Source of the DNA: Hyunsoonleella aestuarii
GTDB taxonomy: Bacteria; Bacteroidota; Bacteroidia; Flavobacteriales; Flavobacteriaceae
Assembly: GCF_006148925.1 (NCBI RefSeq)
Contig: NZ_VAWB01000001.1
Span: 1,454,001 to 1,518,000 of the forward strand
Reading direction: 5' to 3'
DNA length: 64,000 bases
Part shown: positions 1 to 64,000 of the stretch, in pieces
Numbering within the stretch: position 1 is the stretch's first letter
How the letters are laid out: every line of letters starts with the position of its first letter
Notes under the pieces: generated by a model
Databases searched by the model: none
What the model was told of the DNA's origin: nothing
Seen by the model: only the letters and a program-made list of their open reading frames with translations
Translations under genes and position numbers: made by a program

Positions 1-254
1 ACTAACTTATGTATAATTACCTGCTTGACTACAATATCGAATCTGTCGGCAAAATTTTTAAATAAATCATGAGTTAAAGGTCGTGGAGGACGGATTTCTT
101 TTTCTAAAGCTATGGCTATGGATTGTGCTTCAAATGCTCCAATTACAATTGGAAGTTTTCGGTCTCCATCTACTTCATTTAAAATAAGGGCATATGCACC
201 ATTTTGGGTTTGGCTGTAAGATATCCCCTTAATATTTAATCGTACTAAACTCAT
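1..254 (-). CDS. Bifunctional nuclease-family protein (DUF151), N-terminal part only
   Basis: The frame runs leftward off the window, so only about the first 84 residues are visible. It begins MSLVRLNIKGISYSQTQNGA and continues with DGDRKLPIVIGAFEAQSIA and a segment around RPPRPLTHDLF, the conserved core of the DUF151 (bifunctional nuclease) family. Flavobacterial members are usually about 200 residues, often with a C-terminal UvrB/UvrC-like segment that would lie outside the window. It is downstream of etfB and etfA in the same direction, with a 121-bp gap holding a long inverted repeat. The domain assignment is good; nuclease activity is inferred from the family name only. Confidence 0.8.
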   Translation of the reverse strand, partial: MSLVRLNIKGISYSQTQNGAYALILNEVDGDRKLPIVIGAFEAQSIAIALEKEIRPPRPLTHDLFKNFADRFDIVVKQVIIHKL

Positions 255-271
255 AATATATAAAAAAACAA

Positions 272-346
272 AGAACTGTTTAAATTAGAACTTTACCAAA
301 CTGCCAAAGACAAGTTTAAGAATAAAATGCTAATTTAAGCAGTTCT
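272..346. repeat. Imperfect 17-bp inverted repeat between etfA and the DUF151 gene
   Basis: Positions 272-288 (AGAACTGTTTAAATTAG) and 330-346 (CTAATTTAAGCAGTTCT) are reverse complements with one mismatch, separated by 41 nt. It fills most of the etfA-DUF151 gap. No T-tract follows an arm in either direction, so it does not look like a simple terminator. Confidence 0.6.
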
Positions 347-375
347 ATACTCGAATACAATTTATAAAATAAATT

Positions 376-1335
376 TTATTGTTGTGATTTAAAGGTCTTT
401 AATTTTTCAATGAGTGCCGGGACAACCTCAAAGGCGTCTCCAACAACGCCATAGTCTGCTGCCTTAAAAAATGGAGCCTCCGCATCTGTATTAATTACAA
501 CTTTTACCTTTGAAGCATTAATTCCAGCTAAATGCTGTATTGCTCCAGATATACCAATGGCAATATAAAGGTTAGAAGCCACAGGCTTTCCTGTTTGACC
601 AACGTGTTCACTATGGGGTCGCCATCCTAAATCTGAAACAGGTTTAGAACATGCGGTTGCTGCTCCCAAAATATCAGCAAGTTCTTCTATCATGCCCCAG
701 TTTTCAGGCCCTTTTAAACCACGACCTGCCGAAACTACTATGTCGGCATCTGCAATGCTTACTTTATTTGATGCTTTATCAACAGATTCGATAGTTACTC
801 CAGAAGATGACAAAGAAGGTGAAAAAACTTCTTCAGAAGCATTTCCTGTAACTTCTACCAATCCGAAGGAATTATTAGAAACACCAATAATCTTGATATC
901 AGTATTAATTTCAGTGATTTCAAAAGCCTTGTTTGTAAATGCACTCCGCTTTACCGTTAAAGGGCTAACACTTGAAGGAGCCTCAACGACATTTGAAACA
1001 TATCCTGCATTTAAACCTACTGCAACAAGAGGTGCTATATACTTGCTGTCTGCACTTGAACTTACAACAACCACATTCGCATTTTCTTTTTGAGACGCTT
1101 GCACTATGGTTTCGGCGTAGTTTTTGGCATTAAATGATTTTAAATTGTCGTTAGAAACATTTAATACTTTGTCAACACCATAATTTCCGAGTTCGCTGGA
1201 ATTATCAGCATTTATAGCTATAGCGGTAACTGAAGTGCCCATTTTTTCTGCTATGGTCTTGGCATAAGAGGCAACCTCAAAAGCTGTTTTTTTAAAATTT
1301 CCTTGTTCTGATTCTGTATATACTAAAACTGACAT
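376..1335 (-). CDS. etfA: Electron transfer flavoprotein subunit alpha
   Basis: EtfA pairs with EtfB to carry electrons from acyl-CoA dehydrogenases to ETF:quinone oxidoreductase. The 319 residues match the usual length. An N-terminal nucleotide-binding-like half is followed, from about residue 190, by the FAD-binding domain: SAGRGLKGPENW, then the conserved run SDLGWRPHSEHVGQTGK, then LYIAIGISGAIQH and NTDAEAPFFKAADYG. It starts 11 bp after the end of etfB in the same direction, so the two are almost certainly co-transcribed. No oddities seen. Confidence 0.95.
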   Translation of the reverse strand: MSVLVYTESEQGNFKKTAFEVASYAKTIAEKMGTSVTAIAINADNSSELGNYGVDKVLNVSNDNLKSFNAKNYAETIVQASQKENANVVVVSSSADSKYIAPLVAVGLNAGYVSNVVEAPSSVSPLTVKRSAFTNKAFEITEINTDIKIIGVSNNSFGLVEVTGNASEEVFSPSLSSSGVTIESVDKASNKVSIADADIVVSAGRGLKGPENWGMIEELADILGAATACSKPVSDLGWRPHSEHVGQTGKPVASNLYIAIGISGAIQHLAGINASKVKVVINTDAEAPFFKAADYGVVGDAFEVVPALIEKLKTFKSQQ

Positions 1336-1346
1336 AAAATGTTTTT

Positions 1347-2093
1347 TTAAATTACTTTGGCTTCATTGTGAAGCAAGTTTACTAGTTCATCTATATTATC
1401 TGATGCTACCAGTTTTACAGCACCTTTTGGTGTAGGCTTTTCAAAAGAAATTGAAGTAGTTTCTTTACTAGTTTCATTAGCCTCAACAACTGTTAATGGC
1501 TTTTTTCTGGCCATCATAATGCCTCGCATGTTAGGAATACGTAAATCACTTTCTTCAACAAGTCCTTTTTGCCCGCCAATAACAAGAGGTAACGTCGTTG
1601 AAACAGTTTCTTTCCCGCCGTCAATCTCTCTTGTTGCTTTTGCGTCAGAACCTTCAACGTCGAGATTGATACAGTTATTTACAAAATTGGCATCAATAAG
1701 TGCAGCTAGCATTCCAGGAACCATGCCACCATTATAATCAATCGATTCTCGACCAGCTATTATCAAATCGTATGCACCATCTTTTGCTACATTGGCTAAT
1801 TGTTTTGCCACAGAAAAACTATTTGTAGCAGGTGTATTAATTCTAATGGCACCATCTGCACCAATAGCAAGTGCTTTACGAAGCGTAGGTTCTGTTTCGG
1901 AAGTTCCAACATTTACTACAGTAACTTCTGCACCTTGCTTTTCTTTAAACCACATCGCTCGAGTAAGTCCGAATTCGTCATTAGGATTAATTACAAATTG
2001 CACTCCATTACTATCAAATTTGGTGTTTTCCTCTGTAAAATTAATTTTTGAAGTCGTGTCCGGTACATGACTGATACACACTAAAATTTTCAT
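1347..2093 (-). CDS. etfB: Electron transfer flavoprotein subunit beta
   Basis: The 248-residue partner of EtfA. The N-terminus MKILVCISHVPDTTSKI and the central signature IAGRESIDYNGGMVPGMLA, with later LPLVIGGQKGLVEESDLRIP, are typical of the family, which binds AMP and docks with EtfA. It is first in the unit etfB-etfA-DUF151. The upstream region has TAACTTCG on the minus strand (2138 to 2131), one base off the Bacteroidota -7 element; this is a weak promoter candidate only. Confidence 0.95.
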   Translation of the reverse strand: MKILVCISHVPDTTSKINFTEENTKFDSNGVQFVINPNDEFGLTRAMWFKEKQGAEVTVVNVGTSETEPTLRKALAIGADGAIRINTPATNSFSVAKQLANVAKDGAYDLIIAGRESIDYNGGMVPGMLAALIDANFVNNCINLDVEGSDAKATREIDGGKETVSTTLPLVIGGQKGLVEESDLRIPNMRGIMMARKKPLTVVEANETSKETTSISFEKPTPKGAVKLVASDNIDELVNLLHNEAKVI

Positions 2094-2217
2094 TATAATT
2101 GATTTAAATTTGTGATTAAAATTGAGAGCACGAAGTTAAATATTTTATTTCTAATTTTTACTATGCACGCATAATAAATTTACATAATTCTTTTAAAGAA
2201 TTTATACCATTTATTGT

Positions 2218-2225
2218 TATTTTTG
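2218..2225 (+). promoter_or_regulatory. Candidate -7 element of pdhB
   Basis: TATTTTTG matches the Bacteroidota consensus TAnnTTTG exactly and lies 23 bp before the pdhB start codon. I could not find a clear -33 TTG at the usual distance. Confidence 0.5.
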
Positions 2226-2248
2226 CAACTCGATTTAAAAAATATTTA

Positions 2249-3226
2249 ATGAAGACAATTCAATTTAGAGAAGCTATTTGTGAGGCAATGAGCGAAGAAA
2301 TGCGCAGAGATGAGAGCATTTATTTAATGGGAGAGGAAGTTGCTGAATATAACGGTGCTTACAAAGCATCAAAAGGGATGCTAGATGAGTTTGGTGCTAA
2401 ACGTGTTATTGATACACCTATTGCAGAATTAGGTTTTGCAGGTATCGCTATAGGTTCTACCATGACTGGCAATAGACCAATAGTTGAATATATGACGTTT
2501 AACTTCTCTTTAGTTGGTATTGATCAAATCATAAATAATGCCGCAAAAATCAGGCAAATGTCGGGTGGTCAATTTAAGTGCCCTATTGTATTTCGTGGTC
2601 CTACTGCTTCTGCAGGTCAATTAGGTGCGACGCACTCTCAGGCTTTCGAAAATTGGTTTGCTAATACACCTGGTTTAAAGGTTGTTGTGCCATCTAATCC
2701 TTATGATGCAAAAGGACTATTAAAAGCATCTATTAGAGATGATGACCCTGTAATTTTCATGGAAAGCGAACAAATGTATGGTGATAAAGGTGAAGTACCA
2801 GAAGGGGAATATATTATTCCTTTAGGTGTTGCTGATATTAAACGTGAGGGTTCTGATGTTACAATTGTTTCTTTCGGTAAAATAATCAAAGAAGCTTACA
2901 AAGCTGCCGATGAGCTTGAAAAAGAAGGTGTTTCTTGCGAGATTATCGATTTAAGAACAGTTCGTCCAATGGATAGAAAAGCCATTGTTGAATCTGTTAA
3001 AAAGACAAATCGATTAGTTGTTTTAGAAGAAGCATGGCCTTTTGGTAATGTGGCTACGGAGATTACTTATTTAGTGCAATCTGAAGCATTTGATTATTTA
3101 GATGCTCCAGTTGTTAAAATTAATACTGCAGACACACCAGCTCCTTATTCTCCAGTTTTATTGGAAGAATGGTTGCCAAACCATGAAGATGTAATTAAAG
3201 CAGTTAAAAAAGTTTTGTACAAATAA
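2249..3226 (+). CDS. pdhB: Pyruvate dehydrogenase E1 component, beta subunit
   Basis: The 325 residues match the E1-beta family length. Recognisable parts are MKTIQFREAICEAMSEEM, the TPP-side loop MGEEVAEYNGAYKASKGM, the segment DTPIAELGFAGIAIGSTM, the stretch RGPTASAGQLGATHSQ and the C-terminal transketolase part EGVSCEIIDLRTVRPMD. It works with an E1-alpha subunit and E2/E3 in oxidative decarboxylation of pyruvate to acetyl-CoA. No alpha or E2 gene is adjacent, so the complex is encoded elsewhere. A branched-chain 2-oxoacid dehydrogenase beta subunit is the main alternative, but sequence style favours PDH. Confidence 0.92.
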   Translation: MKTIQFREAICEAMSEEMRRDESIYLMGEEVAEYNGAYKASKGMLDEFGAKRVIDTPIAELGFAGIAIGSTMTGNRPIVEYMTFNFSLVGIDQIINNAAKIRQMSGGQFKCPIVFRGPTASAGQLGATHSQAFENWFANTPGLKVVVPSNPYDAKGLLKASIRDDDPVIFMESEQMYGDKGEVPEGEYIIPLGVADIKREGSDVTIVSFGKIIKEAYKAADELEKEGVSCEIIDLRTVRPMDRKAIVESVKKTNRLVVLEEAWPFGNVATEITYLVQSEAFDYLDAPVVKINTADTPAPYSPVLLEEWLPNHEDVIKAVKKVLYK

Positions 3227-3248
3227 ACTAACAAGTTTTACGTTATAT

Positions 3249-3284
3249 AAACTTCATTAGCATGATTGTTGATGAAGTTTTTTT
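3249..3284 (+). terminator. Rho-independent terminator after pdhB
   Basis: AAACTTCAT (3249-3257) pairs perfectly with ATGAAGTTT (3272-3280), followed by a run of T to 3284. It is 23 bp after the pdhB stop. It covers the upstream in-frame start candidates of the next gene, which argues that translation of that gene starts at 3290. Confidence 0.75.
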
Positions 3285-3289
3285 GTGAT

Positions 3290-5797
3290 ATGAATATTAG
3301 ATTACTTTTTGCCTTTTTTTTTATCGGAATGCTTTCTGGGATTTCTCAATCCAAGGTAAGTGGATATGTATTCGACGAGTTCAATGAACCTATTTCTTTT
3401 GCCAATGTTATATTTTCAGGTTCGACAGAGGGAACTATTACTAATGAGGATGGTCGATTTTATTTAGAATCTGATGAAACCTGGGATGCATTAACTGTAT
3501 CTTTTATTGGTTTTGAAACACTAAAAATTCCTTTGGAAAAAAAAGTTAATTACAATTTAAAGTTTACACTTAAAGAGGAAGCGGCTCAATTAAACCAAGT
3601 AGTTATTGTATCTGGTAAGCAATCAAAGAAAAATAATCCTGCAATTGATATTCTTAGAAAAATTTGGGAGAATAAAAGAAGTAATGGTCTTAAGCAGTTC
3701 AAACAGTATGAGTACGATAAATATGAAAAGGTAGAGTTCGATATAAATACTATAGACAGTGCTTTAATTAAAAGTAGACTGTTTAGGGGTATGGAGTTTG
3801 TTTTTGATGAGGTCGATACTTCTCGAGTAACTGGAAAAACCTATCTACCTATGTTTATTAACGAAGCTGTTTCCAAAGTTTATGGTGATAATATTTTAAA
3901 TAAGGAGAAGAATGAACTCAAAGGGAATAAAAATTCTGGATTTAGTGATAATCAGGTAATTATTGATTTTGTGGACGATTTGTATTCCGATTTTAATGTT
4001 TACGACAATTACTTAAAGTTTTTTGATAAAAGTTTTGTTAGTCCGTTATCTAGAACAGGAATAAACACATATAACTATGTATTGTCCGACAGTGCATTTA
4101 TAGATAATAAATGGTGTTATAACATAATATATTATCCTAGAAGAAAGAATGAACTCACTTTTAAAGGCGATTTCTGGGTAACAGATTCTACTTATGCCAT
4201 AAAAGAAATTAATCTACAAGCTTCCAAAAGTGCTAATATTAACTGGGTGAAGGAGATTTATATTGAACAGGAGTTTGATATGTTGAATGACTCCCTTTTT
4301 CTAGTGAAGCGAGATTACATGATGTCCGATTTTGCATTCAATAAAAAAGAAAAATCCAGGGGTATCTATGGAAAACGAACAACATTATATGATAATTATA
4401 AATTTGACATAGAAAAGGATAAGAAATTTTATGATGCGGAAGTTTATAATTACGATAAGGATGTATATGATAGGGATGATGAGTTTTGGGCTGAAAATAG
4501 GTTAGAGGCGCTTAACAAAGACGAAAAGGGTGTTTATAAAATGTTAGACACTTTAAAAACAGTTAAAAAATTTAAAAGACTATATAATTTAGGGAGTATA
4601 TTGGCTTCAGGTTATATTGAGTTTAATACGCTTCCGTTAGATTATGGACCTATTTTTTCAACTTTCGGATTTAATGAAGTTGAAGGGTTACGATTACGCA
4701 CTGGTGGACGCACCTATTTTGGTAGAAATGACTTATGGCGTGTGGAAGGTTTTTTAGCCTATGGCTTTAGAGATGATAAATTTAAATACGGTATTTCTGG
4801 GAAGTGGCTCCTCGATAAAAAAAACCGTTTAATAATTTCTGGAGGGAATAGAAGAGATGTTGAGCAAATTGGAGCTAGTTTAACTACAAGTACAGATGTT
4901 TTAGGTAGGAGTTTAGCGTCTTCTGCAGTTGTGGGAACTGGAGCTAATGACAAATTAACATCTATAAATTTAACGAGTTTAGCAATAGAAGCAGAACCTT
5001 TTCGAAACCTTATTTTTAGGTTGGGAGCGAACTACAGGACATTAGAGTCTGCTTCACCTACTTTCAGTTTAGATTATAATACAGAAAATGGTATTGAATC
5101 TGAAATTAAGCAATTTGAAACTTCTTTGTCGCTTTCGTATTTCCCAAATCGAAAAATGACGGGTTATGGCGTTGAACGAAGAATAGCTAACGACGATTTT
5201 GCAAGATTATTTGCTCAAGTTACTCGAGGAGATAAAAGCTATTTTAGTAGTGATTTTGACTACACTAAAGTCCAGTTCTCTTATATCCAACCATGGCAGG
5301 TGGGTGGTTTTGGACGATTAACTTCATCGATAGAAGCAGGCAAAACTTTTGGAGAAGTTCCTTTAGGTTTGTTAAGTGTTATTCCAGGGAATCAAACCTA
5401 CTTTTCAATCTATAACACATTCTCCCAATTAGATTTTTACGAATTTGTTTCAGACACTTATACGTCGGTTCATTTAGAGCATAATTTTAATGGCCGCTTA
5501 TTTTCAAGAATTCCATTTTTGCGTAAATTCAATTTAAGAGAAATCGTGAGTATTCGCGGTGTCCTTGCAGACATTTCTGCTGAAAACATAGTTTTAAATG
5601 ACGTGCCATCTAACCCAAATAACCTTCAATTAGTGGCGCCATCTAAAGAACCTTATTATGAATACAGTGTTGGTATTGGTAATATTTTTAAGGTCTTTAG
5701 AATTGACTTCAACTTTAGAGGTAATTATAAAGATGAAATCTTATATCCAGACGCTAGAAAGTTTGGTGTGACTGGTAGCTTTGGCTTTTATTTTTAA
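3290..5797 (+). CDS. DUF5686 / carboxypeptidase-like regulatory domain outer-membrane protein
   Basis: From ATG 3290 the protein is 835 residues and opens with a Sec signal peptide (MNIRLLFAFFFIGMLSG...SQS). Residues about 22-100 form a carboxypeptidase-regulatory-like beta domain (VSGYVFDEFNEPISFANV, TNEDGRFYL, VSFIGFETLKIPL) as in TonB-dependent receptors. The rest matches the DUF5686 family style: a long periplasmic part then alternating beta-strands ending in an aromatic residue (SFGFYF), suggesting an outer-membrane barrel. Upstream TTG 3266 and ATG 3272 are in frame but lie in the pdhB terminator and would spoil the signal peptide. Function unknown; no plug domain is evident, so it is probably not a transporter of the TonB type. 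Confidence 0.8.
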   Translation: MNIRLLFAFFFIGMLSGISQSKVSGYVFDEFNEPISFANVIFSGSTEGTITNEDGRFYLESDETWDALTVSFIGFETLKIPLEKKVNYNLKFTLKEEAAQLNQVVIVSGKQSKKNNPAIDILRKIWENKRSNGLKQFKQYEYDKYEKVEFDINTIDSALIKSRLFRGMEFVFDEVDTSRVTGKTYLPMFINEAVSKVYGDNILNKEKNELKGNKNSGFSDNQVIIDFVDDLYSDFNVYDNYLKFFDKSFVSPLSRTGINTYNYVLSDSAFIDNKWCYNIIYYPRRKNELTFKGDFWVTDSTYAIKEINLQASKSANINWVKEIYIEQEFDMLNDSLFLVKRDYMMSDFAFNKKEKSRGIYGKRTTLYDNYKFDIEKDKKFYDAEVYNYDKDVYDRDDEFWAENRLEALNKDEKGVYKMLDTLKTVKKFKRLYNLGSILASGYIEFNTLPLDYGPIFSTFGFNEVEGLRLRTGGRTYFGRNDLWRVEGFLAYGFRDDKFKYGISGKWLLDKKNRLIISGGNRRDVEQIGASLTTSTDVLGRSLASSAVVGTGANDKLTSINLTSLAIEAEPFRNLIFRLGANYRTLESASPTFSLDYNTENGIESEIKQFETSLSLSYFPNRKMTGYGVERRIANDDFARLFAQVTRGDKSYFSSDFDYTKVQFSYIQPWQVGGFGRLTSSIEAGKTFGEVPLGLLSVIPGNQTYFSIYNTFSQLDFYEFVSDTYTSVHLEHNFNGRLFSRIPFLRKFNLREIVSIRGVLADISAENIVLNDVPSNPNNLQLVAPSKEPYYEYSVGIGNIFKVFRIDFNFRGNYKDEILYPDARKFGVTGSFGFYF

Positions 5798-5824
5798 CAT
5801 GTTTTATTAGTAAACTTATTAGTG

Positions 5825-6442
5825 TTATTTGCAAAATAAAGACTCAACAATAACTTTAGCAGCAATTTCACTTCCTTTTTTTGAAGGATGAAACCCATCA
5901 GAACCATAATAATCATAAGTGTTAGTGGTGTCAAAATGTTTTTTCCATATTTCACCTACAGGACATAAAATAGCTTTATTAATCTCAGCTGCAGTAAGAT
6001 GATTTTTTATAACACCTTCAAATGTGTGATAATAGTTTAAAGACGGCCATACCATAAAATAGACAAGTTTTACTCCATTCTCTTTGCATATTGCATCATA
6101 CTTTTGCCCATACTCTATAAGCATTTTCTTCCCCTCTACTGATGAAGAAGGCCCTTGTTGAACAATAACAAATTTGTAAGCTTTAGTGGTAATTAGTTTT
6201 TGTACTTTTCCTTCATCCCAATGATCGGGTAGTGCATAATTAGGTTTCACAACCATTTTTGTGTTAATATTAACGCCATGTTTTTTTGCTTGTTTTTTAA
6301 CCAGTAGTGGGAGGTTGTTGGTATATGTTAGGCTGTTTCCGACAAATAAAATATTAATTTCTGAATTTTTTGACTGACTTTGTAACTGGTAAAGAATACA
6401 AGTGCTTACTAAAAAACATAATAAATTTTTTAGAGTAAACAT
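5825..6442 (-). CDS. SGNH/GDSL-type hydrolase, exported
   Basis: A 205-residue protein with a short hydrophobic N-terminus (LKNLLCFLVSTCILYQLQSQ) suggesting export. Block I is NILFVGNSLTYTNNLP (G-N-S with the nucleophilic Ser), a middle block has VIVQQGPSSSVEG, and the catalytic Asp-x-x-His is in SDGFHPSKKGSEIAA near the C-terminus. These fit the SGNH hydrolase superfamily (lipases, esterases, deacetylases); the substrate cannot be told. It lies 12 bp downstream of the M1 peptidase gene in the same direction, so the two may be co-transcribed. Confidence 0.82.
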   Translation of the reverse strand: MFTLKNLLCFLVSTCILYQLQSQSKNSEINILFVGNSLTYTNNLPLLVKKQAKKHGVNINTKMVVKPNYALPDHWDEGKVQKLITTKAYKFVIVQQGPSSSVEGKKMLIEYGQKYDAICKENGVKLVYFMVWPSLNYYHTFEGVIKNHLTAAEINKAILCPVGEIWKKHFDTTNTYDYYGSDGFHPSKKGSEIAAKVIVESLFCK

Positions 6443-6454
6443 GTCTACTAATTT

Positions 6455-8680
6455 TTAATTATTTTTTTGCTTATTCTTAAACGAATCAAATTCTGAAGAA
6501 CTATTAACTTTTGGAAAACTATTGTTTTTTATGTTGGTGTCTGCAAACTCAAAGTTAGGATCAAGATTAACTTTTCTTACTTCTTTGTCTTTTACAAAAA
6601 CTTGTTTTATTTCGTATTCGTTTCTACGCCAAATTTGAGCAGGGAGCTTATCAATTTCTGTCGTACCATCTGTAAAAACCCATTCTATACTAACTGGCAT
6701 CACTAAACCACCTTTGTTTTTAATGGTTACTTCATAAAGATTTTTACCTGATAATTTTTTTCTAACTTCAGTTTCATTAATTCTGGATAAAAATCCACCA
6801 TAAGCCTTGTCTGGAGTTGTATTCATGGTAATAGTCTCTGGACCATTAGAGAAGTCTTTCGGGTTTTCACTTGCGTTATCACCTTCAATTTTAACTTGCT
6901 GGTTTCTTTTTTGATCTTCTATATTTAGGTTTTCCTCATAAACTTTGAACCATTTAACATTACTCAATTCCATATCTACATTATCGGTTGTAAAAAACCA
7001 ACCTCTATAAAACCAATCTAAATCAGTAGCAGTGGCATCTTCTAAAGTTCTAAATAAATCAGATGGGTTAGGGTGTTTGTATTTCCATCTATTAGCATAT
7101 TCTTTAAACGCCGCATCAAACAATTCTTTTCCAATAATAGAGTTACGCAACATTTGTAGGCCGACAGTTGGTTTAAGATAAAAATTTGCTCCAAACTGAC
7201 TAAATAATTCATTGTCGGATGTTGTCATAATAGGACGTAAAATGTTTTTGTCTCCGCTCATAAACGGTGTAATACTTTTGGGTGTTATATGATTATATCC
7301 CGGATAGCGTTCTCTCACAGTTCTTTGATGGAGAAAAGTGTTTAATCCTTCATCCATCCACATCCACTTTCGTTCATCTGAACTAACAATCATTGGAAAC
7401 CAATTATGACCTACTTCGTGAATTATAGTACCTATCATACCTTGTTTTGCTAGGTCACTTATTTTTCCATTTTTTGGACGTCCACCGTTAAAGCTTATCA
7501 TCGGGAATTCCATACCAATATTAGAGGTGTTCACCGAAATACATACTGGGTAAGGGTAATCAAAAGTAGCTTCAGAGTAAACTTCGAGTGCATGTTTTAT
7601 GGCTTTTGTTGATTCTTCTTGCCAAACAGGCAAACCTTCTTTAGGGTAAAACGACATCGCCATTACTGTATTTGTCGGTAGCTTCACAGCCTGCGCATCC
7701 CATATAAATTTTCTTGATGAAGCAAATGCAAAATCTCTAACGTTTGTAGCAGTGTACTTCCACGTTTTTTGTTTAGTAGCTTTTGTTTTTTCATTGGCTA
7801 TGGCTTCACCTTCAGTAATTATCATGACTGGTTTTTCAAAAGAACTTTTAGCCAGATTCATCCGTTCAAGCTGAACTTTTGTAAGAATACTTTCTGCGTT
7901 TTCTAATTTGCCCGTTGAAGCTACAATATGATCCTCTGGAACGGTTATTTCAACGTCATAATTTCCAAATTCTAAAGCAAACTCACCTAACTTTTGAAAC
8001 TGCTGATTTTGCCAACCTTCTGTATCATTATAAACCGCCATTCTAGGAAACCAATGTGCAATTAAGTAAACAGTATTACCATCTTCGGGGAAATACTCGT
8101 ATCCTTCTCGAGATAGTAAATACATGCTTCTATCGGTAATTGGGTAGGACCAGCCAATAGAAAAGCTCATGGATGAACCAGATTTCAATGGAGAATCTAA
8201 TAACACTTTCATCATTGTATTATTTACCAAAGATCTTATAGGCTCACCTTCTTTATCTTTAATGTATTTTATCGTGTAGCCTGCAGGAAAGTCAATAGCT
8301 CGAGTTAAAAATTGCATTTGGCGCACATTTATTCCATCTTTTAAGCTATTATTAATACTACCAAAATCTTCATTACCTTTTTTGTTCACGTTCTGTTCTA
8401 ACTGAATCCATAAATAGCTCAAATCATCTGGAGAGTTATTGTAATAGGTAATAGTTTCTTTTCCGGAAATTGTGTTGTTTTTTTCGTCTAATACAACCTT
8501 AATTTTATAGTCTGCTCGTTGTTGCCAATATTCCTTTCCAGGAGCCCCACTAGCTGTACGATAACTATTAGGTGGAGCTAGAAGATTATCAATGGGCTCA
8601 AACTTAGCCTGCCACCGTTGATTTTGCGATTGAACATTTAGAAAGATAATAACACAAAGAAATGTAATATAATACCTCAT
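6455..8680 (-). CDS. M1-family zinc metallopeptidase, exported
   Basis: A 741-residue gluzincin with signal peptide (RYYITFLCVIIFLNVQSQ). The zinc site is at about residue 420: HEVGH followed 18 residues on by the Glu of WMDEGLNTFL, the HExxH-18-E arrangement of M1 aminopeptidases. The N-terminal beta domain includes WFPRMAVYNDTEGWQ. The usual exopeptidase motif GxMEN is altered to GMEFPMISFNGG, a form I recall from Bacteroidota M1-like proteins. It is likely periplasmic or surface-exposed and takes part in peptide use. The next gene (SGNH hydrolase) follows after 12 bp. Confidence 0.9.
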   Translation of the reverse strand: MRYYITFLCVIIFLNVQSQNQRWQAKFEPIDNLLAPPNSYRTASGAPGKEYWQQRADYKIKVVLDEKNNTISGKETITYYNNSPDDLSYLWIQLEQNVNKKGNEDFGSINNSLKDGINVRQMQFLTRAIDFPAGYTIKYIKDKEGEPIRSLVNNTMMKVLLDSPLKSGSSMSFSIGWSYPITDRSMYLLSREGYEYFPEDGNTVYLIAHWFPRMAVYNDTEGWQNQQFQKLGEFALEFGNYDVEITVPEDHIVASTGKLENAESILTKVQLERMNLAKSSFEKPVMIITEGEAIANEKTKATKQKTWKYTATNVRDFAFASSRKFIWDAQAVKLPTNTVMAMSFYPKEGLPVWQEESTKAIKHALEVYSEATFDYPYPVCISVNTSNIGMEFPMISFNGGRPKNGKISDLAKQGMIGTIIHEVGHNWFPMIVSSDERKWMWMDEGLNTFLHQRTVRERYPGYNHITPKSITPFMSGDKNILRPIMTTSDNELFSQFGANFYLKPTVGLQMLRNSIIGKELFDAAFKEYANRWKYKHPNPSDLFRTLEDATATDLDWFYRGWFFTTDNVDMELSNVKWFKVYEENLNIEDQKRNQQVKIEGDNASENPKDFSNGPETITMNTTPDKAYGGFLSRINETEVRKKLSGKNLYEVTIKNKGGLVMPVSIEWVFTDGTTEIDKLPAQIWRRNEYEIKQVFVKDKEVRKVNLDPNFEFADTNIKNNSFPKVNSSSEFDSFKNKQKNN

Positions 8681-8825
8681 AATTATTTGAGTTAGTTAGA
8701 TTCAAAATAAAAAGCTTGAAGGTAATAAATATTTATGTTAATTTTTGTGAATTTCGCATTTGGTTATCTAATATTTTGCTAGTTATTAAGGTTATGTGAA
8801 AATTGTTGAGATACATAGTATATTC

Positions 8826-8857
8826 TTGTTTAAGGCTTGAGTGTTCAGTATCTTTGC
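8826..8857 (+). promoter_or_regulatory. Promoter of ppa
   Basis: TTG at 8826-8828 and TATCTTTG at 8850-8857, with 21 bp between, fit the Bacteroidota -33/-7 consensus (TTG and TAnnTTTG). The -7 element ends 19 bp before the start codon at 8877, and it overlaps an upstream in-frame GTG, which argues against the longer form of the protein. Confidence 0.65.
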
Positions 8858-8876
8858 AGTCCAAAATTTTAAGAAT

Positions 8877-9404
8877 ATGGCTAATAAAAAAATGCTGACA
8901 TTTGATGTTTTAATAGAAATACCTAAAGGAAGTAGAAATAAGTACGAGTATGATTTTACACTACATAAGATTCGATTCGATCGTACTTTATTTTCGTCAA
9001 TGATGTATCCCGGTGATTATGGATTTGTTCCAGAAACTTTAGCCTTAGATCAAGATCCTTTAGACGTATTAGTCTTAGGTACTGAGCCTTCGTACCCAAT
9101 GGTAGTTATGGAAGTTAAACCAATAGGAGTGTTCCATATGACAGATGAGAAAGGCCCAGATGAAAAAATTATTTGTGTACCAGTATCAGACCCCGTTTGG
9201 AGTAAAAGAGGAGATATTATGGATTTGAACCCACATAGGTTAAAAGAAATAGAACACTTTTTTCAAGTTTACAAAGATTTAGAAGAGAAAAAAGTAGATA
9301 CCGGTGGCTGGGGAAATGCTGAAGAGGCAAGAAAGATTTATCATCAGTGTGTAAAACGTTATGAAGAAAGTGAACATAAGAAAAAACGAACATTTACTAT
9401 TTAA
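8877..9404 (+). CDS. ppa: Inorganic pyrophosphatase, family I
   Basis: A 175-residue soluble enzyme that hydrolyses PPi to two phosphates. Family I residues are visible: EIPKGSRNKYEYD, YPGDYGFVPETLA and DQDPLDVLVLG (acidic metal-binding cluster), then DEKIICVPVSDP and the HFFQVYKDLE segment. A GTG start at 8841 would add 12 residues but lies upstream of the promoter -7 element, so ATG 8877 is chosen. A terminator follows at once, and the next gene is a membrane pyrophosphatase: two PPi-consuming enzymes side by side. Confidence 0.95.
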   Translation: MANKKMLTFDVLIEIPKGSRNKYEYDFTLHKIRFDRTLFSSMMYPGDYGFVPETLALDQDPLDVLVLGTEPSYPMVVMEVKPIGVFHMTDEKGPDEKIICVPVSDPVWSKRGDIMDLNPHRLKEIEHFFQVYKDLEEKKVDTGGWGNAEEARKIYHQCVKRYEESEHKKKRTFTI

Positions 9405-9437
9405 TTGAAAGATTAATAATATATCGTTAAAAAATTG

Positions 9438-9467
9438 AGCCATCTTTAATTTAAGGTGGCTTTTTTT
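9438..9467 (+). terminator. Rho-independent terminator of ppa
   Basis: GCCATCTT (9439-9446) pairs with AAGGTGGC (9453-9460) with one G-T pair and a 6-nt loop; seven T follow (9461-9467). It separates ppa from hppA. Confidence 0.85.
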
Positions 9468-9483
9468 ATCACTTAGATTTTCC

Positions 9484-9491
9484 TATTTTTG
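9484..9491 (+). promoter_or_regulatory. Candidate -7 element of hppA
   Basis: TATTTTTG is an exact TAnnTTTG match 39 bp before the hppA start, just after the ppa terminator. It implies separate transcription of hppA. No clear -33 TTG is seen. Confidence 0.55.
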
Positions 9492-9530
9492 GCGACGTTA
9501 AAAAATAATTAATTTAAACTACTAACTAAT

Positions 9531-11933
9531 ATGGAATTAATAGTCAAATTTTTGCCACTTTTTGGTGTTTTAGCTTTGATTTTCGTTTTTATAAAAAGCG
9601 GATGGGTATCGAAACAAGATGTTGGTAATGAAAAAATGTCTCGTATTGCTAAGAATATTGCAGATGGAGCTATGGCATTTTTAAAAGCTGAATACAAAGT
9701 TTTAGCAATTTTCGTAGCTGCCGTAGCTGTCTTATTATATTTTAAAGGCGAATCGGAAGTAGGATCTAGTGGTATGGTTGCCGTATCATTTATTATTGGT
9801 GCTATTTGTTCTGCTTTAGCAGGATTTATTGGTATGAAAGTAGCAACCAAAGCAAATGTTAGAACTACTGAAGCTGCAAGAACATCTTTAGGACGTGCCT
9901 TAGAAGTGGCATTTGCAGGTGGTGCTGTAATGGGCTTAGGTGTTGTAGGCTTAGGGATTTTAGGATTGAGTGGTTTATTTATTGTATATCAAGGTATGTG
10001 GCCTGGAGATGAAAATTTAGGAATGGTATTAAATGTACTTTCAGGATTTTCATTGGGAGCTTCATCAATTGCTTTATTTGCACGTGTAGGTGGAGGAATT
10101 TATACAAAAGCTGCCGATGTAGGAGCCGATTTAGTAGGTAAGGTTGAAGCCGGTATACCAGAAGATCATCCATTGAACCCAGCTACTATTGCCGATAATG
10201 TTGGAGATAATGTTGGAGATGTTGCTGGTATGGGAGCTGATTTGTTCGAATCTTATGTGGGATCTATTATAGGAACAATGGTATTAGGTGCTTTTATTCT
10301 AACCGAAGATTTTAGTGGTTTAGGTGCCGTTTATTTACCTCTAGTTCTTGGAGCTTTAGGGATTATCATGTCAATATTAGGAACATTCTTTGTAAAAGTA
10401 AAGGATGGTGGAAATCCACAAACAGCATTAAATATTGGAGAATTTGGTTCTGCAGGTTTAATGGTTGTGGCATCTTATTTTATCATTAATGCTTTAATCC
10501 CTGAATCTGTGGAAGGTTTGCCTTTCGGCGCTATGGGTGTATTTTGGGCAACAATTGCTGGTTTAGTTGCTGGTTTAGGTGTCGGTAAAATAACCGAGTA
10601 TTATACAGCTACAGGGAAAAAGCCAGTGAACTCAATTGTTGCACAATCAGAAACTGGAGCTGCGACAAATATTATTGCTGGTTTAGGTGTAGGGATGATG
10701 TCTACAATGATTCCAATTCTTTTAATTGCTGCTGCTATTATGATTTCACATCATTTTGCTGGATTATATGGTATCGCGATTGCTGCGGTAGGAATGTTAG
10801 CAAATACGGGTATCCAATTAGCGGTTGATGCTTATGGACCAATATGTGATAATGCAGGCGGTATTGCTGAAATGGCTGAATTACCAAGTGAGGTTCGTGA
10901 ACGTACAGATAAATTAGATGCTGTTGGTAATACAACTGCGGCAGTTGGTAAAGGATTTGCAATTGCTTCTGCAGCCTTAACGGCTTTAGCATTATTTGCT
11001 GCTTTTATGAAGACTGCTAATGTGACTGCTATCGACGTATCACAGCCTAAAATCATGGCTGGATTGTTAGTTGGAGGTATGTTGCCATTTGTGTTCTCAG
11101 CGTTGTCTATGAATGCTGTAGGTCGTGCTGCCATGGCTATGATTGAAGAAGTTAGACGTCAGTTTAGAGATATTCCACAATTAAATGCGGCATTAGAAGT
11201 GATGCGCAAGTATGATTCAGATATGTCTAAAGCATCTGATGCCGATAGAAAAATATTTGATGATGCTGATGGTGTTGCCGATTACAGTAAATGTATAGAT
11301 ATTTCTACAAAAGCATCTATTAGAGAAATGGTGTTGCCTGGTTTACTAGCTATTGCCGTTCCTGTTGCAATTGGTTTTTTAGGTGGTGCAGAAATGTTAG
11401 GAGGCTTACTAGCAGGTGTAACAACTTGTGGAGTACTTATGGCTATTTTCCAATCTAATGCTGGTGGGGCCTGGGATAACGCAAAGAAAACTATTGAAGA
11501 AGAAGGTAGAAAAGGAACAGAAGCTCATAAAGCAGCTGTTGTAGGTGATACAGTTGGAGATCCATTTAAAGATACTTCGGGACCTTCATTAAATATATTA
11601 CTTAAATTAATGTCTGTGGTGGCATTAGTAATAGCGCCAAGTATTGCGTTATCTTCGGATTCAGTTACTGCTTATCTTTCTGAAAATGATACTATAGAGC
11701 AGGTTGAAGTTTCTAAAGAAGTAAAAGTAGAAATGAATAATAATGAAGATGGAACTGTAAAAGCGGTTGTATCTACTGTTTCTACTCAAAATGGTGAAAC
11801 AGCTACAACTTATGAAACGTTTGAAGGTAAAGAAGCTGAAGTTAAAGCTAAGATTAATGCTTTAAAAGATGATTCAAATGTACTAAAAACTAAAAAAGTA
11901 ATAAAGGAAGTTGAAAAGGAGATAGTTAAATAA
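9531..11933 (+). CDS. hppA: Membrane-bound ion-translocating pyrophosphatase (H+ or Na+ pump)
   Basis: An 800-residue multi-spanning (about 16 helices) integral membrane protein that couples PPi hydrolysis to ion export. The PPi/Mg site motifs are present: [19 protein letters not shown] and [19 protein letters not shown] near residues 195-240, and [17 protein letters not shown] near residue 680. The motif [10 protein letters not shown] at residues 466-475 has Ala where K+-independent enzymes have Lys, so it should be the K+-dependent type; many of these pump Na+. Residues from about 708 to 800 form a charged, non-membrane C-terminal tail rich in Lys, Glu and Val, not part of the catalytic core. 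Ion specificity cannot be told by eye. Confidence 0.95.
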
Positions 11934-11961
11934 TTTTCAAATTTCTTTTTTGAAAAATTTA

Positions 11962-11986
11962 AACCACGCTTCACGCGTGGTTTTTT
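11962..11986 (+). terminator. Rho-independent terminator of hppA
   Basis: AACCACGC (11962-11969), loop TTCAC, GCGTGGTT (11975-11982), then T to 11986. A strong stem right after hppA. It lies inside the extended frame of the next gene, supporting a later start for that gene. Confidence 0.88.
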
Positions 11987-12012
11987 GTATTTTTAGTTCA
12001 AATAAAAACCTA

Positions 12013-13008
12013 ATGTTTAGGAATGATCCGCTTCAAATAATTGCTTTTCACACCTATGGCAATTCCAATCGTCTCTATCTTCGTGGAAGAGCAATTGAAG
12101 ATGAGAGTATTAACCTCGAACAGAAAGGAGCCTTTAAATTGCTTTTTAATGCGTGGAAACGTTTTGAAACGGATGAAATAAAAAACACCAAACTTCACGT
12201 TAAGTTAGGAGATCTTGTTTTCGAAACAAAAACTGATAATCGGGGATATTTTTTATTTAATGAACTAGTTGAAGACATTAGCCAATATACTAATGAAGAG
12301 GGTTGGGTGCCTTTAGTATTTTCCTATGATGAACAAGATCTGAAAAGAACCGTTCAATCTAATAACCAATTTCCTTGTGAAATGCTTATTCCTTCAAAGA
12401 ATGCATCATTTGGTGTAATAAGCGATATCGATGACACCATTTTACACACGGGTATTGCATCAGTTTTAAAGTGGCGGGTTGCTTTTAACACATTGTTGCG
12501 TTCTGCAGGAAAGCGATTACCGTTAGAAGGAGCGCCTGAATTTTATCATTTATTACATGATGGTAAAAGCGGAAATGAGGCAAATCCTATATTTTATGTA
12601 AGTCATAGTCCTTGGAATTTATATCGTTACCTAAAATATTTTTTAAAGAAGAATAATTTTCCAAAAGGACCAATTATTTTAAGAAGTTTTCCTCGCCCGT
12701 TTTCTAAGAAAGGTAAAAATGATAAACCGCAAAAACAGAAAGAAATTATTAACCTTTTAAATGTTTATCCAGAGCTAAAATTTATTCTGATTGGAGACAG
12801 CGGTGAACGAGATCCAGATATTTATATGGAAATTGTTGAGACCTTTCCAAATAGAGTTTTAGCAATCTATTTAAGGAGTGTTAATCATAAAAAGAAAATG
12901 TTTAGAGTTTCTAATCTCTATAAAGATTATACGAAGGTTCCAGTTTTGTTAGTAGAAAATAGTGAAGCAGCCTTAAAACATGCAAAGCAGCATGGTTTTA
13001 TAGCTTAA
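12013..13008 (+). CDS. App1-type phosphatidate phosphatase family protein (DUF2183)
   Basis: A 331-residue protein from ATG 12013. The central motif SDIDDTILHTG (Asp138, Asp140) is the DxDxT phosphatase motif of the HAD-like App1 family, followed by FYVSHSPWNLYRYL and later ILIGDSGERDPDIY, which carries the motif IV acidic residues. App1 domains dephosphorylate phosphatidic acid in fungi; the bacterial substrate is not known. The frame is open 21 codons further upstream, but that part overlaps the hppA terminator. No signal peptide, so probably cytoplasmic or membrane-associated. Confidence 0.82.
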   Translation: MFRNDPLQIIAFHTYGNSNRLYLRGRAIEDESINLEQKGAFKLLFNAWKRFETDEIKNTKLHVKLGDLVFETKTDNRGYFLFNELVEDISQYTNEEGWVPLVFSYDEQDLKRTVQSNNQFPCEMLIPSKNASFGVISDIDDTILHTGIASVLKWRVAFNTLLRSAGKRLPLEGAPEFYHLLHDGKSGNEANPIFYVSHSPWNLYRYLKYFLKKNNFPKGPIILRSFPRPFSKKGKNDKPQKQKEIINLLNVYPELKFILIGDSGERDPDIYMEIVETFPNRVLAIYLRSVNHKKKMFRVSNLYKDYTKVPVLLVENSEAALKHAKQHGFIA

Positions 13009-13045
13009 TTTGAAGAGTTCAATATAGCTAGTTAAAAAATTAAAT

Positions 13046-14545
13046 TTAGGATTTAAGTTTAAACCAATCTTTAGTAATTTCTTTTTCTATTGACTTATTG
13101 CTTTTATGAATATATTCATTTTTAATGGCATTGTATTCATAATCTTGACCCCAATGCTCATGATTTACTGCTACTTCTTCTATGCCATCGCAAATAGAAT
13201 GGATTTCGTCGTTAGTCATGGTTGGATGAATAGACATACGTATCCAACCTGGACGCTCAATTAAACAACCTTCTAAAATTTTTTCTTCTATAGATTTTGA
13301 AGTTAGTTGGTCTACATTGAGTAAATAGTGACCGTAAGTGCCAGCACAAGAACAACCGCCACGAGTTTGTACGCCAAATCTATCATTAAGAAGTTTAACG
13401 ATGAGATTGTAATGTACATTATGAATATAAAATGAAAATACCCCAAGTCTATCTTTATGCTCAGGTGCCAGAATTTTAAGGTTTTTAATTTTTGAAAGCC
13501 TTTCAAAGACAATATCAATGAGTTCATGTTCTCTTTTGAGTATATTTTGCACACCCATTTCGTCTTTTAGTTGAATAGATAGCGCAATTTTTATAGCTTG
13601 TAAAAAACCTGGAGTTCCACCATCTTCTCTTGTTTCAATATCGTCAATGTAATCATGATCGCCCCATGGGTTTGTATAACTTACTGTACCACCTCCTGGG
13701 TTATCTGGAACTAGGTTTTTGTATAATTTTTTATTGAATATTAATACCCCCGAAGCTCCTGGACCACCTAAGAATTTATGGGGTGAAAAAGTAATAGCAT
13801 CTAAATATTCAAGTTCGCTTTCTGGATGCATATCAATATTAACATAGGGAGCAGAACATGCAAAGTCTACAAAACATAAACCGTTGTTTTCATGCATGAC
13901 TTTAGCGACATCATGGTAGTTTGTTCTAATGCCTGTAACGTTTGAACAGCCAGTTATGGCAGCAATTTTTATAGGTACATTTTTATATTCTTCTAATAGA
14001 GTTTCAAGTTTTATTAAACATGGTAGTCCTTCATCATTTGATGGTATTACTTTAACCCGTGCAATAGTTTCCAACCAAGAGGTTTGATTGGAATGATGCT
14101 CCATATGAGACACAAAAATAATAGGGCGCTTTTCTTCTGGAATTTGGGTATTCTCCTTTAGGTTTTCACAAAGTTTGAGACCTAGAATACGCTGGAATTT
14201 ATTAATGGCTCCAGTCATACCTGTACCAACAGTAATTAATACGTCTTCTTTAGATGCGTTTACATGGTTTTTAATAATGTTTCTGGCTTCATGGTAAGCG
14301 TTGGTCATTGCAGAACCAGTAATGGATGTTTCAGTATGGGTATTAGCTACATAGGGGCCAATTTCGTTCAGTATTTTCTCTTCTATTGGCTTATAGAGTC
14401 TACCGCTTGCTGTCCAATCTGCATAAATGATTTTTTTTCTTCCGTAAGGCGATTCAAAATGTTGATTATTGCCTACAATGTTATCTCGAAATTGCTGAAA
14501 ATAAGCCTCGAGGTTTATGGTTTGTCCTGCTTTTGAATATATCAT
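13046..14545 (-). CDS. Class V aminotransferase-fold PLP enzyme (cysteine desulfurase-like)
   Basis: A 499-residue PLP-dependent fold type I protein. Visible are the phosphate-binding TVGTGMTGAINKFQR, the cofactor-contacting FVSHMEHHSNQTSWLE, the Asp motif FVDFACSAPYVNIDMHP and the Schiff-base Lys in ITFSPHKFLGGPGASGVL near residue 257. A Cys-rich loop RGGCSCAGTYGHYLL occurs where desulfurases have their active Cys. It is longer than SufS/IscS (about 405 residues) and lacks sulfur-assembly neighbours, so the substrate is open. Stand-alone gene or first in a unit with nothing downstream in the same direction. Confidence 0.82.
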   Translation of the reverse strand: MIYSKAGQTINLEAYFQQFRDNIVGNNQHFESPYGRKKIIYADWTASGRLYKPIEEKILNEIGPYVANTHTETSITGSAMTNAYHEARNIIKNHVNASKEDVLITVGTGMTGAINKFQRILGLKLCENLKENTQIPEEKRPIIFVSHMEHHSNQTSWLETIARVKVIPSNDEGLPCLIKLETLLEEYKNVPIKIAAITGCSNVTGIRTNYHDVAKVMHENNGLCFVDFACSAPYVNIDMHPESELEYLDAITFSPHKFLGGPGASGVLIFNKKLYKNLVPDNPGGGTVSYTNPWGDHDYIDDIETREDGGTPGFLQAIKIALSIQLKDEMGVQNILKREHELIDIVFERLSKIKNLKILAPEHKDRLGVFSFYIHNVHYNLIVKLLNDRFGVQTRGGCSCAGTYGHYLLNVDQLTSKSIEEKILEGCLIERPGWIRMSIHPTMTNDEIHSICDGIEEVAVNHEHWGQDYEYNAIKNEYIHKSNKSIEKEITKDWFKLKS

Positions 14546-14572
14546 AATTACCTCAATTGAAAATAAATCAAA

Positions 14573-16612
14573 TTATTTTTTTGCTAAATCAGTATTTTTA
14601 AAAACCTCCAAACCACATTCCAAGAAATTAGAATAATCTTCTTCATCTGGAGTATAACCAACAGCTTGATTCAATATTTCAGTTCCATCCGAATTAAGTA
14701 AAACATAATAGGGTTGTGAATTTGTTTTAAAAAACTGTGTTTGAAAGTTTGCCCATTTGTGACCATAGCTTTCCAGTTTTCTGGTTCCACCATTAATTCT
14801 ATTTACTTCAACCTGTTCAGTCACTGGCAATGCCTTCTTATCATCGACGTAAAGGGAGATGAGAACATAGTCATTTCTTAAATAATTGTCTATACTTTGC
14901 AAAGGCCAAACATGTTCTTCCATTTTTCTGCAATTTACACAAGCATATCCTGTAAAGTCTAACATAATAGGTTTGTTAACTTTTTTAGCATAATCAATGC
15001 CTGTTTTAAGATCCTTAAAACAATCCAAATTATTAGGGCAATCATTAGGATATAAAAAACTGTAACCCACAGGAGGTGCTAAACCACTAAGAAGTGTTAA
15101 CGGGGTGAACGTTTTAGTTTCTTTATTTATTCGAAAACCAGAAGCCAAGTAAATTACAAACGAAGCCACCAAGATGCCTCCAGCTATTCTAGAGAATGAT
15201 AATTTTTTAATTGGGGAATCGTGTGGAAATTTTATTTTACCGAAAAGATAAAGTGCTAGTCCTGCAAATATTAAAATCCAGATGATTAAGAAAGGTTCTA
15301 TTTTCAAAAGATTCCAGTGCGCTACTAAGTCGGCATTTGAAAGGAATTTGAATGCTAGCGCTAATTCTAAGAAACCCAGAATAACCTTAGTTGTATTAAG
15401 CCATCCACCAGATTTTGGTAGTGCATTCATCATATTTGGAAACATGGCAAACAATGCAAAAGGAAGTCCGAGAGAGACCCCAAATCCCGCCATGCCTGCA
15501 GTAAGTTGCCATGCGCCTCCATCGGCAGTTAGTGATCCAGCCAGTAAAGAACCTAAAATTGGTCCTGTACATGAGAATGAAACAATGGCTAGAGTAAGCG
15601 CCATAAAAAATATGCCTATAAGACCTCCAGAGGTTTCACCTTGCGTGGTCTTTGTTGTCCAGCTAGATGGTAAAGTAAGTTCGTAATAACCAAAAAATGA
15701 GAAAGCAAAAAACATAAAAATGGCAAAGAAAATAATGTTTAGCCATACATTGGTTGAGATCTCATTCAATATATCGGGGTTTACGGAATCTAGTAAATGA
15801 AACGGAACACTTAATATAATGTACACAGCAAAAATAAAAAACCCATACAGTAGCGCTTTTGAAATACCTGCACTTCTGTTTTGTCCACTGCTCTTTGTGA
15901 AAAAGCTAACGGTTAAAGGAATCATAGGGAACACACATGGTGTTAATAGAGCTAAAAGCCCACCTAAAAACCCAAGACCAAATATGCTCCAAAGCGACTT
16001 TCCGGAATCCTTAACATTAGACGCGTTGCTTAAAACTTCATTTTCACATTTGATATCCGAAGTTCTTATGTCATCAGGATTCATACCATATAATGATTTA
16101 TTTATGGCGCTGTTGTCAACGTTTAAACCAGTATTCTCATTTTCGTTATTAACCGATGACGAATTACCGCTTAATTGAAAAATCAAATCTACGTCCGTAG
16201 GTGGCAAGCATCGGGTATCATCACATACCATAAACTCTACGGTTCCATTTACTACTGAAATGTCATCCTTTAGTTTAATATTCTGCTCAAAAGTAGCTGT
16301 ATTTTCAAAGAACTTAATTTTCATTTCAAATACAGGATCATTTACTGTATGTCCTTCTTCTTCAATTGTATTACCAACTAAACTGAAGGCCCCATCGGAA
16401 TGGTTATATGCAAAAGTAGTTGGGATTGGGCCGTCTTCAGGAACGTTTTGAGAATACAAATGCCAACCAGACTCAATAGTTGCTTTGGTTACAAGTTTAT
16501 ATTCTTTATCAGATATTTTTTCGACTGATGTAGCCCATTTAATAGGTTCTAGTATCTGGGAATTACCAATTGTACAAACAAGTAAGGTAATTAGTAAAAT
16601 AAGTTTCTTCAT
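14573..16612 (-). CDS. dsbD: Protein-disulfide reductase DsbD (thiol:disulfide interchange)
   Basis: A 679-residue three-part protein that moves reducing power from cytoplasmic thioredoxin to the periplasm. After a signal peptide (KKLILLITLLVCTIGNSQ) comes the periplasmic alpha domain with its Cys pair in MVCDDTRCLPPTD. The central CcdA-like membrane domain (about residues 210-500) has LTPCVFPMIPLTVSFF and VSFSCTGPILGSLLAGS with the two membrane Cys. The C-terminal thioredoxin-like domain has CVNC (in DFTGYACVNCRKMEEHVW) near residue 557. All expected Cys pairs are present, so it should be functional. Confidence 0.93.
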   Translation of the reverse strand: MKKLILLITLLVCTIGNSQILEPIKWATSVEKISDKEYKLVTKATIESGWHLYSQNVPEDGPIPTTFAYNHSDGAFSLVGNTIEEEGHTVNDPVFEMKIKFFENTATFEQNIKLKDDISVVNGTVEFMVCDDTRCLPPTDVDLIFQLSGNSSSVNNENENTGLNVDNSAINKSLYGMNPDDIRTSDIKCENEVLSNASNVKDSGKSLWSIFGLGFLGGLLALLTPCVFPMIPLTVSFFTKSSGQNRSAGISKALLYGFFIFAVYIILSVPFHLLDSVNPDILNEISTNVWLNIIFFAIFMFFAFSFFGYYELTLPSSWTTKTTQGETSGGLIGIFFMALTLAIVSFSCTGPILGSLLAGSLTADGGAWQLTAGMAGFGVSLGLPFALFAMFPNMMNALPKSGGWLNTTKVILGFLELALAFKFLSNADLVAHWNLLKIEPFLIIWILIFAGLALYLFGKIKFPHDSPIKKLSFSRIAGGILVASFVIYLASGFRINKETKTFTPLTLLSGLAPPVGYSFLYPNDCPNNLDCFKDLKTGIDYAKKVNKPIMLDFTGYACVNCRKMEEHVWPLQSIDNYLRNDYVLISLYVDDKKALPVTEQVEVNRINGGTRKLESYGHKWANFQTQFFKTNSQPYYVLLNSDGTEILNQAVGYTPDEEDYSNFLECGLEVFKNTDLAKK

Positions 16613-16684
16613 ATTGAAATCATTTAGGAGAAAAACATTTTTATTGTTTACTCACGCCTTTAAAGTCTTATTAATGATATTTAT

Positions 16685-16692
16685 CAAAAATA
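16685..16692 (-). promoter_or_regulatory. Candidate -7 element of dsbD
   Basis: On the minus strand this reads TATTTTTG, an exact TAnnTTTG match 72 bp before the dsbD start. No clear -33 element. Confidence 0.45.
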
Positions 16693-16796
16693 GGAATAAA
16701 CATCTTTTGTTCTTTCCTAAAGACAAGTTAAAACTAAGTTACCCTTATTAAAGAAATGTTAAAAAAATATTTAAAAATTTTCAGAAAACGGCTGTA

Positions 16797-17411
16797 TTAA
16801 AACAAGCCATTGATTTCGGCATCTATAGTGTTAATTATGCTGCCCAAATCTTCAGGGTTATCTACAAAATCAAGTTTGTCTACATCAATAATTACTAACT
16901 TTCCTTTATTGTAACCGTGTATCCATGCTTCGTAACGTTCATTCAATCTGCTTAAATAATCAATGCTTATAGAGTTTTCATAATCGCGGCCACGCTTATG
17001 AATTTGAGCTACTAAATTAGGAATAGAACTCCTTAGGTAAATTAATAGATCTGGTCCTTGAACTAAAGATTCCATTAAATCGAAAAGAGATCTGTAATTT
17101 TCGAAATCGCGATTTGTCATAAGTCCCATAGCGTGAAGATTGGGGGCAAAAATGTGCGCGTCTTCGTAAATAGTTCTATCTTGGATAATATCTTTTCCGC
17201 TTTCTCGAATTTGTAATACTTGTCGAAAACGACTATTTAAAAAGTATACCTGAAGATTAAAACTCCATCGTTCCATTTGGTTGTAAAAATCATCCAGATA
17301 TGGGTTGTCTACAACGTCTTCAAGTTGTGCTTCCCATTTATAATGTTTTGCTAGTAATTTAGTGAGTGTTGTTTTTCCTGCCCCAATATTTCCCGCAATA
17401 GCAATGTGCAT
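16797..17411 (-). CDS. Deoxynucleoside kinase
   Basis: A 204-residue P-loop kinase of the dCK/dGK family for nucleoside salvage. The Walker A is IAIAGNIGAGKTTLTKLLA at the N-terminus; the substrate-binding EDVVDNPYLDDFY and the DRTIYEDAHIFA motif (DRS-like, with catalytic acid) follow, then the lid-region arginines in HKRGRDYENSISIDYL. Base specificity cannot be told. It begins 4 bp after the end of the preceding unknown gene, so it is the last gene of the histidine kinase-response regulator-unknown-dNK series. Confidence 0.9.
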   Translation of the reverse strand: MHIAIAGNIGAGKTTLTKLLAKHYKWEAQLEDVVDNPYLDDFYNQMERWSFNLQVYFLNSRFRQVLQIRESGKDIIQDRTIYEDAHIFAPNLHAMGLMTNRDFENYRSLFDLMESLVQGPDLLIYLRSSIPNLVAQIHKRGRDYENSISIDYLSRLNERYEAWIHGYNKGKLVIIDVDKLDFVDNPEDLGSIINTIDAEINGLF

Positions 17412-17415
17412 AGTT

Positions 17416-18195
17416 TTATTCGATTTTTATTTGGTATTCAAATAGAATTTTGGAATCGTAAATATACAAGGTTTCATTGGTTACAAAAAACTGATTTATC
17501 AACAAATTTGGCACATTTACAGGACTCAGGTTTTCTGAGGCTTTATGCAAAAGATAAAGACTGTTCGACTTTTGAAGGATAACATCACCGCTGTTTACAT
17601 AAAACTTTGTAAAGCCATCATTTTTTATTTTTGAAATTAAACTTCCAAAGTAATTATATTTATAAAGGTAGTTTTCAGTAAGTAGCCAACAGAAATTGTA
17701 ATTGCTTTTTAAATCTAATACGTTTGATTGGATAGGAAGACTTTGTGCTCTGGTGGTTTTGTTTTTGTAATCAAAAAGTTCCAGTTGTTGATTGTCCATA
17801 TTAAATACCCAAATGGTATTGTCGAAACCAGTGGATACATGCGAAATATTTTTATAAGGTTGAATAGTGTTAAAATCCATTTTAGATATTTCAGCTAAGC
17901 GATTATCCAGAACGATAATGGTATTAAAATCTTTGTAAAATAAGTTTATCTTCAAGGGATTAAAAGCATTTACAGTATTAAGTTCACCTAACTGAAGATT
18001 ATTGTAGGTTATAATACCGCTTTCATTTTTTTTGTAAAAGACATCGTTATTGACGTAATAAACCGTTCCAAAATTATCAATTGAAATAAGGGATTCAGCA
18101 TTTAATTCTGTTGATTTTAGTAGTGTGGTTTCAATAGATTCTTGAGCGAATAATGAAAAAGTAAATAAATAAATAATGTAAATGAAGGCTTTCAT
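17416..18195 (-). CDS. Unknown exported protein, beta-propeller-like
   Basis: Not recognised as a named family. The 259 residues begin with a signal peptide (KAFIYIIYLFTFSLFAQES) and consist of short repeated beta-strand segments such as ISIDNFGTVYYVNNDVFYK, ISHVSTGFDNTIWVFNMDN and NVLDLKSNYNFCWLLTENY, which suggests a small propeller sensing or scaffolding protein in the periplasm. It lies 34 bp after the response regulator gene and 4 bp before the deoxynucleoside kinase, in the same direction. No catalytic motif seen. Confidence 0.75.
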   Translation of the reverse strand: MKAFIYIIYLFTFSLFAQESIETTLLKSTELNAESLISIDNFGTVYYVNNDVFYKKNESGIITYNNLQLGELNTVNAFNPLKINLFYKDFNTIIVLDNRLAEISKMDFNTIQPYKNISHVSTGFDNTIWVFNMDNQQLELFDYKNKTTRAQSLPIQSNVLDLKSNYNFCWLLTENYLYKYNYFGSLISKIKNDGFTKFYVNSGDVILQKSNSLYLLHKASENLSPVNVPNLLINQFFVTNETLYIYDSKILFEYQIKIE

Positions 18196-18229
18196 AGTAG
18201 GTTGAAAAATACAAAAATCAAACCACTTT

Positions 18230-18913
18230 CTAACAAATTAGTTTATAGCCAAAACCACGGACGTTAATTATTTCGATGTTAGGATCTTGTTTTAGTTTTT
18301 TTCTCAATTTAGTAATGAATACGTCCATACTGCGTGCGCTAAAAAAATCATCGTTACCCCATAATTTATTTAAGATTAATGAGCGGTCTAAAACTTGATT
18401 CTTATTTTTTACAAGATGAAACAATAAGTGTGCTTCTCTATGTGTAAGTTGTACTTTTTTATCACTTTTAAATTGAAGTGTTTGCTTTGGAAAATTAAAA
18501 TTAAAAGCACCGAAATTTACAGAAAGAGATTTCTTTTGTTCTTTAGTTCGATGGAGTAAATTATTTATTCGTACAATTAATTCTTCCATGCTAAAAGGTT
18601 TTTTTAAATAATCATTACCTCCTATAGTAAAGCCCTCAATGACATCTTGTGTTTGAGATTTTGCAGTTAAGAAAATTATGGGAATGCTGTCATCGATTTC
18701 ACGAATTTCCTTGGCTAATGTAAAACCATCTTTTTTTGGCATCATTACATCCAAAACTAGTAATTCTGGTTTATTTAGATGAAAGCTTTTTAATGCTATT
18801 TCGCCGTCGGCACAAAGTGTAACTTCAAAATTTCGGGTTTCTAAACTTTCCTTAATTATTTGACCTAAAGCAGGTTCATCTTCTGCAAATAGTAATTTTA
18901 CTCGACTAGACAT
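18230..18913 (-). CDS. OmpR/PhoB-family response regulator
   Basis: A 227-residue two-domain regulator. The receiver has the acidic pocket FAEDEP, the phospho-accepting Asp55 in LLVLDVMMPKKDG and the Lys in YLKKPFSMEELIVRI. The C-terminal winged helix has LTHREAHLLFHLVKNKNQV and FSARSMDVFITKLRKKLKQD. Its first 8 bases overlap the end of the histidine kinase gene, a tight translational link. Likely target: the triple GTTAAC site just upstream of the divergent GLPGLI/TonB genes (inference from position). It is of the RprY type found in Bacteroidota. Confidence 0.93.
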   Translation of the reverse strand: MSSRVKLLFAEDEPALGQIIKESLETRNFEVTLCADGEIALKSFHLNKPELLVLDVMMPKKDGFTLAKEIREIDDSIPIIFLTAKSQTQDVIEGFTIGGNDYLKKPFSMEELIVRINNLLHRTKEQKKSLSVNFGAFNFNFPKQTLQFKSDKKVQLTHREAHLLFHLVKNKNQVLDRSLILNKLWGNDDFFSARSMDVFITKLRKKLKQDPNIEIINVRGFGYKLIC

Positions 18914-20369
18914 TTGGGATGGAGATTTTAAAACTGGTTAGGTTATTTGTTAAATCGAGGTCAATTTGTCCATGGTGTTTTTCCAAAATGGTCTTGGTAT
19001 AATACAATCCAATACCATAGCCTTTAATGTCGTGTGTATTCCCTTTAGGGATTCTGTAGAACTTCTCGAAAATTCTATTTTTATGCTCTCTCTTTAGAGT
19101 TGTGCCATTGTCTGAAATCCAGATTTCTACTCTATCTTTGGTTTGTTTAAGTTCAACAGAAATAATCTCACCACCATATTTTACGGCATTGTCGAGTATG
19201 TTATTTAGTGCATTTTCAAAATGAAATGGGTCTGCGTCAATAATAATAGAATCATTTTTAAAATTGAAAAGAAACCTTTTCTCTGTATGCTGCACTTTGT
19301 AACGATTCACAATATTATCCAGAAGGGTTGAGATGTTTAAAGGTTCCTTGTTAAAATTTAAAGATTCACTATCTAATGAGGCTGTCTCAAGCAGTTTTTC
19401 AACCATTACATTTAATTTCGAAAGTTGCTCTGAGGACTTGTTTACATACTTTTTCGTTTTTTCCTTATCATCAATAACATTAAAATCACTAATACTTTCT
19501 AAAGCAACCCCAATAGTAGCAATTGGTGTTTTAAACTCATGGGTGATGTTACTAATTAAATCATTTTTAACTTCGGCAAGTTGTTTCTGTTGCTGAATAA
19601 TTTTTAATAGATATAAGAGACACCCGATAACGGCAAATACTAAGAATGTTGAAATTAAAATAGTACTTAAGCCTTGTTTTAAAATAATATGGGTTGCATC
19701 TGGGTAGAAAATCTCTAGGCGCTCATCATGTTTCAAGAAAGTAGATTTAGATTCTGCATGTAACACATTTGGCTCTATTGTTTCAGAACCAAATGTGTTA
19801 TACAGGCTATCCCCTTTAAAATGTTTTAAGGTAAAAGCAATATCTAGATGTTTTCTATTAAGCTCTTTTTTAACCAAAGGCTGTAACTTTTTAAAATCTA
19901 AGCTGTCATTTTTTATTGAAATAAAAATGGAGGTAATCCCCTTTAAAAGTTTGATGCTGTCCGACGCCTTTTTACCACGAATAACTTTAATTTTCGATAT
20001 GTGGTTCTGTTCTTTTCTTGCAGAAAAACCATTACTAGAATCGGTTATTTGTGTGAATCCAGAAATGCCTTTATCTCGAAGTTTTTTATATTTAACTTCA
20101 ATATTTTTTAATAATGAATCACGTTCAAAAAAATCTTTTTCATGTTTTAGAATAACACTATCTGTTTCAATAATTGTCATTTCATTCGATTCAGCAAGAT
20201 CCGCATAATAAGTATCTAAAGCGTTATCCAGACTTACCTGAACTTGGCTAATAAAATACTGCTTATTAAATAAGTAGTTTTTGTAATTCCAATAGGCTTG
20301 TGCAGCAATAGTTATAACAATCGTTGTAACTATTAAGTACAGCAACCATTTGTATTTTTTATCATTCAT
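18906..20369 (-). CDS. Membrane sensor histidine kinase
   Basis: From ATG 20369 (MNDKKYKWLLYL) the protein is 487 residues. TM1 is near residues 7-27, a periplasmic sensor region of about 190 residues follows, then TM2 (ILISTFLVFAVIGCLLYLL). The H-box SNITHEFKTPIATIG is near residue 275, the N-box ENALNNILDNAVKYGG and the G-boxes WISDNG and GYGIGLYYTKTILEKHHG follow. An in-frame ATG 48 bp upstream would add 16 residues, but the shorter form puts the TM helix at the usual place. Co-transcribed with the response regulator (8-bp overlap). The signal is unknown; the divergent genes suggest envelope or metal/peptide sensing. Confidence 0.92.
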   Translation of the reverse strand: MNDKKYKWLLYLIVTTIVITIAAQAYWNYKNYLFNKQYFISQVQVSLDNALDTYYADLAESNEMTIIETDSVILKHEKDFFERDSLLKNIEVKYKKLRDKGISGFTQITDSSNGFSARKEQNHISKIKVIRGKKASDSIKLLKGITSIFISIKNDSLDFKKLQPLVKKELNRKHLDIAFTLKHFKGDSLYNTFGSETIEPNVLHAESKSTFLKHDERLEIFYPDATHIILKQGLSTILISTFLVFAVIGCLLYLLKIIQQQKQLAEVKNDLISNITHEFKTPIATIGVALESISDFNVIDDKEKTKKYVNKSSEQLSKLNVMVEKLLETASLDSESLNFNKEPLNISTLLDNIVNRYKVQHTEKRFLFNFKNDSIIIDADPFHFENALNNILDNAVKYGGEIISVELKQTKDRVEIWISDNGTTLKREHKNRIFEKFYRIPKGNTHDIKGYGIGLYYTKTILEKHHGQIDLDLTNNLTSFKISIPNV

Positions 20370-20409
20370 TTGTTCAAAAGTAAATGTTAAATGGCAATAA
20401 AACCAATCG

Positions 20410-20435
20410 GTTAACACACGTTAACACTAGTTAAC
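20410..20435. promoter_or_regulatory. Triple GTTAAC direct repeat, 10-bp period: probable response-regulator operator
   Basis: GTTAAC occurs at 20410-20415, 20420-20425 and 20430-20435, exactly one helical turn apart, with partly conserved spacers (ACAC, ACTA). The third copy overlaps where a -33 element of the GLPGLI promoter would be. OmpR-type regulators bind direct repeats with about one-turn spacing, and the adjacent divergent gene pair encodes one. Confidence 0.65.
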
Positions 20436-20457
20436 TGTATTCGTATAATATACTTGT

Positions 20458-20465
20458 CATATTTG
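20458..20465 (+). promoter_or_regulatory. Candidate -7 element of the first GLPGLI gene
   Basis: CATATTTG, one base off TAnnTTTG, 31 bp before the start at 20497. There is no TTG at the -33 position; the third GTTAAC hexamer ends 22 bp upstream instead, as expected for an activator-dependent promoter. Confidence 0.45.
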
Positions 20466-20496
20466 TAGCTTATTAATCAAAAAACGAATATTAATT

Positions 20497-21318
20497 ATGC
20501 AGAAACATTATTTAAGTGCCCTGTTATTACTTTTTTCAACAATTGGTCTAGCACAAAATTTTCAAGGGGTTGCGACGTATAAATCTCATAGAAAAGTAGA
20601 TTTAAAGTTGGATGATAAAAACGTAAATGAAGAGATGCAGGAACAAATTCAAGCGCAACTGCGAAGACAATTTCAGCAGGAATATACCTTAACCTTCAAC
20701 AAAAATGAATCACTTTATAAACAAGAAGAAAAGTTAGAGGCTCCTAATCCAATTCAATCTGGGATGCAAATTAAGATTTCTCAAGGTTCTGATATTATGT
20801 ATAAAAATCTAAAGGAGAATAGGTACACTAACAAAAATGAGATTTTTGGCAAAGTGTTTTTAATAAAGGATTCTTTAAACAAAAGAAAGTGGAAGCTGGT
20901 TAACGAAACAAAGAATATTGGTGATTATACCTGCTTTAAAGCCGAATTCTCAGATGATTACACCACCCAAACATTAACAAGTGATGGAGGGGTTGAAGAG
21001 GTTACAAAGCCTAGAACTACTAGCATCTGGTATACGCCACAAATCCCAATTAATAATGGGCCTGCGGACTATTTTGGGCTTCCAGGTTTAATTTTAGAAG
21101 TTAATGATGGTGATTTAACATTGGTGTGTAGTAAAATTGTATTAAATCCAAAAGAAGAGGTTCAAATTACCGAGCCAACCAAAGGAAAGGAGGTTTCCCA
21201 GGAAGAGTTTGATGAGATTAGAGATAAAAAATCTGAGGAAATGATGGAGCAATTTAGATCAAGACGAGGGAGTGGTGATGGAGATGGAGACCGTGTAATG
21301 ATAAGGATTGGAGGTTAA
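20497..21318 (+). CDS. GLPGLI family protein (first copy)
   Basis: A 273-residue exported protein: signal peptide QKHYLSALLLLFSTIGLAQ, then the family body (NFQGVATYKSHRKVDLKL, EYTLTFNKNESLYKQEEKL) and the name-giving motif in ADYFGLPGLILEVNDG near residue 188. The C-terminus is rich in Gly, Asp and Arg. The family is specific to Bacteroidota, commonly sits beside TonB-dependent receptors and has no established function. It is followed by a second and a decayed third copy and then such a receptor. Confidence 0.92.
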   Translation: MQKHYLSALLLLFSTIGLAQNFQGVATYKSHRKVDLKLDDKNVNEEMQEQIQAQLRRQFQQEYTLTFNKNESLYKQEEKLEAPNPIQSGMQIKISQGSDIMYKNLKENRYTNKNEIFGKVFLIKDSLNKRKWKLVNETKNIGDYTCFKAEFSDDYTTQTLTSDGGVEEVTKPRTTSIWYTPQIPINNGPADYFGLPGLILEVNDGDLTLVCSKIVLNPKEEVQITEPTKGKEVSQEEFDEIRDKKSEEMMEQFRSRRGSGDGDGDRVMIRIGG

Positions 21319-21336
21319 TTTTTACTGAGGCCTATT

Positions 21337-21372
21337 TTTTGTTTAAAAAAACCGTATATTTGTTAAACAAAA
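21337..21372 (+). promoter_or_regulatory. Internal promoter with 10-bp inverted repeat before the second GLPGLI gene
   Basis: TATATTTG at 21355-21362 is an exact TAnnTTTG match, 27 bp before the start at 21389. It is framed by perfect inverted arms TTTTGTTTAA (21337-21346) and TTAAACAAAA (21363-21372), which could be an operator over the promoter or a weak hairpin. The core TGTTTAA/TTAAACA resembles the upstream GTTAAC hexamers. Confidence 0.45.
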
Positions 21373-21388
21373 ATTTAAATACTTCATT

Positions 21389-22255
21389 ATGAAATGTGTT
21401 AAACCTAATTTGTTTGTTCTTTGTTTAAGTTTATTTTTCACTTACAGTATTGGAGCACAAGATTTTCAAGGAAGAGCAGAATATGTATATAAAGCAAAGA
21501 TGAATCTTGGTAGTTGGGGTGCAAAAATGAGTCAAGAACAGAAGAAACAAATAGCGGCAAGATTAAAAAACAGATTAGAAAAGACCTATATTTTATCATT
21601 CAACAAAGAAGAATCTATTTACAGGGAATTTGAAAAGTTAGATGCTATGTCTGGGGCGACAGATTCTTGGGGAAAAAATTTCACTCCTGGTCACCAGTAT
21701 AAAAATGTTAAGACCAATTCGTTCGTACAAAATCAAGAATTATATGGTAAGCGTTTTTTAATTAAAGACGAATTGTTGAAAATCGATTGGAAAATGGAAA
21801 CTGAAACAAAGCAAATAGGAAACTATATGTGTTTCAAGGCCATAACTAGAATACCATCATCGTTATTATCCTTTTGGGAGTTTTCATGGAGTGAGTTAAG
21901 AAGTCAGTCCAAAAAAGAAGAATCGGAAAAAGAGGGCTCTGAAAATGAATCTCCCGAAAAAGACGAAGACAAAGTAGAAGAGATTCAAATGACCGAAATT
22001 GTAGCTTGGTACACACCGCAAATACCAGTAAGTCAAGGCCCCTCAGAATTTTGGGGGTTGCCAGGTTTAATTTTAGAATTAAGCATTGGAGATACTACGA
22101 TGTTGTGTTCAAAGATTGTTATTAATCCTAAAGAGAAGACAAAAATAGAAGCTCCTGATAAAGGTGACGTGGTTACAAAAAAGGAATACAAAAAAATCGT
22201 TTTTAAAAAAATGAATGAATTTAGAGGAAGCTATTCAGGCAGAAGAAGATCTTAA
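21389..22255 (+). CDS. GLPGLI family protein (second copy)
   Basis: A 288-residue paralogue of the preceding gene. Signal peptide ends near SIGAQ; the body starts DFQGRAEYVYKAKMNLGSWG, with LEKTYILSFNKEESIYREFE and the motif SEFWGLPGLILELSIGD near residue 223. A Glu/Lys/Ser-rich insert (about residues 172-200) replaces a shorter loop in the first copy. Same partner genes and probably the same role. Function not known. Confidence 0.92.
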   Translation: MKCVKPNLFVLCLSLFFTYSIGAQDFQGRAEYVYKAKMNLGSWGAKMSQEQKKQIAARLKNRLEKTYILSFNKEESIYREFEKLDAMSGATDSWGKNFTPGHQYKNVKTNSFVQNQELYGKRFLIKDELLKIDWKMETETKQIGNYMCFKAITRIPSSLLSFWEFSWSELRSQSKKEESEKEGSENESPEKDEDKVEEIQMTEIVAWYTPQIPVSQGPSEFWGLPGLILELSIGDTTMLCSKIVINPKEKTKIEAPDKGDVVTKKEYKKIVFKKMNEFRGSYSGRRRS

Positions 22256-22352
22256 ATTGTGATTTAACTTATTAAGGAATAGAGATTAAACTTAAAGTTA
22301 CTATCGTGGTCTAAAAAAGAATAATCAACTTTTTAAACACCGTCCTCTAATT

Positions 22353-22562
22353 ATGAAAACTTTAGCTTTAAAGTTAGCAGCCCGTTTAATCTTTATACCA
22401 TCATCACTAAAAGTAAACGCACAAGAATTTCAAGGCAAAGCGTATTATTTTTCTAAAACAACATTGGATATGAGTCGTTTTAGTAGAGGTCGTCAATTGT
22501 CTGAGCGGTAAAAAAAACAAATGGCAGAGCGTTTTAAGTCTTGGTTAGAAAAGACCACATAA
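22353..22562 (+). pseudogene. Decayed, truncated third GLPGLI gene
   Basis: From ATG 22353 the frame reads a signal-like start, then AQEFQGKAYYFSKTTLDMSR, matching the AQDFQGRAEYVYKAKMNL start of the neighbour. A stop (TAA 22509) interrupts it, after which the same frame resumes KKQMAERFKSWLEKTT, matching KKQIAARLKNRLEKTY, until TAA at 22560. The remaining 200 or so residues, including the GLPGLI motif, are absent. So it is the 5' end of a third tandem copy, killed by one nonsense change plus a deletion. It occupies most of the 348-bp gap before the TonB-dependent receptor. Confidence 0.85.
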
Positions 22563-22603
22563 TTAAATCAATCAATCAATCAAAATAAAACAAAAATTAA
22601 ATA

Positions 22604-25360
22604 ATGAAGCAGCTAATTTTTATTCTAATACTTGTTCTTGCCAATCTTTCCATGGCTCAGGTAAAACTTCAAGGTGTTGTTAAGGATAGTATTGGAAACC
22701 CATTAGAATTGGCGAATGTTATTGCCATTAATAAAGAAACTAAAGCTTTGGAGTCTTATGGAATCACAAATAATGAAGGGCGATACAAGTTAAATTTATC
22801 TATAAACACCTCCTATAGTTTGCAAGTGAGTTATATAGGAATGAAAACCTATACCGCTGCAGTAAATACACAAGAGGTAGATATGACTAAAGATGTTTCT
22901 TTGGTGGCCGATAATGCTTTGGAAGCCATAGAACTCACTTATGAAATGCCTGTAACAGTAAAGGGTGATACGTTGGTTTATAATGCCGATTCTTTTAAAA
23001 CAGGGACAGAGCGAAAACTGGAAGATGTTTTAGAAAAATTACCAGGTGTCGAAATAAATGATGAAGGACAAGTAGAAGTAGAAGGTAAGGTTGTGAATAA
23101 ACTCATGGTTAATGGGAAAGATTTTTTTGATGGGGATACCAAATTAGCAACAAAAAATATTCCTTCTAATGCGGTCGATAAAGTTCAAGTATTAAGAAAT
23201 TATTCAGAAGTCAGCCAATTAAGTGGAGTTACTAACAACCAAGATAATGTGGCCTTAAATATAAAATTGAAAGAAGGCAAGGAGAACTTTTGGTTTGGTA
23301 ATGTAACTGCTGGGGCAGGTACATCTCCAGATGATGAGTTGTATCTCGCACAACCAAAACTCTTTTATTACAGTCCTAAATTCAGTTTAAACTTTATTGG
23401 CGATTTAAATAATACTGGAGAGTTGGCATTGACACGACGTGATATTAGAGGTTTTGGTGGCGGTTTTAGATCACCTAGCAGAAGCAGTGGGACTTCAATT
23501 AATCTAGGTGATAATGGTCTTAATTTCTTAACGTCCCAAAATAATGCGCTAGAAATTAAAAATAAATTGGCTGCTACCAATTTCAGCTATTCTCCAAACA
23601 AAGCTCTCGATATTAGTGGTTTTGCTATATATAACAGTAGTCGTATTTTATCCAGAGAATCTAGTTTTGTGCAATATACGGACCCAGATTTAGGTATACC
23701 AGATGAAGCTACAGACCAAAGTAGTAAAGAACGTTCTAATCAAGGTTTGTTAAAGATAAGTGCTTCCTACAAACCCAACATAAATAATCAATTAGATTAT
23801 GATATTTTAGGGCGGTTTTCAGATGATACCCAACGGCAATCTTTATTTTCTTCAATAGTTGGAAGTACCACCCAGTTAGATGAAGTTACACCATATAGTA
23901 TCAATCAGAACTTCAATTATTACTACACATTTGACGAAAACAATATTTTTGCTTTTGAAGCGCAGCATTTGCTAAAAAATGAAGACCCTTTCTATAATGC
24001 ACTGCTAACAAATGACCCTGCTAACAATGATGAATTAAACCCCAATGATAGAGATGCTTTTGATACAACTGCTGAGGCAATAGGTTTTAATAGGTCCTTA
24101 GATAATTACGATTTAGGACAGAATAGACTGGTAAAATCTAACCAATTGGATGCTAAATTAGATTACTATAATATTTTGAATGCAAAAAGCAACATCAACT
24201 TTACTTTAGGAACTATTTTAAGCAAACAGGATTTTAATTCCAATATGTTTCAGTTTTTAGATGCTAATGGAACACAATTTAATCCCACGCCAAGTCTTAC
24301 TAACCCCGATGGTGATTTGTTAAGTGCTCAAAATGACACCGAATACAACTTTAGCGACATTTATTTAGGCGCGCATTATACCTTAAAAGCTGGCAAGTTT
24401 AACATAATTCCTGGGTTTTCATTGCACGCTTACGGAAATAAAAACACCCAATTTGGCGAAACTTATGAGGATAATTTTTTCCGATTCCTTCCAGATTTTG
24501 AAACACGCATTCAATTTAAAAAGAGTGAAAGTTTAACCTTGCGTTATAGGATGTTAAATCAGTTTACAGATGTTACCAGACTAGCAGAAGGCTTAGTGTT
24601 TAATAACTTTAATAGTATTCAATTTGGGGAGCCAGAATTACAAAATGCCCTATCACATAATGTGAGTTTATTTTATAGTAGTTTTAATCTTTTTAACTAT
24701 ACCAATGTGTTTGCTAGACTTTCTTATAATAAGAATATCGACCAAATTAGAGGCTTAACGAATTTCGAAAATGTGATTAGAACGAGCACCTTTTTCAATT
24801 CTGCTTTTGCAGACGAAAGTGTCTCGGCCAATGGACGAGTACAGCGTACATTTGGAAAGTTGCGAGCGAGTCTTTCTGCCGATTTTAGTTACAGCAAAAA
24901 CAATCAGTTTATTCAAGGGCAGCAATCTTTAAATGAACGTTTTGTGCAGAGTTATAGACCCGAGTTGCGCACTAATTTTAGGGATGCGCCAAATGTAAGG
25001 TTACGATACAGATATAGTATTTCCGATAACAATCAAGGGTCAAGATCTACAAAATATACAACCAATTCTCCTTCAATTAATTTTGATGCCTATATCTGGA
25101 AATCCCTAACATTTAGAACCGATTATGCTTACACCAATCAAGATGATGGCATAAACCCCTCACAGTCCTTCGAGACCTGGGATGCATCCTTAGCGTACCG
25201 CAAAGACCAAGATTCCAAATGGGAATACGAACTTAAAGCAACTAACTTGTTAGATATCGACTCACGCTTAAGAAACAATGCTACGAACATTTCTGTATTT
25301 AGCTCCGAAACGTTTATTCAGCCGCGGTTTGTAACGTTTAGAATTCGTTATGAGATTTAG
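22604..25360 (+). CDS. TonB-dependent receptor-like outer-membrane protein
   Basis: A 918-residue protein with signal peptide (KQLIFILILVLANLSMAQ), a carboxypeptidase-regulatory domain (VKLQGVVKDSIGNPLELANV, about residues 20-105), a plug-like segment (VKGDTLVYNADSFKTGTERK, EDVLEKLPGVEINDEGQVEV, VNGKDFFDGDT) and a long beta-barrel ending in VTFRIRYEI. This is the outer-membrane beta-barrel type usually found next to GLPGLI genes. A likely role is import of a peptide, siderophore or metal complex; the ligand is not predictable. It may be read from the GLPGLI promoters, so may be controlled by the divergent two-component system. Confidence 0.88.
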   Translation: MKQLIFILILVLANLSMAQVKLQGVVKDSIGNPLELANVIAINKETKALESYGITNNEGRYKLNLSINTSYSLQVSYIGMKTYTAAVNTQEVDMTKDVSLVADNALEAIELTYEMPVTVKGDTLVYNADSFKTGTERKLEDVLEKLPGVEINDEGQVEVEGKVVNKLMVNGKDFFDGDTKLATKNIPSNAVDKVQVLRNYSEVSQLSGVTNNQDNVALNIKLKEGKENFWFGNVTAGAGTSPDDELYLAQPKLFYYSPKFSLNFIGDLNNTGELALTRRDIRGFGGGFRSPSRSSGTSINLGDNGLNFLTSQNNALEIKNKLAATNFSYSPNKALDISGFAIYNSSRILSRESSFVQYTDPDLGIPDEATDQSSKERSNQGLLKISASYKPNINNQLDYDILGRFSDDTQRQSLFSSIVGSTTQLDEVTPYSINQNFNYYYTFDENNIFAFEAQHLLKNEDPFYNALLTNDPANNDELNPNDRDAFDTTAEAIGFNRSLDNYDLGQNRLVKSNQLDAKLDYYNILNAKSNINFTLGTILSKQDFNSNMFQFLDANGTQFNPTPSLTNPDGDLLSAQNDTEYNFSDIYLGAHYTLKAGKFNIIPGFSLHAYGNKNTQFGETYEDNFFRFLPDFETRIQFKKSESLTLRYRMLNQFTDVTRLAEGLVFNNFNSIQFGEPELQNALSHNVSLFYSSFNLFNYTNVFARLSYNKNIDQIRGLTNFENVIRTSTFFNSAFADESVSANGRVQRTFGKLRASLSADFSYSKNNQFIQGQQSLNERFVQSYRPELRTNFRDAPNVRLRYRYSISDNNQGSRSTKYTTNSPSINFDAYIWKSLTFRTDYAYTNQDDGINPSQSFETWDASLAYRKDQDSKWEYELKATNLLDIDSRLRNNATNISVFSSETFIQPRFVTFRIRYEI

Positions 25361-25457
25361 GTGTTCGTTTCTTGAATGATTTGACGTCGTTTTAATGATT
25401 TATAACAAACGACACGAAGCTAGAGGAAAATTATTACAAATTCAAGTCGGTTTAAAT

Positions 25458-25489
25458 AAAAAAGACCACAATATGACGTGGTCTTTTTT
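25458..25489. terminator. Bidirectional terminator between the TonB-receptor gene and metK
   Basis: GACCAC (25464-25469) pairs with GTGGTC (25478-25483), extended by six A (25458-25463) facing six T (25484-25489). It can end transcription from both converging genes. Confidence 0.85.
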
Positions 25490-25510
25490 ACGAGTTTATA
25501 ATGTATTTAT

Positions 25511-26764
25511 TTAAAGCGCAAAAGCTTCTTTTACTTTATCAACATAATCTAACTTTTCCCAAGTGAATAGCTCAACTTCTAGGGTTTTGCTTTCGCCATT
25601 AGGTTGGCTAAATGTTTTAGAAACTGTTCGGTTAGTTCTTCCCATGTGCCCATAAGCAGCTGTTTCGCTATACATTGGAGAACGTAATTTTAAACGTTCC
25701 TCGATCGCAAATGGTCGCATATCGAAAATTTTAGAAACTTTTTCAGCAATTTCGCCATCGGTCATATTAAACGAGCAAGTACCATAAGTATCTACAAAAA
25801 TACCCATAGGTTCTACAACGCCAATGGCATAACTAACTTGCACCAAAATCTCATCGGCAACACCTGCAGCAACCAAGTTTTTAGCAATATGGCGCGTGGC
25901 ATAAGCCGCACTTCTGTCTACTTTACTTGGGTCTTTACCAGAGAAAGCTCCACCGCCATGGGCGCCTTTACCACCGTAAGTATCTACAATAATTTTACGT
26001 CCTGTTAAACCGGTATCGCCATGCGGCCCACCAATTACAAACTTGCCAGTTGGGTTGATATGATATTTTATGTCATTATTAAACAATACCTTTATGCTCT
26101 TTGGAAGTTTAGCAACTACCCTTGGTATTAAAATATCAACAATATCCTTTCTTATTTTAGCAAGCATGGTGTCATCATCTGCAAAATCATCATGCTGTGT
26201 AGAGACCACTATGGCGTCGATACGTTGTGGGATATTATCATCACTATATTCAATAGTTACTTGGCTTTTAGAGTCTGGTCTTAAGTAAGTAATATCTTTA
26301 TTCTCTCGACGTAACTCGGCAAGTTCTATTAAAATGCGATGCGATAAATCTAAGGCAAGCGGCATAAAGTTTTCGGTTTCATTAGTCGCGTAACCAAACA
26401 TCATTCCTTGGTCGCCAGCACCTTGCTCTTCTTTGCTGCCACGATCTACACCTTGATTAATATCTTCAGATTGCTCATGTATTGCCGAAAATACACCACA
26501 AGAATTACCATCGAACATATATTCTCCTTTGGTATAACCAATTTTGTTAATAGTGTCTCTTGCAATTTTTTGAACATCCAAATATGTATGTGATTTTACT
26601 TCTCCTGCAAGAACCACTTGACCTGTTGTAACCAAAGTTTCGCAAGCTACTTTAGAATCGGCGTCGAAAGCCAAAAAATTATCTATCAAAGCGTCACTAA
26701 TTTGATCTGCTACTTTATCTGGGTGTCCTTCAGAAACACTTTCCGACGTAAATAAATAAGCCAT
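25511..26764 (-). CDS. metK: S-adenosylmethionine synthetase (methionine adenosyltransferase)
   Basis: A 417-residue enzyme making SAM from methionine and ATP. The N-terminus has [20 protein letters not shown], with [11 protein letters not shown] (signature 1 hexapeptide region) and [19 protein letters not shown] (glycine-rich loop and KVDRS). Length is slightly above the E. coli form (384), as usual in Bacteroidota. A SAM-II-like riboswitch lies in its 5' leader, so the product of the enzyme likely represses it. Confidence 0.97.
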
Positions 26765-26814
26765 TTATCTAATATTTAATTTTTGAGATTTGACGAGAGC
26801 GTCTCAGGAAGTTT

Positions 26815-26868
26815 ACACTGCCTTTAGCATTTTTTCTTGAGGTTGCAATCAGTCAAATCTGTCCTCTT
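26815..26868 (-). promoter_or_regulatory. SAM-II-like riboswitch upstream of metK
   Basis: Read on the minus strand: P1 5' arm GAGG (26866-26863), the loop core GATTTGACTGATTGCAA, P1 3' arm CCTC (26842-26839), an A-rich linker, then TGCTAAAGG (ending at 26821). The SAM-II consensus I know has P1, GATTTAACCGTATTGCAA in the loop, then an A-rich linker and GCTAAAAAGG forming the H-type pseudoknot; order and spacing agree. The element lies about 50 nt before the metK start codon and after a good -7 element. Between it and the start codon, GAGACG and GACGAGAG-like sequences could form the regulatory hairpin. Confidence 0.78.
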
Positions 26869-26881
26869 TTATTAATCTTGG

Positions 26882-26889
26882 CAAAAGTA
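26882..26889 (-). promoter_or_regulatory. Candidate -7 element of metK
   Basis: On the minus strand this reads TACTTTTG, an exact TAnnTTTG match. The predicted start of transcription is about 10 nt before the riboswitch P1 arm, so the riboswitch would be at the very 5' end of the mRNA. Confidence 0.55.
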
Positions 26890-26938
26890 AAAAAATAAAA
26901 GAATATGAATGCCCATTTTTCTTTTTTTCAAAAAAGAA

Positions 26939-26969
26939 TTGGTGGGTCAAAAATATTTACGAATATTTG
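26939..26969 (+). promoter_or_regulatory. Promoter of the ilv operon
   Basis: TTG (26939-26941), 20 bp, then AATATTTG (26962-26969), one base off TAnnTTTG. The predicted start of transcription is only a few bases before the leader-peptide ATG at 26980. It is divergent from the metK promoter, about 70 bp away. Confidence 0.55.
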
Positions 26970-26979
26970 TAGTTTACAT

Positions 26980-27042
26980 ATGAAAAGACACATTTTAAAT
27001 ATCATTTCTGTAATTGTAATTGTGATTATTTCACAAGGCTAG
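26980..27042 (+). CDS. ilv leader peptide (Ile/Val-rich, 20 codons)
   Basis: The short frame ATG 26980 to TAG 27042 encodes a 20-residue peptide with the run ILNIISVIVIVII: seven Ile and three Val in 13 codons, including the uninterrupted block GTA ATT GTA ATT GTG ATT ATT (27010-27030). It ends just before the 5' arm of an antiterminator and 35 nt before a terminator. Such clusters of codons for the end products are the hallmark of ribosome-mediated attenuation of ilv operons. It is too short for usual gene finding and has no role other than sensing charged tRNA-Ile and tRNA-Val. Confidence 0.85.
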   Translation: MKRHILNIISVIVIVIISQG

Positions 27043-27104
27043 GGAAGGGTATATTAAAATTGAAAATAATTTAAAAGGCCTTCCTGAACCGGAGGGCTTT
27101 TTTT
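27043..27104 (+). terminator. ilv attenuator: terminator with competing antiterminator
   Basis: Terminator: GCCTTCC (27078-27084) pairs with GGAGGGC (27091-27097), 6-nt loop, seven T to 27104. Antiterminator: GGAAGG (27043-27048) is the perfect complement of CCTTCC (27079-27084), the 5' arm of the terminator. The leader stop codon abuts the GGAAGG arm, so a ribosome that finishes the leader covers it and allows termination, while one stalled at the Ile/Val codons leaves it free and promotes read-through. The 242 bp from 27105 to ilvD hold nothing else I recognise. Confidence 0.82.
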
Positions 27105-27346
27105 ATGGATTATTTTATCATTTTGGACATCATAAAAAATTTAGTTTAAACAATTGATAATAAGATATTTAAATAGGTTTTGAAGTAAGTGAATTTAACT
27201 AGAAAACTAAGATAGAAAACCGATTAAACCGTTAATGATTTAATTTCGAACCCAATTTAAGATTTTAAAGAGTTTTTGTTAAAATTCTTAAAAGCTAAAG
27301 AATAATAGTTACAAACGAGATAAAACATAAATTATCTGCAATAAAA

Positions 27347-29029
27347 ATGAAGGAACTCAATAAACATAGTAAAAGACTAACACAGGATGAATCTCAGCCA
27401 GCATCTCAAGCCATGTTATATGCAGTTGGTTTATCTGATGAAGATATGAAGAAGGCTCAAGTGGGTATTGCAAGTACGGGGTACGATGGAAATCCATGTA
27501 ACATGCATTTAAATGCTTTGAAAGACGAAATAAAAGTTGAGTGTAATATTGCTGGTTTAGTTGGTTTAGGGTTTAATACCATTGGTGTAAGTGATGGTAT
27601 TTCTATGGGTACTTCTGGTATGAATTATTCGTTGGCTTCTCGAGATATCATAGCAGATTCTATTGAAACGGTAATGAATGCACAGAGTTATGATGCACTT
27701 ATTTCTGTTGTGGGTTGCGATAAGAATATGCCAGGAGCTGTTATTGCGATGTTGCGATTAAATCGTCCGTCAATAATGATGTACGGTGGAACTATTGCAT
27801 CTGGAAATTATAAAGGCAGAAAGTTAAATATTGTATCGGCTTTTGAAGCTTTAGGACAAAAAGTAGCAGGAGAAATTGATGAAGATGAATATAGAGATAT
27901 TATAAAAAGAGCGATTCCAGGAGCGGGTGCTTGTGGTGGTATGTATACGGCGAATACTATGGCATCATCGATAGAGTGTATGGGTTTTGCATTACCTTAT
28001 AACTCATCGATTCCTGCAGAGAACCCTAATAAATTGTCTGAAGCAGAAAGACATGCGATAGCTATAAAGAACTTATTAGAATTAGACATAAAACCTTTAG
28101 ATATTATTTCAAAAAAATCTATTGAAAATGCTATTGCACTTGTTAATGCTTTAGGAGGGTCTACCAATGCGGTATTGCATTTCTTAGCGATTGCTCATGC
28201 AGCAGATATCGAGTTTACTTTAGAAGATTTTCAAAGAGTAAGTGACAGAACACCTTTAATTGCCGATTTAAAACCGAGTGGAAAATACTTAATGGAGGAT
28301 GTTCATGGCGTTGGGGGAACACCAGCAATCATGAAATACTTATTAGATAATGGGTATTTACATGGTGACTGTTTAACTGTTACAGGAAAAACACTTGCTG
28401 AAAATTTAGCAGATGTTGAGGCTATGGAGTTTGAAGATCAGGATGTGGTTTACCCTACCGATAAAGCTTTAAAATCTTCAGGTAACTTGCAGATTCTTTA
28501 TGGAAATCTGGCATCTGAAGGCGCAGTTGCTAAAATATCAGGAAATGAAGGTTTACTATTTGAAGGTAAAGCGGTGGTTTATGATGGTGAGCAAGCTGCA
28601 AACACTGGAATCTCGAATGGTGAGGTAGAAAAGGGTGACGTCGTGGTCATTCGTTATGTAGGTCCTAAAGGAGGTCCGGGTATGCCAGAAATGTTAAAGC
28701 CAACATCACTTATTATGGGTGCTGGTTTAGGTAAATCAGTAGCATTAATTACAGATGGTCGTTTTTCTGGTGGGACGCATGGATTTGTTGTTGGACACAT
28801 TACTCCAGAGGCACAATCAGGTGGGAATATTGCTCTATTAAAAACGGGTGATAAAATTAGAATAAGTGCAGAAGATAACTCAATTAATGTGTTGCTTTCA
28901 GATGAAGAATTAGCTGAAAGAAAAGTGCAGTGGGTTGCTCCAGAATTAAAACATAAAAAAGGAATATTATATAAATATGCAAAATCAGTAGCATCAGCTT
29001 CAAAAGGTTGTGTTACCGATGCATTCTAA
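27347..29029 (+). CDS. ilvD: Dihydroxy-acid dehydratase
   Basis: A 560-residue iron-sulfur enzyme that dehydrates 2,3-dihydroxy acids in Ile and Val synthesis. The three cluster Cys are in [19 protein letters not shown] and [14 protein letters not shown]. The C-terminal [11 protein letters not shown] and [18 protein letters not shown] are family signatures. It is the first structural gene after the attenuator, about 240 bp from it, and ilvB follows after 58 bp containing a small hairpin repeat. Confidence 0.97.
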
Positions 29030-29045
29030 ATAACAATAGTTTGTT

Positions 29046-29065
29046 ATTCCTGTTAAGACAGGAAT
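29046..29065. repeat. Small palindromic repeat between ilvD and ilvB
   Basis: ATTCCTG (29046-29052), 6-nt loop, CAGGAAT (29059-29065). The outer ATTCC/GGAAT arms are shared with the 20-bp palindromes at 58406-58482 and 61846-61865, so it may be a diverged member of the same dispersed family. No T-tract follows. Confidence 0.55.
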
Positions 29066-29087
29066 CTTATCAATTTAAGTTGAGACT

Positions 29088-30821
29088 ATGAAAACAGAAA
29101 CAATACATACTAAAACAGAAGCTACCAAACAAACTGAGCGTATTTGTGGTAGTGAAGCCATCATAAAATGTTTAATTGCCGAAGGCGTTGATATTCTTTA
29201 TGGATATCCTGGAGGCGCAATTATGCCTGTTTATGATGAATTATATAAGTACCAAGATCAAATCCATCACGTTTTAACAAGGCATGAACAAGGTGCGGCT
29301 CATGCAGCACAAGGTTATGCTAGAATATCTGGTAGAGTTGGTGTAGCTATAGCGACCTCAGGACCTGGAGCTACTAATTTAGTGACAGGAATTGCAGATG
29401 CGCAAATAGATTCTACACCATTAGTGTGTATTACAGGTCAAGTGCCATCTCATTTATTAGGGAGTGATGCGTTTCAAGAAACCGATATTGTTGGAATTTC
29501 AACACCAGTTACAAAATGGAATCACCAAGTAACTAAAGCTTCTGAAATCCCAGAAGTTATTGCTAAGGCTTTTTATATTGCTAGAAGTGGTCGTCCTGGG
29601 CCAGTTTTAATAGATATTACTAAAGATGCTCAATTTGGTGAGTTAGATTTTAGTTACGAAAAATGTACAGGTGTAAGGAGTTATATTCCGGTACCGCAAA
29701 CTGATCCAAACACATTACAAGCAGCAGCCGATTTAATAAATGATGCTAAAAAACCTATGATAGTTTGGGGGCAAGGTGTTATTTTAGGTGAAGCAGAAGC
29801 AGAATTGAAAGCAGTTATTGAAAAATCTGGAGTTCCGGCTGCTTGGACTATTATGGGAGCATCGGCTATTCCAACATCACATCCGTTAAACATTGGAATG
29901 GTTGGGATGCACGGAAACTACGCTCCAAATGTTAAAACTAACGACTGCGATGTGCTTGTTGCCATAGGAATGCGTTTCGATGATCGTGTTACAGGAGATT
30001 TAAACACCTATGCTAAGCAAGCTAAAGTCATTCATTTTGAAATTGATCCAGCCGAAGTGAATAAAAATGTAAAAGCGGATGTTGCGGTTTTAGGAAATTC
30101 TAAAGATAGCTTAGCAGCATTATTGCCATTATTAAATAAAAACTCGCACGAATCATGGCTTAAAGAATTCAAAGATTTATATGATATTGAATTTGAAAAA
30201 GTTATAAAGAATGATATACATCCAACCAAAGAAGGTTTAACAATGGGTGAAGTTTTAAAAGAAATCAATAAGCAAAGTAAAGGCAATGCTGCTATCGTTT
30301 CAGATGTGGGTCAGCACCAAATGATTGCATGTCGCTATTCAGAATTTAATATAACTAAAAGTAATATCACCTCGGGAGGATTAGGAACTATGGGATTTGC
30401 ATTACCTGCAGCTATGGGAGCTAAAATGGCTGAGCCAAATCGTGAGGTTGTAGCTATTATTGGTGATGGGGGTTATCAAATGAATATTCAAGAACTAGGA
30501 ACTATTTTTCAACAAAAAATTCCGGTAAAGATAGTTGTATTAAACAACGAATTTTTAGGTATGGTGCGTCAATGGCAACAGTTGTTTTTTGATAAACGTT
30601 ATGCTTCTACCGAAATGACAAACCCAGATTTTGTAACCATTGCGAAAGGATATTACATTGATGGGCAACGTGTAACAAAAAGAGAAGAATTAGCAGATGC
30701 TGTTAAAACCATGATAGATTCTAAAGACTCATATTTCCTTGAGGTTTGTGTTGAGAAAGAAGATAATGTATTTCCAATGATTCCATCAGGAGCATCAGTT
30801 TCAGATATCCGTTTAAGCTAA
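29088..30821 (+). CDS. ilvB: Acetolactate synthase, large (catalytic) subunit, biosynthetic type
   Basis: A 577-residue TPP enzyme that condenses pyruvate with pyruvate or 2-oxobutyrate. The N-terminus has LYGYPGGAIMPVYDEL and the catalytic Glu in RHEQGAAHAAQGYAR; the FAD/central domain follows; the TPP motif is GDGGYQMNIQELGTI...VVLNN, with LGMVRQWQQLFF after it. The N-terminal extension of about 20 residues is Thr/Lys-rich and not part of the core. It is followed 12 bp later by its regulatory subunit. Confidence 0.97.
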   Translation: MKTETIHTKTEATKQTERICGSEAIIKCLIAEGVDILYGYPGGAIMPVYDELYKYQDQIHHVLTRHEQGAAHAAQGYARISGRVGVAIATSGPGATNLVTGIADAQIDSTPLVCITGQVPSHLLGSDAFQETDIVGISTPVTKWNHQVTKASEIPEVIAKAFYIARSGRPGPVLIDITKDAQFGELDFSYEKCTGVRSYIPVPQTDPNTLQAAADLINDAKKPMIVWGQGVILGEAEAELKAVIEKSGVPAAWTIMGASAIPTSHPLNIGMVGMHGNYAPNVKTNDCDVLVAIGMRFDDRVTGDLNTYAKQAKVIHFEIDPAEVNKNVKADVAVLGNSKDSLAALLPLLNKNSHESWLKEFKDLYDIEFEKVIKNDIHPTKEGLTMGEVLKEINKQSKGNAAIVSDVGQHQMIACRYSEFNITKSNITSGGLGTMGFALPAAMGAKMAEPNREVVAIIGDGGYQMNIQELGTIFQQKIPVKIVVLNNEFLGMVRQWQQLFFDKRYASTEMTNPDFVTIAKGYYIDGQRVTKREELADAVKTMIDSKDSYFLEVCVEKEDNVFPMIPSGASVSDIRLS

Positions 30822-30833
30822 AGCATTAAAGAA

Positions 30834-31367
30834 ATGAACGAAGAAATAAAAACATTCACATTTTCTATATACACTGAAAATAATATCGGTTTGCTTAACC
30901 GCATCTCTGCAATTTTTCAGCGAAGACATATCAATATTGAAAGTTTAACAACCTCACAATCTGAGATTGAAGGTGTAAATAGGTTTGTTATTGTTGTTGA
31001 TATTACCGAAACTCAAGCAAAAAAAATTATAGGTCAGTTTCAAAAGCAAGTTGAAGTTATTCGTGCATATTATCATAGAGATGATGAAACGATTTATCAA
31101 GAATCATGCATGTTTAAAATTAAATCTGATTTGTTGTTCGATGAGCCTCAGATTCAAAATATAATTAAAGAAAGTAACGCCAGAATTGTTACCGTAAACA
31201 AGGAATTCTTTGTTTTAGAAAAATCTGGGCGACGATTCGAAATTGAAGAATTACGTCAAGAATTGAACAAGTTTGGTATCATGCAATTTGTGCGATCTGG
31301 TCGCATTGCAGTTACTAAAGAAGAAATGAAAGTAACAGAAATGCTATCAGCATTCAATAACCAATAA
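30834..31367 (+). CDS. ilvN: Acetolactate synthase, small (regulatory) subunit
   Basis: A 177-residue protein with the ACT domain in NIGLLNRISAIFQRRHINIE near its N-terminus (valine-binding) and the C-terminal small-subunit domain (ESCMFKIKSDLLFDEPQIQN, RIVTVNKEFFVLEKSGR). It gives feedback inhibition by valine to IlvB. In the operon it lies 12 bp after ilvB and 15 bp before ilvC. Confidence 0.95.
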   Translation: MNEEIKTFTFSIYTENNIGLLNRISAIFQRRHINIESLTTSQSEIEGVNRFVIVVDITETQAKKIIGQFQKQVEVIRAYYHRDDETIYQESCMFKIKSDLLFDEPQIQNIIKESNARIVTVNKEFFVLEKSGRRFEIEELRQELNKFGIMQFVRSGRIAVTKEEMKVTEMLSAFNNQ

Positions 31368-31382
31368 TAATTAATATTAAAA

Positions 31383-32858
31383 ATGGGAAATTATTTTAAT
31401 ACACTGTCATTAAGAGATAAGTTAGAACAGTTGTCAAAATGTAGATTTATGGACACTTCTGAGTTCTCGGATGGTGTAAATGCTTTAAAAGGTAAAAAGA
31501 TTGTCATAGTAGGATGTGGTGCTCAAGGATTAAATCAAGGACTAAACATGAGAGATTCTGGATTAGATATTTCTTATGCCTTACGTAATGCTGCTATTGC
31601 AGAAAAACGTCAATCTTTTTTAAATGCAACGGAAAATGGATTTAAAGTTGGTAACTACCAAGAGTTGATTCCAACAGCAGATTTAGTGTTAAACTTAACA
31701 CCAGATAAGCAGCATACAAATGCAGTAAATACGGTAATGCCTTTAATGAAAAAAGGGGCAACATTGTCTTACTCTCATGGTTTTAATATTGTAGAGGAAG
31801 GCATGCAAATTCGAGAAGACCTAACTGTAATTATGGTAGCTCCTAAGTCTCCTGGCTCAGAGGTTCGCGAAGAATATAAGCGTGGGTTTGGTGTACCAAC
31901 CTTAATAGCTGTGCACGAAGAAAATGATCCAGAAGGGAAAGGTTGGGCTCAAGCTAAAGCCTATGCAGTTGCTACAGGAGGTGATAAAGCAGGTGTGCTA
32001 GCATCGTCATTTATTGCTGAGGTAAAATCAGATTTAATGGGTGAGCAAACTATTCTTTGTGGCTTATTACAAACTGGTTCTATTCTTTGTTTTGATAAAA
32101 TGGTTGAAGAAGGTATCGACCCAGGTTATGCTTCAAAATTGATTCAATATGGATGGGAAACCGTAACAGAGGGTCTTAAATATGGAGGTGTAACTAATAT
32201 GATGGATCGTTTATCGAATCCAGCAAAAATTAAAGCTTTTGAATTATCAGAAGAGTTAAAAGATATTATGCGACCGTTGTTCCAAAAACATATGGATGAT
32301 ATTATTGAAGGGCGTTTTTCTGAGGGGATGATGGCAGATTGGGCTAATAATGATAAAGATTTATTAGGATGGAGAGCTGCAACTGCTGAAACTAATTTCG
32401 AAAAAACACCAGCTGGAGATGTTGAAATATCTGAACAAGAATATTACGATAATGGTGTGTTAATGGTAGCGATGGTAAGAGCAGGTGTTGAATTAGCTTT
32501 TGAGGCTATGACCGATTCTGGAATTATAGATGCATCAGCTTACTACGAGTCTTTACATGAAACACCACTTATTGCAAACACTATTGCAAGACGTAAATTA
32601 TATGAAATGAATAGTGTAATTTCCGATACTGCAGAGTATGGTTGTTACTTGTTCGACCATGCTTGTAAGCCTTTATTAAAAGATTTTATGGCTAAAATTA
32701 AAACAGATGTTATTGGTAAACCTTACGCTAAAGATAATGGAGATGGTGTTGATAATGCCAGATTGATTGAAATCAACAAAACCTTAAGAGATCATCCAGT
32801 TGAAAAGGTGGGTGAGTTTTTAAGATCGTCAATGACAGCTATGAAACCAATAGTATAG
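31383..32858 (+). CDS. ilvC: Ketol-acid reductoisomerase, class II (NADPH)
   Basis: A 491-residue protein: the long class II form, as in E. coli, rather than the 330-residue class I. The Rossmann motif is [20 protein letters not shown] near residue 35; catalytic-region segments are [34 protein letters not shown] and, in the duplicated C-terminal part, [15 protein letters not shown]. It isomerises and reduces acetohydroxy acids between IlvBN and IlvD. Confidence 0.97.
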
Positions 32859-32888
32859 CACATAACTAAACTAAACTATATATTGTCG

Positions 32889-32925
32889 AAAACCTGTCTG
32901 ATGAATCATCTTGACAGGTTTTTTA
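32889..32925 (+). terminator. Terminator between ilvC and ilvA
   Basis: AAAACCTGTC (32889-32898) pairs with GACAGGTTTT (32913-32922), loop of 14 nt, T-run to 32924. It suggests that ilvA receives only part of the transcription of the ilvDBNC unit, or has its own promoter. Confidence 0.8.
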
Positions 32926-32974
32926 TTCTATATAGCTAAATATTTCAATTGACCTTAACGATAAATTATAATCG

Positions 32975-34240
32975 ATGGATTCTGAAAAACAAATCTATTT
33001 TCCAAGTTTAATGGATATAGAAATTGCTGCTCGAAGCATTAAGAATGTATCGGCAATTACGCCATTAAGCTTGAGTTTAAGATATTCAAAGAAGTTTGAT
33101 GCGAATATCTATTTTAAGCGTGAAGATTTACAGCAAGTTAGATCTTATAAAATTCGAGGAGCTTATAATAAAATAAGTTCTTTAAATAATGAAGAAGCCA
33201 AAGCTGGCGTTGTTTGTGCCAGTGCAGGTAATCACGCGCAAGGCGTTGCTCTGTCATGTAAACTCTTAGAGATAAAAGGAACCATTTATATGCCTGCTCC
33301 AACACCCAATCAAAAAGTTGAACAGGTCAAAATGTTTGGAGAAGATTTTATTGAGATAAAACTTGTTGGCGATACTTTTGATGATGCCTATCATGCAGCG
33401 GTTTTGGAATGTGATGCTTTAGGCAAAATATTTATCCATCCTTTTAATGATGAAAAAGTTATTGAAGGTCAAGCTACCATTGGACTAGAAATATTAAAAC
33501 AAGCTGATAAGCCAATCGACTATGTTTTTATTGCGGTTGGCGGAGGAGGGTTGGCAGCTGGACTTTCAACAGTATTTAAAGAATTATCTCCAAACACAAA
33601 GATTATTGGTGTGGAACCTGAAGGTGCTCCATCTATGTCAAAATCAATCGAAAAGGGTGAGAATTTGACTTTAGATAAAATTGAAAAATTTGTTGATGGT
33701 GCTGCTGTTAAGCGTGTGGGGAATTTAAATTTTGCAATTTGTAGAGAGAACCTTCATAAAATGACAACAGTTCCTGAAGGAAAGGCGTGCGAAACTATTT
33801 TAGAACTTTACAATAAAGATGCTATTGTTGTTGAACCCGCAGGAGCTCTAAGTATTTCTGCTCTTGATTTTTACGCAAAGGAAATAAAAGGTAAAAACGT
33901 AGTGTGTCTGGTTAGTGGAAGTAATAACGATATTACTCGAACATCAGAAATTAAAGAACGCGCCCTCCTATATGCTAACCTAAAGCATTACTTTATCGTT
34001 AAATTTCCGCAAAGAGCTGGTGCCCTTAAAGAATTTGTGGTTAATATTTTAGGTAAGAATGACGATATCACCTACTTTCAATATGCTAAGAAAACAAATC
34101 GTGAAAATGGTTCAGCCGTTGTTGGCATACAGTTGAAATCGTCATCAGACTTAGATGCTCTGGTTAGCAGAATGAAGAAGCATAATTTCTTTGGTGATTA
34201 CTTAAACGACAAGCCTGATTTATTCCAGTTTTTAGTATAA
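32975..34240 (+). CDS. ilvA: Threonine ammonia-lyase (threonine deaminase)
   Basis: A 421-residue PLP enzyme that turns threonine into 2-oxobutyrate, the first step to isoleucine. The PLP Lys is in REDLQQVRSYKIRGAYN near residue 55, then CASAGNHAQGVALS and the phosphate-binding VAVGGGGLAAGLS. A single ACT-like regulatory domain is seen at the C-terminus (FIVKFPQRAGALKEFVVNIL), against two in the 514-residue E. coli enzyme, so allostery may be simpler. The context (ilv operon) favours the biosynthetic role. Confidence 0.93.
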   Translation: MDSEKQIYFPSLMDIEIAARSIKNVSAITPLSLSLRYSKKFDANIYFKREDLQQVRSYKIRGAYNKISSLNNEEAKAGVVCASAGNHAQGVALSCKLLEIKGTIYMPAPTPNQKVEQVKMFGEDFIEIKLVGDTFDDAYHAAVLECDALGKIFIHPFNDEKVIEGQATIGLEILKQADKPIDYVFIAVGGGGLAAGLSTVFKELSPNTKIIGVEPEGAPSMSKSIEKGENLTLDKIEKFVDGAAVKRVGNLNFAICRENLHKMTTVPEGKACETILELYNKDAIVVEPAGALSISALDFYAKEIKGKNVVCLVSGSNNDITRTSEIKERALLYANLKHYFIVKFPQRAGALKEFVVNILGKNDDITYFQYAKKTNRENGSAVVGIQLKSSSDLDALVSRMKKHNFFGDYLNDKPDLFQFLV

Positions 34241-34406
34241 TAAAGAGCTTTTTGCAATTAATAAATCTTTCTATCTCGAAATCGTTTGAGTTTAAAAACA
34301 CATGATTATTTGCCTTATTCGAGCTAATTCTGTGCAATTTTCATTTATTTTGAAGTAACTTTTAATTCTGAATGACTTTGTCTGTTCACTTATTAAATTA
34401 AAAATT

Positions 34407-35999
34407 ATGAAAGATACCTTTGTAGAAATCCCAGAAGAATTTCAAATAAAATCCCCGCTGCATCAAACAACGTATTTAGTGAATGGTGAACTGCGACATT
34501 GGAATGGTGAAACAGCACAAGTATATTCTACGATTTCATCAACTAAGGAATATAAGAAAACCTTATTAGGTACAGTGCCTCAATTGGGAGAAGAAGAGGC
34601 GATGGATGCACTTAATGCTGCAACTTCAGCCTATGATAACGGGAAAGGCTTGTGGGCAACGATGAAAGTGGCTGATAGAATTGCCTGTATGGAAACATTT
34701 GTGGAGCAAATGAAAACAAAGCGTGAGGAGGTTGTGAAGTTACTCATGTGGGAAATTGGAAAGAATCTACCAGATTCAGAAAAGGAATTCGACAGAACTG
34801 TAGACTATATTTACGATACAATTGAAGCATATAAGGACATAGATCGTAATTCAGCTAAGTTTGAAAAGAACTCTGGTGTTTACGCGCACATTAGAAGAGG
34901 TCCAATTGGGGTTGTACTGTGTTTAGGTCCATATAATTATCCTTTAAACGAAACATTTACACTACTTATACCAGCTCTTATAATGGGTAATACGGTTATT
35001 TTCAAGCCAGCAAAGTTGGGAGTACTACTTATATCTCCATTGCTTGAAGCATTCCAAAGTAGTTTTCCAGAAGGTGTTGTAAATGTCGTTTATGGTAGAG
35101 GAAGAGTTTTAGCTTCGCCAATAATGAGTTCTGGTAAAGTCGATGTATTGGCTTTAATAGGGAATAGTAAATCGGCAAATGCCCTACAATCCCAACACCC
35201 AAAAGGCAATAGATTACGCATGGTTTTGGGATTAGAAGCTAAAAACCCTGCTATTGTATTACCGGATGCCGATTTGGATTTGGCAGTAGAAGAATGTATT
35301 GCTGGAACTTTATCTTTTAACGGTCAACGTTGTACAGCGTTAAAAGTGCTTTATGTACATGAATCTATTGTAGAAGAGTTTAATAGAAGATTTGCATACG
35401 AAGTAGACAAGCTAAAGTATGGAAATCCATGGGAACCTGGAGTGAAATTAACACCTTTACCAGAGGAGGATAAACCTTCATACATCAAAGAACTTATAGA
35501 TGATGCTCTAAAAAAAGGCGCGAATATTTTAAATAAAAATGGCGGTGAGACTAGCGAGAATTTTATTTTTCCGGCAGTGTTATATCCAGTTTCAAAGGAC
35601 ATGCGTTTATTTAATGAAGAACAATTCGGGCCAGTAATTCCAGTTGTTCCTTTTTCTGACATTGAAGAACCTCTAGATGATATGGCTGCATCTAATTATG
35701 GGCAGCAGGTGAGTTTATTTGGAAAAAATGTAAATACCCTTTCTCCTTTAATAGATACTTTGGTTAATTTGGTATGTCGTGTGAATTTAAATAGTTCATG
35801 TCAACGTGGCCCAGATGTTTATCCGTTCACTGGTAGAAAAGATTCAGCTTTTAGTACTCTAAGTGTTCATGATGCACTTCGTTCTTTTTCAATAAGAACA
35901 TTTGTGGCTTCGAAGGATAATGAGTACAATAATGCTATTTTGGAGGAATTATTAGACAAAAAGACCTCTAATTTTATTAGTACAGATTACATTCTGTAA
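34407..35999 (+). CDS. gapN: NADP-dependent non-phosphorylating glyceraldehyde-3-phosphate dehydrogenase
   Basis: A 530-residue aldehyde dehydrogenase-superfamily protein. Visible are [30 protein letters not shown], the catalytic Glu in [17 protein letters not shown] (about residue 274) and the catalytic Cys in [17 protein letters not shown] (about residue 309). The RCTALK context and overall layout resemble GapN, which oxidises G3P directly to 3-phosphoglycerate with NADPH formation. It stands alone between ilvA and the azurin gene, with a 166-bp upstream gap and no clear promoter. Another ALDH substrate cannot be excluded. Confidence 0.82.
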
Positions 36000-36100
36000 T
36001 ATGTTTTAATGTATAGCTAAAATATTTAACCTTGTCAGGTCAAATGTTGTATGTTTTTTTTCAATGGTTAATATTGCACGATTATTTTGGCTTATATAAT

Positions 36101-36108
36101 TATATTTG
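36101..36108 (+). promoter_or_regulatory. Candidate -7 element of the azurin gene
   Basis: TATATTTG is an exact TAnnTTTG match, 30 bp before the azurin start. No TTG at the expected -33 distance. Confidence 0.45.
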
Positions 36109-36138
36109 GGTATTCTATCAATTAATAAATATTAAACT

Positions 36139-36660
36139 ATGAAAGTATTTAAATTAATATGCTTAGCAACGTTTTCATTAATAGTTGTAGTTGCTTGTGG
36201 AGGTAAAGATGAAAAAAAGAAAAAAGGGTTTTCGTATGAGAAAAATACCAGTAATGAAGAAAAATCAAACGAATCGACCGATGACAATATTAATGAAGTT
36301 GTAATAACTTCCAATGATTTAATGAAGTTTAATAAGAGTGAGATTAAAGTAAAATCTGGCAAGAAGGTTAAAATAACATTAAGACATATAGGAAAGTTAG
36401 ATATTAACGTTATGGGGCATAACTTGGTTATTTTAAAACAAGGTGTTAGCTTAACTGAATTTGCTGCAAAAGCTGCAACTGAAAGAGATAACAAATATAT
36501 TCCTAAAGACACTCAAGATGTAATTGCTCACACAGATTTAATTGGAGGAGGTCAAGTTACATCTATAGAATTTGATGCACCTGCTGCAGGAAGCTATGAT
36601 TTTTTATGTAGTTTTCCTGGTCATTCTGGTTTAATGAAAGGGAAGTTTATTGTTGAGTAA
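36139..36660 (+). CDS. Azurin-like blue copper lipoprotein
   Basis: A 173-residue type 1 copper protein for periplasmic electron transfer. The N-terminus is a lipoprotein signal (LICLATFSLIVVVACGG, lipobox Cys), then a Lys/Glu/Ser-rich linker of about 35 residues, then the cupredoxin domain. Copper ligands are all there: His95 in VMGHNLVI, and Cys157, His162 and Met166 in FLCSFPGHSGLMKG. Partner oxidases or reductases are not adjacent; the neighbouring GMC dehydrogenase cluster would need such an electron acceptor, but the azurin is outside it and convergent with it, so this is only a thought. Confidence 0.93.
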   Translation: MKVFKLICLATFSLIVVVACGGKDEKKKKGFSYEKNTSNEEKSNESTDDNINEVVITSNDLMKFNKSEIKVKSGKKVKITLRHIGKLDINVMGHNLVILKQGVSLTEFAAKAATERDNKYIPKDTQDVIAHTDLIGGGQVTSIEFDAPAAGSYDFLCSFPGHSGLMKGKFIVE

Positions 36661-36690
36661 ATTTTAAAAACAATTTGGTTAGAGAAGTTG

Positions 36691-38121
36691 TTAAAGGGTC
36701 CAACCTTCTCTATACTTACGTTTTACAAATTGATTTGCAGGTTCGAAATTAGTAACCTTCATATTGGTGCCATCCCAAAGCAGTTTTTTTCTACCAGGAT
36801 ACTCAAATCTATTGTTTTGAGTTTCATGTCTTAGGTTGTAACTTCTTATGGCTAAGTTGCCCATTAAAATAGATTCTGTAAGAGGTCCGGCAAAATCAAA
36901 AGACGAGGTTAAAGCTTTATGTTCTGTACTATTGTAACCAGCTTTACAAGCTTCTACCCATTTATGATGATGACCATTTTCAGGTAAGTCAGAGTCATCT
37001 TCAAGAGAATTTTCAGATGGGGTTATTATGTCTCCATTGTTTAAGTAAACTTTTGGATTTCTGCCGTAAGTACCACATGTCATAATACCATTTTCTCCTA
37101 TCATTATAACACCATTTGCACTGTTCTCATCTCCGATTGGATGATCTGCAGGAATTAAATCTGGATGGAATGGTCGTAATCCTCCGTCTGTCCAATTTAG
37201 TTTTAAACGTAAAGGGTTTTTATCAGTGGCTTCAAATTTTAATTGCGTCCTTGATGACGGCGGGCAAGATTCTGGATAATAATCTGGAGCCCAATCTTGC
37301 GTAAATATCGAACCGACACTACTTTCTACTTCCGTAGGGTAACCTAAACCTAATACTCTATAGGGTGGATCCATTAAATGACAACCCATGTCACCTAGAG
37401 CTCCTGTGCCAAAATTCCACCAACCACGCCATTTAAATGGATGGTATAATGGATGATAGTCTACCCAATTTGCAGGACCGATCCAGCTATCCCAATCTAA
37501 GTTATCTAAAATAGCCGGTTTGTCTGTTGGTGTTTTTATGCCTTGAGGCCATACGGGGCGATTGGTCCACACATGAACCTGATTTACTGCTCCAATAAGG
37601 CCAGCGTTAAACCATTCTGCCATTTTTTTTACTCCTTTTCCCGAAGCACCTTGATTACCCATTTGGGTAACAATTTTATATTTTCTTGCAGCTTCAGTAA
37701 GTACTCTTGCCTCATAGATATTATGAGTAAGAGGCTTCTGTACATAGACATGTTTGTTTAATTGCATTGCTGCAAGGGTAATTACCGCGTGGGTATGATC
37801 TGGAGTTGATACCGTAATGGCATCAATATCTTTTATGTTATCTAAAAGTCTTCTGTAATCTTTAAATTTTTGAGCATTTGGGAATTTTACAAAAGCTTGA
37901 TTCGCTCTATTAAAGTCGACATCGCAAATAGCTACAATATTTGATGAACCTCCATTCCAAACATTAAGCATATCTGAATAGCCTTTTCCTCCTGCGCCTA
38001 CAATAGCAATATTCAATTTGTCACTTGGCGGAATAAAGCCTTTCCCTAAAACGTGACGTGGGATAATTGAAATACCAAAAGTGGCAATAGATCCTTTTTT
38101 TATGAATGAACGTCGTTTCAT
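36691..38121 (-). CDS. Gfo/Idh/MocA-family oxidoreductase, Tat-exported
   Basis: A 476-residue NAD(P)-dependent sugar-oxidoreductase-like protein. It begins with a twin-arginine signal (KRRSFIKKGSIATFG). The Rossmann fold is LNIAIVGAGGKGYSDMLNVW, the active-site Lys region is VYVQKPLTHNIYEAR (EKP-like with Gln for Glu), and the central domain has GALGDMGCHLMDPPYRVLGLG. Periplasmic members of the family often keep tightly bound NAD and act on sugars by oxidation and reduction. Last gene of the minus-strand half of the sugar cluster, directly abutting the DUF1080 gene. Confidence 0.88.
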   Translation of the reverse strand: MKRRSFIKKGSIATFGISIIPRHVLGKGFIPPSDKLNIAIVGAGGKGYSDMLNVWNGGSSNIVAICDVDFNRANQAFVKFPNAQKFKDYRRLLDNIKDIDAITVSTPDHTHAVITLAAMQLNKHVYVQKPLTHNIYEARVLTEAARKYKIVTQMGNQGASGKGVKKMAEWFNAGLIGAVNQVHVWTNRPVWPQGIKTPTDKPAILDNLDWDSWIGPANWVDYHPLYHPFKWRGWWNFGTGALGDMGCHLMDPPYRVLGLGYPTEVESSVGSIFTQDWAPDYYPESCPPSSRTQLKFEATDKNPLRLKLNWTDGGLRPFHPDLIPADHPIGDENSANGVIMIGENGIMTCGTYGRNPKVYLNNGDIITPSENSLEDDSDLPENGHHHKWVEACKAGYNSTEHKALTSSFDFAGPLTESILMGNLAIRSYNLRHETQNNRFEYPGRKKLLWDGTNMKVTNFEPANQFVKRKYREGWTL

Positions 38122-38940
38122 CTAAAATTCTAAAATTTCAATATTTCTAAATTCAATAGGATGACTTTCGCTTTGTAATGAAACATAGCCACCAGTTAGT
38201 GATTGACCTGCTTTAGTTTGAATATCTTCTGAAGAATCATCCAAATACTGACCTCCAATGGTTGGGTTAGAATATGATATTACAGGTACTCCGTCAATAT
38301 AATGTGTAATAGAATCATTATTAACAACTACTTCTGCCATTATCCATTCTTCACCATAATAGGTTTTACAATTCGCAGGAATACAATGTTCTGTAATTAA
38401 TGAGCCATTTATCTCAACATGAGTTCCAGGTGTGCAAATATTTCCTGAAGGGCGTGTTTCATTTTCATTGATTCCCCCTAAAAGTTGAAATTCTAATGAA
38501 AGTGGAAAACCTTGATTTTTTCGCATGCTTTCAGGAGATTGACTATGTAACATTATACCACTATTTTTTATTGCCCAAGCTTCTCCTCCATTAACTTGAT
38601 GACCAACAAACCTGTATTCAAGCCTTAATTTGTAATTGGTAAATGGGGTTTTGTAAAAAATATGCCCAAATTCATTAGTAAAGCTTTCATAATTGTCATA
38701 AGACACTTTTAGGATGCCATTTTCAACCCTAAAGGTGTTGTTATAATTATCATTCAATTCAAACCCATTTATTTTCACTAACCATCCATCTAAATTTTCT
38801 CCATTAAATAAAGATTGCCAATTTTCGGTAATTTCTGTTTTAATAGTATCAGTTTTAGTATTTTTTTTGTCAGTTTTTTTACAATTAGAGACAAAGCCAA
38901 TTAGTAAAGTTAGTATTAGTAGTCTTTTAATCAAACCCAT
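38122..38940 (-). CDS. DUF1080 (3-keto-disaccharide hydrolase domain) lipoprotein
   Basis: A 272-residue lipoprotein: signal LIKRLLILTLLIGFVSNCKK with lipobox Cys. The body is a jelly-roll DUF1080 domain: WQSLFNGENLDGWLVKING, YKLRLEYRFVGHQ, a middle NSGIMLHSQSPESM and the ending YVSLQSESHPIEFRNIEI. Proteins of this family cleave 3-keto-glycosides. The stop codon is immediately followed by the start of the Gfo/Idh/MocA gene, so these two are co-translated. Probably anchored in the periplasm or on the surface. Confidence 0.9.
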   Translation of the reverse strand: MGLIKRLLILTLLIGFVSNCKKTDKKNTKTDTIKTEITENWQSLFNGENLDGWLVKINGFELNDNYNNTFRVENGILKVSYDNYESFTNEFGHIFYKTPFTNYKLRLEYRFVGHQVNGGEAWAIKNSGIMLHSQSPESMRKNQGFPLSLEFQLLGGINENETRPSGNICTPGTHVEINGSLITEHCIPANCKTYYGEEWIMAEVVVNNDSITHYIDGVPVISYSNPTIGGQYLDDSSEDIQTKAGQSLTGGYVSLQSESHPIEFRNIEILEF

Positions 38941-38947
38941 AACTATG

Positions 38948-39535
38948 TTAACCTAACGACCAAGCTAATCCCCCTGTTGCTTCTTCAACAGTTATGCAAA
39001 ATTCTTTAGGAATTCCAGGTACGGGATCGTAAGCTAAAATAGTTTCACCCACAGTTTCACTGTTTATGTATGCATTGATAGACATCCATTTAATTGTATG
39101 CAATGTGTCTGATATTGTCATAGGATCTGATTCAATAGTCGGAGGTTGATTCAAAAGCATATGCTTGTCTAACAGATTTTTATAATCATCGTTAGTGAGT
39201 CTGTTTAAATTTTCGTTGTATTTATCCTTTAAAAGTGTAATTACTTCATTAAAAGCTGTTTTCAATCTTTCTTGATCTTCAATATCTAGAATTTCATCAA
39301 CATATTTATCAATAAATTCAGGAACATTTACTTCAGAAGCCGAGGGTGTATCAGTTTTCGGAAGAATAATATCTACAATATGCTTTAAAAACACGCCTTC
39401 TTCTACATTAAAAAATATAGGGGTCCAGTTTTCGGCATCACTAGAACAGCTCTGTAAAAAATTAACAAGAACAGGTGTTGCAACTACAAATCCCGTTCCA
39501 AGGCCAATGTTTTTTAATGCGTCTCTTCTATTCAT
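38948..39535 (-). CDS. Gluconate 2-dehydrogenase subunit 3-family protein, Tat-exported small subunit
   Basis: A 195-residue small subunit with a twin-arginine-type start (NRRDALKNIGLGTGFVVATP), then a helical body (FLKHIVDIILPKTDTPSASE, VPEFIDKYVDEIL) characteristic of the PF13618 family. In glucoside 3-dehydrogenases such a subunit carries the export signal for the GMC flavoprotein made with it. The GMC gene ends 11 bp upstream in the same direction. It has no cofactor motif. Confidence 0.9.
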   Translation of the reverse strand: MNRRDALKNIGLGTGFVVATPVLVNFLQSCSSDAENWTPIFFNVEEGVFLKHIVDIILPKTDTPSASEVNVPEFIDKYVDEILDIEDQERLKTAFNEVITLLKDKYNENLNRLTNDDYKNLLDKHMLLNQPPTIESDPMTISDTLHTIKWMSINAYINSETVGETILAYDPVPGIPKEFCITVEEATGGLAWSLG

Positions 39536-39545
39536 AATTTGAAAT

Positions 39546-41261
39546 TTAAAGGTTAGAGTTTTTTAATTCTTGAGTAGCATACTGCGCAGCTCTAGCTGTA
39601 AATGCCATATATGTTAATGAAGGGTTCTGATTACCAGCAGAGGTCATAAATGCGCCATCGGTAACAAAAACATTTTTGCAAGCATGAATTTGATTGTACT
39701 TGTTTAAAACTGATGTTTTTGGATCATGACCCATTCTGGCGGTTCCCATTTCATGAATTCCAAGTCCCATACCAATTTTTTCATCATAGGTTTCAATATT
39801 TTCGCACCCTCCAGCCTTAAGCATTTCAACGGCTTGTTGTTTAATGTCTTCTCGCATTGCTAATTCATTTTCTCCAAATCCTGCATCAAATGTTATTGTT
39901 GGCAATCCCCATTTATCTTTTTTATCATAATTAAGATACATTTTGTTATCATGGTTTGGTAAAGTTTCTCCAAATCCGTGAAAATCCATTTCCCAATCGC
40001 CAGGTTTTAATATGGCTTCTTTTAATTTAGGCCCGTATTTTAATTCAGCTATTAATTCAGAACTACCATCGCGACTTGCCCCTCCTTGAAAGCCATAACC
40101 TCTTATAAAAGTACTTTGGTCTGTGTCACCACCAATATTTCTAAATCTTGGCATGTAAGTACCAGTTGGTCTACGTCCTTTATAATATTTATCTTCATAG
40201 CCTTTCATTATTCCCTTAGCACCAACTTTAAAGTGGTGATCCATAATATTGTGACCTAGTTCACCACTATCATTTCCTAGCCCGTTAGGAAACCTTTCAG
40301 ATTTTGATTGTAATAAAATTGAGGCCGAGGCTATTGCAGATGCACATAAGAAAATAATTTTTGCCTTAAACTCAAAAGTTTCACCTGTCTCGGTATCAAT
40401 AACTTTTACGCCTGTGGCTTTTCCTAGTTGTTCGTCATAAACAACTTCGTGAACAATAGAGTTTGGTCTTAAAGTCATATTCCCAGTTGCTTCAGCTGTA
40501 GGTAGAGTGGAAGAATTACTGCTAAAATAAGCACCAAATGGACATCCTCGTTTACATCTATTCCTATATTGACAGGTGCTTCTACCCATTCCAGGTTTTG
40601 TTCCTTCGGTTATATGGGCTACGCGACCAACGGTCAGAACCCTATCTTCATATTTTTCTTTAATTACTGCTTTTAAATCTTCTTCTACACAATTCAAATC
40701 CATTGGCTTTAAGAGCTTTTGATCTGGAAAATGTTTTAGTCCTAGATTTTCACCACTAATACCTATGAATTCTTCGACATAATCGTACCATGGTTCAATG
40801 TCCTTATAGCGAACAGGCCAATCAACGGCAATGCCATCTTTTTTGTTAGCTTCAAAGTCTAAGTCACTCAATCGATAACTATGCCGTCCCCACATTAATG
40901 ACCTTCCTCCAACATGATAGCCGCGAATCCAATCAAAACGACGATCCTCATTATAAGGATGCAATTTATCGTCTACAAAGAAGTGTTGAACATCCTCGTT
41001 TGTTGCCGAGCTATCTCTATCTTGCTTGTGTTTTCGTTCTCTGGTCTCTCTTGTTGGAGCTCCAGCATTTGGTAAATCCCAGGGATCCATATTAGCAGTT
41101 GGGTAATCTTCAATATGCTTTACCATGCGTCCACGCTCAAGAACCAAGGTCTTAAGACCATTTTCGCATAGTTCTTTAGCAGCCCAACCTCCCGAAATTC
41201 CAGTGCCAACAACGATAGCATCATATTCTTCTTCAAGAGGGTTAAAGTAAACTGTGCTCAT
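39546..41261 (-). CDS. GMC-family flavoprotein oxidoreductase (glucoside 3-dehydrogenase-like large subunit)
   Basis: A 571-residue FAD enzyme without its own signal peptide. The ADP-binding motif is YDAIVVGTGISGGWAAKELC with VLERG 20 residues on; GRSLMWGRHSYR resembles the family FAD-contacting region; the active-site His is in GIHEMGTARMGHDP and the second catalytic residue in SAGNQNPSLTYMAF near the C-terminus. A Cys-rich loop STCQYRNRCKRGCPFGA may bind an iron-sulfur cluster as reported for glucoside 3-dehydrogenases. Together with the Tat-bearing small subunit it probably oxidises the C3 hydroxyl of glycosides in the periplasm. No cytochrome c gene is in the cluster. First gene of the minus-strand half. 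Confidence 0.9.
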   Translation of the reverse strand: MSTVYFNPLEEEYDAIVVGTGISGGWAAKELCENGLKTLVLERGRMVKHIEDYPTANMDPWDLPNAGAPTRETRERKHKQDRDSSATNEDVQHFFVDDKLHPYNEDRRFDWIRGYHVGGRSLMWGRHSYRLSDLDFEANKKDGIAVDWPVRYKDIEPWYDYVEEFIGISGENLGLKHFPDQKLLKPMDLNCVEEDLKAVIKEKYEDRVLTVGRVAHITEGTKPGMGRSTCQYRNRCKRGCPFGAYFSSNSSTLPTAEATGNMTLRPNSIVHEVVYDEQLGKATGVKVIDTETGETFEFKAKIIFLCASAIASASILLQSKSERFPNGLGNDSGELGHNIMDHHFKVGAKGIMKGYEDKYYKGRRPTGTYMPRFRNIGGDTDQSTFIRGYGFQGGASRDGSSELIAELKYGPKLKEAILKPGDWEMDFHGFGETLPNHDNKMYLNYDKKDKWGLPTITFDAGFGENELAMREDIKQQAVEMLKAGGCENIETYDEKIGMGLGIHEMGTARMGHDPKTSVLNKYNQIHACKNVFVTDGAFMTSAGNQNPSLTYMAFTARAAQYATQELKNSNL

Positions 41262-41363
41262 GTAAATTTAGTTTAGTGATTTATATTATAAAAAGGAGCA
41301 AAATCAATTGCAATCATTGCCAAATTAATTAAATTGCAGAATAATGATGTTCAAATTATTTCA

Positions 41364-42383
41364 GTGAAGATAAATGTACAAAAAATTACGCCTTTCGAAG
41401 CAGATGGAATTGTTTATCATGCCGATACATGTTTGCCTTTAGTTGACGCTGTTGAAAGAAGAAAAGTCAAATTTAAGGCTTTGGCGAGGTATACATATCC
41501 AGGAGAGCGATTAGACAACAATACATTAGGTCTTAATAGCATTGGTTATTGGGATGCTAACGAACCTCAAGATTGGGGTTTAGATTGGCATAGGAATGAG
41601 GGTATAGAGATTCACTTTTTAGAATCTGGTTATATGCCTTATTCTCAAGAAAAAAAAGAAATAGAATTACAGCCAAATGATTTAACTATTACAAGACCTT
41701 GGGAGGCTCATAAAGTAGGGGACCCATATGTTGGAGTGGGTAAATTTTATTGGGTAATTTTAGATTTAGGCGTGCGACGTCCGCATCAAAATTGGGTTTG
41801 GCCAGAATGGATAATTTTAGCACCAAAGGACTTGCTCAGATTAACAACTATACTAAGGCACAATGAAGATGTTCGATTACGATCGAATAAACACGTTAGG
41901 AATTGTTTTCAAAGAATAGGTCGAGCGGTTGATACTGATGAGGATGGTAGTAATTCGTCTTTAATTAGATTATTGGTTAATGAGTTGTTAGTGTTGCTTT
42001 TAGATCTTTTAGATTCTGAAAATATGGAGTTAAATGAAGAGCTTACCGATAGTTCTAGAAGTGTGAAATTGTTTTTAAATGAGCTTGAGAAAAACCTTGC
42101 TGAAACCTGGACGATTGAGAAAATGGCAGATTCTGCTGGCGTTGGCTTAACCCGATTTACACACCATTGTAAGAATTTGACAAACTTAACACCAATGCGA
42201 TACTTAATGCTAAGACGTTTAAATATGGCTAAAGAGATTTTATTAAATAATAATGACTTTAGTGTAGCAGAGGTTGCTTTTAGTTGTGGGTTCTCTACGA
42301 GTCAGTATTTTTCAACAGTTTTTAAAAAACATGAAAACTGTACGCCAATAGAGTATCGATTGAAAAAACAAGAAGTAGTCTAG
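41364..42383 (+). CDS. AraC-family transcriptional regulator
   Basis: From GTG 41364 (read MKINVQKITPFEADG) the protein is 339 residues; an in-frame TTG at 41334 would add ten. There is no ATG in the first part of the frame. The N-terminal cupin-like ligand domain (FKALARYTYPGERL, EIHFLESGYMPYS, LTITRPWEAHKVGDP) senses a small molecule. The C-terminal double helix-turn-helix has WTIEKMADSAGVGLTRFTHH and VAEVAFSCGFSTSQYFSTVF. It lies between, and divergent from, the GMC-led half and at the head of the plus-strand half of the sugar cluster, which it likely controls. Confidence 0.9.
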   Translation: MKINVQKITPFEADGIVYHADTCLPLVDAVERRKVKFKALARYTYPGERLDNNTLGLNSIGYWDANEPQDWGLDWHRNEGIEIHFLESGYMPYSQEKKEIELQPNDLTITRPWEAHKVGDPYVGVGKFYWVILDLGVRRPHQNWVWPEWIILAPKDLLRLTTILRHNEDVRLRSNKHVRNCFQRIGRAVDTDEDGSNSSLIRLLVNELLVLLLDLLDSENMELNEELTDSSRSVKLFLNELEKNLAETWTIEKMADSAGVGLTRFTHHCKNLTNLTPMRYLMLRRLNMAKEILLNNNDFSVAEVAFSCGFSTSQYFSTVFKKHENCTPIEYRLKKQEVV

Positions 42384-42486
42384 ATTTGTTAACTTTTACA
42401 ATTGTTTAAATTCTTTCACTGAATAATTATAAACATTGGTGAAGTCTTGTTTTTTTATTTTCACATATCCAAAATTTTATTTCGAA

Positions 42487-43470
42487 ATGAATATTGTTAA
42501 GCACTCAAGTTTTTTTAAGTTCAGTTTTATTGTCTTTTTAATGTTAGGCCTTATGTCTTGTAAGGAAAAACAAGAAAAGGTTCAAGAAGAAAAAGTTGAT
42601 ATGATAAAGGACTCTGAGCCTTTATTCAAGATATCATTAGCGCAATGGTCCTTACATAGAGAAATAGAAACAGGAAAAATAGACCCTTTTGATTTTCCCA
42701 AAGTGGCAAAAGAATTAGGTTTTGATGCAGTGGAGTGGGTGGATCAACTTTTTGAAAAAGAAATAGATAGTATGGGCTTTCAAACTGTTATTGAAAAATG
42801 GAAAGAAGAAAGTGAAAAACATAATGTGAAAAATGTACTTATAATGGTGGATCGTGCTGGTGATTTATCGCATTCTAATTTAGAAGTCAGAAATGAGGCC
42901 GTAGAACAGCACAAGAAGTACGTAGATGCTGCTGCCTATTTAGGTTGTCACGCAATTCGAGTTAATACTTTTGGAACATTTGATCCGGATGAATGGGTTA
43001 AAACGACTTATGATGGTTTAAAAAAACTTTCTCAATATGCAGCAACAAAGAATATTAGTGTTTTGCCTGAAAATCATGGGTGGTATTCTTCAGATCCAAG
43101 ACTATTGATTCCTGTATTGGATAGTATAAACATGACTAATTGTGGCACTCTTGCAGATTTTGGTAATTGGTGCATAAGAAGAACTCAAGATGAAAATTGG
43201 GGGGATTGTGCTGAGGAATATCCAGATAAATATGAAGGTTTTGAACGCTTAATGACAAAAGCGCTTGCTGTAAGTGCTAAAGCCTATGAATTTGATGAAA
43301 ACGGAAATGAAACTACCTTGGATTTTAATAGGTTTTTGCGCTTAGTGGCAGATGCTGGTTATAAGGATTATGTGAGTGTAGAATACGAAAATGAAACTTT
43401 AGATGAACGAAAAGGTATTTTAGCTACTAAGCAATTATTAATAAATTTTGCTAATAATTATAAAAACTAA
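42487..43470 (+). CDS. Xylose isomerase-like TIM-barrel lipoprotein (sugar isomerase/epimerase family)
   Basis: From ATG 42487 a 327-residue protein: lipoprotein signal FSFIVFLMLGLMSCKEK, then a TIM barrel of the AP-endonuclease-2/xylose-isomerase type. Metal-binding acids are visible in VLPENHGWYSS, GTLADFGNW and YVSVEYENE. A longer form starting 51 bp upstream would spoil the signal peptide. It is extracytoplasmic, unlike most members, which fits a periplasmic step of the pathway. 103 bp separate it from the regulator; the MFS gene follows 11 bp later. Confidence 0.88.
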   Translation: MNIVKHSSFFKFSFIVFLMLGLMSCKEKQEKVQEEKVDMIKDSEPLFKISLAQWSLHREIETGKIDPFDFPKVAKELGFDAVEWVDQLFEKEIDSMGFQTVIEKWKEESEKHNVKNVLIMVDRAGDLSHSNLEVRNEAVEQHKKYVDAAAYLGCHAIRVNTFGTFDPDEWVKTTYDGLKKLSQYAATKNISVLPENHGWYSSDPRLLIPVLDSINMTNCGTLADFGNWCIRRTQDENWGDCAEEYPDKYEGFERLMTKALAVSAKAYEFDENGNETTLDFNRFLRLVADAGYKDYVSVEYENETLDERKGILATKQLLINFANNYKN

Positions 43471-43481
43471 CTATTCTAAAA

Positions 43482-44714
43482 ATGAAAAAATCAACTCAAT
43501 TTCAGCTTTCTTTCATGATGTTTCTTGAATTCTTTATTTGGGGAGGCTGGTTTGTAACCCTTGGCTCCTTTTTGGGAAATAATTTAGGGGCCACTGGAGC
43601 AGAAACCGGTATGGCATATTCAACGCAATCCTGGGGCGCAATTATAGCTCCATTTATTATTGGTTTGATTGCCGATCGATTCTTTAATGCTGAAAGAATT
43701 CTTGGGGTTCTACATTTAATAGGCGCATTTTTAATGTATCAAATGTCTAAATCCACTGAATTTACAACCTTCTATCCCTATGTTTTAGGATATATGATTG
43801 CATATATGCCGACTCTGGCTTTAGTAAATTCGGTTTCATTTAATCAAATGAATGACCCTGCTAAACAGTTTCCAATTGTACGTGTTTTTGGAACAATAGG
43901 CTGGATATTAGCTGGTTTGATAATTAGCTTCGTTTTTAAATGGGATTCAATTGAAAATATAGGACAAGGACTCTTATCAAATACATTTACAATGGTTGCT
44001 ATAGCTTCTTTAGTTTTAGGTGTTTTTAGTTTTACTTTGCCCAAAACACCACCAAGTGTTTCTAAAGATGAAAAAGTTACTATATCCGATATTTTAGGAT
44101 TAGAAGCGCTAAAACTATTGAAAGATCGAAATTTTTTAGTGTTTTTCTTATCGTCGATTTTAATATGTATTCCGTTAGCTTTTTATTACCAAAATATTAG
44201 TCCCTTTTTAACAGAATATAAAGTAGAGAACTCCACAGCTTGGGCTTCATTAGGTCAGGTATCCGAAGTTGGTTTTATGCTTTTACTGCCTTTTTTCTTC
44301 AAAAAATATGGATTTAAGAAAACCATTCTATTCGGAATGTTAGCATGGGGAATAAGATATTCTCTTTTTGCGTATGGTAATGCTGGTGATTTATTTTTTA
44401 TGTTAGTTATAGGAATAGCGCTTCATGGAATTTGTTATGATTTCTTTTTTGTTTCGGGTCAAATTTATACAGATTCAAAAGCTGGAGAGAAAGCAAAAAG
44501 TGCTGCTCAAGGATTAATAACGTTAGCTACGTATGGAGTAGGAATGTTAGTTGGTTTTTGGGTTGCAGGACAAATAGTAGATGAGAATGTTTTAGTGGAT
44601 GGAGGTCATAGCTGGAAAGATATTTGGATGTTTCCAACGCTATTTGCAATTGGAGTGCTAGTAGTATTTGCTCTGCTATTTAAAAATGAAAAAGTAGAAT
44701 ATAAAGACACTTAA
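43482..44714 (+). CDS. MFS permease, nucleoside:H+ symporter (NupG-like) type
   Basis: A 410-residue inner-membrane protein with 12 predicted helices. The start STQFQLSFMMFLEFFIWGGW and segments such as GLIADRFFNAERILGVLHL and FPIVRVFGTIGWILAGLI fit the nucleoside:proton symporter branch of the MFS. Within a sugar cluster it more likely carries a sugar or keto-sugar than a nucleoside (inference). It is tightly placed between two TIM-barrel/oxidoreductase genes, with 3 bp before the next gene. Confidence 0.87.
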   Translation: MKKSTQFQLSFMMFLEFFIWGGWFVTLGSFLGNNLGATGAETGMAYSTQSWGAIIAPFIIGLIADRFFNAERILGVLHLIGAFLMYQMSKSTEFTTFYPYVLGYMIAYMPTLALVNSVSFNQMNDPAKQFPIVRVFGTIGWILAGLIISFVFKWDSIENIGQGLLSNTFTMVAIASLVLGVFSFTLPKTPPSVSKDEKVTISDILGLEALKLLKDRNFLVFFLSSILICIPLAFYYQNISPFLTEYKVENSTAWASLGQVSEVGFMLLLPFFFKKYGFKKTILFGMLAWGIRYSLFAYGNAGDLFFMLVIGIALHGICYDFFFVSGQIYTDSKAGEKAKSAAQGLITLATYGVGMLVGFWVAGQIVDENVLVDGGHSWKDIWMFPTLFAIGVLVVFALLFKNEKVEYKDT

Positions 44715-44717
44715 TTA

Positions 44718-45863
44718 ATGAGTAGTAAGATAAGACTAGGAATATTAGGAGGGGGAGGAGATTCTCTTATTGGTGTTTTACATCGTGTTGCCTCAGCGAT
44801 GTATGATAGGTATCAAATTGTTGGGGGAGTTTTTAATCCAGATTGGGAAGAAAATATTGGTTTTGCTAAAAAAATAGGTTTACCGACAAATAGAATTTAT
44901 AAAGATTTTGATACACTTGTTGAGGAGGAATTAAAATTACCACTTGAGGAGCGCATGCAAGTCGTATCTATATTGACACCAAATTTTTTGCATTTCCCAA
45001 TGGCTCATAAGTTGCTAAAAAACGGGTTTAACGTTATCTGTGAAAAACCGATGACGACTACTTATGAGGAAGCCAAAATTTTAAACAGCATTTTAAAAAA
45101 AGAACAAACTGTTTTTGCAGTAACTTATACATACACAGGTTATCCTATGGTTCGCCAAATGCGAGAAATGATTTTAAACGGAGAACTGGGAAAAATTCAG
45201 AAAATAGATGCACAATACTATCAAGGTTGGATTAATCCTATTATTCATGATAAGGAACAAAGAGCAAACACATGGCGTTTAGATCCCGAAAAAGGAGGTA
45301 TAAGTTGTTGCATAGGAGATATTGGAACCCATGCTTTTGATATGCTAGAATATGTTTCTGGATTAAAAATAGAATCTGTTTTAGCAGATCTAAACTACTT
45401 GTACAAGGATAACAAAATGGATATCGATGGAACTGTTTTGTTGAGGTGTTCCAGCGATGTGAAGGGCGTTATTTGTACCAGTCAAATTGCGACCGGAGAG
45501 GAGAACAGCTTTATTGTTAAAGTTTATGGTGATAAGGCAGGGTTGAAATGGGAACAGGAAAACCCAAATTATTTGTATTTAATGGAAGATGGTAAGCCAC
45601 TTCGTGTGTTAAAGCCCGGGCATACATATAATTCCGAATTGTCATTAGACGGAACAAAGCTTCCTCCAGGGCATCCTGAGGGTATATTTGATTCAATGGG
45701 AAATATCTACAAAGGTGTTGCGAAGGCTATTAGTAAAGAACCATACAATCACGGCGAATTTCCTAACATAATTGACGGTGTTAGAGGGATGAACTTTATA
45801 GAGAAGGCTGTGGAATCACATATTAAAGGGAATGTTTGGGTAAATATTGAAAACGTAGAATAA
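44718..45863 (+). CDS. Gfo/Idh/MocA-family oxidoreductase, cytoplasmic
   Basis: A 381-residue NAD(P)-dependent enzyme without signal peptide. Rossmann motif IRLGILGGGGDSLIGVLHRV, the Glu-Lys-Pro motif in NVICEKPMTTTYEEAK, the active-site region GGISCCIGDIGTHAFDMLEY with its His. In the proposed route it would act on an imported 3-keto sugar, reducing it to the parent hexose (inference). The stop overlaps the start of the next gene by one base. Confidence 0.9.
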   Translation: MSSKIRLGILGGGGDSLIGVLHRVASAMYDRYQIVGGVFNPDWEENIGFAKKIGLPTNRIYKDFDTLVEEELKLPLEERMQVVSILTPNFLHFPMAHKLLKNGFNVICEKPMTTTYEEAKILNSILKKEQTVFAVTYTYTGYPMVRQMREMILNGELGKIQKIDAQYYQGWINPIIHDKEQRANTWRLDPEKGGISCCIGDIGTHAFDMLEYVSGLKIESVLADLNYLYKDNKMDIDGTVLLRCSSDVKGVICTSQIATGEENSFIVKVYGDKAGLKWEQENPNYLYLMEDGKPLRVLKPGHTYNSELSLDGTKLPPGHPEGIFDSMGNIYKGVAKAISKEPYNHGEFPNIIDGVRGMNFIEKAVESHIKGNVWVNIENVE

Positions 45864-46918
45864 TGCAAACTATAAAAGGACCAGCTGTGTTTTTAGCACA
45901 GTTTATGGATGATAAAGAACCATTTAATTCATTGGAAGGATTATGTAAATGGGCATCGGATTTAGGATATAAAGGAATTCAAATACCCACTTTAGATAAA
46001 TCAATTATAGATTTAGATATTGCTGCCGACAGTAAAACCTATTGCGATGAATTTAAAGGAAAAATAAATAGCTATGGTTTAGAGATAACAGAACTTTCAA
46101 CTCATATTCAGGGACAATTAGTAGCGGTACACCCAGCGCATGATATTATGTTCGATGTTTTTGCACCATCACATTTAAAAGGAAAATATAAGGAACGAAC
46201 AGCTTGGGCTATAGACCAGATGAAAAAAGCCGGTATTACAAGTCAGCATTTAGGACTTAAAGCGCATGCCACATTTTCGGGTTCTTTGTTATGGCCGATG
46301 ATGCATCCTTGGCCACAACAACCGAAGGGATTAATCGAACTAGGATTTAAAGAATTAGCAGAACGATGGAAACCTATATTAGATACTTTTGAAGATAATG
46401 GCGTTGCTGTGTGTTATGAAGTTCATCCTGTTGAAGATATTCACGATGGCGATACCTTTGAGCGTTTTTTAGAAGCAACTGGAAATCACAAAGCAGTGAA
46501 TATACTATATGATCCATCACACTTCGTGCTTCAGCAGTTAGACTATATTAGTTACATAGATCATTATCATGAATTTATTAAAGCGTTTCATGTTAAAGAT
46601 TCTGAATTTAACCCTTCTGGTAAAAAAGGAGCTTTTGGTGGTTATAACGATTGGAAAGATAGAGCCGGACGTTATCGTTCACCTGGAGATGGGCAAGTAA
46701 ACTTTAAAAGAGTGTTTTCAAAATTAGCAGAACACGGTTGTGATGTTTGGGCTGTTTTAGAATGGGAATGTGTTATTAAGAGCCCCGAGCAAGGCGCAAG
46801 AGAAGGAGTTAAGTTTATTAATGATCATATTATAGAAGTCACCAATAAACGCTTTGACGATTTTGCTGGAGGTGAGGATTCTAGTGAAAAAGATTTAAAA
46901 AAAATATTAGGATTGTAA
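45863..46918 (+). CDS. Xylose isomerase-like TIM-barrel protein, cytoplasmic
   Basis: A 351-residue member of the sugar phosphate isomerase/epimerase superfamily with likely divalent metal site: Glu in VCYEVHPVEDIHDG, Asp/His in ILYDPSHFVLQQ, His in KAFHVKDSEF and Glu in WAVLEWECVI. Its start overlaps the stop of the preceding oxidoreductase gene by one base (TAATG), so they act together. Probable substrate is a keto-sugar or its enediol isomer; not determinable by eye. Confidence 0.9.
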   Translation: MQTIKGPAVFLAQFMDDKEPFNSLEGLCKWASDLGYKGIQIPTLDKSIIDLDIAADSKTYCDEFKGKINSYGLEITELSTHIQGQLVAVHPAHDIMFDVFAPSHLKGKYKERTAWAIDQMKKAGITSQHLGLKAHATFSGSLLWPMMHPWPQQPKGLIELGFKELAERWKPILDTFEDNGVAVCYEVHPVEDIHDGDTFERFLEATGNHKAVNILYDPSHFVLQQLDYISYIDHYHEFIKAFHVKDSEFNPSGKKGAFGGYNDWKDRAGRYRSPGDGQVNFKRVFSKLAEHGCDVWAVLEWECVIKSPEQGAREGVKFINDHIIEVTNKRFDDFAGGEDSSEKDLKKILGL

Positions 46919-46937
46919 AATATTTAAAGGCAGGAGT

Positions 46938-48239
46938 ATGAATAAATTAACTGGCATTATTTTAAACGTTCTTGTAATGATTATGATAATTTCTTGTAAT
47001 CAGTCAACAAAAAAAAGTGAACAAATTATAAAGGAGCCAAAAGGTAGTTTTGAGGCTGTTTTTATAGGTGTTAATGACACTATTATCCCAGATGATATAA
47101 GTTCAGAAGTTGAAATAGATAGAAGATTGCTAAGAAACCTAAACTTAACCAAAGACAGTGATTTTATAGGAGAAAAAAGAAACTTTTATATGCATGCTAT
47201 GGGAAGTATTGCAATTGAAGATGCTCAATTTTATCATTTTAAAGTCACAAGTTCAGGAGGAATAAAGTTCAAAATCAACAATAAGGATGTTGTTGCGAAT
47301 ACAAAAATTCATCGTAAAGAAACCAATTTTGCAAAGGCATATGTCGATTCTGGGTCGGCAATTTTCGAGGTTGAATATTTTTCAGGAACACATAAACCAC
47401 ATATTTTTTTAGAATGGTCTCGGGATGGTGAGAATTTTGAAACGCTCCCAGATGAATTATTTAGCAATTTAGACGCATTTGAAGTTCAGGCTATGGAAAC
47501 CTCAGAAATATCCTCTGAAGAAAGCCTACAATCGGATAATATTTTAACTGATGAAGAAAAAAAGAATGGTTGGAAGCTTTTATTTGATGGTAATACAACC
47601 AACGGTTGGCATACTTTTAATAAACCTGGTACAATTGGTAGAAAGTGGAAGGCTAAGGATGGGATGTTAGTTTTTGAAGGGAGAAAGCGATTTGAGTTTT
47701 ATGTCGCTGGACGAAAAATTGAATTAGGTACAACAAATAAAGTTTTAGATGGAGGAGAAGATATTGTTACCGATGATGCTTATGAGAATTTCGAACTAAC
47801 ATTAGAATGGAAGATTTCTGAAGCAGGAAATAATGGAATATTTTATACAGTTCAAGAAAATGAAAAGTATGACGAATGTTGGAAAACAAGTCCAGAGATG
47901 CAAGTTTTAGATAATAATAGACATAAAGATGGTTTAATATATAAACACAGATCTGGAGACTTATACGATTTAATGGCGTTTAAACCAATCGGTGTTAAGC
48001 CTCAAGGAGAATGGAATAAAGTAAGAATTATAAAAAATAAGGGTAAGGTAGAGCATTGGCTAAACAATATTAAAGGGGTGAGTTTTGATTTAAATTCCGA
48101 GGAATGGAAGGAAATGATTTCTAAAAGTAAATTCGCTCATTTAAAAGATTTTGCAAACCCAGGTCCGGGTAAAATCGGATTTCAAGACCATGATAATTTA
48201 GTATCTTTTAAAAATATCAAGATTAAGATAATTGAATAA
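46938..48239 (+). CDS. Two-domain DUF1080 (3-keto-disaccharide hydrolase) lipoprotein
   Basis: A 433-residue lipoprotein (signal LTGIILNVLVMIMIISCNQS). Residues about 45-180 look like a PA14-type beta domain (FYMHAMGSIAIEDAQFYHFK, HKPHIFLEWSRDGENF), possibly carbohydrate-binding. Residues about 200-433 are a DUF1080 domain: GWKLLFDGNTTNGWHTFNKP, LTLEWKISEAGNNGIFYTVQ, GKIGFQDHDNLVSFKNIKI. It differs from the other DUF1080 lipoprotein of the cluster by the extra N-terminal domain. Last gene of the plus-strand half; a terminator follows. Confidence 0.88.
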   Translation: MNKLTGIILNVLVMIMIISCNQSTKKSEQIIKEPKGSFEAVFIGVNDTIIPDDISSEVEIDRRLLRNLNLTKDSDFIGEKRNFYMHAMGSIAIEDAQFYHFKVTSSGGIKFKINNKDVVANTKIHRKETNFAKAYVDSGSAIFEVEYFSGTHKPHIFLEWSRDGENFETLPDELFSNLDAFEVQAMETSEISSEESLQSDNILTDEEKKNGWKLLFDGNTTNGWHTFNKPGTIGRKWKAKDGMLVFEGRKRFEFYVAGRKIELGTTNKVLDGGEDIVTDDAYENFELTLEWKISEAGNNGIFYTVQENEKYDECWKTSPEMQVLDNNRHKDGLIYKHRSGDLYDLMAFKPIGVKPQGEWNKVRIIKNKGKVEHWLNNIKGVSFDLNSEEWKEMISKSKFAHLKDFANPGPGKIGFQDHDNLVSFKNIKIKIIE

Positions 48240-48283
48240 TTATTTTTCTTCAATCTTTTAGAAAACTAACTCTTAATGGATAA

Positions 48284-48311
48284 ATGTACGGTTGTAACCG
48301 TGCATTTTTTA
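48284..48311 (+). terminator. Rho-independent terminator of the sugar cluster
   Basis: ATGTACGGTT (48284-48293) pairs with AACCGTGCAT (48296-48305), one G-T pair, tight loop, T-run to 48310. It lies 45 bp after the last DUF1080 gene. From here to 48403 I see nothing else. Confidence 0.82.
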
Positions 48312-48403
48312 TAGGAAAGTATTTAATTATTAAAATATTTAAAACAAAACCTCTTAAAAATCGAGATTATTGCAATTTTTATTGAAAACTAAATCATTTT
48401 TAG

Positions 48404-48432
48404 TTGTTTATAAAAATAAAATCTTAGTTTTA
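48404..48432 (+). promoter_or_regulatory. Candidate promoter of the arginine/proline operon
   Basis: TTG (48404-48406), 18 bp, then TAGTTTTA (48425-48432), one base off TAnnTTTG. The predicted start of transcription is right at or just before ATG 48437 of an Arg-rich short frame. Confidence 0.45.
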
Positions 48433-48436
48433 TACC

Positions 48437-48508
48437 ATGAAAAATTTAAAAAATAAAATACGTTGCACTACACCCGGTTTACCCGTGCGCTTATGCCGCC
48501 GCTTCTAA
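48437..48508 (+). CDS. Putative arginine leader peptide 1 (23 codons)
   Basis: ATG 48437 to TAA 48508. The peptide starts MKNLKNKIRCTTPGLP and ends VRLCRRF, with Arg codons at positions 9, 18, 21 and 22, using CGC three times, a rare sight in this AT-rich genome. It lies right after a promoter candidate and in the same leader region as another Arg-rich frame. Position and content suggest an arginine-sensing leader. No matching terminator was found, so the mechanism is open. Confidence 0.55.
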   Translation: MKNLKNKIRCTTPGLPVRLCRRF

Positions 48509-48589
48509 TGCAGTGATTAGTAAACCAATAAACGTAATTTTAATTTTTCAAAAGTGTCCAAAATTTTTATCATAGCAGTTCAGAATAAA

Positions 48590-48607
48590 GTTAATTTAAT
48601 AATTAAC
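48590..48607. promoter_or_regulatory. Perfect AT-rich palindrome in the arginine leader region
   Basis: GTTAATT (48590-48596), TAAT, AATTAAC (48601-48607), 13 nt before the second Arg-rich frame. It may be an operator or a weak RNA hairpin. It is not an obvious ARG box of the E. coli or Bacillus type. Confidence 0.4.
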
Positions 48608-48619
48608 CAAGGTTTTATT

Positions 48620-48646
48620 ATGCGTCGTTTTCCTCGTCGCCCGTGA
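48620..48646 (+). CDS. Putative arginine leader peptide 2 (MRRFPRRP)
   Basis: ATG 48620 to TGA 48646 encodes eight residues, four of them Arg in two pairs (CGT CGT, CGT CGC). It sits 88 bp before the first gene of an arginine biosynthesis operon. A cluster of codons for the end product just upstream of its operon is what ribosome-mediated attenuation uses. The following 88 bp hold no clear terminator, so control may be at translation or RNA decay. Confidence 0.65.
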   Translation: MRRFPRRP

Positions 48647-48734
48647 GGGTATGTATTTTGTTTTAGAATTAGGTGCGTCCAATTCGGTTTCAAAGAAAAA
48701 ATTTAAATTATTGATATTCAATTATTAGGAAAAG

Positions 48735-49358
48735 ATGAAGGTTGTAATAGCCGATAAAATACATATTAAATACGCAGAAGTCATTTGCGATACCATTGCT
48801 GAGTCCGCTCAAGTAAGAGGAACTGGAATCGCTAGGCGTACGGCAGAATATATCGCTACTAAGATTGAGAATGGCAATGCTGTTATTGCCTTAGATGGTG
48901 ACATTTTTGCAGGGTTCTGTTATATAGAAAAATGGGGCCACGGTAAGTTCGTCGCAAATTCAGGACTTATAGTTCATCCTAATTATAGAGGGAAAGGACT
49001 TGCGAAAAAAATTAAACACAAAGTTTTTGAACATTCTAAAAATAAATTCCCTAATGCTAAAGTGTTTAGCATAACCACAGGGCTTCCTGTGATGAAAATG
49101 AATAGTGACTTAGGTTATAAACCTGTCACTTTTTCCGAGTTAACAGATGATCAGACTTTCTGGGATGGTTGTCAAACATGCAAAAACTATGATGTTTTAA
49201 CAAGAACAAATAGAAAAATGTGTTTGTGCACAGGCATGTTGTACGATCCTAAAAAAAGTGGTACAGACCAAGATAAGGCTAAGCCAGTTAAAGAAAAAGT
49301 ATTTAAAAGATTGAAAAGAATAAAGCAAGCATTGTTTTTGAGAAAAGATAAAAAGTAA
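48735..49358 (+). CDS. GNAT-family N-acyltransferase, first gene of the arginine operon
   Basis: A 207-residue GNAT-fold protein. The acyl-CoA-binding motif A is VHPNYRGKGLAKKIKHKVFE near residue 85, after beta-strand FAGFCYIEKWGHGKFVANSG. A C-terminal Cys-containing part (DGCQTCKNYDVL, KMCLCTGMLYD) and a Lys/Arg-rich tail follow. In this operon no argA, argJ or argO-like gene is present, so this is the natural candidate for the missing first step (N-acyl-glutamate synthase), though the substrate is not shown by sequence. argG starts 4 bp after its stop. Confidence 0.85.
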   Translation: MKVVIADKIHIKYAEVICDTIAESAQVRGTGIARRTAEYIATKIENGNAVIALDGDIFAGFCYIEKWGHGKFVANSGLIVHPNYRGKGLAKKIKHKVFEHSKNKFPNAKVFSITTGLPVMKMNSDLGYKPVTFSELTDDQTFWDGCQTCKNYDVLTRTNRKMCLCTGMLYDPKKSGTDQDKAKPVKEKVFKRLKRIKQALFLRKDKK

Positions 49359-49362
49359 TAAA

Positions 49363-50538
49363 ATGAAAAAGTTAGTAATTGCATATAGTGGCGGATTAGA
49401 CACCTCATATTGTGCCGTAAGTTTATCAAAAGAATATGACGTACATGCAGTAAGTGTCAATACAGGAGGGTTCAGCGATGAGGAAGTTAAGCATATAGAA
49501 AGTAATGCCTATAAAATGGGAGTTACGACGTATAAGAATATTGATGCCGTAGCCACTTTTTATCAAAAAGTAGTAAAGTACTTAATATTTGGTAATGTTT
49601 TAAAAAACAGTACCTATCCACTATCGGTAAGTGCAGAGCGCATAATACAAGCTATCGAAATCATAGAATATGCAAAAAGTATTGATGCAGAATATATTGC
49701 TCACGGTAGTACAGGCGCGGGTAATGATCAGGTACGTTTTGATATGATTTTTCAAACATTAGCTCCTAATATTAAGATTATTACTCCAATAAGAGATCAA
49801 AAACTAACAAGACAGGAAGAAATAGATTATTTAAAATCTGAGGGAATTAATATGCCTTGGGAAAAATCGAAATACTCCGTTAATAAAGGCCTTTGGGGAA
49901 CTAGTGTTGGTGGGGTAGAAACGTTAGAATCTGAAAAACCTTTACCAAATGAAGCTTATCCTTCACAACTAGAAAAGGAAGGTGAAGAAAAAGCCACTTT
50001 AACATTTAAGAATGGTGAATTTGTAGCGCTTAATGGTGAGACAAATGCTCCAGAAATTAATATTGAAAAATTGAATGATATAGCGTCTGGTTATGCTATA
50101 GGTAGAGATATCCATGTTGGTGATACCATAGTTGGTACAAAGGGAAGAGTAGGTTTTGAAGCTGCTGCTGCTTTAATAACTGTAAAAGCACATCATTTAT
50201 TGGAGAAGCATACACTTACTAAATGGCAATTACAACACAAAGAATATTTATCTAGTTTCTACGGCATGCACTTGCATGAAGGTCAGTATCTAGATCCAGT
50301 AATGAGGGATATTGAAGCTTTTTTACAAAGTTCCCAAAATATGGTTTCCGGAAATGTGATGGTAACTTTAAAACCGTATCATTTCTCTTTAGATGGAATT
50401 ATTTCAGATCATGATTTAATGTCCAGTAAGTTTAGTACTTATGGTGAAGAAAATAAAGCTTGGACTGCAGAGGATGCTAAAGGGTTTATTAAAATCCTTG
50501 GAAATCAAAATAAAATATATCAACAGGTAAATTCTTAG
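49363..50538 (+). CDS. argG: Argininosuccinate synthase
   Basis: A 391-residue ATP-pyrophosphatase that joins citrulline and aspartate. The P-loop variant is LVIAYSGGLDTSYCAVSL at the N-terminus, and HGSTGAGNDQVRF, KYSVNKGLWGTSVGGVE and IHVGDTIVGTKGRVGFE are recognisable family regions. Length is typical. Second gene of the operon, although it acts near the end of the pathway. Confidence 0.96.
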   Translation: MKKLVIAYSGGLDTSYCAVSLSKEYDVHAVSVNTGGFSDEEVKHIESNAYKMGVTTYKNIDAVATFYQKVVKYLIFGNVLKNSTYPLSVSAERIIQAIEIIEYAKSIDAEYIAHGSTGAGNDQVRFDMIFQTLAPNIKIITPIRDQKLTRQEEIDYLKSEGINMPWEKSKYSVNKGLWGTSVGGVETLESEKPLPNEAYPSQLEKEGEEKATLTFKNGEFVALNGETNAPEINIEKLNDIASGYAIGRDIHVGDTIVGTKGRVGFEAAAALITVKAHHLLEKHTLTKWQLQHKEYLSSFYGMHLHEGQYLDPVMRDIEAFLQSSQNMVSGNVMVTLKPYHFSLDGIISDHDLMSSKFSTYGEENKAWTAEDAKGFIKILGNQNKIYQQVNS

Positions 50539-50541
50539 AGC

Positions 50542-51519
50542 ATGATAAAAGTAGGAATTATTGGTGGAGCCGGTTACACTGCAGGAGAATTAATTAGAAT
50601 GTTAATTAATCATCCAGAAACTAAAATCGATTTTGTTTTTAGCACAAGTAATGCTGGAAATAACATTAGCAAAGTGCATCAAGACTTGGTTGGGAGTTTA
50701 GATTTGAAATTTACAGATACTGTTAATCCAGATGTAGATGTATTATTTTTATGTTTAGGCCATGGAAACTCTGTGAAGTTCTTATCAGCTAACACCTTTT
50801 CTGAAAACACTAAAATAATAGATTTAGGAAACGACTTTAGACTGGAAGCTGACAAGACTTTTGAAGGTAAAACCTTTATATATGGTTTGCCAGAATTAAA
50901 TAAAGATGCGATAGTGAATACCAAATATATCGCTAACCCAGGATGTTTTGCTACAGCCATTCAATTAGGATTATTACCTTTAGCATATGCTGGTTTAATT
51001 AAGAAAGATGTTCATATTAATGCGGTTACAGGTGCAACTGGAGCAGGGACCTCTTTGTCTGCAACAACGCATTTTACTTGGAGAGATAATAACTTTTCAT
51101 ATTACAAACCATTTACGCATCAGCATTTGGGTGAAATAAATCAATCTGTTAATCAATTGCAATCTGATTTTTCTTCAGAAATTATTTTTATGCCAAATAG
51201 AGGTAATTTTTCTAGAGGGATTTTTGCAACAATTTATACAGATTTCGATGGTTCAATTGAAGAAGCTAAAACTATTTACAAATCGTTTTATAAGAATGCT
51301 AAATTCACCTTTGTTTCAGATGATTTTTTACATATGAAGCAGGTTGTAAACACTAACAAATGTTTAGTGCATTTGCATAAGCACAACGGAAAATTGTTAA
51401 TTACGAGTACTATTGATAATTTACTGAAAGGAGCTTCTGGACAAGCAATTCAAAATATGAATTTAATGTTTGATTTAGAAGAAACAACCGGATTAGGGTT
51501 AAAGGCGACATACTTTTAA
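50542..51519 (+). CDS. argC: N-acyl-gamma-glutamyl-phosphate reductase
   Basis: A 325-residue NADPH-dependent semialdehyde dehydrogenase-type enzyme. Rossmann motif VGIIGGAGYTAGELIRMLI, the catalytic Cys in YIANPGCFATAIQLGLLP near residue 135, then VTGATGAGTSLSATTHF and IIFMPNRGNFSRGIFATI. It reduces the phosphate made by ArgB; whether the acyl group is acetyl or succinyl is discussed under argF'. It starts 3 bp after argG. Confidence 0.95.
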   Translation: MIKVGIIGGAGYTAGELIRMLINHPETKIDFVFSTSNAGNNISKVHQDLVGSLDLKFTDTVNPDVDVLFLCLGHGNSVKFLSANTFSENTKIIDLGNDFRLEADKTFEGKTFIYGLPELNKDAIVNTKYIANPGCFATAIQLGLLPLAYAGLIKKDVHINAVTGATGAGTSLSATTHFTWRDNNFSYYKPFTHQHLGEINQSVNQLQSDFSSEIIFMPNRGNFSRGIFATIYTDFDGSIEEAKTIYKSFYKNAKFTFVSDDFLHMKQVVNTNKCLVHLHKHNGKLLITSTIDNLLKGASGQAIQNMNLMFDLEETTGLGLKATYF

Positions 51520-51567
51520 ATTATTGAACAAATACTTTAAATTCAAAAAAAGTAAAACAAAGAAATT

Positions 51568-52362
51568 ATGAAAATAGCGATTATAGGAACAGGGAATTTA
51601 GGCAGTTCGATTGCAAAAGGTTTAATCAATAATAAATCCTTTACATCATTATATCTTAGTGATAGATATCCCAAGGCTGTAAAGCGTTTTGAAGAAGTTG
51701 AAAACGTTTCAATTACTAATGACAATGTTTTGGCGGTTGAAAATTCCGATGTCGTGATTTTTGCCTTACAGCCAAAACATATTGATGGTGTATTGGAAAC
51801 TGTGAAATCGAAAATTTCGGATAGTCATATAATTATGTCTGTTGCCGCTGGTGTTGACATTGCTAGAATTGAAAATATTTTAGGTGCTGATAAAAACATC
51901 ATTAGAGTTATGCCAAATACGGCAATTTCTATTGGGAAGTCAATGACCTGTATTGCAGCAAACAGTGCAGGCCAAGATAAAGTGCCATTGGCAGAAGAAA
52001 TTTTCAACCAATTAGGAACCACAATGATAATCCCTGAAGATTTAGTTCAGGCCGCTACCGTAATTTGTGCCAGCGGAATTGCATTTTGGATGCGCTTGGT
52101 TCGTGCTACAACCCAAGGAGCGATTCAGTTAGGGTTTGAAGCTGAAGAAGCCCATGAATTAGCAGTACAAACCTGTTTTGGCTCGGCAAGTTTATTAATA
52201 GAATCGAGGAGACACCCAGAGCAAGAAATTGATAGAGTTACGACACCAAGTGGTTGTACTATCGAAGGTTTAAATGAGATGGAGCACCAAGGATTAAGTT
52301 CGGCTTTAATTCAAGGAATAGTAGCTTCGTTTGAAAAAATAAATCAATTAAAGAAGAGTTAA
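51568..52362 (+). CDS. proC: Pyrroline-5-carboxylate reductase
   Basis: A 264-residue NAD(P)H enzyme for the last step of proline synthesis. N-terminal Rossmann motif KIAIIGTGNLGSSIAKGLI; the substrate domain has RVMPNTAISIGKSMTCI, the conserved ASGIAFWMRLVRATTQGA and the family signature VTTPSGCTIEGLNEMEHQG. A proline gene between argC and argD indicates joint arginine/proline control. Confidence 0.95.
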   Translation: MKIAIIGTGNLGSSIAKGLINNKSFTSLYLSDRYPKAVKRFEEVENVSITNDNVLAVENSDVVIFALQPKHIDGVLETVKSKISDSHIIMSVAAGVDIARIENILGADKNIIRVMPNTAISIGKSMTCIAANSAGQDKVPLAEEIFNQLGTTMIIPEDLVQAATVICASGIAFWMRLVRATTQGAIQLGFEAEEAHELAVQTCFGSASLLIESRRHPEQEIDRVTTPSGCTIEGLNEMEHQGLSSALIQGIVASFEKINQLKKS

Positions 52363-52363
52363 A

Positions 52364-53518
52364 ATGCCATTATTTGACGTTTATCCATTATACAATGTGA
52401 CCCCAGTTTCAGGAAAAGGTATCCATGTTTACGACGATAAAGGTGATGAATATTTAGACCTTTATGGCGGTCATGCGGTAATTTCTATTGGGCATGCTCA
52501 TCCAAATTATGTAAAGGCGGTTACCAATCAGGTTGAAACCTTAGGGTTTTATTCTAATGCCATTCAGAATCCGTTACAAAAGCAGTTGGCTGATAAGTTA
52601 GAAGGTTTATCGGGATGTAAAGATTACGAATTGTTTTTATGTAATTCGGGTGCCGAAGCGAACGAGAACGCACTAAAGTTAGCATCATTTAAAACGGAAA
52701 AAAAACGTGTTGTTGCCTTTTCTAAAGGCTTTCACGGACGTACCTCTGCAGCTGTCGCGGCCACAGATAATAAAAATATTATAGCACCTATTAATGCACA
52801 ACAGGCGGTAACTATTTTACCGTTAAACGATATTGAAGGAGTTAAAACCGAACTCGAAAAAGGCGATGTTTGTGCTGTTATTGTTGAGTTTATTCAAGGG
52901 ATTGGAGGTTTAGACCAAGGGACTACGGCATTCTTTGAGGAAGTTGATAAGCTTTGTAAAGCAAACAATACCATGTTTATTGCAGACGAAATTCAATGCG
53001 GGTATGCACGTTCCGGAAAATTCTTTGCATTTCAGCATTATAATGTTACTCCAGATATTATTTCTTTAGCTAAAGGAATGGGAAATGGTTTTCCAATTGG
53101 AGGGATTTTAATTCATCCAAGTATAGAGTCTAAGTATGGGATGCTAGGAACCACTTTTGGAGGAAACCATTTAGCCTGTGCTGCTGGACTAGCGGTTTTA
53201 AATACTATTGAAGAAGAAAATTTATTGGCTAATGTGAATATCATGTCCGAGTATTTCTTTTCTATTGCAAGAACGATTCCTCAGATAAAGAATATAAAAG
53301 GAAGAGGTTTAATGCTAGGCTTAGAATTCGACTTTGAAGTAGGGGACCTTCGCAAAGATTTAATTTATAATTATAAAATATTTACTGGCGGTGCAGCGAA
53401 TAAGAAGTTACTACGAATTTTACCACCATTAAATATTGAAAAACAACATATAGGTCAATTTTTTAAGGCCTTGAAAAAGGCTTTGGTAGATGTTGAAAGT
53501 AAAACATTAGAAGTTTAG
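52364..53518 (+). CDS. argD: N-acylornithine aminotransferase
   Basis: A 384-residue class III PLP aminotransferase. Visible are LDLYGGHAVISIGHAHP, FLCNSGAEANENALKLA, the FHGRTSAAVAATD segment, the PLP Asp in IADEIQCGYARSGKFFAFQ and the PLP Lys in SLAKGMGNGFPIGGIL. It makes N-acylornithine from the semialdehyde; since proA and proB flank it, it may also accept ornithine. It starts 1 bp after the end of proC. Confidence 0.94.
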   Translation: MPLFDVYPLYNVTPVSGKGIHVYDDKGDEYLDLYGGHAVISIGHAHPNYVKAVTNQVETLGFYSNAIQNPLQKQLADKLEGLSGCKDYELFLCNSGAEANENALKLASFKTEKKRVVAFSKGFHGRTSAAVAATDNKNIIAPINAQQAVTILPLNDIEGVKTELEKGDVCAVIVEFIQGIGGLDQGTTAFFEEVDKLCKANNTMFIADEIQCGYARSGKFFAFQHYNVTPDIISLAKGMGNGFPIGGILIHPSIESKYGMLGTTFGGNHLACAAGLAVLNTIEEENLLANVNIMSEYFFSIARTIPQIKNIKGRGLMLGLEFDFEVGDLRKDLIYNYKIFTGGAANKKLLRILPPLNIEKQHIGQFFKALKKALVDVESKTLEV

Positions 53519-53523
53519 ACAAG

Positions 53524-54717
53524 ATGAACACGCTATTATCCATAGAAAAGAGAAATGCTGTTTTATTGAAAATGGCAGTGTTGTTAGAGCAAGAACGACA
53601 GGCTTTAATTGATATTAATAAAGTTGATTTAGATAGTTATACTGGTGATGATATTTCTATGTTCGATCGTTTGAAAGTTGACAATGCTAAAGTTGATGAA
53701 ATGATTAAGGCGGTTACACATTTAGCATCTCAAGTAGATCCCGTTGGTGTAGAACGTTTTAGCTTTAAACACAAGAATGGGATGCAGGTTTACAATAAAA
53801 CGGCGTCTTTTGGAACGGTGCTGATTATTTACGAATCTCGTCCAGATGTCACTGTTGAGGCAGCAGGAATTGCATTTAAATCAGGTAATAAGATTTTACT
53901 AAAAGGTGGCAAAGAGTCCTTACGTTCTAATTTGAAAATCGTGGAGCTTTGGCATCAAGCTCTTAAAGAACAAGACACTTCAACCGATTGGGTTGAGTAC
54001 TTACAATTCAATAGAACAGAAACACAGGCTTTTTTAGAAAAGCCATCACAGAAAGTTGATTTAATTGTACCGCGTGGAGGTGAACGATTAATTGATTTTG
54101 TGAAAGAACATGCTACATGTCCAGTTATTATTAGCGGACGTGGTAATAATTTTGTCTACGTTCATAAGGAAGCTGATTTAAATATTGCTCTTGAGGTTAT
54201 CATGAACGGGAAGTCTAAAATTTCAGCGTGTAATGCAGTCGATAAAGTATTGATAGATAAGAATCTTTCAAATAAAGATGAATTTGTAACAAATTTAATT
54301 TCAAAATTAAAAGCATCTAACATTGAAGTTTTGGGAGACGAAAGCATTTCAAAAGAAAATGGTATTGAAGCTATCACGTCAGATGCTATTTGGTATGAAG
54401 AGTTTTTAGATTATAAAATATTAATTGGTGAAATTGCGTCAAATCAAGATACAATTGCCATGATTAATAAATACTCTGGTGGGCATTCATCATCTATCAT
54501 TACAACAAATGAAGCAGAAGCACAATTATTTATGGAAAACGTAGATACGGCTGCAGTATATCATAATGCTTCTACGCGTTTTACTGATGGAGGACAGTTA
54601 GGTTTGGGAGGTGAATTAGCCATAAGTACAGATAAATTACACCAACGTGGGCCAATTGGTTTACAGCATTTGGTAACAAATAAGTGGTACGTTCATGGTA
54701 ACGGACAAATAAGATAG
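53524..54717 (+). CDS. proA: Glutamate-5-semialdehyde dehydrogenase (gamma-glutamyl phosphate reductase)
   Basis: A 397-residue aldehyde dehydrogenase-like enzyme. Visible are LIIYESRPDVTVEAAGIAFK, KGGKESLRSN, LIVPRGGERLIDFVKEHA, the catalytic Cys region SKISACNAVDKVLI and the ending GGELAISTDKLHQRGPIGLQ. It reduces the product of ProB. proB begins right at the following base. Confidence 0.95.
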   Translation: MNTLLSIEKRNAVLLKMAVLLEQERQALIDINKVDLDSYTGDDISMFDRLKVDNAKVDEMIKAVTHLASQVDPVGVERFSFKHKNGMQVYNKTASFGTVLIIYESRPDVTVEAAGIAFKSGNKILLKGGKESLRSNLKIVELWHQALKEQDTSTDWVEYLQFNRTETQAFLEKPSQKVDLIVPRGGERLIDFVKEHATCPVIISGRGNNFVYVHKEADLNIALEVIMNGKSKISACNAVDKVLIDKNLSNKDEFVTNLISKLKASNIEVLGDESISKENGIEAITSDAIWYEEFLDYKILIGEIASNQDTIAMINKYSGGHSSSIITTNEAEAQLFMENVDTAAVYHNASTRFTDGGQLGLGGELAISTDKLHQRGPIGLQHLVTNKWYVHGNGQIR

Positions 54718-55482
54718 ATGCAAAAAAAGAAACGCATATTACTAAAAGTAGGTTCGAATACCTTAACTAAAGAAACCGATAATATCTCAAGAGGTAAAAT
54801 CGAAGATATAGCAAATCAAATTGCACAGCTTCAAGATACTTGCGAATTTATTATAGTAAGTTCTGGTGCCATTGCCGTTGCTAAACAATTTGTAAAATTG
54901 GAAAGCAAACGAAAACCTATTTTTGTAAAGCAAGCTTTAGCTTCCATTGGTCAGCCTCATTTGATAAGAATTTATCAAGAGATCTTTAGGGAATACGGAT
55001 TGTTAAGTTCACAGTGTTTATTGTCTTATTCCGATTTTGAAAAGAAGGAAAGCAGAACTAATATAATGAATACAGTTAATGTATTGGTTAATAATAATTA
55101 CATACCTATTATTAATGAAAATGATACGGTGGCAACCGATGAGATTAAGTTTGGAGACAATGATAAATTAGCTGCATTAACAGCATCACTTTTAGATGTG
55201 GATTTGTGTGTTATTGCGACCAATACTAATGGGATTTACACCAAAGCATCTATAGAGAACGGAACTCCTGAAACCATAGGTTTGGTTGAAGATTTTGAAG
55301 CTTTGAGAACCGAGGTTGTAAGCTCAAAATCCTCTCATGGTAGTGGCGGGATGCAAAGTAAAATAGAAGCGGCCGAAGTAACTAAAAAGGCAAATATCGA
55401 AACCTGGATTGTAAACGGATTGGAAGACAATTTCCTAGTAAATGCTATAGAAGATAAAGTATCGTTCACAAAAATAAAATGA
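54718..55482 (+). CDS. proB: Glutamate 5-kinase, kinase domain only
   Basis: A 254-residue amino-acid kinase: LLKVGSNTLTK, IIVSSGAIAVAKQF, the catalytic INENDTVATDEIKFGDND and GSGGMQSKIEAAEVTKKANI. It ends after the kinase domain; the C-terminal PUA domain of the 367-residue E. coli enzyme is absent. Loss of PUA is common in this lineage and may loosen proline feedback. The start codon directly follows the proA stop codon. Confidence 0.93.
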   Translation: MQKKKRILLKVGSNTLTKETDNISRGKIEDIANQIAQLQDTCEFIIVSSGAIAVAKQFVKLESKRKPIFVKQALASIGQPHLIRIYQEIFREYGLLSSQCLLSYSDFEKKESRTNIMNTVNVLVNNNYIPIINENDTVATDEIKFGDNDKLAALTASLLDVDLCVIATNTNGIYTKASIENGTPETIGLVEDFEALRTEVVSSKSSHGSGGMQSKIEAAEVTKKANIETWIVNGLEDNFLVNAIEDKVSFTKIK

Positions 55483-55539
55483 TTTGTATGGTCGGGCTAG
55501 ATTTATTTTAGCAATCTTATTTAAAAAAGAAACATAATA

Positions 55540-56478
55540 ATGAAACATTATACATCCATAGAAGATATAGAAGATATTAATTCATGGATTGCCGAGGCAA
55601 AAGCGTTAAAAGGTAGTCCTTTAAAACATGTCGAACTTGGAAAAAACAAGACCATAGGTTTGTTGTTTTTTAATTCCAGTTTGCGCACACGTTTAAGCAC
55701 ACAAAAGGCTGCCTTAAATTTGGGTATGAATCCTATCGTTATGAATGTTTCTGGTGATGCATGGGGTATTGAGTTTGGTGATGGAACGGTTATGAATGGA
55801 AATAAAGCAGAGCATATAAAAGAGGCAGCGGCAGTTGTTTCTCAATATTGTGATATCATAGCCGTTAGAGCGTTTCCCACGTTAACGGATAAAGCAAAAG
55901 ATGAAAGTGAGCAAGTAATGAATGCATTTAAAAAATATGCCTCAGTTCCCATTGTGAATATGGAAAGTGCTACAGGGCATCCATTACAAGGTTTAACCGA
56001 TGCGCTTACAATTGCAGAACATGCAAAAGTTGATCGACCAAAAGTAGTATTGAGTTGGGCACCACATATTAAAGCGTTACCACATGCCGTAGCGAATAGC
56101 TTTATTCAAGCGATGCAAAAAATGGATGTTGAGTTTGTTATTGCAAACCCAGAAGGTTACGATTTAAACCGTGAAATCACAAAGGAGACGCCAGTTTATC
56201 ATAACCAAGAAGAAGCTTTTAAAGATGCCGATTTTGTCTACACTAAAAACTGGAGTTCTTATGAAGATTATGGAAAAGTAAATAATACCGACCCTAGTTG
56301 GATGATAACTAAAGATAAAATTGGAAAAGCTAAATTCATGCATTGCCTGCCTGTAAGACGAAATGTTGTTGTTGAAGATGCCGTTTTAGACACAGATAGT
56401 GCTTTGGTTATAGAGCAAGCAAATAACCGAACTTATGCCGCTCAATTGGTGCTTAAAAAGATATTAGAAAACTTATAA
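55540..56478 (+). CDS. argF': N-succinylornithine (or N-acetylornithine) carbamoyltransferase, argF' type
   Basis: A 312-residue transcarbamylase of the argF' branch: the carbamoyl-phosphate motif is FFNSSLRTRLSTQKAALNLG (residues 43-62), then the conserved ATGHPLQGLTDALTI and MHCLPVRRNVVVEDAV. Residue 90, in the loop NGNKAEHIKEAA, is Ala. In the characterised Bacteroides fragilis enzyme this is Pro (succinylornithine-specific) and in Xanthomonas it is Glu (acetylornithine-specific); Glu-to-Ala change is reported to switch to succinylornithine. So N-succinylornithine is the predicted substrate. Confidence 0.92.
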   Translation: MKHYTSIEDIEDINSWIAEAKALKGSPLKHVELGKNKTIGLLFFNSSLRTRLSTQKAALNLGMNPIVMNVSGDAWGIEFGDGTVMNGNKAEHIKEAAAVVSQYCDIIAVRAFPTLTDKAKDESEQVMNAFKKYASVPIVNMESATGHPLQGLTDALTIAEHAKVDRPKVVLSWAPHIKALPHAVANSFIQAMQKMDVEFVIANPEGYDLNREITKETPVYHNQEEAFKDADFVYTKNWSSYEDYGKVNNTDPSWMITKDKIGKAKFMHCLPVRRNVVVEDAVLDTDSALVIEQANNRTYAAQLVLKKILENL

Positions 56479-56488
56479 AATTTTCGTC

Positions 56489-56544
56489 ATTCTGAACTTG
56501 ATTCAGAATCTTATAATGTCAGGTAGAGTGCAGCCGAGACTTAA
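56489..56544. repeat. Dispersed hairpin repeat between argF' and argB
   Basis: ATTCTGAA (56489-56496), 5-nt loop, TTCAGAAT (56502-56509): a perfect 8-bp stem of the CATTCTGAACTTG type that I recall as a repeat in many Bacteroidota genomes. It is followed by GTCAGGTAGAGTGCAGCCGA (56518-56537), which resembles a second common flavobacterial repeat type (GTCAGGT...GCAGTCGA). So the gap looks like a composite of two dispersed repeats. Confidence 0.55.
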
Positions 56545-56554
56545 AATTAAACAA

Positions 56555-57331
56555 ATGGAAAAATTATCCATCGTTAAAATAGGAGGAAATATTATTGAAG
56601 ATCAAGCGTCTCTTGATGTGTTTCTTAAATTATTTTCTAATCTTGAAGGTAAGAAAATTTTAGTCCATGGTGGCGGAAAGCGAGCAACACATATCGCTTC
56701 TAAATTAGGGATTGAGTCTAAAATGATAAACGGTCGGCGCATTACAGATGCCGCCACTTTAGAAGTCATTACCATGGTCTATGGTGGTTTGGTTAATAAA
56801 AATGTAGTTGCAAAATTACAAGCTTTAAATACGAATGCCATTGGATTAACAGGAGCAGATGCTAATAGTATAAAGTCCAATAAAAGACCCGTAAAAGATA
56901 TTGATTTCGGTTTTGTTGGCGATGTAAAAGAAGTTTCCCATACTGCAATTGATAAATTAATACAAGCCAATTTTACACCCGTATTTTGTGCAATTACGCA
57001 TGATGGGGAAGGGCAGTTGTTAAACACTAATGCCGATACTATTACCTCACAAGTAGCCGTTGGAATGAGTAAGTTATATGAAACTTCAATCTATTACTGT
57101 TTTGAGCTAATTGGTGTTTTAAGAGATATAAATGACAAAGATTCGGTAGTCAAGCATATTGATTCTAATACCTATCAAGATTTGTTAGAAAAAGGTATTA
57201 TTGCAGATGGTATGCTGCCAAAACTAGAAAATTGTTTTGATGCCTTGTATGGAGGAGTACATGAAATAAACATGGGAAACACCTCGATGTTAACTCAGGA
57301 AAATGATAATTTCACAAAAATAACCTTGTAA
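56555..57331 (+). CDS. argB: N-acylglutamate kinase
   Basis: From ATG 56555 a 258-residue amino-acid kinase: LSIVKIGGNIIEDQASLDVF, ILVHGGGKRATHIASKLG, the segment INGRRITDAATLEVITMVYG, and later LLNTNADTITSQVAVGMSK. It phosphorylates the N-acylglutamate in step 2 of arginine synthesis. An in-frame ATG 57 bp upstream lies inside the dispersed repeat, so the shorter form is preferred. The argE start immediately follows its stop. Confidence 0.94.
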   Translation: MEKLSIVKIGGNIIEDQASLDVFLKLFSNLEGKKILVHGGGKRATHIASKLGIESKMINGRRITDAATLEVITMVYGGLVNKNVVAKLQALNTNAIGLTGADANSIKSNKRPVKDIDFGFVGDVKEVSHTAIDKLIQANFTPVFCAITHDGEGQLLNTNADTITSQVAVGMSKLYETSIYYCFELIGVLRDINDKDSVVKHIDSNTYQDLLEKGIIADGMLPKLENCFDALYGGVHEINMGNTSMLTQENDNFTKITL

Positions 57332-58399
57332 ATGGGACTAGAGAAATTAACATCAGATGCTATTCAGCTCTTAAAAAAGCTTATCGAAACCCAGTCTTTT
57401 TCTTCGGAAGAAGATTTAACAGCTGGACATATTGAAGCTTGGTTTAAAGAATACAATATAAATTTTAAGCGTACAAAAAATAACGTTTGGGCAGTCAATA
57501 AACATTTTGAAGCCGGCAAGCCAAATTTGTTGTTAAACTCGCATCATGATACGGTAAAACCCAATTCAGCGTATACTAAAGACCCATTTAAAGCCATCGT
57601 GGAAGATGGCAAATTATTTGGGTTAGGCAGTAATGACGCCGGAGGTTGTTTGGTGTCTTTAATCGCAACTTTCACCCATTATTACAATTACGAAAATTTA
57701 AAATATAATTTGGTAATTGTCGCTTCCGCGGAAGAAGAAAGTAGCGGCCCAAAAGGATTAAATAGTATGTTGTCTATTATTCCCGAGGTAGATGTTGCCA
57801 TTGTAGGAGAGCCAACATTAATGAATTTAGCCGTAGCCGAAAAAGGTTTAGTAGTTTTTGATGCAGTTATTGAGGGCACTCCTAGCCATGCAGCACATCC
57901 AAACGATAATAATGCGATTTATAACAGTATTGAAGCCCTAAAATGGTTTAAAGATTTAAAGTTCGAAAAAGGTTCTGATGCTCTTGGCGACGTCAAGTTA
58001 ACGGTTACACAGGTTAATGCTGGATCACAGCATAATGTGGTTCCCGGTCATGTAGATTTGGTTATTGATGTTCGTGTAAACGATGCTTATAGCAATACAG
58101 AAATCGCTGAAATTTTACAAAAGAAGGCTCCAGTTACAAGTATTACGCCACGTAGTTTACGTTTAAATTCATCTTCAATTCCTATGGAACACGATTTGGT
58201 AAAAGCAGGACTCGCTATGGGAAGAACAAGCTATGGGTCGCCAACATTGTCAGATCAAGCGGTATTATCATGTCCGAGTTTAAAACTAGGACCCGGAGAT
58301 AGTACAAGGTCGCACTCGGCAGATGAATTTATATATATACACGAAATAGAAGAAGGTATAAAAATTTATATTGAATTGTTAAATCGAGTAATCGTATAA
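57332..58399 (+). CDS. argE: M20-family N-acylornithine/N-acylcitrulline deacylase
   Basis: A 355-residue zinc metallopeptidase-type deacylase. Metal ligands appear in LLLNSHHDTVKP (His-x-Asp), GLGSNDAGGC (bridging Asp), VASAEEESSGPKGLN (catalytic Glu plus ligand Glu), VAIVGEPT and, near the C-terminus, SHSADEFIYIHEIE. In pathways with argF' it removes the acyl group from N-acylcitrulline rather than N-acylornithine. Transcript continues into a 77-bp inverted repeat. Confidence 0.92.
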   Translation: MGLEKLTSDAIQLLKKLIETQSFSSEEDLTAGHIEAWFKEYNINFKRTKNNVWAVNKHFEAGKPNLLLNSHHDTVKPNSAYTKDPFKAIVEDGKLFGLGSNDAGGCLVSLIATFTHYYNYENLKYNLVIVASAEEESSGPKGLNSMLSIIPEVDVAIVGEPTLMNLAVAEKGLVVFDAVIEGTPSHAAHPNDNNAIYNSIEALKWFKDLKFEKGSDALGDVKLTVTQVNAGSQHNVVPGHVDLVIDVRVNDAYSNTEIAEILQKKAPVTSITPRSLRLNSSSIPMEHDLVKAGLAMGRTSYGSPTLSDQAVLSCPSLKLGPGDSTRSHSADEFIYIHEIEEGIKIYIELLNRVIV

Positions 58400-58405
58400 C
58401 GGTTC

Positions 58406-58482
58406 TGTCATTCCCGCGAAGGCGGGAATCCAATAAAGTAATAGTAAAATTTAAAAAGATTCCCGCCTTCGCGGGAATGACA
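58406..58482. repeat. 77-bp inverted repeat element between argE and argH
   Basis: Two copies of a 25-bp unit (TGTCATTCCCGCGAAGGCGG plus GAATC) lie in opposite orientation at 58406-58430 and 58458-58482; they are perfect reverse complements with 27 bp between. Each unit also contains the 20-bp near-palindrome ATTCCCGC...GCGGGAAT. Its GC content stands out strongly from its surroundings. Units of this kind are found dispersed in many bacterial genomes. Confidence 0.85.
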
Positions 58483-58494
58483 AAATTAGAAAAC

Positions 58495-59769
58495 ATGAAA
58501 CTCTGGGATAAAGGCATTTCAATAGACAAAAAAATAGAACAATTTACCGTTGGTAACGACCGAGAAATTGATATTCATATTGCGAAATACGATGTTATAG
58601 CATCCAAAGCACATGCTAAAATGCTTCAAAAGATTGGTATTATAACTGTTGAAGAGTTGGTTGAATTATTAACGGGATTGCAGACTTTAGAAAAGCAAAT
58701 AGAAGAAGGTGCTTTTGTCATAGACGAACAATTTGAAGACGTACATTCCAAAATAGAGTTTGAATTAACAAAATCTCTCGGAGAAGTTGGAAAAAAAATC
58801 CACACCGCAAGGTCGAGAAACGATCAAGTTTTAGTGGCTTGTAATTTATATTATAAGGACAATCTCAAGCTCATTAAATCTAAAACAAAAAAGCTTTTTG
58901 ATACACTTTTAAACCTAGCAGAAGTTTACAAGGAAAAAGTGTTACCTGGTTACACCCATTTACAAGTAGCCATGCCTTCATCATTTGGGTTGTGGTTTTC
59001 GGCTTATGCTGAACTCATGATTGATGATGTTTATTTATTAAATGCAGCTATTAAAACTGTTGACCAAAATCCATTAGGCTCAGCGGCGGGCTACGGAAGT
59101 TCATTTCCTATAGATAGAGAACTAACTACCAAAGAAATGGACTTCGCCGATTTAAAATATAATGTGGTTGCTGCTCAAATGGGAAGAGGTAAAAACGAAC
59201 GAACCATTGCCGCTACTCTGGGAGGTTTAAGTAATACCTTAGCACGTTTTGCTATGGACGTTTGCTTGTATATGAGTCAGAATTTTGCATTTATTTCATT
59301 TCCAGATGAATTAACCACGGGCAGCAGTATTATGCCGCATAAAAAGAATCCAGATGTGTTTGAATTAATACGTGGTAAGTGTAATAAAATACAAGCCTTA
59401 CAAAGCGAAATGATTTTAATAACCAATAATTTGCCAAGTGGATATCACAGAGATTTTCAGTTGTTGAAAGAAAATATGATTTCAGCTTTTGAAGAGTTGA
59501 AAGATATCTTAGATATTTTCAATTATTCTATCCAACAAATTATTGTAAAAGATGTGGATATAAATGACGATAAATACAAATATTTATTTACTGTAGATAA
59601 CATTAATACACTTGTGGTAGAAGGTCAAAGTTTTAGAGAAGCCTATCAAAAAATTGGCGGGCAAGTGCAAGATGGGACTTATGTTCCAGACACCTCTAAA
59701 AAGCACACGCATATTGGCAGTATTCATTATTTAGGTTTAGATAAGATAAGGGCTAAATTTCCAGTTTAA
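58495..59769 (+). CDS. argH: Argininosuccinate lyase
   Basis: From ATG 58495 (MKLWDKGISIDKKIEQF) a 424-residue member of the fumarase/aspartase superfamily. Visible are VHSKIEFELTKSLGEVGKKI, HTARSRNDQVLVA, YTHLQVAMPSSFG and the family signature TGSSIMPHKKNPDVFE. An in-frame ATG at 58477 belongs to the inverted repeat and would add six unlikely residues. It releases arginine and fumarate. Its last 4 bases overlap the end of the convergent glucokinase-like gene. Confidence 0.95.
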   Translation: MKLWDKGISIDKKIEQFTVGNDREIDIHIAKYDVIASKAHAKMLQKIGIITVEELVELLTGLQTLEKQIEEGAFVIDEQFEDVHSKIEFELTKSLGEVGKKIHTARSRNDQVLVACNLYYKDNLKLIKSKTKKLFDTLLNLAEVYKEKVLPGYTHLQVAMPSSFGLWFSAYAELMIDDVYLLNAAIKTVDQNPLGSAAGYGSSFPIDRELTTKEMDFADLKYNVVAAQMGRGKNERTIAATLGGLSNTLARFAMDVCLYMSQNFAFISFPDELTTGSSIMPHKKNPDVFELIRGKCNKIQALQSEMILITNNLPSGYHRDFQLLKENMISAFEELKDILDIFNYSIQQIIVKDVDINDDKYKYLFTVDNINTLVVEGQSFREAYQKIGGQVQDGTYVPDTSKKHTHIGSIHYLGLDKIRAKFPV

Positions 59770-60521
59770 ACATTGTTTTTATTAGACGGTTTTAATGCTG
59801 CTACTGCTGCCCCTATTAATCCTGCATGATTACCTAATTTAGCAGGTATTAGAGGTGTGTCAATATTAATCCATTTTTTGAATTCATTAAAATCTTTAGA
59901 GGTACCACCACCCAAAATAATATGGTCGGGACAAAAAATAGTTTCAATTAATTCTAAAAAGACATTAAAACGTTTGCCCCATTTTTTAAAGCTTAAATTC
60001 TTTCGTTCCTTAATAGAAGCCGCTGCCCATGACTCAATTTTTTTATATTTTTTATATGGAATTTGGCCTAACTCAAAATTTGGAATCAATTCTCCATTGT
60101 AAAATACTCCACTTCCAAGTCCAGTCCCAATGGTTATCATAATTACCAGTCCAGGTTTGTTTCTGCCAATACCATAATTCATTACAGCATAACCCGCAGC
60201 ATCAGCGTCATTTATAACTGTAACTGGCAAACCACAAGCTTCGGAGAATAAATTTTCGACGTCAACATCTTTCCAACTGGGATGTAAATTACCCGATGCT
60301 TTACAAACTCCTTTTTTAATAATTGATGGAAATCCACAACCCACATCCCCCTTATAATTAAAATGGTCAACAATAGATTTAAATGTTTTAGCCATTGCTT
60401 GAGGCTTACGAGAGGCAGGCGTGGGTATTCTAAAACGGTTACTTAAGATTTCCCCAGTTTCAGAATCTACCAAGGCGCCTTTCATGCCAGAACCGCCAAT
60501 ATCTATTCCAAGAATTTCCAT
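59766..60521 (-). CDS. ppgK: ROK-family sugar kinase, polyphosphate glucokinase-like
   Basis: A 251-residue ASKHA-fold kinase. The phosphate-1 motif is EILGIDIGGSGMKGALVDSE, catalytic Asp in VINDADAAGYAVMNYG, phosphate-2 in MITIGTGLGSGVFYNGELIP, and adenosine motif DHIILGGGTSKDFNEFKKW. Length and GSGMKGA fit polyphosphate:glucose phosphotransferases of actinobacterial and Bacteroidota type. Phospho-donor (polyP or ATP) cannot be settled by eye. Convergent with argH, overlapping by 4 bp. Confidence 0.82.
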   Translation of the reverse strand: MEILGIDIGGSGMKGALVDSETGEILSNRFRIPTPASRKPQAMAKTFKSIVDHFNYKGDVGCGFPSIIKKGVCKASGNLHPSWKDVDVENLFSEACGLPVTVINDADAAGYAVMNYGIGRNKPGLVIMITIGTGLGSGVFYNGELIPNFELGQIPYKKYKKIESWAAASIKERKNLSFKKWGKRFNVFLELIETIFCPDHIILGGGTSKDFNEFKKWINIDTPLIPAKLGNHAGLIGAAVAALKPSNKNNV

Positions 60522-60628
60522 AAATTGATTATTTAATAGAACTCTTAAAAGATACGAAGATTCTGAAATATAGAGGGCTGAAGATTAATGAGTGTATTTT
60601 TTTAGAATGAACAGTACCAAAAAATGAA

Positions 60629-60654
60629 AAAGCGCATTGGTTACAATGCGCTTT
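60629..60654 (-). terminator. Terminator of the leuAB unit
   Basis: AAAGCGCATTG (60629-60639), 4-nt loop, CAATGCGCTTT (60644-60654): a perfect 11-bp stem. On the minus strand it is followed by a T-rich run, fitting the end of leuB transcription 54 bp after its stop codon. Confidence 0.88.
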
Positions 60655-60707
60655 TATTAGGAATCCAATAGTTTAGTTTAATATGCTTGGTGACTAACTC
60701 AAAATAA

Positions 60708-61826
60708 TTAAATAATTGTGGATTGTCCTAAATGAATATTTTTAAAGTTTAAATTCGTTTCTTCCGGGTTATTAATAAAATCTTCAATAAAATCACCCAC
60801 TTTCGAGGTGGAGATATTATCGTATTTTGTATTTAAATCTGGGGTCGTAATTTGTAGTTTTATCGATTTATCTACCCCTTTTCTTACGAGTGCTGCTTCA
60901 TCATCTAAACCAAAATGGTCCAATAGCATCGCTGCCGATAAAATTGAAGCAATAGGGTTTGCAATTCCTTTATTAATAGCTTTTGTATAGGCGCCATGAA
61001 TGGGCTCGAACATAGCGTGTTTATCTCCAATAGATGCCGAAGCTAACAGGCCAATAGATCCCACTATTACACTTGCTTCTTCCGATAAAATATCGCCAAA
61101 CATGTTTTCGGTTAAAATAACATCAAACTGTCTTGGGTTAATTATAAGTTGCATAGTGGCATTGTCTATATATAAATACTCCACCTTTACATTTGGGTAC
61201 TTGGGGGCTAATTCTTGCACCACACGTCTCCATAAACGCGAACTTTCTAAAACGTTAGCTTTATCTACTAAAGTTAATTTACGCTTTCTAGATTGCGCCG
61301 CTTTAAACGCCATATGTGCTACACGTTCAATTTCAAACCTTGAATATTTACAAATATCGCTTGCGGTATTACCGTCTTCGCTTAAAGTTTTATCTCCAAA
61401 ATAAATACCACTTGTAAGTTCTCTGTAAATTACAAAATTGGTGTCTTTTATTTGGCGTTTCTTTAATGAGGATTTGTTTAGTAAATCATCATAAGCAATA
61501 ATAGGCCGAATGTTGCCATATAAATCAAGTAATTTTCTAATACCTAAAAGACCTTGCTCTGGCCTTATTTTAGCATTTGGGTCTAAGTCGTATTTACGCT
61601 CACCAATAGCGCCAAATAAAATAGCATCTGCCTCTTTGGCAATTTTTATAGTTTCATCTGGAAGCGGGCTTCCTGTTTTTTTAATCGCCGCACCGCCAAC
61701 TAAACCTCTTTTAAAATTAAATATATGATCGAATTCTGTAGCTATAGCATTCAAAACCTTTACGGCTTGTGCTGTAACTTCAGGACCAATACCATCGCCA
61801 GGTAATAAGGCAATATTTAATTTCAT
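60708..61826 (-). CDS. leuB: 3-isopropylmalate dehydrogenase
   Basis: A 372-residue NAD-dependent beta-decarboxylating dehydrogenase. N-terminal IALLPGDGIGPEVTAQAVKV, substrate-binding arginines in IRPEQGLLGIRKLLDLYGNIR, the Tyr/Lys pair regions YRELTSGIYFGDK and TLVDKANVLESSRLWRR, metal Asp in NMFGDILSEEASVI and NAD-region FEPIHGAY. Downstream of leuA in the same direction with 48 bp between. Confidence 0.96.
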   Translation of the reverse strand: MKLNIALLPGDGIGPEVTAQAVKVLNAIATEFDHIFNFKRGLVGGAAIKKTGSPLPDETIKIAKEADAILFGAIGERKYDLDPNAKIRPEQGLLGIRKLLDLYGNIRPIIAYDDLLNKSSLKKRQIKDTNFVIYRELTSGIYFGDKTLSEDGNTASDICKYSRFEIERVAHMAFKAAQSRKRKLTLVDKANVLESSRLWRRVVQELAPKYPNVKVEYLYIDNATMQLIINPRQFDVILTENMFGDILSEEASVIVGSIGLLASASIGDKHAMFEPIHGAYTKAINKGIANPIASILSAAMLLDHFGLDDEAALVRKGVDKSIKLQITTPDLNTKYDNISTSKVGDFIEDFINNPEETNLNFKNIHLGQSTII

Positions 61827-61845
61827 TAGTTTTCTTTTTTCTATT

Positions 61846-61865
61846 ATTCCTGCTTGCGAAGGAAT
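61846..61865. repeat. Degenerate copy of the ATTCC...GGAAT palindrome between leuA and leuB
   Basis: ATTCCTGCTTGCGAAGGAAT at 61846-61865 agrees at 15 of 20 positions with the 20-bp core of the repeat at 58461-58478 (ATTCCCGCCTTCGCGGGAAT). Its inner arms no longer pair fully, so it looks like a decayed copy. Confidence 0.55.
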
Positions 61866-61874
61866 TTGTTTTAT

Positions 61875-63050
61875 TTATGCAGAAGTAATTTCGTTATATA
61901 CTTTACTGTTTTCTATTATTTGATGTATATCGTTATCGTCAACCTCTTTTTTCTTGTCTGCAAAATCTAAAAAATTTGAGTAGATTTCATCTAATTGTAA
62001 CTTGGTTAATTCATAGCCAATATTTTTTGCTCTATAGGCTAATGCAGCTCTACCACTGCGGGCAGTTAATACAATAGCAGATTCTGTGACACCAACATCT
62101 TTAGGGTCTATAATTTCGTAAGTTTCACGATTTTTTATAACGCCATCTTGATGAATTCCAGAGCTATGTGCAAAAGCATTTGCACCCACTATAGCCTTGT
62201 TTGGTTGAGTATAAATACCCATACTGTCTGATACCAATTGACTAATGCCGTAAAGCATTTCTGTTTGAATGCCCGTATCGAGATTTAAGTAGGGGTGTTG
62301 TTTTAAAATCATGACAACTTCTTCAAGAGCTGTGTTTCCTGCACGCTCCCCAATACCGTTAATTGTACATTCAATTTGTCTTGCCCCATTTATAACCCCC
62401 TCTATAGAGTTTGCAGTTGCTAAACCTAAATCGTTATGGCAGTGACAAGAAATAATAGCTTTTTCAATGCCTTTTACATTCTCTTTTAAATACTTAATTT
62501 TCGCACCATATTCACTTGGTAAACAGTAGCCCGTAGTGTCTGGAATGTTAAGTACAGTCGCTCCAGCTTTTATTACCGCCTCACAAACACGAGCTAAATA
62601 CTCATTATCTGTTCTACCTGCATCTTCAGCATAGAATTCAATGTCTTCAACAAAAGATTTTGCATAACTTACAGCTTTAACAGCACGTTCAATAATATCT
62701 TCTTGTGTTGACTTAAACTTAAATTTTATATGAGAATCTGATGTTCCAATACCGGTATGAATCCTTGGAGTCTTTGCATATTTTAAAGCTTCGGCAGCAA
62801 CTTTTATGTCATTTTCAACCGAACGTGTTAGTCCGCATACCGTAGCGTTTTTTACTATTTTAGAGATTTCTTCAACCGATCTAAAATCGCCAGGACTTGA
62901 CACTGGAAAACCTGCTTCAATGATGTTAACACCTAAATTATCAAGCTGTTCTGCAATAACTAATTTTTGGTCAGTATTTAATTTACAACCAGGCACTTGT
63001 TCGCCATCTCTTAGTGTTGTATCGAAAATTTGTACGTTATTATCAGACAT
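61875..63050 (-). CDS. leuA: 2-isopropylmalate synthase, short form
   Basis: A 391-residue DRE-TIM enzyme: metal and substrate motif [36 protein letters not shown], the second motif [19 protein letters not shown], and [19 protein letters not shown]. It ends about 120 residues earlier than the 520-residue E. coli enzyme, so the C-terminal Leu-binding regulatory domain is missing. Context with leuB favours isopropylmalate over citramalate or homocitrate synthase. leuC and leuD are not in the window. Confidence 0.9.
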
Positions 63051-63065
63051 TTATTAAAATATATT

Positions 63066-63083
63066 TTCGTATTCTTATACGAA
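63066..63083 (-). promoter_or_regulatory. Perfect inverted repeat just upstream of leuA
   Basis: TTCGTAT (63066-63072), TCTT, ATACGAA (63077-63083). It lies 15 bp before the leuA start codon and could be a regulator operator or an RNA stem near the initiation site. Confidence 0.5.
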
Positions 63084-63199
63084 TGTATATTTTGGTTTCG
63101 TAAATGATGCTACTCCTATAACAATTTTTACGATGTTTAACTGGTTTGTTATTTATTTAAATAATTGATAATCAATTTTTTAAAACTGTTTTTGTGACT

Positions 63200-64000
63200 A
63201 TGACAAGAGAGCAAAAAGATAATTTATTTGTACTGGTTAAATCGCTTTCTAAATCCGAGAAAAGACAATTTAAGCTTTATGTTGGTAGGTTAGGGGTTAA
63301 TGAAGACTCTAAATTCTTATTGCTTTTTAATATTCTTGATAAACTTAAAACTTACGACGAGGGAGTTATTTTAAAGAAGGGCATAGTTAAAAAACAGCAG
63401 CTTTCTAATCTAAAAGCGCATCTTTACAAGCAAATACTCATTAGTTTACGGTTAAACCCATCTCATCAAAATATTAGAATTCAGATTCGCGAACAATTGG
63501 ATTTCGCCACAATTCTTTACCACAAAGGGCTCTACAAACAAAGCTTAAAAATATTAGATAAAGCCAAAAATTTAGCTATTGCAAACGAGGAGAAAAATGT
63601 AGCATATGAGATTGTTGAGCTTGAAAAAGTTATCGAATCGCAATATATTACAAGAAGTATTAGTAATCGAGCTGATGAGTTAACCATACAGGCAAAGGAA
63701 TTAAGTTTACAGAATGTTTTAGCAAGTAAATTATCCAATTTGTCGTTGCAACTATATGGACTGTTTTTAAAAACGGGCTATGTAAAGAATGATGAGGAAT
63801 TTCAAATTATTGACAAATATTACCACGATAGATTGCCCAAATATGATATTAATAAATTAGGTTTTCGTGAAAAATTGTGGCTCTATAAAGCCAAATTATG
63901 GTACAGCTTCTTAACAGTTGATTTTTTATCGTGTTATAAATATGCCTCAAAATGGGTTGATTTATTTTATGAAAATAAGGATATGATTATCCTCAATCCT
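63200..64000 (+). CDS. Unrecognised flavobacterial protein, N-terminal 267 residues
   Basis: The frame begins MTREQKDNLFVLVKSLSKSE and is open to the window edge. It is rich in Lys, Leu and Tyr with long helices, for example FKLYVGRLGVNEDSKFLLLF, ILDKAKNLAIANEEKNVAYE and DKYYHDRLPKYDINKLGF; spacing of Tyr/Leu/Ala suggests TPR-like helical repeats. No signal peptide or catalytic motif seen. It diverges from leuA; an in-frame GTG two codons upstream is also possible. Function unknown. Confidence 0.8.
   Translation, partial: MTREQKDNLFVLVKSLSKSEKRQFKLYVGRLGVNEDSKFLLLFNILDKLKTYDEGVILKKGIVKKQQLSNLKAHLYKQILISLRLNPSHQNIRIQIREQLDFATILYHKGLYKQSLKILDKAKNLAIANEEKNVAYEIVELEKVIESQYITRSISNRADELTIQAKELSLQNVLASKLSNLSLQLYGLFLKTGYVKNDEEFQIIDKYYHDRLPKYDINKLGFREKLWLYKAKLWYSFLTVDFLSCYKYASKWVDLFYENKDMIILNP

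Follow-up and report, generated by a model that had tools for sequence, protein, structure and literature searches.

A putative arginine-sensing leader, with one or two Arg-rich leader peptides, ahead of the arginine/proline operon of Flavobacteriaceae

The arginine/proline operon of Hyunsoonleella aestuarii is preceded by two successive Arg-rich short frames, ORF1 and ORF2, the second of which ends in a small hairpin (P1) that is followed by a second, covarying hairpin (P2). We consider it probable, from the comparison of sequences, that this region is a cis-acting leader of the operon, which would sense arginine through the ribosomes on its leader peptides and would replace ArgR. An arginine-responsive leader had been proposed in a first-pass annotation of the same DNA, and comparison supports that proposal: the Arg-rich ends are conserved, they co-occur with the operon, and no ArgR was found in the family.

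The window, i.e. the whole stretch of 64,000 nucleotides that was analysed, comes from the forward strand of H. aestuarii assembly GCF_006148925.1 (contig NZ_VAWB01000001.1, positions 1,454,001-1,518,000). The features of the locus, in window coordinates, are the following.

48425..48432, forward strand: promoter-like -7 element TAGTTTTA of the Bacteroidota TAnnTTTG type, 12 nt upstream of the ORF1 ATG
48437..48508, forward strand: ORF1, leader peptide 1, MKNLKNKIRCTTPGLPVRLCRRF, with like frames in relatives
48440..48465, forward strand: 5' arm of PL, a candidate long-range helix seen in the window fold, formed by the first ORF1 codons
48531..48549, forward strand: 3' arm of PL, AACGTAATTTTAATTTTTC, directly before the ORF2 start and also promoter-like (TAnnTTTA)
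48554..48646, forward strand: ORF2, leader peptide 2, VSKIFIIAVQNKVNLIINQGFIMRRFPRRP, about 30 codons from GTG, ending MRRFPRRP-stop, with an internal ATG at 48623
48638..48650, forward strand: P1 hairpin, CGCCC-GTGA-GGGT, with the ORF2 stop codon (48644-48646) in its loop
48666..48685, forward strand: P2 hairpin, GAATT-A-GG-TGCGT-CC-AATTC, with the loop GGTGNGTCC and a covarying stem
48735..49358, forward strand: first operon gene, GNAT-type N-acetyltransferase, matching an N-acetyltransferase model below its cut-off
49363..58399, forward strand: argG, argC, proC, argD, proA, proB, N-acetylornithine carbamoyltransferase, argB and ArgE/DapE-type deacylase, named by NCBIfam matches, several of them below cut-offs

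The first-pass annotation had described two separate frames of 23 and 8 codons. The 23-codon frame at 48437-48508 was confirmed, as were the letters MRRFPRRP at 48623-48646, the four Arg codons claimed for each, the AT-rich surroundings of the leader and the operon ATG at 48735, 88 bases past the stop of the second frame. The 8-codon frame is present, but it is merely the tail of the longer frame running from the GTG at 48554 to the TGA at 48646; the original observation was thus real and partly misread. Neither P1, with the ORF2 stop codon in its loop, nor P2 appeared in that annotation. The GNAT acetyltransferase gene at 48735-49358 reached no NCBIfam cut-off, and its position in the operon suggests an uncharacterised N-acetylglutamate synthase. 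Upstream of the leader, on the forward strand, a hairpin ACGGTTGTAACCGT followed by GCATTTTTT (48288-48310), which the terminator scanner did not list, looks by eye like the terminator of the preceding gene. Elsewhere in the window, a SAM-II riboswitch match (26814-26872, reverse strand, 63.3 bits) lies about 50 bases ahead of a 417-aa ORF (25511-26764, reverse strand) that by eye resembles S-adenosylmethionine synthetase.

Conservation was assessed in two sets of loci. A scan with the first-gene protein found 124 relatives, 80 of which were kept, mostly labelled as Flavobacteriaceae genera; together with the window they make up the 81 near loci, 8 of them unparsed. The covariance model R1 was built from alignment A2, which holds 37 of the 72 distinct elements parsed from these near loci (alignment A1 holds 64 of them; alignments A3 and A4 comprise 69 of 81 distinct sequences and 79 of 90 loci, respectively). 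R1 matched 125 of 199 Flavobacteriaceae genomes, in 124 of 198 genera. The family-wide set, with about one genome per genus (two from the genus of the window), comprises 90 of the 125 matched genomes and is biased to stronger matches, 35 having been left out; 30 of its loci came from the model search output, 60 were retrieved separately, and 86 were parsed.

The element accompanies the operon across the family. The first gene was found in 130 of the 199 Flavobacteriaceae genomes, the element in 125 and both in 121, and in 84 of the 86 parsed loci the first gene lies downstream of the element. The element without the first gene was seen in G084 and G152 and as weak matches in G023 and G055. The former two are the cases of L097, in which argG follows the element directly without the first gene, and L163, in which the element is followed, by eye, by an acetyltransferase other than the first gene and, after it, by an argG-like gene. 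In one genome (L221, 704-1297) a different acetyltransferase, by eye, replaces the first gene before an argG-like gene. Nine genomes carry the first gene without a model match (G033, G065, G069, G081, G127, G140, G177, G180 and G181). Despite this, L211 (G140) has ORF1, the leader of L209 (G081) ends in RRFPFRPLWV, and L212 (G177) combines the leader end RFRRPLGV with an element-like stretch. In genus g127 (possibly Flavobacterium; L210, L225 and L226), a different conserved frame, MNKxSLHITSLSRTN..EVR.., with rare CGG Arg codons was recognised by eye before the first gene, and the P1/P2 element is absent. A second model, R2, gave 28 matches in 395 Bacteroidia genomes, of which 19 were weak (E 2.6e-4 to 8.1e-3; one, L198, in Flavobacteriaceae). 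Since neither GNAT nor argG was found in the retrieved flanks of these 19 weak matches, the element as modelled seems to be confined to Flavobacteriaceae. The weak match L198, in G389, resembles by eye a CRISPR array with the repeat GTTGTGGTTTGATTAAAGATTAGA.

Comparison across Flavobacteriaceae, which the first-pass annotation had proposed as one check, bore out the conserved Arg-rich ends. In many near loci, a frame ending RRxFPRRP-stop lies about 115 nt before the first gene. The long ORF2 was found in 79 of the 81 near loci, starting with GTG (47), TTG (23) or ATG (9), and measured 30 or 31 codons in 67 of the 79; L017 lacks the ORF2 end. All 86 parsed loci of the family-wide set have an in-frame start 42-111 nt upstream. 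The remaining two frames, in which 13 and 14 loci have one, were used as control because the range allowed for the long start is wider than that for the short one (24 vs 5 codons). The short ORF2 start is present in 30 of the 86 loci, vs 23 and 2 in the other frames. ORF2 ends in Arg-Arg-Pro-stop in 79 of the 86 parsed loci, and the stop, which may be TAA, TGA or TAG, falls exactly two codons past CGC in 83. An Arg-rich ATG frame, defined as one 12-50 codons long in which 3 or more of the final 10 residues are Arg, was present in 76 of the 86 loci. Dinucleotide shuffling, done 50 times, gave a mean of 2.3 such loci and at most 6, and the reverse strand also gave 6.

Codon usage points to constraint on the peptide end of ORF2. 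Codon -4 encodes Pro in 52 of 79 near loci (CCT 19, CCA 16, CCG 11, CCC 6) and codon -3 Arg in 61 of 79 (CGT 51, CGC 6, CGA 4); the peptide end thus appears to be under constraint, with the Pro codons at -4 varying synonymously. Among the leader Arg codons of the near set, CGC and CGT account for 339 of 394 in ORF1 and 245 of 297 in ORF2, an unusual choice, given that the Arg codon shares in the long ORFs of the window are 45% for AGA, 23% for CGT and 8% for CGC. In the N-terminal part of ORF2, differences are not in excess at third positions (16901, 17821 and 15412 at codon positions 1, 2 and 3, respectively), and towards the end of ORF2 the excess is no more than slight (6817, 7512 and 8180); the residues upstream of the Arg run vary widely between lineages. 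The Arg codons at the ORF2 end double as the 5' strand of P1, and RNA constraint could partly underlie the conserved CGC and CCG codons.

ORF1-like frames were identified by script in 78 of the 81 near loci (absent from L046, L057 and L068), and in many of these loci a peptide resembling MKNLKNKIRCxxPGLPxRxRRRF lies about 300 nt before the first gene. In the family-wide set ORF1 is present in 44 of the 86 parsed loci by a loose rule, some calls of which, e.g. L137 and L155, are doubtful by eye. Because the other loci carry the second unit only, the ORF2 unit is the core of the leader and ORF1 a lineage-specific upstream addition. The earlier suggestion of two sensing units in series therefore holds as anatomy for those 44 loci and fails for the remaining ones; where both are present, each unit would presumably sense arginine. 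Promoter-like motifs follow the same division. Of the 44 loci that have ORF1, 34 carry TAnnTTT[GA] 12 or 13 nt upstream of its start, and of the 42 that lack it, 20 carry the motif 15 nt upstream of the start of ORF2; TAnnTTTG is described as a promoter consensus in the consulted part of PMC9723704. This spacing indicates that in both forms the mRNA 5' end probably lies at or near the start codon of the first leader, ORF1 being an added unit.

One further structure may connect the two frames. The first codons of ORF1 can pair with the spacer directly before ORF2 (PL), and over 64 distinct ORF1 arms the native duplexes averaged -10.8 vs -9.2 kcal/mol for swapped arms, with none of 1000 swaps as low (relatedness uncorrected). 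For the ORF1 of a given organism, however, its own spacer ranked only 18th of 64 (median). The spacer also resembles a promoter element, located 18 to 20 nt upstream of ORF2 in up to 19 of 44 loci. Gating of ORF2 access through ORF1 translation is plausible.

The single-sequence fold of the entire leader was no better than shuffles (z -0.11), and covariance folding, also proposed in the first-pass annotation, revealed strong covariation at the P2 stem. In 79 sequences, 99.7% of the P2 cells were paired, with 57 compensatory cells vs 15.3 in shuffles; both sides change at all 5 outer pairs, and slid registers were far worse. The alignment used had been fitted to the model, and the stem count was therefore repeated independently of it: contiguous stems averaged 6.3 pairs between native arms, though just 1 and 2 pairs in two of the 86 loci, whereas swapping of arms lowered the average to 3.0, the highest value among 500 swaps being 3.8. 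The P2 consensus in the alignment is GAAC..AGGTGNGTCC..GTTC. Its loop GGTGNGTCC was found in 73 of the 81 near loci (altered or lost in L017, L028, L035, L045, L048, L049, L051 and L070) and in 2 of 4 unparsed loci (altered in L116 and L177); it is present in 86 of 86 parsed loci, but the parsing pattern itself includes the loop. Within the genome of the window the loop motif had 8 exact matches (control 1), the other 7 being coding-like by eye.

P1, with the consensus CGCCC-NNNN-GGGT in the alignment beyond ORF2 and a stability of -6.1 kcal/mol, was paired in 99.7% of cells and is almost invariant among the parsed loci. In the unparsed loci L167 and L179, CGCAC..GTGCG replaces CGCCC..GGGTG, a compensatory change noted by eye, and P2 is kept. 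The stop lies outside the P1 loop in 3 of the 86 parsed loci, in L167 and L179 (by eye) and in Polaribacter-type loci that read on to RPLG. By eye, the leader frame of L167 and L179 (421-500 in each) passes through P1 to more Arg codons. When folds were compared for the RNA without a ribosome, P1 plus P2 was the more stable, at -10.3 kcal/mol for the window and between -13.9 and -15.8 kcal/mol for six relatives. A switch of CGCCC between P1 and the P2 loop, proposed by RNAalifold, was rejected, since the nested CGCC:GGUG pairing gives -1.0 vs -10.3 kcal/mol for P1 plus P2, and since L167 and L179 retain the P1 hairpin without that complementarity. Rfam gave no gathering-level match at the locus, and the relaxed search returned 11 sub-gathering matches there (E 0.09 to 8.5), none of them convincing.

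ArgR is the explanation of arginine control in many studied bacteria. The ArgR model PF02863 had no match in any of the 199 Flavobacteriaceae genomes, that of the window included. In the control search, 8 of 14 named control genomes were positive, a Bacteroides among them, and 12 of 295 Bacteroidia genomes had a match. The first gene was found in 99 of these 295 genomes, 9 of them Flavobacteriaceae, and 81 of the 90 first-gene genomes of other families, several of which share one genus, were examined. By the rule given above for Arg-rich ATG frames (12-50 codons, 3 or more Arg among the final 10 residues), 40 of the 81 have such a leader before the gene, whereas 100 shuffles gave a mean of 3.2 and at most 8, and the reverse strand gave 5; the other 41 fail the rule. 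The leader ends vary by lineage (PFFPRR, RRRVFIPRV, VRRPYMPRA, RRPFGRRPARV). In seven other-family genomes a strong ArgR match lies 56-128 bases upstream of the first gene of the operon; in these seven, neither the ArgR gene nor the first gene was found to have an Arg-rich leader ahead of it. The resulting contrast, 0 of 7 ArgR-adjacent genomes vs 40 of 74 others, gives a Fisher P of 0.012, or 0.057 if one match that is both weak and distant is also taken as ArgR; both values overstate independence, because five of the seven genomes belong to one family.

RNA structure around the other-family leaders was also considered. In 41 leaders of other families (one of them, L214, is from Flavobacteriaceae), the loops of downstream hairpins scored 12.2 against their own leader end and 11.0 against swapped ends, and none of 500 swaps reached the native score. 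Hairpins around the stop codon of 58 leaders, some few of which are from Flavobacteriaceae, scored 7.2 vs 3.6 with shuffled flanks (maximum 4.9 of 200), other offsets reaching 5.7. Both signals are suggestive only, because folding itself chose the hairpins. At the Rfam gathering level no match was found in 20 loci (19 of other families plus L214). In another family, L248 has, about 85-150 bases before GNAT, an 11-base stretch at the Arg-stop end of the leader that could pair without mismatch with the hairpin that follows (TCGAGCTTGAT/ATCAAGCTCGA), which makes it a candidate for alternative pairing.

One important question is how such a leader would act on the operon. ORF2 is a short frame rich in codons for the product of the pathway, and RNA structure overlaps its end: P1 comprises the last codons and mostly the stop, and P2, which covaries, comes next. 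We suppose that RNA synthesis begins at or near the first leader AUG and that ribosomes trail the polymerase. With charged Arg-tRNA, the ribosome would complete ORF2 and depart, P1 would be free to fold beside P2, and expression of the operon would remain low. When Arg-tRNA is scarce, a ribosome stalled in the Arg run would mask the 5' strand of P1, leaving P2 alone, and the operon would be expressed. A ribosome located at the terminal Arg codons or at the stop would cover P1, which would be freed by its departure. The direction proposed here, with higher expression on starvation, is the one that would be expected for an operon of biosynthesis. In the lineage of the window, ORF1 would sense arginine likewise, and since its first codons can pair (PL) with the spacer before ORF2, access to ORF2 may depend on whether ORF1 is being translated.

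With regard to the output, the first-pass annotation had seen no clear intrinsic terminator, and this still stands. The single scanner match, a weak one at 48631-48649 (7 pairs, including 3 G-C pairs, with 0.3 matches expected), overlaps P1, and relatives inspected by eye have not retained it. No hairpin with a U-run was seen by eye directly after P1 or P2 in 40 loci, and neither the scan of the window nor these loci yielded a mutually exclusive pair of U-tract terminator and antiterminator. The operon start lies 49 nt beyond P2 in the window, and no sequestration of the start that explains the output was found. The leader was not classed as a classical intrinsic-terminator attenuator. Because no conserved U-tract terminator was found, Rho-dependent termination or RNA decay are favoured as the likeliest outputs.

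Leaders of the trpL and hisL type are the classical amino-acid leader-peptide attenuators. Like them, the present leader has a short frame before a biosynthetic operon, codons for the end product and hairpins that overlap the leader end; unlike them, it has no conserved U-tract terminator that we found, its stop codon lies within a small hairpin, a second hairpin has a nearly invariant loop, and half of the set has tandem leaders, apparently for the same amino acid. By description, it resembles Salmonella orf34-speF, which, as outlined in the consulted part of PMC6386406, has a 34-codon leader that senses arginine by consecutive Arg codons, in which stop-codon pausing and a hairpin just past the stop matter and the outputs include Rho and RNA decay; unlike the present case, orf34-speF controls ornithine decarboxylase and not arginine synthesis. 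The mgtM/mgtP frames of Salmonella mgtCBR likewise form two serial short ORFs in one leader, but according to the consulted text of PMC3641672 they respond to different signals (ATP and proline), whereas here both frames are Arg-rich. The leader peptide of Staphylococcus aureus rbfL also senses arginine; there, as described in the consulted part of PMC13009471, a ribosome that pauses on the leader obstructs the ribosome-binding site that follows, and starvation therefore represses, unlike in the response proposed here. For the same family, PMC9723704 reports in its consulted part clues to leader-peptide attenuation and structured 5' regions before amino-acid operons of Flavobacterium psychrophilum, naming pheA and hisG among conserved 5' elements and no arginine leader; it also describes Bacteroidota as having different promoters and mostly no Shine-Dalgarno. 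Short ORFs resembling leader peptides are mentioned for Bacteroides in the consulted part of PMC7366714. The earlier statement that no described system of this kind was known in Bacteroidota should therefore be softened with respect to attenuation, for which these clues exist, although no arginine leader is named in the parts consulted. A search of the open-licence literature (most subscription papers and all supplements lay outside its scope) found no arginine leader in Bacteroidota among the papers listed. Within this searchable literature the arginine leader, the P1/P2 element, the tandem form and the pattern of ArgR appear to be new; the leader-peptide principle itself is not new to the family.

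Conservation of the kind seen here, with a nearly invariant P2 loop, a covarying P2 stem and a nearly invariant P1, is typical of aptamers, and P1 and P2 might together form a riboswitch that binds arginine or a precursor, the peptide-like frame being a by-product of RNA conservation. This is distinctly unlikely, since ORF2 is open in one frame only, the Pro codon at -4 varies synonymously, and the stop may be TAA, TGA or TAG. Moreover, Arg-rich frames persist in other families with no match to the element model near the operon, and some relatives in which P1 and the P2 loop are altered retain Arg-rich ends. A different reading keeps the peptide but not the codons as the sensor: the nascent chain would arrest at its Pro-stop end in response to a metabolite, as opposed to Arg-tRNA charging. 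TnaC stalls the ribosome at a Pro-stop end, and hence the Arg-Arg-Pro-stop of 79 of 86 loci, with its fixed stop position, counts for this possibility. Arrest peptides usually retain key residues, however, and the residues before the Arg run vary widely; in addition, many leaders in other families have a last residue other than Pro, with ends such as PRV, IRR and PRA. We therefore regard nascent-chain arrest as unlikely, albeit less so than the riboswitch.

Translation of the leader might also aid expression of the operon in general, by reinitiation or by protection from Rho, without any sensing of arginine. Leader frames are common according to the consulted part of PMC4833913, and the Arg codons might merely serve the sequence of P1. 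Yet Arg is enriched in ORF1, which has no P1, as well as in ORF2 and in the differently sequenced leaders of other families, and an operon start about 50 nt past P2 is far for reinitiation, so that this explanation is very improbable.

Arginine sensing by ribosomes on the leader peptides is thus the preferred reading. Somewhat short of an even chance, in our judgement, is its extension to a Bacteroidia-wide class of ArgR-replacing Arg leader peptides, in which the Arg run and the stop would lie in one hairpin, with a second hairpin downstream and no intrinsic terminator, and in which part of the Flavobacteriaceae would have added a serial leader whose opening codons gate translation of the first. 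The P1/P2 element, which has no Rfam match, is specific enough to serve as a marker of the arginine operons of Flavobacteriaceae, and for this family, in which no ArgR was detected, the Arg leader offers a concrete, testable replacement.
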